A stretch of DNA of 43,555 bases from Gemmatimonadota bacterium (GTDB lineage Bacteria; Gemmatimonadota; Gemmatimonadetes; Palauibacterales; KS3-K002), in contig CP070722.1 of NCBI GenBank assembly GCA_020350785.1, positions 2,253,151 to 2,296,705 on the forward strand, written 5' to 3'. How positions within the stretch are numbered: the stretch's first letter is position 1; the number at the start of each line of letters is the position of its first letter. Below are positions 1 to 43,555 of the stretch, piece after piece. Below the pieces are notes generated by a model. That model searched no databases, was not told the origin of the DNA, and was given only the letters and a program-made list of their open reading frames with translations. The position numbers were made by a program, and so were the translations under genes.

Positions 1-1
1 G

Positions 2-970
2 CTCGTCTACAACCAGTCGAACGGAACCGAGGAACTGCGCGAATTGATCGCCGCCATCTATCCCGGCGCCAGTACCGACAACGTGCTCGCCAGCAACGGT
101 GGCTCCGAGGCCAACTACATCACCGCCTGGAGCCTTCTCGACGCCGACTCCGCCGTCGTCATCGAAGCCCCAAACTACATGCAGCTCTGGGGAGAAGCCG
201 AAGCTTTCGCGCGTGAGGTCAGAGCCTTCAACCTCGTGGAGGACAATGACTGGCGGCCCGACCTCGACCAGCTGAGGGACCAGGTTGACGGCAATGTCAG
301 GCTGATAATCATCACCAACCCGAACAACCCCACGGGCGCGATACTGAGCGAAGAGGAGATCGCCGAGATTGTGGCAATCGCCGATCGTGTCGGCGCCTGG
401 ATCATCGCCGATGAGATCTACGCGGGCGCGGAATTGGACGGGCAGTGGTCGCCCAGCTTCTGGGGTCGCTACGACCGCCTGGTAATCACCGCCGGCCTAT
501 CGAAAGCCTACGGCTTGCCCGGCCTGAGGATCGGTTGGGCCGTGGGACCCACCGACTTCATCACCAAGCTCTGGTCTTACAAAGACTACACCAGCATCGC
601 GCCCGGCACACTGAGTGACCTCTGCGCACGAATCGCGCTCAGGCCCGAGACGCGTCAACGCATCTACCATCGCACCCGTCGAATCCTCAACGAGAATCTA
701 GTGCCGCTCACAACCTGGCTCTCCCAACGACCCGAACTCTTCCGATTCCTCGAGCCACGGGCCGGCGCCATCTGCTACACCAAGTACGACCTCGATATCA
801 ACTCCAGCCAGCTTGCCCAGCGCCTGAAAGACGAGCAAAGCGTCCTCATCGTGCCCGGCGATCACTTCAACATGGACGGCTATCTGCGGATCGGTTTCGG
901 CATTCCGCGCAAGGAGATCATCGAGGCGCTCGATAGAATAGAGACCGTGGTTAGATCGATCGCAAAATAG
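2..970 (+). CDS. PLP-dependent class I/II aminotransferase, 5' truncated
   Basis: The frame is open from the first bases of the window, so the N-terminus is missing and the TTG at 44 is unlikely to be the true start. The fragment covers most of a fold-type I aminotransferase: NPNNPTGA is the conserved substrate/PLP loop, DEIYAG carries the Asp that contacts the pyridine nitrogen, and GLSKAYGLPGLRIGW carries the Schiff-base Lys followed by the conserved Arg region. The C-terminal small domain ends in RIGFGIPRKEI. About 320 residues remain of a family that is usually 370-400 long. The substrate cannot be told from sequence; aspartate/aromatic-type or a specialised amino-acid aminotransferase are possible. 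It converges on the PDZ gene and is separated from it by hairpins. Confidence 0.88.
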   Translation, partial: LVYNQSNGTEELRELIAAIYPGASTDNVLASNGGSEANYITAWSLLDADSAVVIEAPNYMQLWGEAEAFAREVRAFNLVEDNDWRPDLDQLRDQVDGNVRLIIITNPNNPTGAILSEEEIAEIVAIADRVGAWIIADEIYAGAELDGQWSPSFWGRYDRLVITAGLSKAYGLPGLRIGWAVGPTDFITKLWSYKDYTSIAPGTLSDLCARIALRPETRQRIYHRTRRILNENLVPLTTWLSQRPELFRFLEPRAGAICYTKYDLDINSSQLAQRLKDEQSVLIVPGDHFNMDGYLRIGFGIPRKEIIEALDRIETVVRSIAK

Positions 971-973
971 CTC

Positions 974-1018
974 AATAAAAAGAGCCCACCCCGTACGTTC
1001 GCGCCGGGATAGGCCCTC
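974..1018 (-). terminator. intrinsic terminator of the minus-strand sphingolipid/ECF operon
   Basis: Read on the minus strand, arms 1005-1018 and 982-993 form an imperfect stem (ten pairs, two mismatches, a 2-nt bulge) followed by a T-run opposite AATAAAAA at 974-981. It lies just past the stop of the PDZ gene, between convergent genes. Seen in sequence; function inferred. Confidence 0.5.
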
Positions 1019-1025
1019 GAAATGT

Positions 1026-1053
1026 GCCTGCTGACCTGTAACGGTCAGCAGGC
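1026..1053. terminator. perfect 11-bp hairpin between convergent genes
   Basis: GCCTGCTGACC (1026-1036) and GGTCAGCAGGC (1043-1053) are perfect inverted repeats around the 6-nt loop TGTAAC. The hairpin ends 2 nt before the PDZ-gene stop codon. There is no long T-run on either side, so it may act as a bidirectional terminator or as a 3'-end stabiliser together with the second hairpin at 974-1018. Confidence 0.6.
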
Positions 1054-1055
1054 CT

Positions 1056-2099
1056 CTACTTGGAGATCGTGCAGGTCGCCTTCTTGCCCTTTCGCACGTA
1101 AGTGACTTCCGTACCCCCGGCGGCGAGATGCTTTCGCAGCTCCGACACTGTGTCCACTGAGTTCCCATTGACTGCCAGTACTACATCACCCTCGCGCAGA
1201 CCCGCCTCGAACGCCGGCGTGTCTTCCACTACATCGGTGATCAGCAAGCCGGCCTTCACCCCGAAGTACTCGCCCATGTCGCCCTTCTCGCTCAGTTCCT
1301 TGAAGCGGGCACCCGCCACCGCGTCCGAGTACACGACGGCCTTTCGCATCTCCGGCGCCATCACCCGGACCTCGACGCTCGGCTCCTTCTGGGGCATCAC
1401 ATAAAGCGTGCGAGCGGCTAGCGTGTCGACGTGAATCCTTAGCTTGACGTTCAACTCTGTAAGGGCCCTGCGTATCGAATCGATCTCGGCGCGCTGCACT
1501 CGCAGGCGCTGACGTCCCGACTCGCTCTGCGCCTGCCTTCCCTCGGCCTCCGTGACCCGCAGCGTGCGCTCAGCCTCCTTCAAGGCGGTGCGAAGGCTCT
1601 GCTGCGACTCGAATAGCCGCTTTGAGCGCGCCCGCAGCGAATCCAAATCCTCCGACCTCACCAAGCCTGTCCAGTCACCGAAGGCCTCTTGCTCGCGCGC
1701 GGGCACGACTATCAAGGCGACTTCCTCTCCATCACGGCGCACGCCAAACTCCACATCCTCGCCGACCTGCATCGACCCGAAGAGCCGAGCACCTTGCTCC
1801 GTCATGATATCTGCGCCGTTGATCGCTACGATCACGTCGCCAGGCCGTAGACCGCCCAGATACGCAGGACCGTCCTCCCGAACCCAATTGACGAGCGGTG
1901 GCTCGGCGAACCACCACACGACCGAGTCACCCTCCTTCGTCAGTCGACACAACTGTACGTCGCGTTTCTCTCCGCAGTCCAGGTTGATACCGATAAAGCC
2001 GCGCTCCCCCTGGGCTCGGATCTCAGAACTCGCTCCCGCGGTCGCAACCGCCACCAACAATAGAGACCGGCTCAGCCTCGCTATGCTCCTGCTAGTCAT
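1056..2099 (-). CDS. secreted/envelope protein with two PDZ domains flanking a coiled coil
   Basis: The 347-residue product starts with a signal peptide (basic RSIARLSRS, hydrophobic LLLVAVATAGAS, likely cleavage near residue 29-30). A first PDZ domain spans about residues 33-125 (GLRPGDVIVAING carboxylate-binding region), a charged heptad-rich coiled coil about 150-225, and a second PDZ about 270-347 (GLREGDVVLAVNG). No serine-protease domain (no HtrA GNSGG) is present, so it is a scaffold or sensor and not a DegP/DegS protease. The ATG is supported by the upstream GAGGAG. It is the last gene of the minus-strand operon carrying the ECF sigma/anti-sigma pair; PDZ proteins often sense misfolded envelope proteins, so a link to that signalling is reasonable but inferred. 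Confidence 0.85.
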   Translation of the reverse strand: MTSRSIARLSRSLLLVAVATAGASSEIRAQGERGFIGINLDCGEKRDVQLCRLTKEGDSVVWWFAEPPLVNWVREDGPAYLGGLRPGDVIVAINGADIMTEQGARLFGSMQVGEDVEFGVRRDGEEVALIVVPAREQEAFGDWTGLVRSEDLDSLRARSKRLFESQQSLRTALKEAERTLRVTEAEGRQAQSESGRQRLRVQRAEIDSIRRALTELNVKLRIHVDTLAARTLYVMPQKEPSVEVRVMAPEMRKAVVYSDAVAGARFKELSEKGDMGEYFGVKAGLLITDVVEDTPAFEAGLREGDVVLAVNGNSVDTVSELRKHLAAGGTEVTYVRKGKKATCTISK

Positions 2100-2146
2100 C
2101 TACTCCTCTTCTCATCCCTGGCCTTGAGAACATGGTAATGCGTCTT

Positions 2147-2812
2147 CTATCGCCACAATACTTGCTCGCCGGGGCCCTGAACCTCATTCAGCTCCCGCAG
2201 CATCGCGTCCCGCTCCTCGACCGCCGCGAACAGATACGAGTTCAGCACCGGATCCGCTGGTTCCACTGACAGCGCCGTCCGCGATGCCTCCACCAGCATC
2301 TGCAGCCCCACCAAGCGCTGCTGCGCCAGCGAGGGTACCGGCGCGCCCTCCTGCCGCGCCAGGCGCTCCAGATTCTGTAACGCCTCATCGTAGTCGGCGC
2401 CGCGACGCTGCACCTCGGCCATCGCCTCCGTTAACGTCATCGCCGACGGGCGGCTCGCCGCCACTGCGCCAACGCCCGCCTCGCTGCCCGGCCCGTCCGA
2501 CCACATCGCTCGGCCCAGGCCCAGCCCGATCACGAACACGGCCGCCGCGGCCACAGCCTGCAACGCCACCAGACGCGGCCCGCGTAGACCCGCGCGCCAG
2601 CCCCGTCGGGACCCCGGCAGCCCGGCCTCGATCCGCATCCAGAGATCCTCCGGAGCACCCAGGTCCGGGAGCTCCCTCAGCTCGGCGCGTAGCTGCCGCA
2701 ACGCCTCCAGCTCATCCTGGCAAACAGAACAACTCGACAGGTGCTCCCCCGCCCCTGCTACGGACTCACCGTCCAGAAGCTCAGAGAGTGTCTCTTCCGT
2801 TAGATGCACCAT
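2147..2812 (-). CDS. membrane anti-sigma factor with HxxxCxxC zinc finger
   Basis: The 221-residue protein begins with the ZAS/zf-HC2 anti-sigma domain: His24, Cys28 and Cys31 form HxxxCxxC in EHLSSCSVCQDEL. A membrane segment follows at about residues 85-107 (VALQAVAAAAVFVIGLGLG), then a roughly 110-residue C-terminal domain predicted outside the membrane. The layout (cytoplasmic zinc finger, one helix, outer sensor) is that of type II anti-ECF factors. The start lies 14 nt after the stop of the ECF sigma gene, and this pairing is the main support for the function. The C-terminal part is helical and shows no catalytic motif. Confidence 0.88.
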   Translation of the reverse strand: MVHLTEETLSELLDGESVAGAGEHLSSCSVCQDELEALRQLRAELRELPDLGAPEDLWMRIEAGLPGSRRGWRAGLRGPRLVALQAVAAAAVFVIGLGLGRAMWSDGPGSEAGVGAVAASRPSAMTLTEAMAEVQRRGADYDEALQNLERLARQEGAPVPSLAQQRLVGLQMLVEASRTALSVEPADPVLNSYLFAAVEERDAMLRELNEVQGPGEQVLWR

Positions 2813-2826
2813 GTTCGACTATTACC

Positions 2827-3384
2827 TCAGCTTCTCACCCCGGCTCTCGACTGCGTCACCAACGCCCGCAGCCGTGCTCGCGCCTTCGACAACTGCGACT
2901 TCGAAGTGCCCACCGCTATACCCAGGCGCGCACCGATCTCCTCGTGCGTGTACCCTTCCACATCGTGCAACCACAACACCGACCTGTAGCCGTCGGGGAG
3001 CAAGTCCAGCGCCCGCTGCACCGTCACCCGCTCCGCCGCTCCCGCCGCCGGCCAACGATCGGGATTGCCCAACGTCGTCGCACCATCAAAACCCCTCTCC
3101 AGATCGCGCCGCCGCGCCGCCTGCCTCAGCCTCGTCAGCGCCGTGTTCACCGCCACTCGGTGCACCCACGTCCCAAACGCCGACTCGCCTCGGAAATCAC
3201 GAATCCGCTGGAAGGCGTTGGTCCAGGCATCCTGCGCCAGGTCCGCCGCCAGATCATCGTCACCGGCCAACCGCCGCACTACCGTGTACACCCGCGACGC
3301 GTGCCGCTCGTACAGCTGCCGCATCGCCTCGAGTTGCCCAGCTCGCGCCCGACGGACCAGCGTGGCTTCAGCCAAATCGACCAA
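2827..3384 (-). CDS. ECF RNA polymerase sigma factor (operon with ceramide genes)
   Basis: The product has region 2 (ATLVRRARAGQLEAMRQLY through DLAQDAWTNAFQRIRDFRG and TWVHRVAVNTALTRLRQ, about residues 7-90) and region 4 (ALDLLPDGYRSVLWLHDVEG with the helix-turn-helix HEEIGARLGIAVGTSKSQLS, about 125-175). There is no region 3, as expected for an ECF sigma. I prefer the TTG at 3384 because GGAGGGAAGG lies just upstream; a GTG at 3429 would overlap the PAP2 gene by 17 nt without a ribosome site. It sits between the PAP2 gene and its anti-sigma partner, suggesting that this regulator is co-transcribed with the lipid genes. Its region 4 is very like that of the second ECF factor at 15288-15875. 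Confidence 0.92.
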   Translation of the reverse strand: MVDLAEATLVRRARAGQLEAMRQLYERHASRVYTVVRRLAGDDDLAADLAQDAWTNAFQRIRDFRGESAFGTWVHRVAVNTALTRLRQAARRRDLERGFDGATTLGNPDRWPAAGAAERVTVQRALDLLPDGYRSVLWLHDVEGYTHEEIGARLGIAVGTSKSQLSKARARLRALVTQSRAGVRS

Positions 3385-3412
3385 TACGCCTTCCCTCCGT
3401 GCTCCCAGTAAC

Positions 3413-4333
3413 TTAGACGGGCGATCCACGGCCGGAGTTGCCCGCCCACTTCCTCGTCACTGCCTCCAGCCGCGGCCGCATCCGCCGAGCCAGCGACACG
3501 AGGATCACCGCCGCCAGTACCCCGCTCAGCGCATCCACGCCGTAGTGGAACCGCCCGTAGACCGTCCCGACAGTAAGCGCGATTACCGGTAGCGCCATGA
3601 GACCGCACACCAGCCGGTCATGACGCCAGCTCACCAGCAATATCGTCACCGCCACCGCTACGTGCGAACTGGGAAAAGCTGCACCTTTGCTCCCTCCATC
3701 CTCCAGCACCGCGTGCACCAGCTGGAAGAAGAAACCCTCCGCCAGTGGCCCGTCGATCACCGGGAACTGGTAGTGAGGGCCCGCGACTGGAAAAAAGATG
3801 AAGACCAGATAGCACCCGAAAAAGACGACCAGCTCGACGTATGCTAGCTCACGAAAACCCGCGATCCGCCCTCTCAGATACAGCGCCACCGCCGCCAGCG
3901 GCAGCTGCACCCAGTAGAACGCGTAGCTCAGATGGAACAGCTCGCTCAGCCAGAGGTTGGGCACTCGCTCGCTGAACGTCATCGCCAGCTGCTCGCCGAA
4001 GAGCGACTCTTCCAACCTCAAGATCAGCGGGTCGTGGTATCCCGTTGTGAACAGTAGGGCAAGATACCTGAGTTCCCAGTACAGGTAGACGATGAACAGG
4101 AACGGGTAGATATCGCGCAGGAACCCGCCGGACGTCCGGTCCTGCAGCGGTCGACCCGACCACCAGAGCCCGACCGCCAGCAACGCCGCGTGGGCCAGGG
4201 AGAGCCCCAACCAGACGGTCGGGCCCACCCGGTATCCGAAGATGCCGACGAGCAGGCCCGAAAGAAGAACGTAGCCCAGAAAGACCAGGTCCGCAGGCTG
4301 CGCCTTCGCCAACCGACGTTTGAGCCGGCTCAC
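3413..4333 (-). CDS. PAP2-superfamily membrane phosphatase/phosphotransferase (candidate ceramide head-group enzyme)
   Basis: The 306-residue product has about six hydrophobic segments and the PAP2 core motifs: FPSSHVAVAV (motif 2, catalytic His) and YGRFHYGVDALSG (motif 3, His and Asp). This form, with YxxFHY/VD and no classical KxxxxxxRP first motif, resembles the PAP2 group that includes inositol-phosphorylceramide synthase (Aur1-like) proteins, which transfer or remove phospho-head groups at the membrane. The GTG at 4333 overlaps the upstream gene's stop as GTGA and is preceded by AGGGG, so it is preferred to the GTG at 4357. Its place directly after the ceramide genes suggests a sphingolipid substrate; a general lipid phosphatase is the alternative. 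Confidence 0.82.
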   Translation of the reverse strand: MSRLKRRLAKAQPADLVFLGYVLLSGLLVGIFGYRVGPTVWLGLSLAHAALLAVGLWWSGRPLQDRTSGGFLRDIYPFLFIVYLYWELRYLALLFTTGYHDPLILRLEESLFGEQLAMTFSERVPNLWLSELFHLSYAFYWVQLPLAAVALYLRGRIAGFRELAYVELVVFFGCYLVFIFFPVAGPHYQFPVIDGPLAEGFFFQLVHAVLEDGGSKGAAFPSSHVAVAVTILLVSWRHDRLVCGLMALPVIALTVGTVYGRFHYGVDALSGVLAAVILVSLARRMRPRLEAVTRKWAGNSGRGSPV

Positions 4334-5313
4334 AGCCACCCCTGCGCTCGGTACCACTCCGCCGTCGCGCGAAGCCCATCTTCGCTGTCGTAGTGCGGCG
4401 ACCAGCCCAGTTCTCGCTGTGTGCGCTCCGTGCCGCAGGTCCAGGCCCGCTGGATCAGATCTCGGGCTCGCCGGCCGTCCAACTCACCGGCCGCACCACC
4501 ACGGCCCAGCAATTCCATCAGCGCACCTGCGCCTCTCAACACGATCGCCGGCAGGCGCACCGTCAGCGTTCGCCGTCCAGTGGCTCGTCCGATCGCCCTT
4601 GCTAGCTGGCTCCAGGTTAGTACCTGGGGATGCGCCACAAAATAGGTGTTGCCTAGCGCCACGGCTCGCTCCGCCGCCAGGCGAAGAGCCTGCGCCGCAT
4701 CTCGAGCATGCACCACCTGAACCAGCCGGCGCCGCACGCCGGGCGCGATCACCACGCCATGAGCCGCCATCTTGAAATAGGGTAGGGTATCCTCGTCGCG
4801 TGGGCCGTAGACGGCCCCGGGTCGTACTATCACTACCCCGATGCGGTCACCCGCGCCCAACGCCTCTCTCTCCGCCGCCAGCTTGCTGCGCCCGTAGTCG
4901 CTGGTCGGCGCCGGCGGATCTTCCACGGCGCGCGGTCGACCCGGCCTACTGGGGCCTGCCGCCGCCTGGCTACTACACAAGACGAAGCGCGGCTTCCCAT
5001 CCGACTCGCAGCACGCTTTCACCAGCGCCAGCGTCCCCCGCTGGTTGGCCGCCCGCAGCGCCTCCGGCGAGCCTCGCGTCAGTCCGGCGCAATGGATCAC
5101 CTTGTCGACACCGTCCACCGCTGCCGCCAGATCACCGCTCAGAAGATCCCCCACGACCAGCTCCACCGGCTTGCCCTCCAACCAGCGCAGCTTGCTCGTC
5201 GCCCGCACCAGGCAACGAACCCGGTATCCCGATTCCAGAAGCTCGTCAACGGCATGGCTGCCGACGAAGCCGGTGGCTCCCGTCACCAGAGCGGTTCTCG
5301 TTTCAGTGGACAT
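4330..5313 (-). CDS. NAD(P)-dependent extended SDR, candidate ceramide (3-ketoceramide) reductase CerR
   Basis: The 327-residue protein has the nucleotide-binding motif TGATGFVGSH (about residues 11-20), the acidic/Arg pocket CLVRATSKLRWL, and the catalytic YGRSK (Tyr and Lys, about residue 140). These are features of epimerase/dehydratase-type extended SDRs. In characterised bacterial ceramide pathways (Caulobacter cerR) the reductase that removes the 3-keto group is annotated exactly this way and is encoded close to spt and bcerS. Here it follows the GNAT-like gene and precedes PAP2 with overlap, which makes that role the best guess. Another sugar or steroid-like dehydrogenase function cannot be excluded from motifs alone. 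Confidence 0.8.
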   Translation of the reverse strand: MSTETRTALVTGATGFVGSHAVDELLESGYRVRCLVRATSKLRWLEGKPVELVVGDLLSGDLAAAVDGVDKVIHCAGLTRGSPEALRAANQRGTLALVKACCESDGKPRFVLCSSQAAAGPSRPGRPRAVEDPPAPTSDYGRSKLAAEREALGAGDRIGVVIVRPGAVYGPRDEDTLPYFKMAAHGVVIAPGVRRRLVQVVHARDAAQALRLAAERAVALGNTYFVAHPQVLTWSQLARAIGRATGRRTLTVRLPAIVLRGAGALMELLGRGGAAGELDGRRARDLIQRAWTCGTERTQRELGWSPHYDSEDGLRATAEWYRAQGWL

Positions 5314-5359
5314 CCGTTGTGTTGTTGTTGAGTGCTCTGTCTAGCGGCGGCCGGCACCG

Positions 5360-6481
5360 CTAGCTGAGCGCGCGCTCGTAGAGCCGGTAGGTCTTGTAAC
5401 GGCGGAAGCCCATCTTCTCAACCCCCTGAATCATCGAGTAGTTGTCCTCCAGAATCCATGAGCTCTCCGCCACTCGATGTCCTTTGCCCGTTCCGCGCCG
5501 AAAGATCTCCGAATAAAGAAGCGGGGCCATTAGCGACTTGCGGTATCCTTTCAGAATCCCAAGCGTCAACACCCTGATTCCAGAGATCCTCCGCATGTGC
5601 CAGAGAAGCCGGATCAGCCCGAACGGAAACAATCGACCGTTGGCTTTGCGAATCGCCTGGTTCACATCGGGCAACGCCAAGGCAAATCCCGCCGGCTTCC
5701 CCTCAGCCTCCCCTATCAGTGCTAACTCGGGATCGATCACCGGCTTCAGTTGCTTGGCCATGTACGTCACTTCCTCGTCCGTCATCGGGACGAATCCCCA
5801 ATTGCGCTCCCAGGCCGCATTGTACAGGTCCCGAACGAGACTCACCTCCTCCTCGAACCTGTCCATGCGAATCGATCTGACGCGCAAGTCCGTATTCGAA
5901 CGCTCGATAATGCGCTCGAGCGAGGCTAGGCGCTGCCGATCGAAATCCTCCTCCCGAACCTCGTAAGCCAAGAGGTCCTTGGCCTTCTCCAGACCCCAAG
6001 CTTCGAGCAGATCCACGTAGTAGGGAGGGTTGTAGGCCATCATCACGTAGGGGGCCGACTGAAAATTGTCTACGAGCAGCCCGCATTCATCGTTGGTCGA
6101 GAGACTCGTGGGGCCTCGCAGTCGGTCCAGCCCCCGATCCACCACCCACTCCCCCGCCCGATCCAGCAGCGCACCCGCCACCGCCGCATCATCCTCCGCC
6201 TCGAACAACCCGAAGAAACCTACCTTGTCCTCGTGGACGCGATTGTGCAGCCCGTTCTCGATCGCCACAATCCGACCCACCGGCCGACCGTTCTTGTATG
6301 CCAGGAATGGCTGGACGGCACCATGGGCGAAGAAGGGATTGCCGGGGTCCAAGCGCTTCTTCTCCTCGATCAGCAGCGGCGGAACCCAGGCCGGATACTT
6401 CCCAGGATAGATCCGCCAGGGAAAATGGAGAAAGGACTTGCGCTCTCCCCGCGTCTCAACGGGCCGAACTTGGATGCTCAC
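5360..6481 (-). CDS. GNAT-fold acyltransferase-like protein, candidate bacterial ceramide synthase BcerS
   Basis: The 373-residue protein begins QVRPVETRGERKSFLHFPW and contains PAWVPPLLIEEKKRLDPG, NPFFAHGAVQPFLAYKNGRPVGRIVA and a C-terminal half with ALIGEAEGKPAGFALALPD, RVLTLGILKGYRKS and a tail ending KMGFRRYKTYRLYER. This is the tandem GNAT-like architecture found in proteins of this length that are often called hypothetical or N-acetyltransferase. In Caulobacter such a protein is the bacterial ceramide synthase that N-acylates 3-ketosphinganine. It lies between the spt-like and reductase-like genes (33 nt after spt), which is the main argument for that role. The GTG start is not backed by a clear ribosome site. 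Confidence 0.75.
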   Translation of the reverse strand: MSIQVRPVETRGERKSFLHFPWRIYPGKYPAWVPPLLIEEKKRLDPGNPFFAHGAVQPFLAYKNGRPVGRIVAIENGLHNRVHEDKVGFFGLFEAEDDAAVAGALLDRAGEWVVDRGLDRLRGPTSLSTNDECGLLVDNFQSAPYVMMAYNPPYYVDLLEAWGLEKAKDLLAYEVREEDFDRQRLASLERIIERSNTDLRVRSIRMDRFEEEVSLVRDLYNAAWERNWGFVPMTDEEVTYMAKQLKPVIDPELALIGEAEGKPAGFALALPDVNQAIRKANGRLFPFGLIRLLWHMRRISGIRVLTLGILKGYRKSLMAPLLYSEIFRRGTGKGHRVAESSWILEDNYSMIQGVEKMGFRRYKTYRLYERALS

Positions 6482-6514
6482 TAATCTGCAGGTCGAATGG
6501 TCGGATGCGTCGCC

Positions 6515-7714
6515 CTAGATCACCGCCAGCTTCTTGCCAACCTGCTCGAAAGTCTCCAAAACAAAGTCGAGCTGGTCGTCCGTGTGCTCTGCTATATAAC
6601 TGGTGCGCAGGCGACAGCTGTTCTCCGGTACCGCCGGCGGCATCACCGGGTTGGTAAAGACCCCGGCGTCGAATACCTCCTTCCAGAAAATGAACGTCTT
6701 CTCCATCGGCCCGACCATTATCGGTATGATCGGTGTCTCAGTCGGGCCAATCTCGAATCCCAAGCTCCTGAAACCGTCCATCATGCGATGGGTAATCTGC
6801 CAAAGCCGCTCGCGCCGCTCCGGCTCCTTCTGTATGACTTCCAGAGCCGCCAGGACCGTCGCCACCGCCGCCGGAGGCATGCTGGCACTGAAAATCAGGC
6901 TGCGCGCATGATGCCTCAGGTAATGAATCACCGACTCCGGGCCCGCCACAAAACCACCAATAGATGCAAACGACTTGCTGAACGTGCCAATCGTCAACGG
7001 CACCCGATCCGTCAGTCCAAAGTGCTCGGCCGTGCCAGCTCCCGTCGGTCCCAGATAACCGATCGCGTGCGCGTCATCGACTACCAGAGCGGCACCGAAC
7101 TCCTCACACAACTCCACCAACCTCGGCACATCCGCTATATCACCCTCCATGCTGAACACACCGTCAACCACCACCATGTGACCCACATCGTTGCTTTCGG
7201 CCACCACGTTCGCCTCAAGCTGCCGCCTCAAGTTCTCCAGATCGCCGTGCTTGAAACGCGCAACCTCGCCGTAAGCCAGCCGACTGGCATCGACGATGCT
7301 CGCATGGTCCAGCTTGTCCAGATACACTCGGTCGCTGCGGCCTACCAGCGTGCCGATCACCCCCAGATTGGTCTGATAACCCGTGCTGAATACCAAGGCC
7401 GCCTCCGTCCCTATGAACTCGGCCAGCCGCGACTCCAGTAACTCATGCAAATCCATATTCCCGTTCAAGAATCGGCTGCCCGTGCAACCGCTACCGTACT
7501 TCTTGAGCGCCGCCTGCGCAGCCTCGATCACGCAAGGATGATGGGTGAGGCCCAGGTAGTTGTTCGAGCCGACCATTATCTTCCGCTTGCCGCCCACAAA
7601 TGACTCCGTGGCCGTTGTCCCCTCGATCGGCACGAAATAGGGGTAATAGCCCGCGGCCATGACCTCGCGCGCTCTTGTGAATGTGTAGCACTTCTCGAAA
7701 ATGGGTATATGCAT
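6515..7714 (-). CDS. spt: serine palmitoyltransferase-like alpha-oxoamine synthase
   Basis: The 399-residue protein is a complete alpha-oxoamine synthase: GSNNYLGLTHHP near the N-terminus, GSGCTGSRFLNGNMDLHE, DKLDHASIVDA, VVDDAHAIGYLGPTGAG, and TFSKSFASIGGF with the PLP Lys at residue 247. The family comprises serine palmitoyltransferase, glycine C-acetyltransferase (Kbl), ALA synthase and BioF. The N-terminal extension FEKCYTFTRAREVMAAGYYPYF and the neighbouring ceramide-type genes favour SPT (L-Ser plus acyl-thioester to 3-ketosphinganine). A GGGAGG sits just before the ATG. It is the first gene of the operon. Kbl is less likely because no threonine dehydrogenase is adjacent. Confidence 0.87.
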   Translation of the reverse strand: MHIPIFEKCYTFTRAREVMAAGYYPYFVPIEGTTATESFVGGKRKIMVGSNNYLGLTHHPCVIEAAQAALKKYGSGCTGSRFLNGNMDLHELLESRLAEFIGTEAALVFSTGYQTNLGVIGTLVGRSDRVYLDKLDHASIVDASRLAYGEVARFKHGDLENLRRQLEANVVAESNDVGHMVVVDGVFSMEGDIADVPRLVELCEEFGAALVVDDAHAIGYLGPTGAGTAEHFGLTDRVPLTIGTFSKSFASIGGFVAGPESVIHYLRHHARSLIFSASMPPAAVATVLAALEVIQKEPERRERLWQITHRMMDGFRSLGFEIGPTETPIIPIMVGPMEKTFIFWKEVFDAGVFTNPVMPPAVPENSCRLRTSYIAEHTDDQLDFVLETFEQVGKKLAVI

Positions 7715-8047
7715 TCTCCCTCCCGGGAGTTGAGACCCGCGTAATCTATGCCTAAATTGGCCAAACCATGTTCGGCTGAGCTAACCCGGCATATTACCCG
7801 CTGGCAGCCCTCTCGGCAAGGACGCAGCCACCCGAGTCAGGCGGCCCCTGCGGGCCCAGAAGCTCACGAGATCCATCACGAGTTCAACGTCACCTATGCC
7901 CGTGGCGTCGCGCAGCTCCAGGCCCGACTGATTCCCGGCCCCGAGAGTCAGATCCATCTCGCTTGCGCCACGACCATCGGGCAAGCCGGCGGCACCGCTC
8001 ACTTTGCCTATGCGTACCGCGTCGCCACGCTCGATGGAGGAAGCCCG
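7715..8047. promoter_or_regulatory. divergent intergenic region of the spt operon and the flavoprotein gene
   Basis: This stretch of about 330 bases holds no gene I can support. The minus-strand promoter for spt should lie at about 7740-7790, where a TAGATT -10-like hexamer (7743-7748) has no good -35, and a CCGAAC motif (7770-7775) resembles an ECF -35 GAAC. The plus-strand frame is open through 7748-8047 but its translation does not resemble the family N-terminus. Confidence 0.35.
8036..8040 (+). promoter_or_regulatory. ribosome binding site fixing the flavoprotein start
   Basis: GGAGG lies 7 nt before the ATG at 8048, which is where the conserved FAD-binding N-terminus begins. This decides against the ATG at 7748, which would add 100 unrelated residues. 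Confidence 0.8.
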
Positions 8048-9490
8048 ATGACTTTCCCGATCCGACCTGAGAGACCCTACGACGTAGTGGTCATCGGCGC
8101 CGGAGCCGCCGGCCTGGTCACTGCCTCTGGCGCCGCGATGCTGGGTGCCCGCACCGCCCTGATAGAGAAACACCGCTTCGGCGGCGAGTGCTTGTGGACC
8201 GGCTGCGTCCCCAGCAAAGCTCTAATCCGCACCGCACAGACGCTGTACGACGCACACAACGCCAACCACCTCGGCCTCCAAGCCACAGCCATAGACTTCG
8301 ACTTCGCGCAGGTCATGCGCAGTATGCGCGAGGTGATCGCTCGCATTCAACCCCACGACGACCCCGAAACCATCCGCAAACGCGGGGTCGACACAATTCA
8401 AGGGACAGCAAAGATCGTCGAGCTAGGCCGCGTCGCGGTCGACGGCGATCTGCTCGAGACCAAGCACATCGTCATCGCCACCGGCTCGCGTCCCCTGATT
8501 CCCCCCATCGAGAACCTCGAGATAACCGGTTATCTCACTCACGAGTCCGTCTTCGAGCTCGACACACGCCCCGATCGCTTGGTCATTCTCGGCGCCGGAC
8601 CGGTCGGTCTCGAGTTCGCCCAGATCTTCAATCGCCTGGGTAGCCAAGTGACCGTTGTCGAGCTCCTCGATACCATTCTTCCGCGAGAAGACCCGGAGCT
8701 TACCGAACAGCTTCGCCGAATTTTGGAGGCCGAGGGCATCCGCTTCCTTCTCGGCCATAGAGCAACGGCCGCCAAAGCCGACCGGCAGAAGGAGTTGATC
8801 TTGGAACGCTCCGACGGCTCGCGCACATCGATTGCCGGCGATGAAATCCTCGTCGCCACAGGTAAGCTCCCTTGCACCAGCTCGCTCGGACTCGACCGCA
8901 TCGGCGTCGCGCTCGACTCGCGTGGAGCCGTCGTCGTCGACGACAAGCTCAGAACCACCGCGCCCCGCGTCTGGGCGGCCGGCGACGTAACCGGCAAACT
9001 CTTCTTCACCCATGTCGCTGACTACCAAGCACGACTGGTCGTCCGCAACATGTTCTTCCCTCTCCAGGAAAAGGCCGATTACTCGAACGTGCCCTGGGCC
9101 ATCTTCACCGATCCCACCCTGGCAAGGGTCGGCCTCACTGAGGACGAGGCGCGTCAGCGGCTCGGCAAACGGATCGGCGTCTACAGTTACAAGTTCGCCG
9201 ACCTCGACCGCGCCATCACGGATCGCGCGACCCACGGCCTCGTCAAGCTGGTTACCGGTCCGCGGGGCCGCCTTCTGGGTGGACACATTCTGGGAAGCCA
9301 TGCCGATGCCCTGATTCACCAGATCGCGCTCGCCATCCGGGCCGGCGTCAAGGTCGGGGACTTGTCACAGATGGTTCATGCCTACCCTACTTGGCCCGAG
9401 GGCTTGCGCAGAACCGCAGATGGCTACTACCGGGAGAAGCTGGGAGCGGGTTGGATATCGCGACTGCTCCGCTGGTGGGTAAGGAGGTAG
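8048..9490 (+). CDS. FAD-dependent pyridine nucleotide-disulfide oxidoreductase (lipoamide dehydrogenase/MerA-like family)
   Basis: The 480-residue product starts with the FAD dinucleotide fold (VVIGAGAAGLVTASGA), followed by the redox-active disulfide Cys48-Cys53 in GGECLWTGCVPSKAL. A second dinucleotide fold for NAD(P)H (LGAGPVGLEFAQIF) is at about residue 180, a second FAD motif in RVWAAGDVTG at about 310, and the dimerisation domain carries HAYPTWPEGLRRTADGYY, with the interface His. It lacks the N-terminal metal-binding domain and the C-terminal vicinal cysteines of true mercuric reductases and no E2/E3 partners are nearby, so its disulfide substrate is unknown. It converges on the DUF59 gene with a shared hairpin. 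Confidence 0.9.
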   Translation: MTFPIRPERPYDVVVIGAGAAGLVTASGAAMLGARTALIEKHRFGGECLWTGCVPSKALIRTAQTLYDAHNANHLGLQATAIDFDFAQVMRSMREVIARIQPHDDPETIRKRGVDTIQGTAKIVELGRVAVDGDLLETKHIVIATGSRPLIPPIENLEITGYLTHESVFELDTRPDRLVILGAGPVGLEFAQIFNRLGSQVTVVELLDTILPREDPELTEQLRRILEAEGIRFLLGHRATAAKADRQKELILERSDGSRTSIAGDEILVATGKLPCTSSLGLDRIGVALDSRGAVVVDDKLRTTAPRVWAAGDVTGKLFFTHVADYQARLVVRNMFFPLQEKADYSNVPWAIFTDPTLARVGLTEDEARQRLGKRIGVYSYKFADLDRAITDRATHGLVKLVTGPRGRLLGGHILGSHADALIHQIALAIRAGVKVGDLSQMVHAYPTWPEGLRRTADGYYREKLGAGWISRLLRWWVRR

Positions 9491-9506
9491 CAGGTTGCTA
9501 CCTCCT
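9482..9506. terminator. perfect 11-bp hairpin spanning the stop codon, bidirectional terminator
   Basis: AGGAGGTAGCA (9482-9492) and TGCTACCTCCT (9496-9506) are perfect complements with a 3-nt loop. The TAG stop of the flavoprotein (9488-9490) lies inside the left arm, and the DUF59 gene ends 7 nt beyond the hairpin. No T-run follows. Confidence 0.65.
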
Positions 9507-9512
9507 CGACGC

Positions 9513-9815
9513 CTACAGGCCAAGCACCGCTCGATACTCCGGCGCTATGCGTTCCGGTGTCCAGAAAGGCTCCCATACCAGCTCGATATTCACTTCCTCC
9601 ACACCCTCCAAGTCCTCCAGCACCGCCTTCGAGCCGTTCAGAAGTTGTGGTCCTACCGGACAGCCCGGACTCGTGAGCGTCATCCGGACGTTGACCGTCG
9701 CATCCTCGACGTCGACGTCGACGTCGTAGATGAGCCCCAGATCGACGATGTTCAAGCCGATCTCCGGATCGACGATTTGCTTCAAGGCCTCCCTCGCCTG
9801 ATCTTCCGTAACCAT
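9513..9815 (-). CDS. DUF59/MIP18-family Fe-S cluster assembly protein (SufT/PaaD-like)
   Basis: The 100-residue product is a single DUF59 domain: QIVDPEIGLNIVDLGLIYDV at the N-terminus and LTSPGCPVGPQL with the conserved Cys of this family. Members help deliver or mature Fe-S clusters (SufT, PaaD, MIP18/Cia2). The ATG at 9815 is preferred since GAGG lies a few bases upstream; a TTG at 9833 would add six residues. It stands alone here, about 27 kb from the suf operon in the same window, which suggests a shared process without shared transcription. Confidence 0.88.
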   Translation of the reverse strand: MVTEDQAREALKQIVDPEIGLNIVDLGLIYDVDVDVEDATVNVRMTLTSPGCPVGPQLLNGSKAVLEDLEGVEEVNIELVWEPFWTPERIAPEYRAVLGL

Positions 9816-9999
9816 CGCGCCTCGAGTAGTCAAGGTTCCCTTGATCGAGTATTACGTGAGCTAATAAAACTAACAGGTCGCCCGGCGGCGATCAATTCTG
9901 CCACCTCACATCTTGTCGCTTCGCCGATGCCGCTGCATGTTCCTGAGTCAGATCCACACGCCGCTACTGCGGGAAACCGACCGAACGAGATCTCACGAT

Positions 10000-10824
10000 A
10001 TGCCAGCCCTGAAACTGGGAAACGGTAAGATCACCCTCAGTTATATAGATCAGGGGGAGGGAGACATCTGCCTCGTCTTTCTTCACGGCTTTCCCTTCAC
10101 CGCCGAGCTATGGCGTCCCCAGGTCGACGCTCTCGCCCACCGCTACCGGATCATCGCTCCGAACCTCCGCGGCTTCGGCAACTCTCTGCTCCCGGCCGAG
10201 CCCTACACACTCGCGAACTTAGCCGATGATGTCGCCGAGTTGATCGCCGCCCTGGGTCTGAAGAAAGTCGTGATTGTGGGCCTCTCCATGGGCGGCTACG
10301 TCGCTTTTGAGCTTTTCAGGCGACACCAGCGGCTCGTGCGTGCGCTCGTGCTCGCCGATACCAAGCCGGACCCGGACACGGAGACGGCACGGGAGGCACG
10401 CGCACGCCTGGCCCAGCTCGCCGAATCCGACGGTAGCGCTGCTGTCACTCGTGAGCTGTTGCCGAAGCTGCTTGCCGAGCGCACTCGCACCACGCACCCC
10501 CAGATCGAGCAGCAGCTCATCCAGATGATGGACGCCGCTCGGCCAGAAGCGATCGCGGCGGCATCGCGTGCCATGGCCGAACGTGTGGATTCGCGCCCCT
10601 TACTCCCGAGGATCACCCTGCCCGTCCTCGTGATAGGCGGCTCGGAGGATTCCCTCGCTCCCCCCGAGCCGACGCGCGCCTGGGCGCGAGCCCTACCCAA
10701 CGCCATAGTCCACTTCATTAAGGGGGCGGGGCACGTCTCTAACCTGGAGCGACCTGAGGAATTCAACCACTTGCTCAGCGACTTCCTCGGCCAAGTCACC
10801 AGCCGCAGCGTGCGCCAACCATGA
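10000..10824 (+). CDS. alpha/beta-fold hydrolase
   Basis: The 274-residue product shows the whole catalytic machinery: oxyanion motif HGFPF (His29), nucleophile elbow GLSMGGY with Ser96, acid Asp217 in GGSEDSLAPP, and His245 in GAGHVSNLERPEEF. The overall pattern resembles 3-oxoadipate enol-lactonase and related small-ester hydrolases, but the substrate is not predictable. The ATG at 10000 is where the family's first strand begins; upstream in-frame TTG codons lack a ribosome site. Its stop overlaps the start of the M23 peptidase gene as ATGA, so the two are translationally coupled. Confidence 0.88.
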   Translation: MPALKLGNGKITLSYIDQGEGDICLVFLHGFPFTAELWRPQVDALAHRYRIIAPNLRGFGNSLLPAEPYTLANLADDVAELIAALGLKKVVIVGLSMGGYVAFELFRRHQRLVRALVLADTKPDPDTETAREARARLAQLAESDGSAAVTRELLPKLLAERTRTTHPQIEQQLIQMMDAARPEAIAAASRAMAERVDSRPLLPRITLPVLVIGGSEDSLAPPEPTRAWARALPNAIVHFIKGAGHVSNLERPEEFNHLLSDFLGQVTSRSVRQP

Positions 10825-11852
10825 TCCGCAGATGCCGTCGGGCCGCCTTCAACGCTCCGCTCGCCCTCGCCGCCATCGCTGCCGCAGCCTGCGCCGGGAT
10901 CCCCGAACCCCCTGCTGCTCCCCCCGAACCCGAACCTCCCCAGCTCGAGCCCCTCCGCTTCTTCGAGAGGTGGCCCGACCCCCCAGCACCCCAACCGCTC
11001 GCCCCTCACCTCCGCTGGGAGCCGTCCAGCCTCAGCGAAGGAACCTTTGCGATCATCACGGTGCTGCCCGATGGCCGTGGCCTGCCCATCTTCGAGGCGG
11101 CCGCCCGGGCGGACGACCGGCCAATTCCCCTGTACCGGATGCCTGGGGGATCATTCTTCGGACTCGTGGCTGCACCCCTCAATGCCGAGAAACTCTCCGT
11201 CGACCTCAGCTTCCGGCTGTTCGACGGGACCTTACTCAGCCGGACCCTCTCACTGCACGTCTCGCCTCGTCGCTTCACCGTCACCCAACTGCGCGTCGCG
11301 ACTCGCTTCACGCAACCCGATCCCACGTCCCTGGAACGCATCCAGCTCGAGCAAGCCCTGGTCCGCGCAACCTTGAGAAAGATGAGCACCACACCCCTCT
11401 GGCACGGCGCCTTCCTGCGCCCCCTCGAGGGCGCAGTGACTAGCCCCTACGGTCAGCGCCGCATGTTCAACGACGAACTGCGCAGTCGACACACCGGTCT
11501 CGACATCGGCGGCGACACGGGGGATCTGGTCCGGGCTTCCAACGCCGGCCGCATCGTGATCTCCCGTGACCTCTACTTCAACGGGAACGCCGTCTTCATC
11601 GATCACGGTCTCGGCCTCTTCACCGGCTACTTCCACCTCTCGGCACGAGAGGTCGCCGAGGGACAGTGGGTGGAGAAAGGCCAGATCGTCGGCCGCGTCG
11701 GTGCCACCGGGCGCGTGACGGGTCCCCATCTTCACTGGGGACTCTATCTCCAAGGCGCTTCTCTCGATCCGAGTGCTCTCCTCGAACCCGACTTCACCCG
11801 CTTAAGCCTCGACTTGCCCCCTCAACCCGCCACCCTGCTGCTGAAAGATTGA
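10821..11852 (+). CDS. M23-family peptidoglycan endopeptidase, lipoprotein
   Basis: The 343-residue product has a lipoprotein signal peptide (LALAAIAAAAC, lipid Cys at about residue 24), then a proline-rich linker (PEPPAAPPEPEPPQ), an immunoglobulin-like middle region, and a C-terminal LytM/M23 domain. The zinc ligands and catalytic residues are all present: His224 and Asp228 in RHTGLDIG, and His303 and His305 in GPHLHWG. The predicted role is cleavage of peptide cross-links in the cell wall, anchored to a membrane facing the periplasm. It is coupled by ATGA overlap to the preceding hydrolase. Confidence 0.92.
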   Translation: MIRRCRRAAFNAPLALAAIAAAACAGIPEPPAAPPEPEPPQLEPLRFFERWPDPPAPQPLAPHLRWEPSSLSEGTFAIITVLPDGRGLPIFEAAARADDRPIPLYRMPGGSFFGLVAAPLNAEKLSVDLSFRLFDGTLLSRTLSLHVSPRRFTVTQLRVATRFTQPDPTSLERIQLEQALVRATLRKMSTTPLWHGAFLRPLEGAVTSPYGQRRMFNDELRSRHTGLDIGGDTGDLVRASNAGRIVISRDLYFNGNAVFIDHGLGLFTGYFHLSAREVAEGQWVEKGQIVGRVGATGRVTGPHLHWGLYLQGASLDPSALLEPDFTRLSLDLPPQPATLLLKD

Positions 11853-12021
11853 TGTCGCCCAACCGAGGTCCGCCGGCCCAGGCCGTGAAAGCCTCAGCTC
11901 CGGCCGCCCGGAGAACCTCAACATCGACCGCAAATTTCGGATAGATTGATGACCTCAGGGCGGCTATTATCTGCGCAGCGTCAGTAGAGAGAGCCTAAAT
12001 TCACACCGACGAGCGCAGCCG

Positions 12022-13107
12022 ATGGACGATCACACCCGCTGGCTAATCACCGCCGCCCGCGACAAGGCCTACGACGGAGCCTTCGTCTATGGCGTCCGTT
12101 CAACCCGCATCTATTGCCGGCCTTCTTGCCCCAGCCGACGACCACGCCGGAATCAGGTTACCTTCTTCGCCGCGCCCGCCGCCGCGCGCCGGGCCGGTTT
12201 CCGACCTTGCCGGCGTTGCCGGCCCGATTCCTACAGCGACGAGGACCCCCGCATCGCGCGCCTCGAGCGCGTCTGCCGCTATATCGAGCACAACCCCGAT
12301 ACGACACCAACACTCGCCGTCCTGGCCGCGCATGTCGGCGTCAGCCCCTCCTATCTCCAGCGCAGTTTCAAGGCCGCCCTCGGAATCACGCCGCGTCAGT
12401 ACGCCGAGACCCGCCGCCTCGACCGTTTCAGGCAAGAGGTCGAAAACGGCGCCACCGTCACTCGCGCACTCTATGGGGCAGGCTTCGGATCCACCAGCCG
12501 CCTCTATGAGAAAGCCCGCTCGCAACTGGGTATGACCCCCGCTACCTATCGAAAAGGCGGACTAGGTGCCCATATCCGTTACACGACAGCTTCATGCCCC
12601 CTCGGCCGGCTGCTCGTAGCCGCCACCGAGGCAGGGGTCTGTGCCGTAAGCCTCGGCGACGAGGATACGGACCTCGCCGAAGCTCTGCGAGCCCAATATC
12701 CTCGGGCCAGCATTTCCAGAGACGACCAAGCTTTGAGAGCTTGGCTCGACTCCATCGTCGCCCACCTCGCCGGCGAACTGCAACAGCTAGATCTCCCCCT
12801 CGATATCCTCGCCACGGCCTTTCAACGCCGCGTCTGGGCGACCCTCCGCAAGATACCTTATGGTGAGACCCGCACCTACTCCGAAATGGCCCACGCGCTC
12901 GGCAGCCCCGCTGCCGCACGGGCCGTCGGCAGGGCCTGCGCCACTAACCCCGTGTCTTTGCTGATACCATGCCATCGTGCCGTCCGCGCCGACGGCAGCT
13001 TGGGAGGTTACCGTTGGGGTGTGGAAAGAAAGCGTTCATTGCTGCAAAATGAGCGCGAGCTCAGGAGCTCAGCCTCCCAAGCCCGCACCCGTCGCCCTGG
13101 TCGATGA
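12022..13107 (+). CDS. ada: bifunctional Ada: DNA methylphosphotriester/O6-methylguanine methyltransferase and AraC-type activator
   Basis: The 361-residue product has all Ada domains in order. The N-terminal zinc domain has Cys32, Cys36, Cys62 and Cys65 (YCRPSC and CRRC), matching the four ligands of the E. coli protein, of which the first accepts the methyl of phosphotriesters. An AraC-type helix-turn-helix domain follows (HVGVSPSYLQRSFKAALG), then the O6-alkylguanine methyltransferase domain with the acceptor Cys317 in IPCHRAV. Length is close to the 354 residues of E. coli Ada. It repairs alkylation damage and should activate its own transcription once methylated. It stands alone, ending only 14 nt from the convergent HEAT-repeat gene. 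Confidence 0.95.
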   Translation: MDDHTRWLITAARDKAYDGAFVYGVRSTRIYCRPSCPSRRPRRNQVTFFAAPAAARRAGFRPCRRCRPDSYSDEDPRIARLERVCRYIEHNPDTTPTLAVLAAHVGVSPSYLQRSFKAALGITPRQYAETRRLDRFRQEVENGATVTRALYGAGFGSTSRLYEKARSQLGMTPATYRKGGLGAHIRYTTASCPLGRLLVAATEAGVCAVSLGDEDTDLAEALRAQYPRASISRDDQALRAWLDSIVAHLAGELQQLDLPLDILATAFQRRVWATLRKIPYGETRTYSEMAHALGSPAAARAVGRACATNPVSLLIPCHRAVRADGSLGGYRWGVERKRSLLQNERELRSSASQARTRRPGR

Positions 13108-13120
13108 TCTCTGGCGCGTG

Positions 13121-14551
13121 CTAGTCACCACCGCCCTCGATGATCTCCACGAGCAACTGCGCGACCCGCGGATCATCGCTGCGCGATAGCCAGAATATCG
13201 CCTTCTTGCGTAGCTCGACATCCTTCTCGTTCCGGGCGATGTCCAATACCTTGTCCAGCGCCACCGTATCGTCCAACCGCCGCGACAGCGAGAGTATCAC
13301 CTGCTCCTTCAGCTCTGCCTCGACCAGCTGGTCGTAGCGCGCAGCCAGATCGGCGCTGGCAATGCCCGCACGCGCCGCCATGAACATCGCTCTGGACCGC
13401 AGCTGCAACGGCTCGCTCTCATCCATAGCGATGCCAAGTAGCCAGCTCGCGGTCTCCTCATCCTCATGCTGAGCTATAGCCGCTATGACGCCTTCCCTCA
13501 GTTCCCGCTCGCTGCTCTGACGATAAAGCTCGCGCAAGAACCGGGCATCCGCCCTGGCCGAACCACGCCCGACTACCTGTAGAGCATATATCCTCAACTC
13601 CAAAGGCGCGCTCTTCCGCATCGCTACATCTCGCACGATCCGCTCAGCCTGCTCGCCACCCTGATGTCCGATCGCAGCAAGCGCAGCTCTCTGCAGCTCT
13701 AGATCCTCGGAGTCGCTCAGTATCCCTTCCAGAGCAGCCAGAGTTTCCTCCCCAGGCATCCCCCCCAGCAAGTGCACCGCGTGTACCCTCACTTCTCTCA
13801 CCGGATCATTGCGCACTACGTCTAACAAGATGTCGCGACTCTCATCGCCCCTGTGGCGCGCCAACACGAATACTGCCCTGCGACGCATTTCGATCGCGCA
13901 TTCATCGCTCTCATCACGCTCTGCCAGCACCTTCCTCACGATGGGTAGCGCCTGCTCAGGATTCATCTGCATCAGCGCGTCCAAGGCCGCGGTTCTTATC
14001 TCCCCCTCCTCCGACGCGCAATGCTCCCTACGCTCGGCCTCAGCCTGTAGCTCGTAGGCCCTGAGGGCTAATTCTTCCGCAGCCCCAGCGTCACCCATCC
14101 GCGCCAGCGCCGCGTCCACGTAGGCTTGAAGCGCCCGCGCTTCCTTCAACGCCACAGTCGCATCAGAATGCTCCGCGTAAAGCAGTCGCAGCCTGTCCTT
14201 GGCCTCTCGCAGCTCCTCTTCACTCCTGCCCTTGTACAGAGCGTACGCCTGGTAATAGAGAGCCTGCGCTGCTTGCCCCGCCTCTGGATTGCGACTGTAG
14301 TACTCCTCGAAGAGTTCCGCAGCCCTGTGAAAATCACCGTCGTTGAGCGCCCTCCTCGCAGCACGATAGAGCGAGTCCTTCGGCTCCTGAAAGCTCACGG
14401 GATACGCCACAACATCTCGATACGCCGCCAGCGCCTGCACGTACTGCCGCCCCTCCCCATCAACTCGTTGCCCGAACAACGCCTCCGGTTGCCACAGAAC
14501 CAGTACCACAGTCCCCGCAGCTACCACGATACCTGCCTTGATCTTTAACAT
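13121..14551 (-). CDS. exported TPR/HEAT-repeat protein
   Basis: The roughly 476-residue product has an N-terminal signal or anchor (AGIVVAAGTVVLVLW), a TPR-like region at about 55-180 (RRALNDGDFHRAAELFEEYY, QAAQALYYQAYALYK) and at least six HEAT/PBS-lyase-type repeats from about 190 to the end (for example RDILLDVVRNDPVREVRVHA and ETASWLLGIAMDESEPLQL). Such alpha solenoids bind proteins; no catalytic motif is seen. The ATG at 14551 overlaps the TGA of the preceding gene as TGATG, and AGGAGG lies 9 nt upstream. It is the third gene of an ECF sigma > anti-sigma-like > HEAT operon, so it may be a target or a partner of that signalling. Confidence 0.85.
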   Translation of the reverse strand: MLKIKAGIVVAAGTVVLVLWQPEALFGQRVDGEGRQYVQALAAYRDVVAYPVSFQEPKDSLYRAARRALNDGDFHRAAELFEEYYSRNPEAGQAAQALYYQAYALYKGRSEEELREAKDRLRLLYAEHSDATVALKEARALQAYVDAALARMGDAGAAEELALRAYELQAEAERREHCASEEGEIRTAALDALMQMNPEQALPIVRKVLAERDESDECAIEMRRRAVFVLARHRGDESRDILLDVVRNDPVREVRVHAVHLLGGMPGEETLAALEGILSDSEDLELQRAALAAIGHQGGEQAERIVRDVAMRKSAPLELRIYALQVVGRGSARADARFLRELYRQSSERELREGVIAAIAQHEDEETASWLLGIAMDESEPLQLRSRAMFMAARAGIASADLAARYDQLVEAELKEQVILSLSRRLDDTVALDKVLDIARNEKDVELRKKAIFWLSRSDDPRVAQLLVEIIEGGGD

Positions 14552-15291
14552 CACAACAACCCTCCTGTCTGCCCTGCCGGGCCCGCCAAAACGGCGCTCC
14601 GCAACCGCGGCAATAGACCTCTTCGCTCCAATCCCTCCGTCACTAGATCCACTTCGCCACCATCCCTCTCGCTGGAGAGCTGCACGACCTGAATCAACAC
14701 CAGCTCCAAGTCCTCAAGCAGCCGCCCGAACACCGGATCCTCCGCCACCGGCGTACCCAACAGCAACCTCGTGCTTGCCAGCAGTTCACCGGCATCTACC
14801 CAGAAATCCATTTCCCCTTGACCACTCGAAGCACTGAATCGGAAATCCGTCAGAAACGTCTCGGCCCGGTTCAGGTGCTCGACCATCGCATACTCGAAAG
14901 CCCCGGCCCCCCTTCCCAGACTCGAACCAGAACCCTCTGAATCGCCAGCCTCTACACCCCGGCCTGCCACCACACTCCCCCCAACTCCCTCCCCTTCTCG
15001 ACCACCAGCTTCCCCCACCTCCGAGGGCTGCACCCCTCCAAATCGCTCGTCCACCGCACCGTCCCGAAGAGTCAGACGCCCCAGTCCGAAGCCCACTAAC
15101 AGTGCCGCGGCGATACCCACACCCCACCGTGTCCACGGCGAATACAACACGTAGAACCGCCGGCGCTTGCCAGCCCGCTCGCGCCTCGCCGCCTCGATAC
15201 CCGCCCAGATGACCTCACGCGGCGTCTCTGGCGGCCTATTGTAATCACGCGCTACGTCCTGCAAGACGTCAGCGAACCGATCGTCCATCAT
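14551..15291 (-). CDS. single-pass membrane protein, candidate anti-sigma factor without zinc finger
   Basis: The 246-residue product begins with a charged cytoplasmic segment (DDRFADVLQDVARDYNRPPE, then PREVIWAGIEAARRER), a basic stretch, one membrane helix (WGVGIAAALLVGFGLG, about residues 55-72) and a low-complexity Gly/Ser-rich external region leading to a helical domain. There is no HxxxCxxC motif. Its start overlaps the stop of the ECF sigma gene as ATGA, the classical arrangement for an anti-sigma, so that function is inferred from position and topology. The PPETPRE segment parallels GAPEDLWMRIEAGLPG of the other anti-sigma at 2147-2812. Confidence 0.75.
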   Translation of the reverse strand: MMDDRFADVLQDVARDYNRPPETPREVIWAGIEAARRERAGKRRRFYVLYSPWTRWGVGIAAALLVGFGLGRLTLRDGAVDERFGGVQPSEVGEAGGREGEGVGGSVVAGRGVEAGDSEGSGSSLGRGAGAFEYAMVEHLNRAETFLTDFRFSASSGQGEMDFWVDAGELLASTRLLLGTPVAEDPVFGRLLEDLELVLIQVVQLSSERDGGEVDLVTEGLERRGLLPRLRSAVLAGPAGQTGGLL

Positions 15292-15875
15292 GACGCCCAC
15301 TCCTCCGCAAAATCGGCTAAGGCCTCCCTCAACTTCGCCCGCGCCCGCGACAGCTGCGCCTTCGACGTGCCCGCCTGTACGCCCAGCGCCGCGGCAATCT
15401 CCTCATGCTTGTAACCCTCGACGTCGTGCATCACGAAAACCGTCCTGTATCCCAGCGGGAGCGCATCGATGGCCGCCGCTACTCTCTCTTTTAAATCCGG
15501 ATCCGCGGCTGAACTGACCGCCCCGACTGCCTCATCCAAGTCGATGTGCCTGCTGCGTAGTCGCGTGACCTTTCGCATGACGTTGTAGATCACCGAGATC
15601 GCGATCGAATGTAGCCAGGTCGAAAACGCCGCCGCCCCGCGAAACTGATCCAACCTCTCGAAGGCCCGGATGAACGTCTCCTGCGTGCACTCCTCGGCCA
15701 GATCCTCTTCGCCCGTCATCCGATAGGCAAGCCGATACACTCGATCCACGTGAACCTCGTAAAGCCGTCGCTCCGACGCCGGATCCCCGTCCAGGACTCG
15801 CTCGATCAGCCGGCTTTCTTCCAAAGGCCCCCCTGGGCTCGGGCTCCGGTCACTAGCCTCCTGACCATTCGACAC
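15288..15875 (-). CDS. ECF RNA polymerase sigma factor
   Basis: The 195-residue product shows region 2 (ERRLYEVHVDRVYRLAYRM, EECTQETFIRAFERLDQFRG, TWLHSIAISVIYNVMRK) and region 4 (AIDALPLGYRTVFVMHDVEG, helix-turn-helix HEEIAAALGVQAGTSKAQLS). The GTG start has GGGAG five bases upstream. It is closely related to the ECF factor at 2827-3384, sharing GYR-V---HDVEGY-HEEI in region 4. It leads a three-gene operon with a membrane anti-sigma-like protein and a HEAT-repeat protein, coupled by stop/start overlaps. Confidence 0.94.
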   Translation of the reverse strand: MSNGQEASDRSPSPGGPLEESRLIERVLDGDPASERRLYEVHVDRVYRLAYRMTGEEDLAEECTQETFIRAFERLDQFRGAAAFSTWLHSIAISVIYNVMRKVTRLRSRHIDLDEAVGAVSSAADPDLKERVAAAIDALPLGYRTVFVMHDVEGYKHEEIAAALGVQAGTSKAQLSRARAKLREALADFAEEWAS

Positions 15876-15994
15876 AACGTCTCCCTAAAGGGTTGCGTGG
15901 CGAAACCGACACCCCAGCCAAATTGACCGCCGAGACGCCCACCGCCAAGCCTCCCCATACGCCAGCCAACACAACTCGAACGACCAGCGCCTAG

Positions 15995-16016
15995 GGTGTT
16001 GCAGCCGTGCAACACC
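15995..16016. repeat. perfect 9-bp inverted repeat, possible operator
   Basis: GGTGTTGCA (15995-16003) and TGCAACACC (16008-16016) flank the 4-nt loop GCCG. It lies about 120 bp upstream of the ECF start and 265 bp upstream of rfbF. It has no T-run, so an operator or an RNA hairpin in a long leader are both possible. Confidence 0.55.
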
Positions 16017-16196
16017 TCCGCCATATGCCAGACGCCACGCCCCCCAATACACCCACTCCTCGCTCCCCTAAAGCCAGCCTCAAGACGTCCGCCGGACCCG
16101 CTCGCTGCCCGGTACAGCTCTTGCCAAAACCACATGGCGGCGGAGACCGAAATCTCTCGTAATCGACCTGCCACCCGCGAATGAGAGCCCGATCGA

Positions 16197-16225
16197 TTGA
16201 CCCGTATGGGGCTGGCACCAATAGT
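16197..16225 (+). promoter_or_regulatory. rfbF: candidate sigma-70-type promoter of the rfbF cluster
   Basis: TTGACC (16197-16202) is followed by a 17-nt spacer and AATAGT (16220-16225); the -35 matches five of six and the -10 four of six consensus positions. Transcription would begin about 50 nt before the rfbF ATG. Confidence 0.4.
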
Positions 16226-16280
16226 ACTAGACGCTCAGGACGCCCCCCCACGGGCCCGGAAGTGACGCTGAGGTGATGAC

Positions 16281-17054
16281 ATGAAAGTCGCCATCCTTGC
16301 CGGCGGACACGGTACCCGGCTGGCCGAAGAGACCGAGGTGAAGCCTAAACCCATGGTCGAGATCGGCGGCCGGCCGATTCTCTGGCACATCATGAAGATC
16401 TACGCCCACTACGGCTTCAAGGAATTCGTTATCGCTCTTGGTTACAAAGGAGAGGTTATCAAGAAGTTCATGATCGACTACTGCGCTCTCAGCAGCGACC
16501 TGACCGTGGACCTGCAGAACGGAGATGTCAAGTACCATGAAGGTGACAAACTGGATTGGAAGGTACAGCTAATCGACACCGGACTGCGCACGAATACCGG
16601 CGGTCGCATAAAGCGCCTGGCTCCCTACCTGGGAAACGAGACCTTCATGCTGACCTGGGGAGACGGCGTGTCAGACATCAACTTACACCAGCTTCTTGCC
16701 TTCCATCACTCTCACGGAAAGCTCGCGACGCTAACAGCTGTACGCCCACCCGCCCGTTACGGCCACCTCGATCTCGAAGACGACACCATCAAGGAGTTCT
16801 CGGAGAAACCCCAGACCCGAGAAGGCTGGATCAACGGCGCCTTCTTCGTTTTGGAACCTGGAATCTTCGACTACATCAGTGGCGACGATACACAGTGGGA
16901 GAAAGAGCCACTCGAGGGACTCGCCAAAGACGGCCAGCTGATGGCCTACCGGCATGCCTCCTTCTGGCAATGCATGGACACCTTGAGAGAAAAACACATC
17001 CTCGAGAATTACTGGAACTCGGGAAACGCACCCTGGCGTGTGTGGAGGTCCTAA
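16281..17054 (+). CDS. rfbF: glucose-1-phosphate cytidylyltransferase
   Basis: The 257-residue product is a full-length RfbF. It begins with the nucleotidyltransferase signature LAGGHGTRLAEET, followed by KPKPMVEIGGRPILWHIM, and carries LTWGDGVSD (metal-binding Asp) and WINGAFFVLEPG, all typical of the family that makes CDP-glucose from CTP and glucose 1-phosphate. A strong GAGGTGAT ribosome site precedes the ATG. It opens a plus-strand cluster of sugar-modifying enzymes, supplying the CDP-activated sugar for the genes downstream. Confidence 0.95.
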   Translation: MKVAILAGGHGTRLAEETEVKPKPMVEIGGRPILWHIMKIYAHYGFKEFVIALGYKGEVIKKFMIDYCALSSDLTVDLQNGDVKYHEGDKLDWKVQLIDTGLRTNTGGRIKRLAPYLGNETFMLTWGDGVSDINLHQLLAFHHSHGKLATLTAVRPPARYGHLDLEDDTIKEFSEKPQTREGWINGAFFVLEPGIFDYISGDDTQWEKEPLEGLAKDGQLMAYRHASFWQCMDTLREKHILENYWNSGNAPWRVWRS

Positions 17055-17056
17055 TC

Positions 17057-18097
17057 GTGAAAGTGCTCGTCACCGGTTGGCTGGGCTACATCGGAACCGT
17101 CCTCACATCGATGCTGCTCGCCAGAGGCCACCAGGTAACCGGTCTCGATACCGATTACTTCGGACGTTGCACATTCACTGGGGAGCTCCCCAACACTAAG
17201 TCAATCAGGAAAGACGTCCGCGACGTGAGGCCTGAGGATGTCACAGGCCATGACGCCGTAATTCACCTCGCCGGGCTGTCCAACGATCCACTCGGCGACT
17301 ACCGACCCGAGCTCACCGCCGAGATAAACACCCAGGCATCGATTCGCCTGGCCCAAATGACAAAGGCCGCAGGCATCGGTCGCTTCATCTTCGCCTCCTC
17401 GTGCAGTAACTACGGTGCGGCTGGCTCCGACTTCCTGAACGAAGAGGCACCTTTCAATCCCGTTACCCCCTACGGCCGCTCGAAAGTCGATGTCGAGGCC
17501 GCACTGTCGAAACTGGCCGATGACGCCTTCAGCCCCACGTTTCTCCGCGCCTCCACTGCTTATGGCGTATCACCAAGACTCCGCTTCGACCTCGTCGCCA
17601 ACAACTTGACCGCCTGGGCCTTCACCACAGGAAAAGTCTACCTGAAAAGCGACGGGACTCCCTGGCGTCCCATCGTGCACGTCGAAGACATCGCCCTGGC
17701 CTATGTTGCGGCCCTGCACGCACCACGCCACCTGGTGCACAATGAAGCCTTCAACGTCGGTACCACCTCCGAGAATTACCAGATAAGGGAAATCGCGGAT
17801 CTCGTCCACGAGATCGTCCCAGACTGCAAGATCGAGTACGCAGCCGACGCCGGCCCCGATACCCGCTGCTACAGAGTCAATTGCGACAAGATCGCAAGCA
17901 CCCTACATGAGTTCAAACCCCAGTGGACCGCCAGACGCGGTATCCGCCAGCTCTTTGAGACCTACAGAGAGACCGGCCTCACCCTGGATGAGTTCGAGGG
18001 ACCCAAGTTCAAGCGGATCGCTCACGTCAAGCAACTGGTGGCTGAAGGCCTGCTCGATGAACGCCTGAGATGGCACTCAACACAAGTACACCTATGA
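17057..18097 (+). CDS. NAD-dependent sugar epimerase/dehydratase (extended SDR)
   Basis: The 346-residue product begins [15 protein letters not shown], an NAD-binding GxxGxxG motif, and has the catalytic Tyr and Lys in TPYGRSK and the Ser in [23 protein letters not shown] and [14 protein letters not shown] are substrate-side elements of NDP-sugar epimerase/dehydratases. The GTG at 17057 is chosen because GGAGG lies 8-9 nt upstream at the end of rfbF, and it is only 2 nt after the rfbF stop. It probably works on the CDP-sugar made by RfbF. It does not look like a typical RfbG CDP-glucose 4,6-dehydratase, so the exact reaction is open. Confidence 0.88.
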
Positions 18098-19329
18098 CCA
18101 CACGGGTGACACCACACTCCTGCCGCTCCTGCGGCTCTCCCAGCCTCGAGCCGTTCCTTGACTTGGGTACGACCCCGTTGGCCGACCGCCTCCTGAAGAC
18201 GGAACAGCTCGCCAGCCCGGAGCCTCGCTACCCTCTACAGGTCGCCTTCTGCCGGAACTGCGCCTTGGCCCAGATCCTCGAGACCGTCGACCCGAGTATC
18301 CTGTTTTGCGAAGATTATCCCTACTACTCCTCGTTCTCCCCGGCCCTGCTCAGTCACTCACGCCAGAACGTCGAAGATCTGATTCGTAGGCGATCCCTTG
18401 ACTCCAATTGCTTCGCCCTGGAATTGGCAAGCAATGATGGATACTTGCTGAGGTACTACGTCGAGGCCGGGGTGCCATGCCTCGGAATAGACCCGGCTGA
18501 GGGGCCGGCGCAGGCTGCGCGCAACAACGGCGTGCCAACTCTTTGTACCTTCTTCACGGAAACGCTCGCTCGCGAGCTCCGTGACCAGGGCAAAGCCGCC
18601 GATGTCATTCACGCCAACAACGTTCTGGCACACGTGGCAGACACCAACGGCTTTGTCAAAGGAATCAAGGTACTCCTAAAAGAATCCGGCGTCGCGGTCC
18701 TCGAATTTCCCTACGTCAAGGATCTCATCGATCACGTTGAGTTCGACACAATCTATCATGAACACCTGTGTTACTTCTCGGTAACCTCCGTTGACCGTCT
18801 CTTCAGACGACACGGCCTCTACATCAACGATGTCACGCGCCTGCCCATCCATGGAGGCTCACTACGAATCTACGCAGAGCATCACGAGAATCCGGGCCCC
18901 TCTGTCAAGCATCTCCTGGAACAGGAGAGACAAGACCGCGTAGACCAGCTTTCCTACTTCTCCGACTTCGCCGAACGCGTCGAAAGCCTGAAAGCCTCAC
19001 TGCTTCAACTGCTACACGATATCAGGGTACAGGGCAAGCGAATAGCCGCCTACGGAGCAGCCGCCAAAGGCAGCACCCTCATCAACTACGTCGGAATTGG
19101 AAAAGAACTCATAGACTTCGTGGTCGATCGCAATACGCACAAGCATGGTCTTCTAATGCCGGGACAACACTTGCCCATATTCCCTACGGAGAAATTGGGC
19201 GATGAACGGCCCGACTACGTCTTGCTCTTGGCCTGGAATTTCGCCGAAGAGATCATGCAACAACAGACTCCCTACCGCGAACTCGGTGGCCGCTTCATCA
19301 TACCGGTGCCGTCACCCGTAATCGTCTAG
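18094..19329 (+). CDS. class I SAM-dependent NDP-sugar C-methyltransferase (TylCIII/NovU type)
   Basis: The protein has the three-part architecture of NDP-sugar C-methyltransferases: an N-terminal zinc-binding region with two CxxC pairs (CRSCG and CRNCA), a SAM-binding core ([12 protein letters not shown]) with the YHEHLCYFS motif, and a C-terminal Rossmann-like domain ([19 protein letters not shown]). Family members methylate C-3 or C-5 of keto-sugars. The ATG at 18094 overlaps the upstream TGA as ATGA; an ATG at 18070 is the alternative. It is the first of three related methyltransferases and the most typical of a sugar C-methyltransferase. Confidence 0.9.
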
Positions 19330-19361
19330 CACCCGAACCACCTCCACGAACCCCACGCACC

Positions 19362-20621
19362 ATGACCAGCTACTCTTCAAACGGCTCAGTAATCGGTTCG
19401 GGAGGAGTCGACATCGCGACTGCACCCTGTCCCAGTTGCCACTCCCTGGAAACCGAGATCTTTCATCAAATCTCACAAGTCCCAGTCAACAGCGTCCTCA
19501 ACATACGGGGCCGCGATGAAGCACTCCAATTCCCCAGAGGCGACCTGGCTCTCGCTTTCTGCACCCGCTGCGGCTTCATCTCCAATTCCCTGTTCGACTC
19601 GCGCCTCGTAGAATACTCCTCGGAGTGCGAAGAGTCCCAAGGCTGCTCCCCCACCTTTGGCGCTTTCGCCCGTGACTTCGCCAACTCGCTCATCCAGAAA
19701 CATGACCTTCGCAACAAGGAAATACTCGAGATCGGCTGCGGAAAAGGAGAATTCCTCGACCTCATCTGCTCCTTAGGTCATAACCACGGTGTCGGCTTCG
19801 ACCCGGCCTACGTGCCAGGAAGGTACCACCACCAAGCCCAAGATAGATTGACGTTCATCAGAGACTTCTATTCCGAAGCCTACGCCGAGTTCTATGGTGA
19901 CTTGATCTGTTGCCGGATGACACTCGAACATATACAGCATACGACAGGGCTAGTTAATCTCGTCGCTCAAGCCATTAGGGGTCGAGATAGCGCCGTCACC
20001 GCCTTTCAAGTCCCAAACGTGATTCGCATATTGCAGAAGTGCTCGTTCGAGGACATCTACTACGAACATTGCTCCTATTTCAGCCCAGGCTCGCTCGCAC
20101 GCCTCTTTAGATCTTGCGGCCTGGATGTCCTCGACCTGTATACCGCGTACGATGAACAATACATAGTCATAGAAGGCACGGCAGCCTCCAAGCCACCGCA
20201 GGAACTACATCCGCTGGAAAACGATCTCGACCTGTTGAGCCGGCACGTCCAGCACTTCCGCCAGACCTGTCCGCGCGTTGTTCAGTACTGGGAAGACCGG
20301 CTCGCAGACTTCCACGCGGACGGCAAGAAGGTCGTCCTCTGGGGATCCGGTTCCAAGGGCGTAGCATTCCTCAATACCCTCTCGGGCTCTGACACAATCC
20401 AGCACGTCGTCGATATCAACCCCCATCGCCAAGGGACTTACATGGCCGGGACGGGACAATCCATCGTCGCTCCAGTCGCGTTGAAAGCCATTATGCCCGA
20501 CGCAGTCATCGTGATGAACCCGATATATAGGCAGGAGATACAAGAGGAACTGAATGTGATGCAGCTCGAACCGGAGCTACATGCCCTGGGCGACCACGTC
20601 GAATCCGCGGACGAGCCGTGA
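19362..20621 (+). CDS. zinc-ribbon class I SAM-dependent methyltransferase, second of three paralogues
   Basis: The 419-residue product has CPSCH and CTRCG zinc pairs, the SAM motif ILEIGCGKGEFLDLI, YYEHCSYFSPGSLARLF (the counterpart of YHEHxxYFS), and a C-terminal domain with VVLWGSGSKGVAFLNTL and VVDINPHRQGTYMAGTG. It is clearly closer to its downstream neighbour than to the upstream methyltransferase. It has a more acidic N-terminal extension. The methyl acceptor is unknown; a sugar nucleotide or a glycan intermediate is inferred from context. Confidence 0.87.
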   Translation: MTSYSSNGSVIGSGGVDIATAPCPSCHSLETEIFHQISQVPVNSVLNIRGRDEALQFPRGDLALAFCTRCGFISNSLFDSRLVEYSSECEESQGCSPTFGAFARDFANSLIQKHDLRNKEILEIGCGKGEFLDLICSLGHNHGVGFDPAYVPGRYHHQAQDRLTFIRDFYSEAYAEFYGDLICCRMTLEHIQHTTGLVNLVAQAIRGRDSAVTAFQVPNVIRILQKCSFEDIYYEHCSYFSPGSLARLFRSCGLDVLDLYTAYDEQYIVIEGTAASKPPQELHPLENDLDLLSRHVQHFRQTCPRVVQYWEDRLADFHADGKKVVLWGSGSKGVAFLNTLSGSDTIQHVVDINPHRQGTYMAGTGQSIVAPVALKAIMPDAVIVMNPIYRQEIQEELNVMQLEPELHALGDHVESADEP

Positions 20622-21817
20622 TTGAAACGATGAGTCCCATCGACGCCTGTCCCGTCTGCGAGCATGAAGAACTCGCCCCCGTCTTGGAAGTCGAGAGCGC
20701 ACCCGTCTTCTGTAATCTGCTGTTCCCCAACCGGCACGAAGCACTGCGTGCCGCCAGAGGTACCATCAGACTGACCTTCTGCCGCACGTGCGGCCACCTG
20801 TTCAACTCCGCCTTCGAACCGGACCGGCTGCACTACACCCAGTCGTACGAGAACTCTCTACACTATTCTCCTCGCTTCCAAGAGTACGCACGTTCCCTCA
20901 CTGAACGTCTCATCGCAAAATACGACTTGCACGACAAGAACGTCGTCGAAATAGGTTGTGGAAAGGGAGACTTCCTCGAGCTCATCTGTAAACTCGGCCC
21001 CAATCGCGGAACCGGGTTCGATCCGAGCTACGAGAAGACACCTCCTCTAGCGGGCGCGGCGGCTCAGCCTTTTCAGGTTGTACAGGATCTCTACAGCAAC
21101 AAGTACCTAGACATTCCGGCTGACCTCATCGTCTGTAGACATGTTCTGGAACACATCGCACGACCTAGACCGTTCATTGACACGATCCGACGTGCGATCG
21201 CCAATAACCCCCAAGCTGCGGCCTACTTCGAGGTCCCCAATGCCATGTACACCATCGAACAGCTTGGCATCTGGGACTTGATATACGAGCACCCTGGATA
21301 CTTCAGCAAACCATCGCTATCGCATCTCTTCTCATCTTGCCAGCTGAATCCGGTATTGATCGAAGAAGCGTTCGGCGGCCAGTACCTCTGCCTGGAGGCC
21401 GTTTCCCAAGACCGCACTCACCCCTCCACTTCAGCCAATAGCTCCGGCGAACTAGAGAATGCTATGCTCAATCTGGAGCGCTTCGCTGAACTGCACCGAC
21501 AAAAGATCGAGTACTGGGATTCGCGTCTCAAAGACTTTCGCGATGCCGAACGCAGAGTGGTGGTCTGGGGAGCCGGCTCGAAAGGTGTCACCTTCCTCAA
21601 CACCGTTGCACTCGCGGAATCGATAGGCTACGTAGTCGATATCAACCCCCGCAAACAGGGAATGTATACCCCCGGCACAGGACAACCGATCGTCGCGCCG
21701 GACTTGCTGAAGGAATACAAGCCCGACGTGATCTTGGTGATGAATCCGATCTATTGCGAGGAGATAAGAGCGCTGTCCGACCGAATGAGCCTCCAAACCG
21801 AGATCGTACCAGTATGA
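20618..21817 (+). CDS. zinc-ribbon class I SAM-dependent methyltransferase, third of three paralogues
   Basis: The 399-residue product has CPVCE and CRTCG pairs, VVEIGCGKGDFLELI as SAM motif I, IYEHPGYFSKPSLSHLF, and VVVWGAGSKGVTFLNTV with VVDINPRKQGMYTPGTG at the C-terminus. The GTG start overlaps the preceding TGA as GTGA; an ATG at 20630 is an alternative. Many segments match the upstream paralogue (IGCGKG-FL-LI, GSKGV-FLNT, VVDINP--QG-Y--GTGQ-IVAP), indicating a tandem duplication. In both the motif has EHxxYFS in place of HEHxxYFS. Confidence 0.87.
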   Translation: MIETMSPIDACPVCEHEELAPVLEVESAPVFCNLLFPNRHEALRAARGTIRLTFCRTCGHLFNSAFEPDRLHYTQSYENSLHYSPRFQEYARSLTERLIAKYDLHDKNVVEIGCGKGDFLELICKLGPNRGTGFDPSYEKTPPLAGAAAQPFQVVQDLYSNKYLDIPADLIVCRHVLEHIARPRPFIDTIRRAIANNPQAAAYFEVPNAMYTIEQLGIWDLIYEHPGYFSKPSLSHLFSSCQLNPVLIEEAFGGQYLCLEAVSQDRTHPSTSANSSGELENAMLNLERFAELHRQKIEYWDSRLKDFRDAERRVVVWGAGSKGVTFLNTVALAESIGYVVDINPRKQGMYTPGTGQPIVAPDLLKEYKPDVILVMNPIYCEEIRALSDRMSLQTEIVPV

Positions 21818-21944
21818 GGAGCTGTCCAGCGGACCCCCGATCCCGGCCTGGTCCCCCTTCAACTGGCGCGTCGTGCCTACAAAGCGTTGTCCGGAGATCC
21901 CCGAACGACGGCTCGCACGACTCCCCGAACGCGCTTTTGGCAAG

Positions 21945-22895
21945 ATGAAGCCACTTCCAACTGTCAGCGTCGGGCTTCCCGTCTATAATGGTGAGCGATA
22001 CCTCGAACAGGCGCTCGCCTCGATCGCAAATCAAACACTGGAAAATCTCGAAATCATTATCTCCGACAACGGCTCGACCGACAATACCGAGGAAATATGC
22101 CGGACCTTTGCCGCCCAAGATCGCAGGATACGGTACTTTCGACAACAACAAAACCAGGGGGCCGCGTTCAACTACAACTTCGTTTTCCGAAAATCAAAGG
22201 CACAGTACTTCAAATGGGCCACTCACGATGATGTGCTCGCCGACGACTTTCTCCGCAGATGCGTCGAGGTGCTCGAACATAATCCCCACTTCGTCCTCTG
22301 CTATTCAAAGACCCGATTGATAGGTGAATCGAACCAGACGCTTGCAATGGAGGAAGATGAGCTCCGCCTGGATTCCGCTGACTTGACGACTCGCTTCTTC
22401 TCAGCTCTTAGCCCTATGAAACTGTGCCACAACCCCATCTTCGGAGTGGTCAGAAGGAACATCCTCGCCAAGACCCGCTTGATAGGATCCTTCCTCGCAT
22501 CCGATAGATGCTTGATCGCCGAACTGATACTGTATGGACCCTTTCACGAAATACCCGAACAACTGTTCGTGCGCAGACGACATAGCAATAGCGTCGGCAC
22601 ACGTAAGCAGCATCTGAAATTCTACGACCCCTCGCTCTCCGCCCTCTTCGTTCTCCCTGAACACGGGGTGCTCATAAAGCATCTGGCTTCCATCAGACGA
22701 GCACCTCTGACACCGGCGCAAAGGGCAAGCGCGGCCGTCGCCGTGTTGAGATGGGGATTCCAGAAGAGAAGGCGATTCAAGATCGAGCTCGAGAACGCCG
22801 CCACGGATGTCATCACCGCATGGCTACCCCGACGCACCGTAGAATCGTTCAGGCAGATCAAGTCGAGAAAGCCTCCCAATGACCGCTCTTACTGA
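21945..22895 (+). CDS. family 2 glycosyltransferase
   Basis: The product of about 316 residues begins with the GT-A fold VSVGLPVYNGERYLEQALAS, has IIISDNGSTDNTEEI (nucleotide-binding Asp), and KWATHDDVLADDFL with the metal-binding Asp pair. The C-terminal part (FVRRRHSNSVGTRKQH) is typical of GT2 proteins of polysaccharide clusters. No membrane segments are seen. The ATG at 21945 immediately precedes the fold; the GTG at 21873 would add an unrelated 24-residue extension. It likely transfers the modified sugar onto a growing glycan or lipid carrier. It is followed 75 nt later by the sulfotransferase. Confidence 0.9.
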   Translation: MKPLPTVSVGLPVYNGERYLEQALASIANQTLENLEIIISDNGSTDNTEEICRTFAAQDRRIRYFRQQQNQGAAFNYNFVFRKSKAQYFKWATHDDVLADDFLRRCVEVLEHNPHFVLCYSKTRLIGESNQTLAMEEDELRLDSADLTTRFFSALSPMKLCHNPIFGVVRRNILAKTRLIGSFLASDRCLIAELILYGPFHEIPEQLFVRRRHSNSVGTRKQHLKFYDPSLSALFVLPEHGVLIKHLASIRRAPLTPAQRASAAVAVLRWGFQKRRRFKIELENAATDVITAWLPRRTVESFRQIKSRKPPNDRSY

Positions 22896-22970
22896 GTCGT
22901 CGCTGAGCTGGCTGTCATATAGTCGAGAGCCCGACTACACGATCGCTCATAATTGACACAGGGGACAGAA

Positions 22971-23816
22971 ATGGGATCGGGAGTTCTAACCAAGCTCAAG
23001 AGAGAGATCGCCAGGCACAAGAGCCTGGCTCCACTCTACAGGCTCTACAAACGCTCGAAGATAGTCCGCTGGCTGCCCTACGATAACCTGTTCCACTGTT
23101 GTACTCAGAAGACCGCCAGCCAGTGGTTCAGGGCCGTCTTCAACGACCCCGCATTCTATGCCTATACCGGCTTCGAGATCGAGCCGTATCGCGAGTTGGG
23201 GTTGCGCCAGGCAACCTTCGATCGCCCGTTCCCCAAGCGCAAAGTCGTCACGGCTCTGTACATATCCCATCCGACTTTTCTGTCAATCACGAAACCCTAC
23301 CCCTATAAAGCCTTCTTTGTGCTGCGCGACCCCCGCGATACCGTTGTGTCCTGGTACTTCCACGGCAAAAACTCCGACTCGCAGATCCCTCCGATGCCCG
23401 AACTCAGACGCGAGCTAAATCAGCTCAGCCTACACGCCGGGCTCAAATACATGATTGACAGGCTCGAGGAGTTCGGCTCCTTCGAGGCGCAGCGATCCTG
23501 GATCCTCGAGCAAGACGCTGACGCACCCAAGATCTTTCGCTACGAGGACCTCTCACGCGATAACCCGGGATTCCTCAAACTGCTCTTTCAATACCTCGGT
23601 GTCGATATGCCCGAAAGTGAGTTCACGGCTCTCGTCCAGAGACACACCTTCAAGAAACACTCGGGGGGTAGAGAGCAGGGCCAGGAAGACCAGTACGCGC
23701 ACTCGCGAAAAGGGATCGCCGGAGACTGGGAGAACTACTTCGACGCCGGCGTCTTGGAGCATTTTCGCAGCGTCACAGGGGACACCCTCGAGATTCTAGG
23801 ATACGCAGACCAGTAG
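22971..23816 (+). CDS. PAPS-dependent sulfotransferase
   Basis: The 281-residue product has sulfotransferase hallmarks: FHCCTQKTASQWFR near residue 45 in the place of the 5'-phosphosulfate-binding loop, YKAFFVLRDPRDTVVSWYFH as the 3'-phosphate-binding region, the distal FRYEDLS segment, and KGIAGDWENYFDAG, a form of the RKGxxGDWKNxF dimer/PAPS motif. This is the eukaryotic-like Sulfotransfer_1 type. The ATG at 22971 has AGGGG upstream, preferred over a TTG at 22953. It closes the sugar cluster and may sulfate the product glycan or glycolipid. It predicts a PAPS supply elsewhere in the genome. Confidence 0.87.
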   Translation: MGSGVLTKLKREIARHKSLAPLYRLYKRSKIVRWLPYDNLFHCCTQKTASQWFRAVFNDPAFYAYTGFEIEPYRELGLRQATFDRPFPKRKVVTALYISHPTFLSITKPYPYKAFFVLRDPRDTVVSWYFHGKNSDSQIPPMPELRRELNQLSLHAGLKYMIDRLEEFGSFEAQRSWILEQDADAPKIFRYEDLSRDNPGFLKLLFQYLGVDMPESEFTALVQRHTFKKHSGGREQGQEDQYAHSRKGIAGDWENYFDAGVLEHFRSVTGDTLEILGYADQ

Positions 23817-23880
23817 AGCCCGGCGCGCGGCCTCCCGGACCTACTAGGTACGTGTCCTCATCCTCTCGTGTGCCGGCCTA

Positions 23881-25866
23881 TTAGGGCGTCCATTCCACGA
23901 TGTGCCCGGCCAAAGCGCTCGCCGCCACCGTGTACGGACTGGCAAGATAGACGCGGCCGGGCCCGCTGCGACCCGGGAAGTTCCGGTTGATCGATGAGAT
24001 CGTCACCTGTTCGGGCGAGCTGCTGACTCCGGGCCCAGCGTTGATGCAAGCACCGCAGCCCGGCGCGAGTAGCTTCGCACCGACTGTCTCGAACAGCTCC
24101 AAATAGCCCGAGCTCCGACAGTATTCCTCTACGTCCAGCGACCCCATCTGGATGTAGCAAATCACTCCTTCCGGTATCCGCCGGCCGGCCCTTCTTCCCT
24201 CCCCGAACACCCGGGCGTACATGTCCATATCTTCTCGCTTCGCACCCGTGCACGATCCGATGTACACGATGTCGACGTCTACACGCCCCTCTAGCTGATC
24301 TACGAACACGCCGTTGCCAGGGTCGCCTGGCGTCGCGACGATCGGTCGAAGCTTGCCCACGTCTATCTCTATGACCCGAGCGTACTCAGCCTGCACATCG
24401 CTGCTCAGACCAGCGCAGTAACGCGCCGCATCGATCCGATCCATTCCGCGGCGCTCCACCAGGAACTCCACCGTCTTGCCATCCGCCTCGCAGATCCCCG
24501 TGAAAGCTCCAATCTCCGCCGACATGTTCGTCACCGTGGCCCGCTCATCGACACTCAGCTCCGCCATGGCCGGGCCCGCCCACTCCAGCACCTTTCCGAT
24601 CGCCCCACCTTCCTTGACGAATGGATGCCTCAGAACCTCCAATACCACGTCCTTCGCCGTCACATTCTCCGGTCTCTTCCCCACAATCTCGATTCTGACA
24701 GATTCCGGAACCTCGAGCCGCACATCTCTTGTAAGCCACGCGTTCGCGATCGCCGTCGATCCCACCCCGAAAGCCACCGCCCCCAATGCACCCGAGTGCG
24801 GCGTATGCGAATCACTACCGACCACCACCTGGCCCGGCAACGCGTAGTGACTGTAGACCATCGTGTGACAGATACCCTCCGAGCCCTTGCGGTCAGGAAG
24901 ATCACCATGAAGACGCAGCCCCTGCTGCTCAGCAAACTCCCGCTGTCTGCGCGCCAGACCCCCCGCCAGATCCAGAAAACCCTGCGACTTCTTCTCCTCC
25001 GATATCACCAGATCGAGCATCCCCAGATGATCACGGAACAGAAGCACCGATTCTTTATCGCGGATCTCGCCCCCCTGCCCGTACGCCTCCAAGAGACCGG
25101 CTGCCATCGGCGTCACATACTCGTGCGAGAAACGCAGATCTGTCCTGACAAAGCCCGTATCGCCCGGCTTCACGCTCGGAATGCCCAGCGCTCCCGTCGC
25201 CAGATCTCGCACCCAATGCCGCGCCAGTACCTTCTCCACCACCGTCATGGGCCTATCCGACCGCGTGGTCGGCAATGGAGGGCTGACTTCTCCCAAACCG
25301 CGCGCCTTGTTGTACGAGAACAATCCGCCACGCTCGATTATCTCTCTTGTGACCGGATCAGCGTCCTTCGTGACATCCGTTAGCGGGATCGCCTCCCCGC
25401 GGCGAATGCGCTCGATCAAACCGAAGTCCGTCGAAGTGAGTAGCCCCAAGTTCTGACAGTTTTCCCTGTAGATACGCTCTATGTTCTCTGCTACCACCAC
25501 CCGGATCCCCGCCATCAGCTCTGCAAAAGGCGACGCCTCTCGACTGGAGCCCTTCCCCCGCCGTTTGCCCGATACGCAAGCGACGAAGCCGCCCCTCTTG
25601 ATGTCGTTCCTGCCGATGGGCCGCTCGCCACCACACTCCAGGCCCACATAAGGATACTCCCCAAGCTTCTCGTCGTAGTGATAGCATACCCAACCCGGCG
25701 TTATCTCATCCGTCGATATATCGTCCCTTAGCTTCATCCCCGGATCCGAGTCCAGATCCTCGCCCGCCAACTGCCGGCGAATCAACTCAGGATCTTCAGT
25801 CAAGAACAATACCCGGCCTTCCAGTCGCACCGCAGCTCCGCCAGCTGTCTGCTCAACCTTGATCAT
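23881..25866 (-). CDS. domain-permuted aconitase-family hydratase
   Basis: The 661-residue product has the swivel (LeuD-like) domain first: LRDDISTDEITPGWVCYH and KRGGFVACVSGKRRGKG SSR at about 45-130. The catalytic Fe-S (LeuC-like) part follows, with GSDSHTPHSGALGAVAFG, and cluster ligands Cys539 (YIGSCTGAKREDM), Cys604 and Cys607 (CGACINAGPG). This reverses the usual aconitase order (Fe-S core first, swivel last). The ATG at 25866 overlaps the upstream DUF2203 stop as ATGA. Family: aconitase/homoaconitase/isopropylmalate dehydratase. The substrate is unproven; aconitate hydratase is likely. A known permuted type, also seen in proteobacteria. Confidence 0.9.
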   Translation of the reverse strand: MIKVEQTAGGAAVRLEGRVLFLTEDPELIRRQLAGEDLDSDPGMKLRDDISTDEITPGWVCYHYDEKLGEYPYVGLECGGERPIGRNDIKRGGFVACVSGKRRGKGSSREASPFAELMAGIRVVVAENIERIYRENCQNLGLLTSTDFGLIERIRRGEAIPLTDVTKDADPVTREIIERGGLFSYNKARGLGEVSPPLPTTRSDRPMTVVEKVLARHWVRDLATGALGIPSVKPGDTGFVRTDLRFSHEYVTPMAAGLLEAYGQGGEIRDKESVLLFRDHLGMLDLVISEEKKSQGFLDLAGGLARRQREFAEQQGLRLHGDLPDRKGSEGICHTMVYSHYALPGQVVVGSDSHTPHSGALGAVAFGVGSTAIANAWLTRDVRLEVPESVRIEIVGKRPENVTAKDVVLEVLRHPFVKEGGAIGKVLEWAGPAMAELSVDERATVTNMSAEIGAFTGICEADGKTVEFLVERRGMDRIDAARYCAGLSSDVQAEYARVIEIDVGKLRPIVATPGDPGNGVFVDQLEGRVDVDIVYIGSCTGAKREDMDMYARVFGEGRRAGRRIPEGVICYIQMGSLDVEEYCRSSGYLELFETVGAKLLAPGCGACINAGPGVSSSPEQVTISSINRNFPGRSGPGRVYLASPYTVAASALAGHIVEWTP

Positions 25867-26276
25867 CGACCGCCTCCCGTTCCTTGAACTTGCGCCGGGA
25901 GCCGCTGGCGGCCCGCATAACCAGCGTCCTCCTCGTGCCACCACTCGATGCTCTCCTCCCCTAGCTTCCAGCACAGAAACACCGGCCGACCATCCAGTGT
26001 CGCGTGGAAATCAACCAGCCCCTCCTCGAACCCCTTGAACTCCACTCCCAATCCTTCTAACTCACCTACGTACCCGTTCACTCTATCCGTCAGCTCCTGC
26101 AGCTCGATCTCCAGCTCGCGCCGGCGTTCGCCCGACAAGTCTAACTCCATACTCGGCGAGCGGTACTCCTCTACCTTCTGAAGCAGCTGCCCGTGCGCTC
26201 CCACTATGTCCTGTACGATGCGACGCAGCAATGGCAGCATGCGATTCGCCTCCTCCAACTTGAAGTACTTCGGCAT
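25863..26276 (-). CDS. DUF2203 family protein
   Basis: The 137-residue product matches the DUF2203 pattern: KYFKLEEANRMLPLLRRIVQ at the N-terminus, a helical central region, and the conserved GLVDFHATLDGRPVFLCWKL followed by EESIEWWHEED. The function of this family is unknown. The ATG is preceded by GGGAG. It ends with an ATGA overlap with the aconitase-family gene, so the two are co-transcribed. Confidence 0.9.
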   Translation of the reverse strand: MPKYFKLEEANRMLPLLRRIVQDIVGAHGQLLQKVEEYRSPSMELDLSGERRRELEIELQELTDRVNGYVGELEGLGVEFKGFEEGLVDFHATLDGRPVFLCWKLGEESIEWWHEEDAGYAGRQRLPAQVQGTGGGR

Positions 26277-26313
26277 TTATCTTCTCCCAATCCGGTCTCT
26301 CCGATTCGGCCTC

Positions 26314-27459
26314 TCAAACGGCCATCGCCTCGATCGCGGCAGCACTGTCTTCAGTGGTGTTGTAGAAGTGCGGCGACATGCGCACCGCTCCGGGCCGATG
26401 GTCCACAATCACACCAGCATCCCTCAACCGCTTCACTGCGGCCGCCGGATCCCGATGCTCGACCATCACGATCCCCGAGCGCCTTTCCCGCTCTCCTGCA
26501 CCTCGTACGCGAAGGCCGTGGGCAAGAGCTCGATCGCGAAGATCCTCCGTCAAAGACGCCACTCGCGTCCTGATCCGCTCAACCCCGATCTCTTCAATCA
26601 GCTCGAGTCCGGCACGAGCCGTGTACAGCGTCGGTACGGCTGGCGTTCCCAGCTCGAACCTCCGAGCATCGCCCCGTAATCGCAAACGCCGCGGATCGAA
26701 GTCGAACTGGTCTTCCACACCAAACCAGCTCACCACAGTCGGCTCTAGCCTCTCGAGCAACTCTCCCCTCACATACGCGTAAGCGAGACCCGTACCCCCC
26801 AACAGCCACTTCAGACCCCCACTGAGCAGGATGTCGATTCCAGCCGCCCTGGCATCAACCGGAACTTGACCGATAGATTGATACGCGTCGATTAGAAGTA
26901 GGGCGCCGTTCTCGTGCGCCAGGCGCGACAAAGCCGCAATATCCTGTATCGCGCCAGTCGTAAAGTAGACATGCGATGTCGCGATCACTGCCGTCCGCTC
27001 GTCCACCGCTTCGGTGAACGCCTCCAGCGGTACGCTGATCCCGTCCGGAGAAGATAGCACGACGGTCTCGACGCCGTCGGCCCTCTTCGCCAGAAAATGG
27101 TAAACGAGAGTGGGAAAATCGAGATCGGTCGTCACTACTCTGGTCCGCTTGCTGAAATCGATCGCGCTGCACACCGATGCCAGCGCACCAGAGATGCTCG
27201 GCGCCAGCGCCGCCTCGCTCCGCTTCACCCCTATGATTCGAGCATACGATGCGCGAACAGCGTCAGCGACTTCCAACCAATAATCGTACCAGGCCGATGC
27301 CCCCCAGCGAGACCAGAGATCGGCATACTCCTGCAATCCCCTGCGCGCACGATCGGACAGCGCGCCCAGCGAACAAGAGTTCAGATAGACAGCTGAGCGA
27401 AAGATCGGGAATTCGCTCCGGTAACGCTCGGCTAGTTCGTAGAGATCCGCATCGGGCAT
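26314..27459 (-). CDS. class V-fold PLP-dependent aminotransferase/lyase
   Basis: The 381-residue product is a fold-type I PLP enzyme of the class V group: VYLNSCSLGALSDRARR near the N-terminus, TDLDFPTLVYHF, ATSHVYFTTGAIQDI, LLIDAYQSIGQVPVDA (Asp and Gln contacts) and the PLP Lys in LSGGLKWLLGGTG. It resembles kynureninase/isopenicillin N epimerase-like proteins more than cysteine desulfurases, since no active-site Cys loop is seen. It starts 18 nt from a divergent small zinc-ribbon gene. Confidence 0.88.
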   Translation of the reverse strand: MPDADLYELAERYRSEFPIFRSAVYLNSCSLGALSDRARRGLQEYADLWSRWGASAWYDYWLEVADAVRASYARIIGVKRSEAALAPSISGALASVCSAIDFSKRTRVVTTDLDFPTLVYHFLAKRADGVETVVLSSPDGISVPLEAFTEAVDERTAVIATSHVYFTTGAIQDIAALSRLAHENGALLLIDAYQSIGQVPVDARAAGIDILLSGGLKWLLGGTGLAYAYVRGELLERLEPTVVSWFGVEDQFDFDPRRLRLRGDARRFELGTPAVPTLYTARAGLELIEEIGVERIRTRVASLTEDLRDRALAHGLRVRGAGERERRSGIVMVEHRDPAAAVKRLRDAGVIVDHRPGAVRMSPHFYNTTEDSAAAIEAMAV

Positions 27460-27477
27460 AGGCTGTCAATCGAGATT

Positions 27478-27714
27478 ATGAGCGACTCATTCGATCCCGG
27501 AACACTCTTCGACGCGCATCAGGCTGCCGAGCTCGAGCGCGCCGACCGCCAGAACCCCATCCCCGGCGGCGAACCACCCTGCCCGGCCTGCGGAGCTAAA
27601 CTGGCCCGTCTCGTCGAGGCTCACCAGGCCCCCGACTCCGGCGACTCCCCGTTCCGAGTCCGCCTGGTATGCAGCTCCGCCGACTGCCGCCGCTGGACCG
27701 TCTACGACTGGTAA
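27478..27714 (+). CDS. small zinc-ribbon hypothetical protein
   Basis: The 78-residue product has a CPACGAKL pair and, 30 residues later, RLVCSSADCRRW, together a four-Cys zinc ribbon; the C-terminus is aromatic (RRWTVYDW). No function is recognised. Its start is 18 nt from the divergent PLP-enzyme start, and no ribosome site precedes the ATG, so the message may be leaderless. It converges on a small ABM-like gene. Confidence 0.72.
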   Translation: MSDSFDPGTLFDAHQAAELERADRQNPIPGGEPPCPACGAKLARLVEAHQAPDSGDSPFRVRLVCSSADCRRWTVYDW

Positions 27715-27727
27715 GCGGCACGACATC

Positions 27728-28021
27728 TCACTGCTCGAACAGAACGACCTCCCGGTAGTTCACATCCTCCCCTTCGCGCCGCACGCAGGCACGCCTGAGA
27801 TCCGCCCCCTGGAGGGCCTCCCCGATCCGCCCCTTCGTAGCCCCAGACGCCTCATACTCCACCCACTCCACGAATCGACCCGGAAGAACGAAATCTTCGT
27901 ACAGGCTTGCCCGTGCCCCAACCTCCGCCGCTGCCTCCGCGAACCGTCTCCAGCGGCCCAGGTACTCCTCGCGAAGATCCGGTCTCACCGTCGCTCGGAC
28001 TATCTTGACCCTCTTCAACAC
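27728..28021 (-). CDS. small hypothetical protein, possibly a dimeric ferredoxin-like (ABM-type) fold
   Basis: The 97-residue product has the pattern KIVRATVRPDLREEYLGRW, ARASLYEDFVLPGRFVEWVE and VNYREVVLFEQ, which looks like the strand-helix-strand pattern of ABM/NIPSNAP-like small proteins. This is a loose resemblance, not an identification. The GTG at 28021 has AAAGGGG just upstream and is preferred to the TTG at 28063. It is transcribed away from the next gene. Confidence 0.6.
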   Translation of the reverse strand: MLKRVKIVRATVRPDLREEYLGRWRRFAEAAAEVGARASLYEDFVLPGRFVEWVEYEASGATKGRIGEALQGADLRRACVRREGEDVNYREVVLFEQ

Positions 28022-28162
28022 GCCCCTTTCACCTCGCTCTCCCTCGCGCCCAAGCAGAATCAACCCCCGCCGCCGCGAATTGCCTCCGGCCGCTCTGTCA
28101 GCTTACATTGCGGTGCACCGGACGACCGTCGAAATCTCTAACCCGCGCGCCCGGGACAGTCT

Positions 28163-28573
28163 ATGTCTGAGGACAACTCGAGCCGCCTCGCGGCCAATGC
28201 TAATCAGCTCTACTGGCACACGACACGGCCTGCCGGTCGCCTGGCCGACGAACTGGGCATCTCTCGGTCCAAGTTCTACGCGCTCATCGAACCCCTGCGC
28301 CTGCAGATCGAGTGCGCGACTTGCGGCACTCCTCTGGCCTTCAACAGCCGGTCCGATCGCGAGGCCGGCCGCGGCCAGTGCCCCAGCTGTGGTGCCGTCG
28401 CCCACGTGCCGGAAGCACCCGAAACCGTCTTCGCACCCACGGCTTACCACCCCCCACCTCCGGCCGGCGTTCGCCAATGGCTGGTGCTCCCGGGAACGAG
28501 GGAGCTCTGGGTTAGCGCCATAGCAGGTGCCGCCGCCGGCCTGCTGATCTCTGGCTGGTGGCGCCGACGTTGA
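28163..28573 (+). CDS. membrane-anchored protein with helix-turn-helix-like and zinc-ribbon segments
   Basis: The 136-residue product has an N-terminal segment (RLADELGISRSKFYALIEPL) that looks like a helix-turn-helix, a four-Cys ribbon (CATCGTPL then CPSCGAVAHV), a proline-rich linker and one C-terminal membrane helix (LWVSAIAGAAAGLLISGWW) ending in arginines. The order suggests a tail-anchored cytoplasmic protein. I do not recognise the family. It precedes thyX by 50 nt in the same direction. Confidence 0.72.
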   Translation: MSEDNSSRLAANANQLYWHTTRPAGRLADELGISRSKFYALIEPLRLQIECATCGTPLAFNSRSDREAGRGQCPSCGAVAHVPEAPETVFAPTAYHPPPPAGVRQWLVLPGTRELWVSAIAGAAAGLLISGWWRRR

Positions 28574-28623
28574 CATGACCGCCCAGAGATGGGCTTCCAC
28601 AAACCTTTAGACAACACCGCCAT

Positions 28624-29406
28624 ATGGAGATCATACGCGCCCCGAAAGTAACCCTGCTGGCCCGACAGCAGTTCCTGGGACACCCGGATATCAACTGGAC
28701 CAGCGACTCCGACAACGACCCCCAGCAGCTCGTCGAATTCGCTGGGCGCCTCTGCTACCTCAGTTTCGGCAAGGATGTCAAGATGATCGGCGGCCACCGC
28801 ACCATTCAAGGCCGCACTTCTAACCAGGAATACCTCGCCAATCTCCTGGAGGTCAAGCACGGCAGCGTCCTCGAACACGCCGTCTTCACCTTCCTATTTG
28901 AGGGCATCTCCCGGGCTCTCACACACGAGCTCGTCCGCCATCGCGCCGGCTTCGGCTACTCGCAACTGTCGCAACGCTTCGTAGATGAATCCTCCATTGG
29001 GTTCGTACTGCCACCCGAAATCGAGGAAGGCACGCCCGCTTTCGATATCTGGAAGGAAGGCTGCCTCGCCGCCCTCTCCTCTTATCGCCAGCTCCTCGAT
29101 CAGGTCAGCGAGCAGGTCGCCGACGAGCCATCCCCCACTCTCCGCCGTAAACGCGCCCGCCAGGCCGCCCGCGCCGTCCTCCCCAACTGCGCCGAGACGA
29201 AGATCGTCGTAACCGCCAACGCCAGGGCCTGGCGCCACTTCATCGAGCTCCGCGCCTCACCCGCTGCCGACGCCGAGATCCGTAAGCTCGCCGTCGCCGT
29301 CCTCCTCGTGCTCCAGGTCGAGGCACCCGAGATATTCGGCGACTTCGATATCACGCCTCTATCCGACGGAACCGAATCAGCAGCAGCGCGCCACAGCAAG
29401 GTCTAG
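28624..29406 (+). CDS. thyX: FAD-dependent thymidylate synthase ThyX
   Basis: The 260-residue product has the ThyX core: VKHGSVLEHAVFTFLFEGIS, LTHELVRHRAGFGYSQLSQR (the RHR...S signature region), LPPEIEEGTPAF and RRKRARQAARAVLPNCAETK followed by RAWRHFIELRASPAADAEIR. ThyX methylates dUMP using FADH2 and methylene-tetrahydrofolate. The signature contains one residue more between RHR and the S than the standard RHR-x7-S (RHR then AGFGYSQL then S). The length is typical. It starts a cluster with the class III aminotransferase, nfu-like and TolB-like genes. Confidence 0.95.
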   Translation: MEIIRAPKVTLLARQQFLGHPDINWTSDSDNDPQQLVEFAGRLCYLSFGKDVKMIGGHRTIQGRTSNQEYLANLLEVKHGSVLEHAVFTFLFEGISRALTHELVRHRAGFGYSQLSQRFVDESSIGFVLPPEIEEGTPAFDIWKEGCLAALSSYRQLLDQVSEQVADEPSPTLRRKRARQAARAVLPNCAETKIVVTANARAWRHFIELRASPAADAEIRKLAVAVLLVLQVEAPEIFGDFDITPLSDGTESAAARHSKV

Positions 29407-29430
29407 CCGCGAAACAGGTCCACTCGTTAC

Positions 29431-30795
29431 ATGAGCAAGCTAACTAACGGCGACCTTCTGCCTCACATCACCGTCACCCCGCCCGGACCCCGCTCCCGGC
29501 AGCTGGCCCGCGAGCTCCGTCTCCACGAGGCCCCCAACATCACTTTCACCTCCGACGACTTCCCCGTCTTCTGGCGTGAGGCCTTCGGAGCCAACGTGCT
29601 CGATGTCGACGACAACCTCTACATAGATCTCACTGCTGGCTTCGCCGTCGCCGCCGCCGGCCACCGCAACTCTCGCGTCGTCAACGCCATCTCCCAACAG
29701 CTGGCTCTGTTGAGCCACGGCCTGGGCGACGTTCACCCACCCGAGATCAAGGTCCGCCTCCTCCAACGCCTCGCCCAGATCGCCCCCGGCGACTTGAGTC
29801 AGTCGATTCTGGCTAGCTCCGGCTCCGAAGCCGTCGAGGCGGCCCTCAAGACCGCACGCCTCGCCAGCGGCAAACCCGGCGTCCTCTGCTTCTCCGGCGC
29901 CTACCACGGCTTGACCTACGGCGCCCTCGCGCTCACCGACGGCGCCAGCTTCCGCGACCCGTTCGAGGACCAGCTGGGCATCCCAATCGTCCGCGCTCCC
30001 TTCCCCGATCCCTTCCGGCCCCCTCCCGAACTGTCCGGCACCTCAAACCTGGCTCAGGCAGCCGTCGCCGCCACCGCAAAACGCCTCGACTCCGCCCGCG
30101 ACACCATCGGCGCCATCATCGTCGAGCCCATCCTGGGCAGAGGTGGAATCGTCATACCACCGCACGGCTTCCTTACCGGACTCCGCAACGAATGCGACAA
30201 ACGCAACATCATCCTCATCTTCGATGAGATCTATTCCGGCTTCGCCAGAACCGGCCGCTGGTTCGCCTGCCAGCACGACGATGTCGTACCCGACCTGCTC
30301 TGCGTCGGCAAGGCCCTCTCCGGAGCCCTCCCTTTCTCCGCCTGCATCGGACATCCCACCATCATGAGCGCCTGGCCACTCAGCAGCGGCGCGGCCATCC
30401 ACACCAGCACCTTCCTCGGACACCCGCCCGCCTGCGCCGCCGCCCTCGCCCACATCGACGAGATAGAGCATCTCGGCCTCGTCGACCGCGCCGCCCAACT
30501 CGGCACTATCCTCGATCAGCGGCTCCGCCCCCTCCAGGAACGCTGGCCCGTAATCGGCCACATCCGTTGTCGCGGACTCATGGCCGGTATCGAGCTCGTT
30601 CGCGACCCCAACTCCCGCCAACCCGACCCCCAGCGCGCCGCCCGCCTCGTGCGCGCCGCCCTCCGCCGTGGCCTCATCGTCCTCGCCGACGGAATCCACG
30701 AAAATGTAATATCGCTTACGCCACCCCTGACCATCACCCCGCAGCAGCTCGACTTCGCCCTCGCCACCCTCCAGGATTGTCTCGCCGCCGTCTGA
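29431..30795 (+). CDS. class III PLP-dependent aminotransferase (aspartate aminotransferase family)
   Basis: The 454-residue product shows class III features: FGANVLDVDDNLYIDLTAG, SSGSEAVEAALKTARLASG, FSGAYHGLTYGALALTD, IIVEPILGRGGIVIPP, LIFDEIYSGFARTGRWFA and CVGKALSGALPFSACIG with the Schiff-base Lys. Such enzymes act on omega-amino groups (4-aminobutyrate, ornithine, acetylornithine). The gene cannot be assigned to one substrate. It starts 24 nt after thyX. Confidence 0.93.
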   Translation: MSKLTNGDLLPHITVTPPGPRSRQLARELRLHEAPNITFTSDDFPVFWREAFGANVLDVDDNLYIDLTAGFAVAAAGHRNSRVVNAISQQLALLSHGLGDVHPPEIKVRLLQRLAQIAPGDLSQSILASSGSEAVEAALKTARLASGKPGVLCFSGAYHGLTYGALALTDGASFRDPFEDQLGIPIVRAPFPDPFRPPPELSGTSNLAQAAVAATAKRLDSARDTIGAIIVEPILGRGGIVIPPHGFLTGLRNECDKRNIILIFDEIYSGFARTGRWFACQHDDVVPDLLCVGKALSGALPFSACIGHPTIMSAWPLSSGAAIHTSTFLGHPPACAAALAHIDEIEHLGLVDRAAQLGTILDQRLRPLQERWPVIGHIRCRGLMAGIELVRDPNSRQPDPQRAARLVRAALRRGLIVLADGIHENVISLTPPLTITPQQLDFALATLQDCLAAV

Positions 30796-30844
30796 CCCAT
30801 TAGTTTCCTTCCGGCCCTGGACCCTGCGATCGAAAGGAGCACCT

Positions 30845-31120
30845 ATGCCGGACCCGAACGTCACCGTTCAGGGTACGCCAAACCCGAATGCCGCCAAGTT
30901 CACTGTCGATCGCGCCCTCGTGGAGGGAGGTCCCAGCAGGTCCTTCTTCGACCGCGGCTCGGCCCAGGCCGACCCCCTCGCCAGAGCGATCTTCGACATC
31001 GACGGCGTGGAGTCGGTACTCATCGCCGATGACTTCGTCACCGTCACCAAATCGACCTCGCTCGAGTGGGACCAACTGGTCCCCCTCATCGAGAAAGCCA
31101 TAAAGGAGGTATTATCCTGA
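30845..31120 (+). CDS. NifU/Nfu N-terminal-domain protein
   Basis: The 91-residue product is a stand-alone Nfu_N domain: QGTPNPNAAKFTVDRALVEG, PLARAIFDIDGVESVLIADD, FVTVTKSTSLEWDQLVPLIE. It has no Cys, so it cannot bind a cluster itself through the usual Nfu CxxC. Such domains are fused to the Nfu C-terminal domain in many proteins. A strong AAAGGAG precedes the ATG by five nt. The stop overlaps the next gene's start as CTGA. Confidence 0.88.
   Translation: MPDPNVTVQGTPNPNAAKFTVDRALVEGGPSRSFFDRGSAQADPLARAIFDIDGVESVLIADDFVTVTKSTSLEWDQLVPLIEKAIKEVLS
31103..31109 (+). promoter_or_regulatory. ribosome binding site indicating a CTG start for the TolB-like gene
   Basis: AAGGAGG at 31103-31109 is followed by 7 nt and then CTG at 31117. 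No ATG, GTG or TTG lies at a usable distance; the next in-frame start is a TTG at 31132, 22 nt away. It supports an unusual start (see finding). Confidence 0.65.
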
Positions 31121-32226
31121 CGCGCAACCGCTTGAACCCAGGCCTGATCGCCATCGCCGCCGGGCTGGCCGCTTTTGCCTGCTCCCCACAAGGCGATGCG
31201 CAGTCAGAAGACGCAGGTTCGTCGCCCTCCACGAGCGACGTGGGCGCCGCCACGGTCGCGCCCGAGCCGGATGAGGTCCATCTGCGCAACATCCGCCAGC
31301 TTACTCTCGGCGGAGAGAACGCCGAGGCCTATTTCTCTCCGGACGACCGCTCCCTCATACTTCAGTCGACGCACGGCGAGTACGCCTGCGACCAGATCTT
31401 CACCCTGGCCTTGGACGCCGGGGAGCTGCAGCTAGTCAGCACCGGGCTGGGTCGAACGACTTGCGCCTATTTCTTCCCAGCGGGTGACAAGATCCTCTAT
31501 TCGTCAACCCACTTGGATGATCCAGCTTGTCCGCCGCCGCCCGACTACTCCCAGGGATACGTCTGGTCGCTTTATCCCTCCTACGACATCTTCGTGGCCG
31601 ATCGCGATGGGCAGAACCTCGTGCAACTCACCGACTCCTGGCGGTACGATGCAGAGGCCACAATCTCACGCGATGGCCAAAAGATCGTCTTCACCTCCCT
31701 CAGAGACGGCGATCTCGACATTTACGTGATGGATGCCGACGGTTCCAACGTGAAGCGGCTTACTGACCAGCTCGGCTATGACGGGGGACCTTTCTTCTCC
31801 TACGATGGCACGAAGATCGTCTATCGGGCCTACCACCCTCAGACCGCCGAAGAGAGCGCAGATTACCTGCGACTTCTCGAGCAGAATATGATCCGGCCCA
31901 GCCAACTCGACATCTTCATCATGGACGCCGACGGATCGAACAAGCGCCAGCTCACCGACAATGGCGCGGCCAATTTCGCTCCCTACTTCTTCCCGAGCGG
32001 AGGCCGGGTGATCTTCTCATCGAACATGCACAACCCGGAAGGGCGGGACTTCGACCTCTACGCCATCAACATCGACGGGACCGGCCTTGAGCGGATCACA
32101 TATCACCAGGAGTTCGACGGCTTCCCGATGTTCAACTCCGACGGCAGCCAGCTGGTCTGGGGCTCGAACCGCCACAACGCCAGACCCGGAGATACCAACA
32201 TCTTCATTGCCGACTGGATTGACTGA
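31117..32226 (+). CDS. TolB-like WD40/PD40 beta-propeller lipoprotein
   Basis: The 369-residue product begins, from the CTG at 31117, TRNRLNPGLIAIAAGLAAFAC, a lipoprotein signal of normal length (basic start, hydrophobic core, Cys22). After a Ser/Pro/Asp-rich linker follow TolB-type PD40 repeats: DIFVADRDGQNLVQLTD, DIYVMDADGSNVKRLTD, DIFIMDADGSNKRQLTD, DLYAINIDGTGLERITY. No enzyme motif is seen. Likely a periplasmic or surface binding protein. A GTG at 31066 would put 37 residues before the lipid Cys and lacks a ribosome site. It converges on the SDR gene at 32237. Confidence 0.87.
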   Translation: MTRNRLNPGLIAIAAGLAAFACSPQGDAQSEDAGSSPSTSDVGAATVAPEPDEVHLRNIRQLTLGGENAEAYFSPDDRSLILQSTHGEYACDQIFTLALDAGELQLVSTGLGRTTCAYFFPAGDKILYSSTHLDDPACPPPPDYSQGYVWSLYPSYDIFVADRDGQNLVQLTDSWRYDAEATISRDGQKIVFTSLRDGDLDIYVMDADGSNVKRLTDQLGYDGGPFFSYDGTKIVYRAYHPQTAEESADYLRLLEQNMIRPSQLDIFIMDADGSNKRQLTDNGAANFAPYFFPSGGRVIFSSNMHNPEGRDFDLYAINIDGTGLERITYHQEFDGFPMFNSDGSQLVWGSNRHNARPGDTNIFIADWID

Positions 32227-32236
32227 GACTCGGCCA

Positions 32237-33145
32237 TCAGACCCTTCCGCGGCGAGCGCCGGTAAGTCGCTCTTCTCTCTCCTCGGCGATCGCCGCGGGA
32301 AGGCCCACCCTGTAATTCGGATACTTCAGTTCGACGCCCAGCTCGGCCCCCAAGCGTACGCTTCTCACCCGCTTGCTGTCGAGCTTCCGCCGCAGCTGCG
32401 CCTCGCCGTAGATTCGGCGCGCCTCCTCCTCGCCAATCCAGTCCGGTTGCGCCAGCCCATGCAGGTCGGCCGCCAAATTCGCGAACTCCGAAGCGCGATG
32501 CGGCTCCGCATCTACCAGATTGTAGACCCTCCCGTCACTCCCACGTTGCCAGGCTGCCAGCAGCCCGCGAACCAGATCGTCCACGTGGACCCGGTTCACC
32601 CAGGTATCGCGTCCACTGATCAGCTTGTACCGCCCGCTCTCCAGCGCCCCCCGCAACGTCCTCCCGGGACCGTAAATCCCGGTGATCCTGCAGATCCGCT
32701 TGGAGATGCCCAGCACATCACCCAGTTCAACTACCGCATCTTCGGCCAGGCGCCGCTCCCTCCCCGCCACGCTCGCGGGGTCTACCTCGGTCGTCTCGTC
32801 AACCCACTGGCCTCCCCAGTCCCCGTAGACCGACGTGGAACTGGCGTAGATGAACGCCTGAAGAGCCGGTCTAGCCACCGCTTCCAACACCTGCGCCAGG
32901 GGCTCCTTGTCCTCACCCTGCGGCGGCGCCAAGTGGAAGACCACTTCCGCATCCAGCTCCGCGAGCTTCGCAACCGTACCCGGCGCCTGGAGATCCCCCA
33001 CCAGCGGCTCGATCCCCGCCGACTCCAGCAGAGCGGCCCGCTCCTCGCTCCGCGTCGTTCCTACCACTCTGTACCCCAGCTCCAGCAGTCGCCCTCCCAG
33101 ACGCTCCCCGCTATAGCCGCACCCCACGACTAGCGCACACTTCAT
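32237..33145 (-). CDS. NAD-dependent epimerase/dehydratase-like SDR (YeeZ type)
   Basis: The 302-residue product starts KCALVVGCGYSGERLGGRLL, an NAD-binding fold with GxGxxG-like GCGYSG, and has YASSTSVYGDWGGQWVDE, RITGIYGPGRT and NRVHVDDLVRGLLAAW. The catalytic Tyr lies in SVYGDWGG, but the downstream Lys of YxxxK is not evident (RERRLAEDAVVE). It resembles YeeZ/SDR_a5 proteins, which lack classical dehydrogenase activity evidence. The ATG at 33145 overlaps the Nudix gene stop as ATGA. Confidence 0.85.
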   Translation of the reverse strand: MKCALVVGCGYSGERLGGRLLELGYRVVGTTRSEERAALLESAGIEPLVGDLQAPGTVAKLAELDAEVVFHLAPPQGEDKEPLAQVLEAVARPALQAFIYASSTSVYGDWGGQWVDETTEVDPASVAGRERRLAEDAVVELGDVLGISKRICRITGIYGPGRTLRGALESGRYKLISGRDTWVNRVHVDDLVRGLLAAWQRGSDGRVYNLVDAEPHRASEFANLAADLHGLAQPDWIGEEEARRIYGEAQLRRKLDSKRVRSVRLGAELGVELKYPNYRVGLPAAIAEEREERLTGARRGRV

Positions 33146-33753
33146 CCTCGCGCCCCACTTCCGTAGCCCATCCGGCTCAGCAGCCCCTCCAACTGGCGCA
33201 GAATGTTGAGGGTAAGCCCCCAAATCACGTGACCGCCGTACTCGATCGTCGGGAACTCACGGTCCGGCAGTACATCCAGACGCAGCGTGCCTCGATGTTC
33301 CTCGCTCACCACCACATCCAGCGGCAACCATACCGCCATCTCCACCTCCGAGCTGGTGCGCGCATCAACCGATTCTCTCACCGCCACCACAAAAGGAGTC
33401 ACCACGATAGCCGGTATATGCCGGCTCCGCGGCGCCACGTCATCCAGCCGACCCAACAGGCGGCCGACTTTCGATAGATCGACGTCAACCTCCTCTATTG
33501 TCTCGCGCACCGCCGTCTGCCAAAGGTCCTCGTCATCAAGATCTCTCCGACCACCCGGCAGAGCCATGTGGCCCGACCAAGGATCCTTCTCGCACTCAGA
33601 TCGCTTGATCGCCAGAAACTCCAACCCCGACCCCGCCGGCCTCAACAGCAGTGCCACCGCCGCCTCGATCTCATAGCTTCCCCGTGCCGCGCGGCGTGGC
33701 TCGCTGCGCGCTAGCTCCCGCGCAATTTGGTCGACCAGTGACTCAACCGTCAT
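33142..33753 (-). CDS. Nudix hydrolase, CoA pyrophosphatase-like
   Basis: The 203-residue product has the Nudix box in PGGRRDLDDEDLWQTAVRET continuing IEEVDV, preceded by DPWSGHMALPGG, the pattern of the CoA pyrophosphatase (NudL/YeaB) group. The box ends EEVDV in place of EEVG-hydrophobic, a mild departure. The metal-binding Glu residues REXXEE are kept. The ATG at 33753 has AAGGCGG upstream; a GTG at 33759 is too close to it. It is co-transcribed with the SDR gene by ATGA overlap. Confidence 0.88.
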   Translation of the reverse strand: MTVESLVDQIARELARSEPRRAARGSYEIEAAVALLLRPAGSGLEFLAIKRSECEKDPWSGHMALPGGRRDLDDEDLWQTAVRETIEEVDVDLSKVGRLLGRLDDVAPRSRHIPAIVVTPFVVAVRESVDARTSSEVEMAVWLPLDVVVSEEHRGTLRLDVLPDREFPTIEYGGHVIWGLTLNILRQLEGLLSRMGYGSGARG

Positions 33754-33792
33754 TGACACCGCCTTGGCAAGAAGCAGAGCGAATCACGGCAC

Positions 33793-34710
33793 CTACGTCG
33801 ATTTCGGCCCCCGCTCTTCCAGTATCTTGAGATAGCTCGCATATCGGCGACCCGATACATCGCCCCCCTCCACCGCTTCGCTTATCGCACAGTCCGGCTC
33901 CCGCGCGTGGGCACAGTCCGAATACCGACAGTGCCCTAGGTATGGCCTGAACTCGGGAAAACACCAGGCCAGCTCATGCGTTCCGGCCTCCCAGAATCGC
34001 ATATTCCCCAGGCCTGGAGTGTCCACCACGTAGCCCCCCACGTTCAATCGCTGCAGCGACGCGCCCACAGTCGTGTGCCGCCCGCGTTCAATCGCCCGGC
34101 TGATTTCACCCACTCGCAAGCCCAATCCCGGCTGCAATGCATTGAGCAAGCTCGACTTGCCAGAACCCGACGGGCCGACGAACAACGTCACGTGACCGGC
34201 CAGCCTGACGCTCAACTCCTCCAGATTTTCACCGGTCTTCGCGCTCACATAAACGACCGGATAGCCAATGCGCTCGTAAACGCCGAATTCCTCGCGTGCC
34301 GCCCCTCCACCCGCCAGATCGATCTTGTTCGCCACTACGAAGGCCATGATCTCGCTGGACTCGGCCAGAACCAAGAAGCGGTCGAGTAGCGAGAATCCGG
34401 GGTCCGGCCTCGTGACCGAGAATACGGCCGCCAATCGATCCACGTTCGCAGCGATAATCTGCTCACGCCGGCCGTCTGAAGAGCGGCGCGAGATCCGCGA
34501 GCGCCTCTGCCGCAGGCCTGAAATGACGCAGCCACCGTCCACCAGCCGTTCAACCTCCACCTCGTCCCCCACTGCCACCCGCCCAATCCCCCGTTCCAGC
34601 TTCAGACGCCCACGTAGCGAGCACTCTATCTCTTCCCCTTCTACCTCCACCCAGTAGACACCGCCCACGGTTCGCATTACGCGGCCCAACGCGCCCGACT
34701 CCCCGTTCAT
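33793..34710 (-). CDS. rsgA: ribosome small-subunit-dependent GTPase RsgA
   Basis: The 305-residue product has the RsgA order: an N-terminal OB fold (RVMRTVGGVYWVEVEGEEIE), then a circularly permuted GTPase with G4 ANKIDLAG first, G5 VSAKTG, G1 GPSGSGKSSLLNAL, switch I GRHTTVG and G3 DTPGLG, and a C-terminal zinc site CRYSDCAHAREPDC. It helps in late maturation of the 30S subunit. The ATG overlaps the upstream stop as TGATG. Length matches the family. Confidence 0.96.
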   Translation of the reverse strand: MNGESGALGRVMRTVGGVYWVEVEGEEIECSLRGRLKLERGIGRVAVGDEVEVERLVDGGCVISGLRQRRSRISRRSSDGRREQIIAANVDRLAAVFSVTRPDPGFSLLDRFLVLAESSEIMAFVVANKIDLAGGGAAREEFGVYERIGYPVVYVSAKTGENLEELSVRLAGHVTLFVGPSGSGKSSLLNALQPGLGLRVGEISRAIERGRHTTVGASLQRLNVGGYVVDTPGLGNMRFWEAGTHELAWCFPEFRPYLGHCRYSDCAHAREPDCAISEAVEGGDVSGRRYASYLKILEERGPKST

Positions 34711-34991
34711 CAGGCAACCATGCCGTCGAGCAGCCGTCTTACCTCGTGCAGGGTCAGCCGCTTGATCTTCAACCCCGCCTCCTCTTCCGTCGCCGCCTCA
34801 CAAAGATAGTCGCTCTCCACATGCCCCACTGGCTCGCTTCCCTGCCATCTGACGAAAAACAGGTAGGCCGACCAACCGCTCTCACTCCTCTCGCAGATGA
34901 CTTCCACCGTATAAGAGTGCCCATCCGACCCCTCGAAGGCGGGGGGACGTCCGTGCTCTTTCAGGTAACCACCAAGTGTTGCGTCTTTCAT
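34710..34991 (-). CDS. small hypothetical protein upstream of rsgA
   Basis: The 93-residue product (LGGYLKEHGRPPAFEGSDGH, SGWSAYLFFVRWQG, LCEAATEEEAGLKI) is a soluble alpha/beta protein with no recognised motif. It overlaps the rsgA start as TGATG and is divergent from dinB. I do not recognise the family. Confidence 0.75.
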   Translation of the reverse strand: MKDATLGGYLKEHGRPPAFEGSDGHSYTVEVICERSESGWSAYLFFVRWQGSEPVGHVESDYLCEAATEEEAGLKIKRLTLHEVRRLLDGMVA

Positions 34992-35012
34992 AATCGTCGT
35001 TAGAACGTAGAT

Positions 35013-35029
35013 ACCGTCCAGGAGACGGT
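35013..35029. repeat. inverted repeat in the dinB upstream region
   Basis: ACCGTC (35013-35018) and GACGGT (35024-35029) flank CAGGA. A second imperfect dyad (TCC-AAATC-GGA core) lies in the same gap at about 35069-35085. Either could bind a regulator of dinB; neither matches a canonical LexA box. Confidence 0.35.
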
Positions 35030-35136
35030 CAACGCGCCAAGACGCCCGGCACGGCTACGGCCGAACACTCCAAATCGGAGGTGTACGCCGGCTCTATCAT
35101 TGTCGCTTGGCTATCCGATCAAGAACGAGACCGATC

Positions 35137-36342
35137 TTGTCACGCACCATACTTCACGCCGACATGGACGCGTTCTTCGCGGCCGTCGAGGCGAGAGAAA
35201 ACGAACAGATCGCCGACCGGCCCATCGTCGTAGGTGCCGATCCGCGCGGCGGCCGCGGTCGCGGCGTCGTGGCCGCCTGCAACTATCCAGCGCGCCGGTT
35301 CGGCATTCACTCGGCCATGCCCATATCCGAGGCCTTCCGCCGCTGCCCTCACGCCGTCTTCCTGCGGCCCCGCATGCAGCTCTACGCTCAAGTCTCCACG
35401 CGTATCATGCATCTCCTCGAAACTTACACTGACCAGGTCGAGCAGCTCAGTATCGACGAGGCCTTCCTCGATGTCACCGCTTCCACCCGCCTCTTCGGCG
35501 ACGGCATCACCATCGCCCGCCGCATCAAGCAACATGTGCGCGAGCAAGAAGGCCTGACCGTCTCCATTGGTGTGGCGCCAAACAAGTTTCTGGCCAAGCT
35601 CGCCTCCGATCTCCAGAAGCCCGACGGCCTCGTCATCGTTGAACCGGGGGATGAGATCGCGTTCCTTCAACCGCTGCCGATCGAGCGGCTCTGGGGCGTC
35701 GGCCCCAAGACCGCAGGCCGGCTGCACTCGCTTGGCATCCGTACGATCGGCGATGTTGCCGCCTTGCCGCTTCCACGCCTCGAGCGCCTGTTCGGTCGCG
35801 CCCATGCCCACCACCTCCACGCACTCGCCCGCGGGCAAGATGAACGCCCCGTGCAGCCAGATCGCGAACGCAAGCAGATCAGTCGCGAAACAACCTTCCT
35901 CCACGACACCGACGACCGCGATCTCGTCGAGCAGACCCTCCTCGACCTCTGCGAGGAGATAGCCGCCCGCCTCCGCCGCCGCCATCTGGTCGCTCGTACC
36001 ATCTCCATCAAGTTCCGTTTTGCACCGTTCCATACCCTTACGCGCCGCCTGACCGTCGATTACGACTTCGACACCACCGATGTGATCTTTCCTATCGCTC
36101 GCCAGCTCCTCCTCGCCGCCGACCCCGGTGACCGCCCCATCCGGCTCGTCGGCATCGGCGTCTCCGGGCTGCGCCAGCGCACGCCCAACTCCCAACTCAC
36201 CCTCTTCGAAGAATCGGATCGAGGCGCAGAACGAGTGGCTAGAGCCGTGGACGCCATCACAGACCGCTTCGGCCATGACGCGGTCAAGCGCGCCCGTTTG
36301 CTTCGGGACCGCAATAGACCGCGCGACGACAGAGACGACTGA
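35137..36342 (+). CDS. dinB: DNA polymerase IV
   Basis: The Y-family translesion polymerase has catalytic motif I ILHADMDAFFAAVEARE, ADPRGGRGRGVVAACNYPAR, the second catalytic motif QLSIDEAFLDVT, the thumb helix-hairpin-helix GVGPKTAGRLHSLGI and the little-finger domain (QISRETTFLHDTDDRDLVEQ). The C-terminus SQLTLFEE resembles a clamp-binding motif. About 401 residues from TTG at 35137 (SRTILHADMD) or 411 from TTG at 35107; no ATG is in frame upstream of motif I, so both non-ATG starts remain possible. It copies past damaged bases and is error-prone. It is divergent from the small gene upstream of rsgA. Confidence 0.94.
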   Translation: MSRTILHADMDAFFAAVEARENEQIADRPIVVGADPRGGRGRGVVAACNYPARRFGIHSAMPISEAFRRCPHAVFLRPRMQLYAQVSTRIMHLLETYTDQVEQLSIDEAFLDVTASTRLFGDGITIARRIKQHVREQEGLTVSIGVAPNKFLAKLASDLQKPDGLVIVEPGDEIAFLQPLPIERLWGVGPKTAGRLHSLGIRTIGDVAALPLPRLERLFGRAHAHHLHALARGQDERPVQPDRERKQISRETTFLHDTDDRDLVEQTLLDLCEEIAARLRRRHLVARTISIKFRFAPFHTLTRRLTVDYDFDTTDVIFPIARQLLLAADPGDRPIRLVGIGVSGLRQRTPNSQLTLFEESDRGAERVARAVDAITDRFGHDAVKRARLLRDRNRPRDDRDD

Positions 36343-36396
36343 CCGATTGGCTGCTGAATGGCCACATCGTCGACAACTACCCGTAAGCCCAAAAGT

Positions 36397-36432
36397 GGAG
36401 AACCGGGAACAGAAACCTGTCCCCGGTTCTCC
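36397..36432. terminator. strong 11-bp hairpin between convergent dinB and DJ-1 genes
   Basis: GGAGAACCGGG (36397-36407) and CCCGGTTCTCC (36422-36432) are perfect inverted repeats, with a second ACAG/CTGT pairing inside (36409-36412, 36417-36420). Read on the minus strand the right side is followed by ACTTTTGG. It probably ends transcription of both convergent units. Confidence 0.7.
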
Positions 36433-36452
36433 TCCTTGCCGACTCGGAAGAC

Positions 36453-37034
36453 CTAGTGCGTGATCTTCGTGCCCAACACCTTCAGGAATTCCGCCAGCCA
36501 CGCCGGATGCGCCGGCCAGGCCGGCGCGGTCACCAGCTTGCCATCCACGTGTGCCTCGGTCATCGCCACTCCAACATAGCGACCGCCCGCCAGGCTCACC
36601 TCAGGACCCACCGCAGGATAAGCTGACACTCCCTTACCCTTCACAACACCCGCGGCCGTCAGCACCTGCGCCCCATGACACACCGCCGCAATCGGCTTAT
36701 CCGCATTCGCAAACTCCCGCACGATCTCCAAAACCCGATCGTTCAACCGGATGTACTCCGGTGCTCGCCCGCCCGAGATCACCAGCGCATCATAGTCCTT
36801 GACCTTCACATCGGCGAAGGTCGCGTTCAGAGCGAAGTTGTGACCCATCTTCTCGGTGTATGTCTGATCGCCCTCGAAATCGTGGATCGCCGTGCGCACC
36901 GTCTCTCCCGCCCTCTTGTTCGGGCACACCGCGTGAACCGTGTGGCCAACCATCTGCAGGGCCTGGAACGGGACCATCGCCTCGTAGTCCTCGACGAAGT
37001 CTCCCACAAGCTGCAGGATCTTCTTGCCCCCCAT
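36453..37034 (-). CDS. DJ-1/PfpI-family protein
   Basis: The 193-residue product has the DJ-1/PfpI fold: [20 protein letters not shown] with the conserved Glu, [19 protein letters not shown], and the nucleophile elbow [16 protein letters not shown] with the catalytic Cys followed by His. Members include glyoxalase-type hydratases and proteases of stress defence; this one is not specifically assignable. It lies 8 nt downstream of sufS and is probably co-transcribed with it, which could link it to sulfur/oxidative stress response. Confidence 0.92.
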
Positions 37035-37042
37035 AGCCTCTC

Positions 37043-38263
37043 CTAGCTGAAGAACTCGATCACAGCCCGCAGACCATCACACAGGGCATCGACATCGTCA
37101 CGATCGTTGTACAGATAGAACGATGCCCGCGTCGTCGCCGTCACGCCCAAGCGCCTCATCAACGGCTGATTACAGTGATGGCCCGCCCGCACCGCAATAC
37201 CACGGTCGTTCAGAACTTGAGCCACATCGTGTGGATGCAAGTCCCCCAACTCGAATGACAGCACACCCGCCCGTCCCCTCCCGGGCCCGAACGCCCGAAA
37301 CCCTGGTATCGATGCCGCCCGCTCCAGGGCGTAGGCTACCAGCTCGTGCTCGTGCGCGCCTATCCGATCCAGGCCGATGTCCGTCAGATAGTCGATCGCC
37401 GCCGCCAGGCCGACCGCATCAGCGATGTTCGGCGTACCAGCCTCATACTTGTGCGGCGGAGCTTTGTACGTGGATCGATCCAGCTCCACCAACTCGATCA
37501 TCTCCCCGCCACCCTGATAGGGATCCATCTCCTCCAGCAGTTCCCGGCGCGCCCAGAGCACACCAATTCCCGTAGGGCCGCACATCTTGTGGCCGCTGAA
37601 CGCATAGAAATCACAATCCAACGCCTTCACATCCAATGGCAGATGCGGCGCCGCTTGCGCCCCGTCTACCAAAACTCTCGCTCCCACGCGCCGCGCCGCA
37701 GTCACGATCTCGCCTACCGGATTGATCGTGCCCAGGCCATTCGAGACATGGGTCACCGCAACCAGTCGCGTCCTCTCCGTGAGTAATCCCTCCAGTTGCT
37801 CCATGCGCAGGCGACCCTCGTCATCGATGTCGACGAACTTCAACTGCGCCCCCACGCGCCGCGCCAGCAGCTGCCACGGAACTATGTTCGAATGGTGCTC
37901 CAATAGCGTTAGAAGAATCTCGTCCCCTTCCCCGATCGCGTAAGACCCCCATGCACTCGCCACCAGATTGATCGCCTCGGTCGTTCCTCTGACGAATACG
38001 ACTTCGCCCACGTCTCCAGCACCGATAAAGCGTGCAACAGTCTCACGAGCGCCCTCGTACGCCCGCGTCGCTCGGCTCGAAAGCTCGTGAATTCCACGAT
38101 GCACGTTGGCATGGTCTCGCTCATAGTAGCGATTCAACGCCTCGAGTACCGCACGCGGCCTCTGTGCCGACGCTGCGTTGTCTAGATAGACCAAGCGGTT
38201 GCCCTTCACCTCCTGAGCGAGGATCGGAAAATCCCGCCTGATAGCAGCCACGTCTAAGTTCAC
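37043..38263 (-). CDS. sufS: cysteine desulfurase SufS
   Basis: The 406-residue product is a full SufS. The PLP Lys is residue 226 ([13 protein letters not shown]) and the active-site Cys is residue 364 ([13 protein letters not shown]), which are the same numbers as in E. coli SufS, supporting the GTG start at 38263. [16 protein letters not shown] and [10 protein letters not shown]-like segments are conserved. It takes sulfur from cysteine and hands it to SufU or SufBCD. A GTG at 38329 is possible but would overlap the Rieske gene. It is the sixth gene of the suf operon. Confidence 0.95.
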
Positions 38264-38303
38264 CTTCCCACGCACCCCAGTCTCGCTCGATCCTCTTACA
38301 GGT

Positions 38304-38615
38304 TCACAGCACGACAAAGATCTCTTCACCGTTCACGGCAATCTGGTACGTCCTGACTGGCTCGTAAGCTGGCGGCTGCAGCACCTTACCCGTTCTGACG
38401 TCGAACTGGGCGCCATGAAGAACACACGTCAGAACATGCCCCTCGAGCGTACCCTCCGTCAGCGGGTAGGTCTCGTGCGTACACTCGTCCTGGACGGCGT
38501 AGTACGTACCCTCGACGTTGCAGATCGCGAGCGGTATGCCGTCGATCTCCACAACCTTCATGCCGCCCGGTGCAATCTCACCGCAGTTCGCGACCTTCAC
38601 CCACTTGCTGCCCAT
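38304..38615 (-). CDS. Rieske [2Fe-2S] ferredoxin
   Basis: The 103-residue product is a single Rieske domain: AVQDECTHETYPLTEGTLEG with the first Cys-His pair (CTH), and HVLTCVLHGAQFDVRTGKVL with the second (CVLH). These four residues bind the 2Fe-2S cluster. It begins MGSKWVKVANCGEIAPGG, so the upstream in-frame region is not part of it. Its place between sufU and sufS suggests an electron carrier for cluster assembly; this is inferred from position. Confidence 0.94.
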   Translation of the reverse strand: MGSKWVKVANCGEIAPGGMKVVEIDGIPLAICNVEGTYYAVQDECTHETYPLTEGTLEGHVLTCVLHGAQFDVRTGKVLQPPAYEPVRTYQIAVNGEEIFVVL

Positions 38616-38625
38616 CGTTCTTCGA

Positions 38626-39078
38626 TTACTCCGTCGTGATGGGCTCGCCCTTCTTCTCGAGGGCCGCATGTAGCGTGTGCCAGGCAAGAGTTGCGCACTT
38701 CACACGAACCGGAAACTCGCGGACGCCAGAAAAAACAGCCAGCTTCCCTAGACCCTCCTCGTCGATCTCGGCGTCATGCTCACTCGTTACCATTTCCCGA
38801 AAGCGGCCAAACAGCTCCTCCGCTTCCGCTACCGTCATCCCCTTTACCGCTGCCGTCATCAGCGACGCCGACGCCTTGGATATAGCACACCCCGATCCCT
38901 TGAACGAGATGTCCCTTATGGTACCGTCCTCCACGACGACGAATACCGTGACCTGATCACCGCAAAGTGGATTGTAGCCTTCCGCCGAGTGGTTGGCCCC
39001 CTCCAAGTCCTTGAAGTTGCGAGGGCTTCGGCTGTGCTCGATGATGACTTGCTGGTATAACTCTCGAAGGTCAGACAT
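38626..39078 (-). CDS. sufU: SufU sulfur-transfer/scaffold protein
   Basis: The 150-residue product is an IscU-fold SufU: ELYQQVIIEHSRSPRNFKDL, NPLCGDQVTVFV (first Cys), KGSGCAISKASASLM (second Cys) and VKCATLAWHTLHAAL (third Cys). These three Cys bind zinc in SufU, which accepts sulfur from SufS. The distance between the second and third Cys, with the GREFPVRVK-type segment before the third, is that of the SufU group, longer than in IscU. It is separated from sufD by 69 nt that contain two copies of GGCGCGCC. Confidence 0.94.
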   Translation of the reverse strand: MSDLRELYQQVIIEHSRSPRNFKDLEGANHSAEGYNPLCGDQVTVFVVVEDGTIRDISFKGSGCAISKASASLMTAAVKGMTVAEAEELFGRFREMVTSEHDAEIDEEGLGKLAVFSGVREFPVRVKCATLAWHTLHAALEKKGEPITTE

Positions 39079-39084
39079 CTGAAT

Positions 39085-39126
39085 GGCGCGCCTCCTGGGA
39101 ACAGGTACGAGCGGCGCGCCGTTCCC
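39085..39126. repeat. repeated palindromic octamer between sufD and sufU
   Basis: GGCGCGCC occurs at 39085-39092 and 39113-39120, and GGGAAC/GTTCCC at 39097-39102 and 39121-39126 form a further inverted pair. The two octamers can pair with each other in RNA around a 20-nt loop. A processing or attenuation hairpin is possible, or chance in GC-rich DNA. Confidence 0.4.
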
Positions 39127-39147
39127 GCACCACGACGCGACCGCTAC

Positions 39148-40485
39148 CTAGCTCAGCTCCCTCAAGATACTCCCGTGGGGCAACCGCTCCAGAACGATAC
39201 CCTCCAGGTACCGCCGGACCGATTGCAGCCTCATACGCTCTAGATTCTCAGCCGCGAAGCCATAAAGCAATAAGGCCGTCGCAACCTCCCTCGGGATACC
39301 CCGCGCCCGCAGGTAGAATATCGCGTCCTCGTCCAGTTGGCCGATCGTCGCACCGTGCGTGCACTTCACATCATCCGCATAGATCTCCAGCTGCGGCTTG
39401 CTGTCCATCTGCGCATCATTGGACAACAGTAGATTCCGGTTCGTCTGCTTGGCGTCTGTCTTCTGCGCATCCTTGTGTACGATGATCCGTCCACTGAACG
39501 CTCCGCGCCCGTTGCCGTCCAAGATCCCGGTGTAGAACTGGCGGCTGGCACAATGCGGACTCGCATGCTCCACCCGCATGAAGTTGTCCATATGCTGGCC
39601 GCGGGCAGGCATGAACAGCCCGTTGACCAGGCACTCAGCCCCCTCTCCAGCAAGAACCGGGTGCACGTTGTTTCGAACCAGAGCCCCCCCGAACAGCAGG
39701 GTGTGTGAGGCCACGTTGCTGGAACGAGCCTGCTGAACCCTCAGCGTGCCTACGCTATAGGCCCTCGCGCTCTCACGCTCGATGAGATAATGGTCCACCA
39801 CCGAACTCTCCCCCGCCACCAACTCGGTCGCGACGTTGGAAAAGTACTCCTGATCGCCCAGCGCCACGTAATCCTCGATCACAGCAGCCTGCGCCACATC
39901 CTCCACGACGATCAGATTTCGCGGGTGGCTCATTGCAGGTTCCGCCGTCGCCGTCGCAACGAACAGAAGGTGGATCGGCAGCTCCACGACTACACCGCGC
40001 GGCACGTACACAAAAGCACCGTCTTCCATGAACGCGGTGTTCAGCGCCGAAAAGAAATCCGACTCGTAATCCAGATACCTGGACAAATGCGCCTCGACAA
40101 CCTCCCGAAGCTCGCTCAACGCCCGCGCCAGGCTGGCGACGATCACACCCTTATCCAGCTTGCCCAGCTTCGATAGTCCGGGCGCGAATCGGCCGTTCAC
40201 GAATACCAGTCGCACGGCCTCGTCACCCGGAAACGCCAAACCGCCCAACTGCAACACTGCCGGCTCCGTGCCGCCGGCCTCGAGGTCGAACTTCTTCCCC
40301 GCCAGCGAGGTCAGGTTGGTGAACCTCCAATCCTCATCGCTCGCCGTCGGGAATCCCAACTCCGCCATACGCTCGATGGCAGCGCGCCGGACCGAGCGGA
40401 CCCAGTCGGGACCGCCCGCCCCGTTCTCGAACCGCTTGAAGCTCTCCAGGTAATGTCTCAGCCCCTGCTTGACGATGGTGGTCAC
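39148..40485 (-). CDS. sufD: SufD, component of the SufBCD scaffold
   Basis: The 445-residue product has the SufD pattern: DEDWRFTNLTSLAGKKF, LDYESDFFSALNTAFMEDGA, VYVPRGVVVELPIHLLF, LIVVEDVAQAAVIEDYVALG and KCTHGATIGQLDEDAIFYLR. SufD pairs with SufB in the SufBC2D complex and has no cluster of its own. The GTG at 40485 follows the sufC stop by about 17 nt with GGGAGGG upstream. Length is close to typical SufD proteins. Confidence 0.95.
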   Translation of the reverse strand: MTTIVKQGLRHYLESFKRFENGAGGPDWVRSVRRAAIERMAELGFPTASDEDWRFTNLTSLAGKKFDLEAGGTEPAVLQLGGLAFPGDEAVRLVFVNGRFAPGLSKLGKLDKGVIVASLARALSELREVVEAHLSRYLDYESDFFSALNTAFMEDGAFVYVPRGVVVELPIHLLFVATATAEPAMSHPRNLIVVEDVAQAAVIEDYVALGDQEYFSNVATELVAGESSVVDHYLIERESARAYSVGTLRVQQARSSNVASHTLLFGGALVRNNVHPVLAGEGAECLVNGLFMPARGQHMDNFMRVEHASPHCASRQFYTGILDGNGRGAFSGRIIVHKDAQKTDAKQTNRNLLLSNDAQMDSKPQLEIYADDVKCTHGATIGQLDEDAIFYLRARGIPREVATALLLYGFAAENLERMRLQSVRRYLEGIVLERLPHGSILRELS

Positions 40486-40502
40486 CCTTACGACCCTCCC
40501 AC

Positions 40503-41276
40503 CTAAGCCTTGGAGCCGGCGGCATCGGCCAATGCCCGCTCCCCGGCCCAAGTGTAACCGTGCTCCTCGAGATGCAACGCCAGCTCCTTGTCGCCCGTCT
40601 TCACGATTCGGCCGTCCACTAACACGTGTACGTAGTCCGGCACGATGTAGTTGAGCAGACGCTGGTAATGCGTGATGACCAACATCGCCCGCTTCGGCCC
40701 CCGCAGCGCATTCACACCGTCGGCGACGACCTTCAACGCATCGATGTCGAGCCCCGAATCCGTCTCATCCAACACCGCGAGGCTCGGCTCTAACACCGCC
40801 ATCTGGAAGATCTCGTTCTTCTTCTTCTCACCACCCGAAAAACCCTCGTTCACCGAACGTCCCAACAGATCATCGCTCATGTGCAATATCTTCAGCTTCT
40901 CTCTGAAAAGCGTCAGGGCTTCGAGTGCGTCATACTCTTCCTTGCCACGGTGCTTGCGTATGGCATTGAGCGCCGCCGTCAGGAACTGTACACTGCCGAC
41001 ACCCGGGATCTCTACCGGATACTGGAATGCCATGAACACGCCCTCGCAGGCCCGCTCCTCAGGCTCCATCTCCAACAGATCCTTGCCCTTGTACAAGACC
41101 TGACCCGCAGTCACCTCGTAGCCGTCACGGCCCGCCAGGACCGATGCCAACGTGCTCTTCCCGGATCCGTTCGGCCCCATGATCGAATGAACTTCACCGG
41201 CGCCGACCTTCAGGTTGACTCCCTTCAGGATCTCCTTGCCCTCGACGCTCGCGTGCAGGTTCTTGATCTCCAACAT
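40503..41276 (-). CDS. sufC: SufC, ATPase of the SufBCD complex
   Basis: The 257-residue ABC ATPase has Walker A IMGPNGSGKSTLASVLAG, the signature GFSGGEKKKNEIFQMAVL and Walker B LAVLDETDSGLDIDALK, with the H-loop ITHYQRLL. The ABC signature SGGEKKKNE is diagnostic of SufC. It powers cluster assembly on SufB/SufD. It lies between sufB and sufD in the usual order. Confidence 0.97.
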   Translation of the reverse strand: MLEIKNLHASVEGKEILKGVNLKVGAGEVHSIMGPNGSGKSTLASVLAGRDGYEVTAGQVLYKGKDLLEMEPEERACEGVFMAFQYPVEIPGVGSVQFLTAALNAIRKHRGKEEYDALEALTLFREKLKILHMSDDLLGRSVNEGFSGGEKKKNEIFQMAVLEPSLAVLDETDSGLDIDALKVVADGVNALRGPKRAMLVITHYQRLLNYIVPDYVHVLVDGRIVKTGDKELALHLEEHGYTWAGERALADAAGSKA

Positions 41277-41316
41277 CTAGCTTCGTCCTCTCATCTTCCC
41301 GTTGACTTCATCGACT

Positions 41317-42774
<1,458 letters not shown>

Positions 42775-42803
42775 AGACTTTTCCTGTACAGAGTCTGTCT
42801 TGG

Positions 42804-42809
42804 ATTATA
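42804..42809 (-). promoter_or_regulatory. sufB: TATAAT -10 box of a proximal sufB promoter
   Basis: On the minus strand an exact TATAAT lies 30 nt before the sufB ATG, giving a short leader of roughly 23 nt. No good -35 is seen 17 nt upstream, so it may need an activator. Confidence 0.4.
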
Positions 42810-42882
42810 CCTCGTCAGCCGCCCGAGTCGGCCGACGCCGTAAAGAAATCACTAGCAACACGATGGAAAGAAAATCGCCTCC

Positions 42883-42914
42883 AAGAACGATTCTCATTAC
42901 TAAGAATGATTCTC
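42883..42914. promoter_or_regulatory. two Fur-like boxes upstream of the suf operon
   Basis: AAGAACGATTCTC (42883-42895) and AAGAATGATTCTC (42902-42914) are 19 nt apart. The second contains the palindrome AGAAT-G-ATTCT. On the minus strand they read GAGAATCATTCTT, close to halves of the Fur consensus GATAATCATTATC. They sit at about +6 to +37 from the upstream promoter start, a position suited to repression. suf operons are Fur-controlled in several bacteria; here it is inferred. Confidence 0.5.
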
Positions 42915-42926
42915 CGTTTCGTCCCG

Positions 42927-42955
42927 AATATACGCTAGTTGAAACTGAATTTCAA
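42927..42955 (-). promoter_or_regulatory. sufB: sigma-70-type promoter of the suf operon
   Basis: On the minus strand TTGAAA (42950-42955) is followed by exactly 17 nt and TATATT (42927-42932); each hexamer differs from consensus at one position. Transcription would start near 42920, about 145 nt before the sufB ATG. Confidence 0.65.
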
Positions 42956-42956
42956 C
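42938..42956. promoter_or_regulatory. 7-5-7 palindrome over the suf -35 box, likely operator
   Basis: GTTGAAA (42938-42944) and TTTCAAC (42950-42956) are perfect inverted repeats around CTGAA. The right arm contains the -35 TTGAAA of the minus strand, so a bound protein would block or guide RNA polymerase. Confidence 0.55.
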
Positions 42957-43173
42957 ATCCTCCCTCCCGCCCCGTGACCCCCGGCCCCGACCCGATTACC
43001 CAGAAAAACCCCGACACCACGCGCCCGCTTTGCGCAGCTTCAGCGATCAACCTTTGGACGGGAGTTTAGGCTATATGGGTCTACGGCCGCGGCGAGGAGT
43101 CGTAATACACGTCCGAGGAGATCCCCCGAACTCGCGCGCGCCCAACGAGATTGGTGCGCTGGGGATTTGCGAA

Positions 43174-43555
43174 CTACCTGACGTTGAGCCGCAAACCGAC
43201 CGTCAAGGGAAACGACCAGGACCCGGACTCGACCACCGATGCGCTGCCCCCGAGTATGTCGATGGCGACGCCGGTGTCGTTCAGGTAGAAGAACTCGCGA
43301 CCCGAAAGGAAGGCGCTGCAGTTGCGGCTCACGGCGTACTCGATGGTAAGGCCTCCGCGAAGCGACAGAAACATCTCGGATGTTCTGTCGCCCGCCATCG
43401 CGTACGGCTGATACTCGTTGCTCTTGAGCTCGGTCGCACCGAGGCCAAGATCAGCGAACAGCTTCCACCGCGAGCCTCCGATGCTGGGAAGGTCGAACTT
43501 CAGCGCTGCGCTGTAGTGGTAGAGTTTCAAGCCCGCCGCAGGCGTCTCCCCATAA
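43174..43555 (-). CDS. outer-membrane beta-barrel protein, 5' truncated at the window edge
   Basis: The frame stays open to the last base of the window, so the N-terminus is missing; the TTG at 43530 is probably internal. The 127 or so residues visible are alternating hydrophobic and polar strands (LYHYSAALKFDLPS, WKLFADLGLGATEL, MFLSLRGGLTIEYAVS, FPLTVGLRLNVR) ending in an aromatic-free GLRLNVR, typical of a small OmpA/OmpW-like barrel. The precise family cannot be told from this piece. Confidence 0.6.
   Translation of the reverse strand, partial: YGETPAAGLKLYHYSAALKFDLPSIGGSRWKLFADLGLGATELKSNEYQPYAMAGDRTSEMFLSLRGGLTIEYAVSRNCSAFLSGREFFYLNDTGVAIDILGGSASVVESGSWSFPLTVGLRLNVR

Follow-up and report, generated by a model that had tools for sequence, protein, structure and literature searches.

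A same-strand operon of candidate ceramide genes with an AUR1-like PAP2 gene in a Gemmatimonadota genome

In Caulobacter crescentus and E. coli B the ceramide genes are spt, acpR, aasR, cerR/epi and cerS/yghO (PMC9386255, PMC11324152), with yghO being the published counterpart of the Caulobacter bCerS gene, CC_1154 (PMC9386255), and a periplasmic location has been reported for Caulobacter CerR (PMC11087976). In bacteria cerS is stated never to share an operon with spt, and an argument for a salvage pathway has been built on this separation (PMC11324152). A head-group step is known from the inositol phosphoceramide operon of Bacteroides thetaiotaomicron (BT_1522-1526), in which the AUR1 homologue BT_1522 adds phosphoinositol to ceramide (PMC8791184, PMC9246714). 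Spt-like genes are recorded from 38 phyla in a metagenome study (PMC11334938), while no report of sphingolipids in Gemmatimonadota was found in the open literature searched.

The locus described here lies in a window (the whole stretch of DNA analysed) of 43,555 nucleotides. A first-pass annotation, made from the letters alone, had guessed at a Gemmatimonadota-type genome, in agreement with the named relatives, and had listed six genes on one strand in the order spt, gnat, sdr, pap2, ECF sigma and anti-sigma, all of which were found as minus-strand ORFs at the positions given. The assignments of the alpha-oxoamine synthase (AOS), SDR/epimerase, PAP2_3 protein and ECF sigma factor are backed by both Pfam and NCBIfam. 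From spt to the anti-sigma gene the intergenic spacings are 33, 46, -28, -17 and 14 nt, so that of the several overlaps originally claimed two are real (SDR/PAP2 and PAP2/sigma), and the remaining junctions are short gaps. A gene for a PDZ-domain protein (1056–2099, minus strand; PDZ_6) is the seventh member of the block that is syntenic in relatives. The order spt-gnat-sdr-pap2 is kept in nearly every close relative examined, across family, order and class, and the arrangement is therefore not a product of chance; in Acidobacteriota and others the four genes occur in rearranged order. Presence or absence of SPT and PAP2 was concordant in 58 of 60 related genomes (Fisher p 5e-12 for joint presence, a value that ignores shared descent).

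The AOS encoded by the leading gene (6515–7714, minus strand, 399 aa) is, on sequence grounds, a member of the serine palmitoyltransferase (SPT) family. Its closest PDB match is the SPT of S. multivorum (3a2b, 414 bits), with Kbl entries at 244–258 bits, and in the tree it falls within a 34-row SPT group (99/96 support) that stands apart from Kbl and from the genome's own second AOS; the clade uniting it with characterised SPTs excludes both Kbl and BioF. The PLP lysine lies in the context GTFSKS, as against TLGKA in Kbl and TFGKG in BioF, and the HAS and DDAH motifs are conserved, which bears out the SPT-type motifs noted earlier. Among 20 NCBIfam families the top score was that of SerpalmtaseCFB, at 512.7 bits. 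This is below the equivalog cut-off of 640, which is a curation threshold and not a biochemical definition, and places the protein outside the curated NCBIfam subfamilies.

The following gene (5360–6481, minus strand) specifies a 373-aa protein without a Pfam match of its own, although 22 of 24 aligned family members match Acetyltransf_1. Homology and the predicted structure identify it as a tandem GNAT of the YghO/CC_1154 family: it is 36% identical to E. coli YghO over the full length (E 1e-82), 35% to the Sphingomonas bCerS homologue, again over the full length, and 42% to a Streptomyces homologue adjoining spt, and its AlphaFold model (pLDDT 90.9) was recognised by Foldseek as a tandem GNAT (E 1e-14). 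A phmmer search of the PDB with this protein returned nothing useful. For both the bCerS and CerR comparisons, counterparts from E. coli and Sphingomonas stood in for the Caulobacter proteins, and the tree groups the GNAT with these bCerS homologues rather than outside them, which upholds the BcerS-like label it was first given and makes it a probable ceramide synthase (N-acyltransferase). The extended SDR (4330–5313, minus strand, 327 aa; Pfam Epimerase) carries the NAD(P)-binding motif TGATGFVG and is 28–40% identical to its E. coli, Sphingomonas and Streptomyces counterparts. When the E. coli CerR counterpart was searched against the whole genome, this SDR was the best match (90.8 bits; the next scored 70.6), and its synteny with spt, gnat and pap2 is kept in relatives. 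In a tree of CerR counterparts and other SDRs, the deep forks lacked resolution. The original CerR-like designation is thus retained as to SDR type, synteny and genome best match; it is on the last two, rather than on tree position, that the protein is placed as a probable cerR-type ceramide/3-ketosphinganine reductase. No TM-like stretch was seen in the SDR of the window.

The fourth gene (3413–4357, minus strand) encodes a 314-aa membrane protein of Pfam family PAP2_3 (1.9e-17), the model of which (pLDDT 88.1) is AUR1-like in predicted fold, ahead of phosphatases. The top Foldseek matches were yeast Aur1 in the Aur1-Kei1 structure (9ivc, 4.6e-4), a second inositol phosphorylceramide (IPC) synthase (9vj4, 8.6e-4) and an SMS-related protein (8e-3), with LpxE behind these at 0.04. 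The overall fold is shared with the two synthases, but they differ from the PAP2 protein, at 19% identity and a TM of about 0.58. PSSH and HYxxD were present in 20 of 20 members, preserving the His/His/Asp core, and the phosphatase motif KX6RP in none. Against the PDB, phmmer found nothing useful and a profile of the PAP2 alignment retrieved only YodM, a PGP phosphatase (E 0.02), so the link to Aur1 rests on structure. The proposal that this gene supplies a head-group enzyme is strengthened by the model, which points to a probable phosphosphingolipid synthase.

Taken together, we consider it about 75% probable that the operon makes dihydroceramide and then adds a phospho-head group. Family membership of the SPT and GNAT, the AUR1-like predicted fold, synteny and joint presence/absence were observed here, and from them we infer the reactions, the chain lengths of their substrates and the head group. 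SPT would make 3-ketosphinganine by condensation of serine and an acyl thioester (probably acyl-CoA), and the GNAT would N-acylate this product. The PAP2 protein, probably at the outer face of the inner membrane, would transfer a phospho-alcohol from a glycerophospholipid to the ceramide 1-hydroxyl. Phosphatidylinositol is a good candidate donor, and in the genome MIPS and a CDP-alcohol phosphatidyltransferase are encoded side by side, a plausible source of PI. The presence of MIPS was weighed as evidence for an inositol head group and lost force because 58 of 60 relatives carry the gene, whether or not they have the operon, and so it is not a specific pointer to IPC.

Other readings of the same genes can be set against this pathway. 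An AOS with glycine C-acetyltransferase or BioF function among unrelated neighbours is extremely improbable: the protein has the general alpha-oxoamine synthase fold and TIGR00858 (bioF) also scores 393 bits, but the grouping with glycine C-acetyltransferases that the first-pass annotation had named as refuting did not appear, the tree and the active-site residues ruled out a Kbl or BioF identity, the top PDB match is likewise of SPT type, it is another AOS of the genome that groups with Kbl, and the conserved GNAT/SPT/PAP2 linkage speaks against unrelated neighbours. A related lipid in place of a serine-derived ceramide, for instance 1-deoxyceramide made from alanine or sulfonolipid made from cysteate, is also quite unlikely as the product. 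SPT is described as able to use alanine (PMC11334938), and cysteate fatty acyltransferase is a homologue, yet its 239.5 bits fall far below the score of the S. multivorum SPT, and an AUR1-type head-group enzyme would need the 1-hydroxyl that serine supplies. A more serious alternative, though still an unlikely one, accepts the ceramide core and makes the PAP2 protein a lipid phosphatase acting on, for example, ceramide-1-phosphate or PGP. PAP2_3 is a broad family and the PDB profile search gave only the PGP phosphatase, but the leading structural matches, the missing KX6RP motif and the linkage of PAP2 to ceramide genes in several phyla all favour a head-group transferase.

One further reading, also unlikely, is that the sigma and anti-sigma genes turn the operon on under envelope stress. 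The ECF sigma gene (2827–3429, minus strand; Sigma70_r2 and r4_2) overlaps the end of pap2, and its product is 50–88% identical in syntenic relatives of the same family and order. The adjoining anti-sigma factor (2147–2812, minus strand) is of ZAS type, with HLSSCSVC fitting HxxxCxxC and one TM-like segment at 78–105, and matches an NCBIfam anti-sigma model at E 1.7e-8, below its cut-off. Against such control, synteny of the pair is confined to two families, and it was not found in several others that keep the four enzymes. Upstream of spt there is a sigma-70-like sequence, TTGCCG-N17-TAATAT (7791–7819, minus strand); the pattern occurred in upstream regions of 15 of 21 members (shuffle mean 0.14), the conserved element being TTGCCG-N17/18-TAGCTT-like rather than of the ECF AAC/GTC kind. 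Among six members in which the region before spt was scanned, none gave an ECF-like match. The spt promoter thus looks like a housekeeping one. Genome-wide, exact TTGCCG-N17/18-TAGCTT is only slightly enriched (5 matches versus 2 in the control), which leaves its use as a general housekeeping promoter unsupported. Given the two-family synteny and the housekeeping-like promoter, ECF control of the operon, suggested by adjacency, overlap, synteny and the ZAS-type anti-sigma factor, is unproven and rather unlikely.

Expressed in a laboratory host, the compact four-gene set would let a single experiment address the dispute over whether acylation or reduction comes first, together with the head-group step. 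The operon also predicts sphingolipids in Gemmatimonadota, a common soil phylum. It further suggests that in several bacterial phyla ceramide genes go together with AUR1-type enzymes. The chances seem even that Gemmatimonadota, together with Acidobacteriota, Myxococcota and others in other gene orders, make phosphosphingolipids by an AUR1-type synthase encoded with spt, bcerS and cerR, and that AUR1-type head-group chemistry is widespread among bacteria and coupled to the ceramide core.

Set beside the known systems, the locus is real, and the pathway that it appears to encode is a known one in an operon of new layout. The SPT, tandem GNAT and SDR are homologous to those of C. crescentus and E. 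coli B, but the SPT is nearer to the S. multivorum type, and spt, bcerS and cerR form a single same-strand unit with acpR and aasR not beside it, an exception to the published rule that cerS lies outside the spt operon (PMC11324152). Compared by description, BT_1522 is an AUR1-type head-group enzyme like the PAP2 protein here; in B. thetaiotaomicron the gene accompanies inositol genes, whereas here it accompanies the ceramide genes, with MIPS and the CDP-alcohol phosphatidyltransferase elsewhere in the genome. Streptomyces NBC_01001, Rubrobacter radiotolerans and Myxococcus have spt-gnat-sdr in the identical order. In the first two, PAP2 is replaced by a condensation-domain protein and an LTA synthase family protein, respectively, while in Myxococcus a PAP2 gene of AUR1-like type lies some 4 kb upstream and on the opposite strand.

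The six ORFs of the candidate ceramide operon listed in the first-pass annotation were all found, on the minus strand and at the coordinates it had assigned, in a genome that consists of a single 4.09 Mb contig. In transcription order they are predicted to encode a serine palmitoyltransferase (SPT, 6515-7714), a GNAT-type protein (5360-6481), an SDR (4330-5313), a PAP2 protein (3413-4357), an ECF sigma factor (2827-3429) and its anti-sigma factor (2147-2812), followed on the same strand by a seventh gene, for a PDZ protein (1056-2099), that is syntenic in relatives. From spt to the PDZ gene the intergenic spacings are 33, 46, -28, -17, 14 and 47 nt, as would be the case in a single transcription unit. 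A TTGC-N17/18-TA...T element is present 5' of spt in 15 of 21 members (0.14 expected from shuffles), and the window copy is the promoter-like sequence TTGCCG-N17-TAATAT at 7819-7791 (minus strand). This element resembles a housekeeping promoter and is unlike an ECF promoter; the ECF pair might control the operon.

The first enzyme, an alpha-oxoamine synthase (AOS), belongs with SPTs and not with the glycine C-acetyltransferases, the grouping that the first-pass annotation had named as refuting its proposal. In the maximum-likelihood tree it falls inside a 34-row group (99/96) with the SPTs of S. multivorum, E. coli B and Sphingomonas, while E. coli Kbl and the second AOS of the genome form a separate group (100/98) and BioF lies outside on a long branch. 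The stretch around the PLP-lysine reads GTFSKS, as in SPTs, compared with TLGKA in Kbl and TFGKG in BioF. The Pfam match is Aminotran_1_2, the nearest solved structure is the S. multivorum SPT, and the top NCBIfam models are the two serine palmitoyltransferase equivalogs, SerpalmtaseCFB (512.7 bits) and SerpalmtaseBetaP (402.8 bits), each scoring under its own cut-off.

The GNAT protein gave no match to Pfam or NCBIfam, although most of its relatives match Acetyltransf_1, and its predicted structure (pLDDT 90.9) is a tandem GNAT by Foldseek. By tblastn, plasmid records yielded relatives that match over the full length, among them E. coli YghO and a Streptomyces protein whose gene adjoins an SPT-like gene. 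In E. coli, yghO (ECD_02850) and ECD_02852 are the counterparts of Caulobacter CC_1154 (bCerS) and CC_1164, respectively (PMC9386255), and one cluster each from E. coli, Sphingomonas and Streptomyces stood in for the Caulobacter proteins. The window protein shares 36% identity with YghO (1e-82); for the Sphingomonas and Streptomyces counterparts the values are 35% (4e-71) and 42% (2e-94). In the tree it joins these counterparts and stays apart from the Shinella-type paralogues, in agreement with the proposed BcerS likeness; support is modest (87/92) and the branches are long. Two Myxococcaceae/Archangiaceae loci carry a second GNAT of this family after spt-gnat-sdr.

The CerR-like designation of the SDR held in part. 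The protein is of the Epimerase family (Pfam) and is the best match in the genome to the E. coli CerR counterpart (90.8 bits; next 70.6), but CerRs do not separate from other SDRs in the tree, so the assignment leans on synteny.

The PAP2 protein (PAP2_3) points to an AUR1-type head-group enzyme. A confident model built from 20 relatives (pLDDT 88.1) gave two significant Foldseek matches, one to yeast Aur1-Kei1 and one to another inositol phosphorylceramide synthase; third came the human sphingomyelin synthase-related protein, and phosphatases after these. Read against PAP2 superfamily background, PSSH and HYxxD are kept in 20/20 members, and KX6RP, the motif of PAP2 phosphatases, occurs in 0/20. 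A MIPS gene at C1:1398830 of the same genome adjoins a CDP-alcohol phosphatidyltransferase gene, and together they could be a source of phosphatidylinositol. MIPS is present, however, in 58/60 relatives with or without the operon, and therefore does not narrow down the head group.

That pap2 merely hitch-hikes with its neighbours is unlikely, since the association recurs in several independent gene orders. Relatives at the rank of family and order preserve the arrangement spt-gnat-sdr-pap2. In the genome's own family and one related family the sigma and anti-sigma genes, and frequently a PDZ gene, come next; in several further families of the class the four enzymes are retained but not the sigma pair. 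The presence or absence of SPT and operon-type PAP2 is concordant in 58 of 60 relatives (Fisher p 5e-12, kinship ignored and assemblies mostly incomplete), and one of the two discordant genomes (G007) has a contig end. SPT lies near a GNAT in 58 of 80 named loci from many phyla, and a PAP2 of the same profile family stands beside ceramide genes in Gemmatimonadota, Eisenbacteria, Acidobacteriota (as sdr-pap2-gnat-spt), one Planctomycetota record, deltaproteobacterial records and also Myxococcus, where it is divergent and 4 kb away. Among named loci, those with the highest similarity to the window and to its class relatives come from Gemmatimonadetes, and over 3.4 kb one class relative is 74% identical to a locus of Longimicrobium; the genome therefore probably belongs to the Gemmatimonadota.

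Several loci depart from this layout. In one relative (G001) the operon is broken inside the SDR gene, with spt-gnat and SDR residues 4-80 at 2.20 Mb and SDR residues 30-322 with pap2-sigma-anti-sigma-PDZ at 4.19 Mb, reflecting either rearrangement or misassembly. In two other relatives (L157, 3327-5225; L158, 2724-6147), PAP2 paralogues lie close to a different SDR gene, and neither spt nor a GNAT gene accompanies them. Plasmid 1 of the actinobacterium Rubrobacter radiotolerans (4704-10296) carries an aminotransferase-GNAT-SDR row and then a gene of the LTA synthase family, whose product might be a head-group enzyme of another kind. On a Streptomyces sp. NBC_01001 plasmid (6769-11295) the gene after spt-gnat-sdr overlaps the row and encodes a condensation-domain protein. 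The conjugative IncP plasmid pDCB2 of Diaphorobacter sp. JS3051 bears a bcerS-type GNAT with LptF/LptG permeases, CDP-alcohol phosphatidyltransferases and a fatty acyl-AMP ligase, and looks like a mobile phosphosphingolipid cluster.

The window shares its three core enzymes with the known bacterial ceramide set, and since Spt-like genes have already been reported from 38 phyla (PMC11334938), that count may include the core pathway of this phylum. The arrangement differs. cerS is said always to belong to another operon (PMC11324152), whereas here spt and bcerS stand together in one predicted unit; acpR and aasR, which accompany the ceramide genes of Rhodobacteria (PMC9386255), are absent from the operon; and the AUR1-type gene, found with inositol genes in Bacteroides (PMC8791184, PMC9246714), here lies within the ceramide operon.
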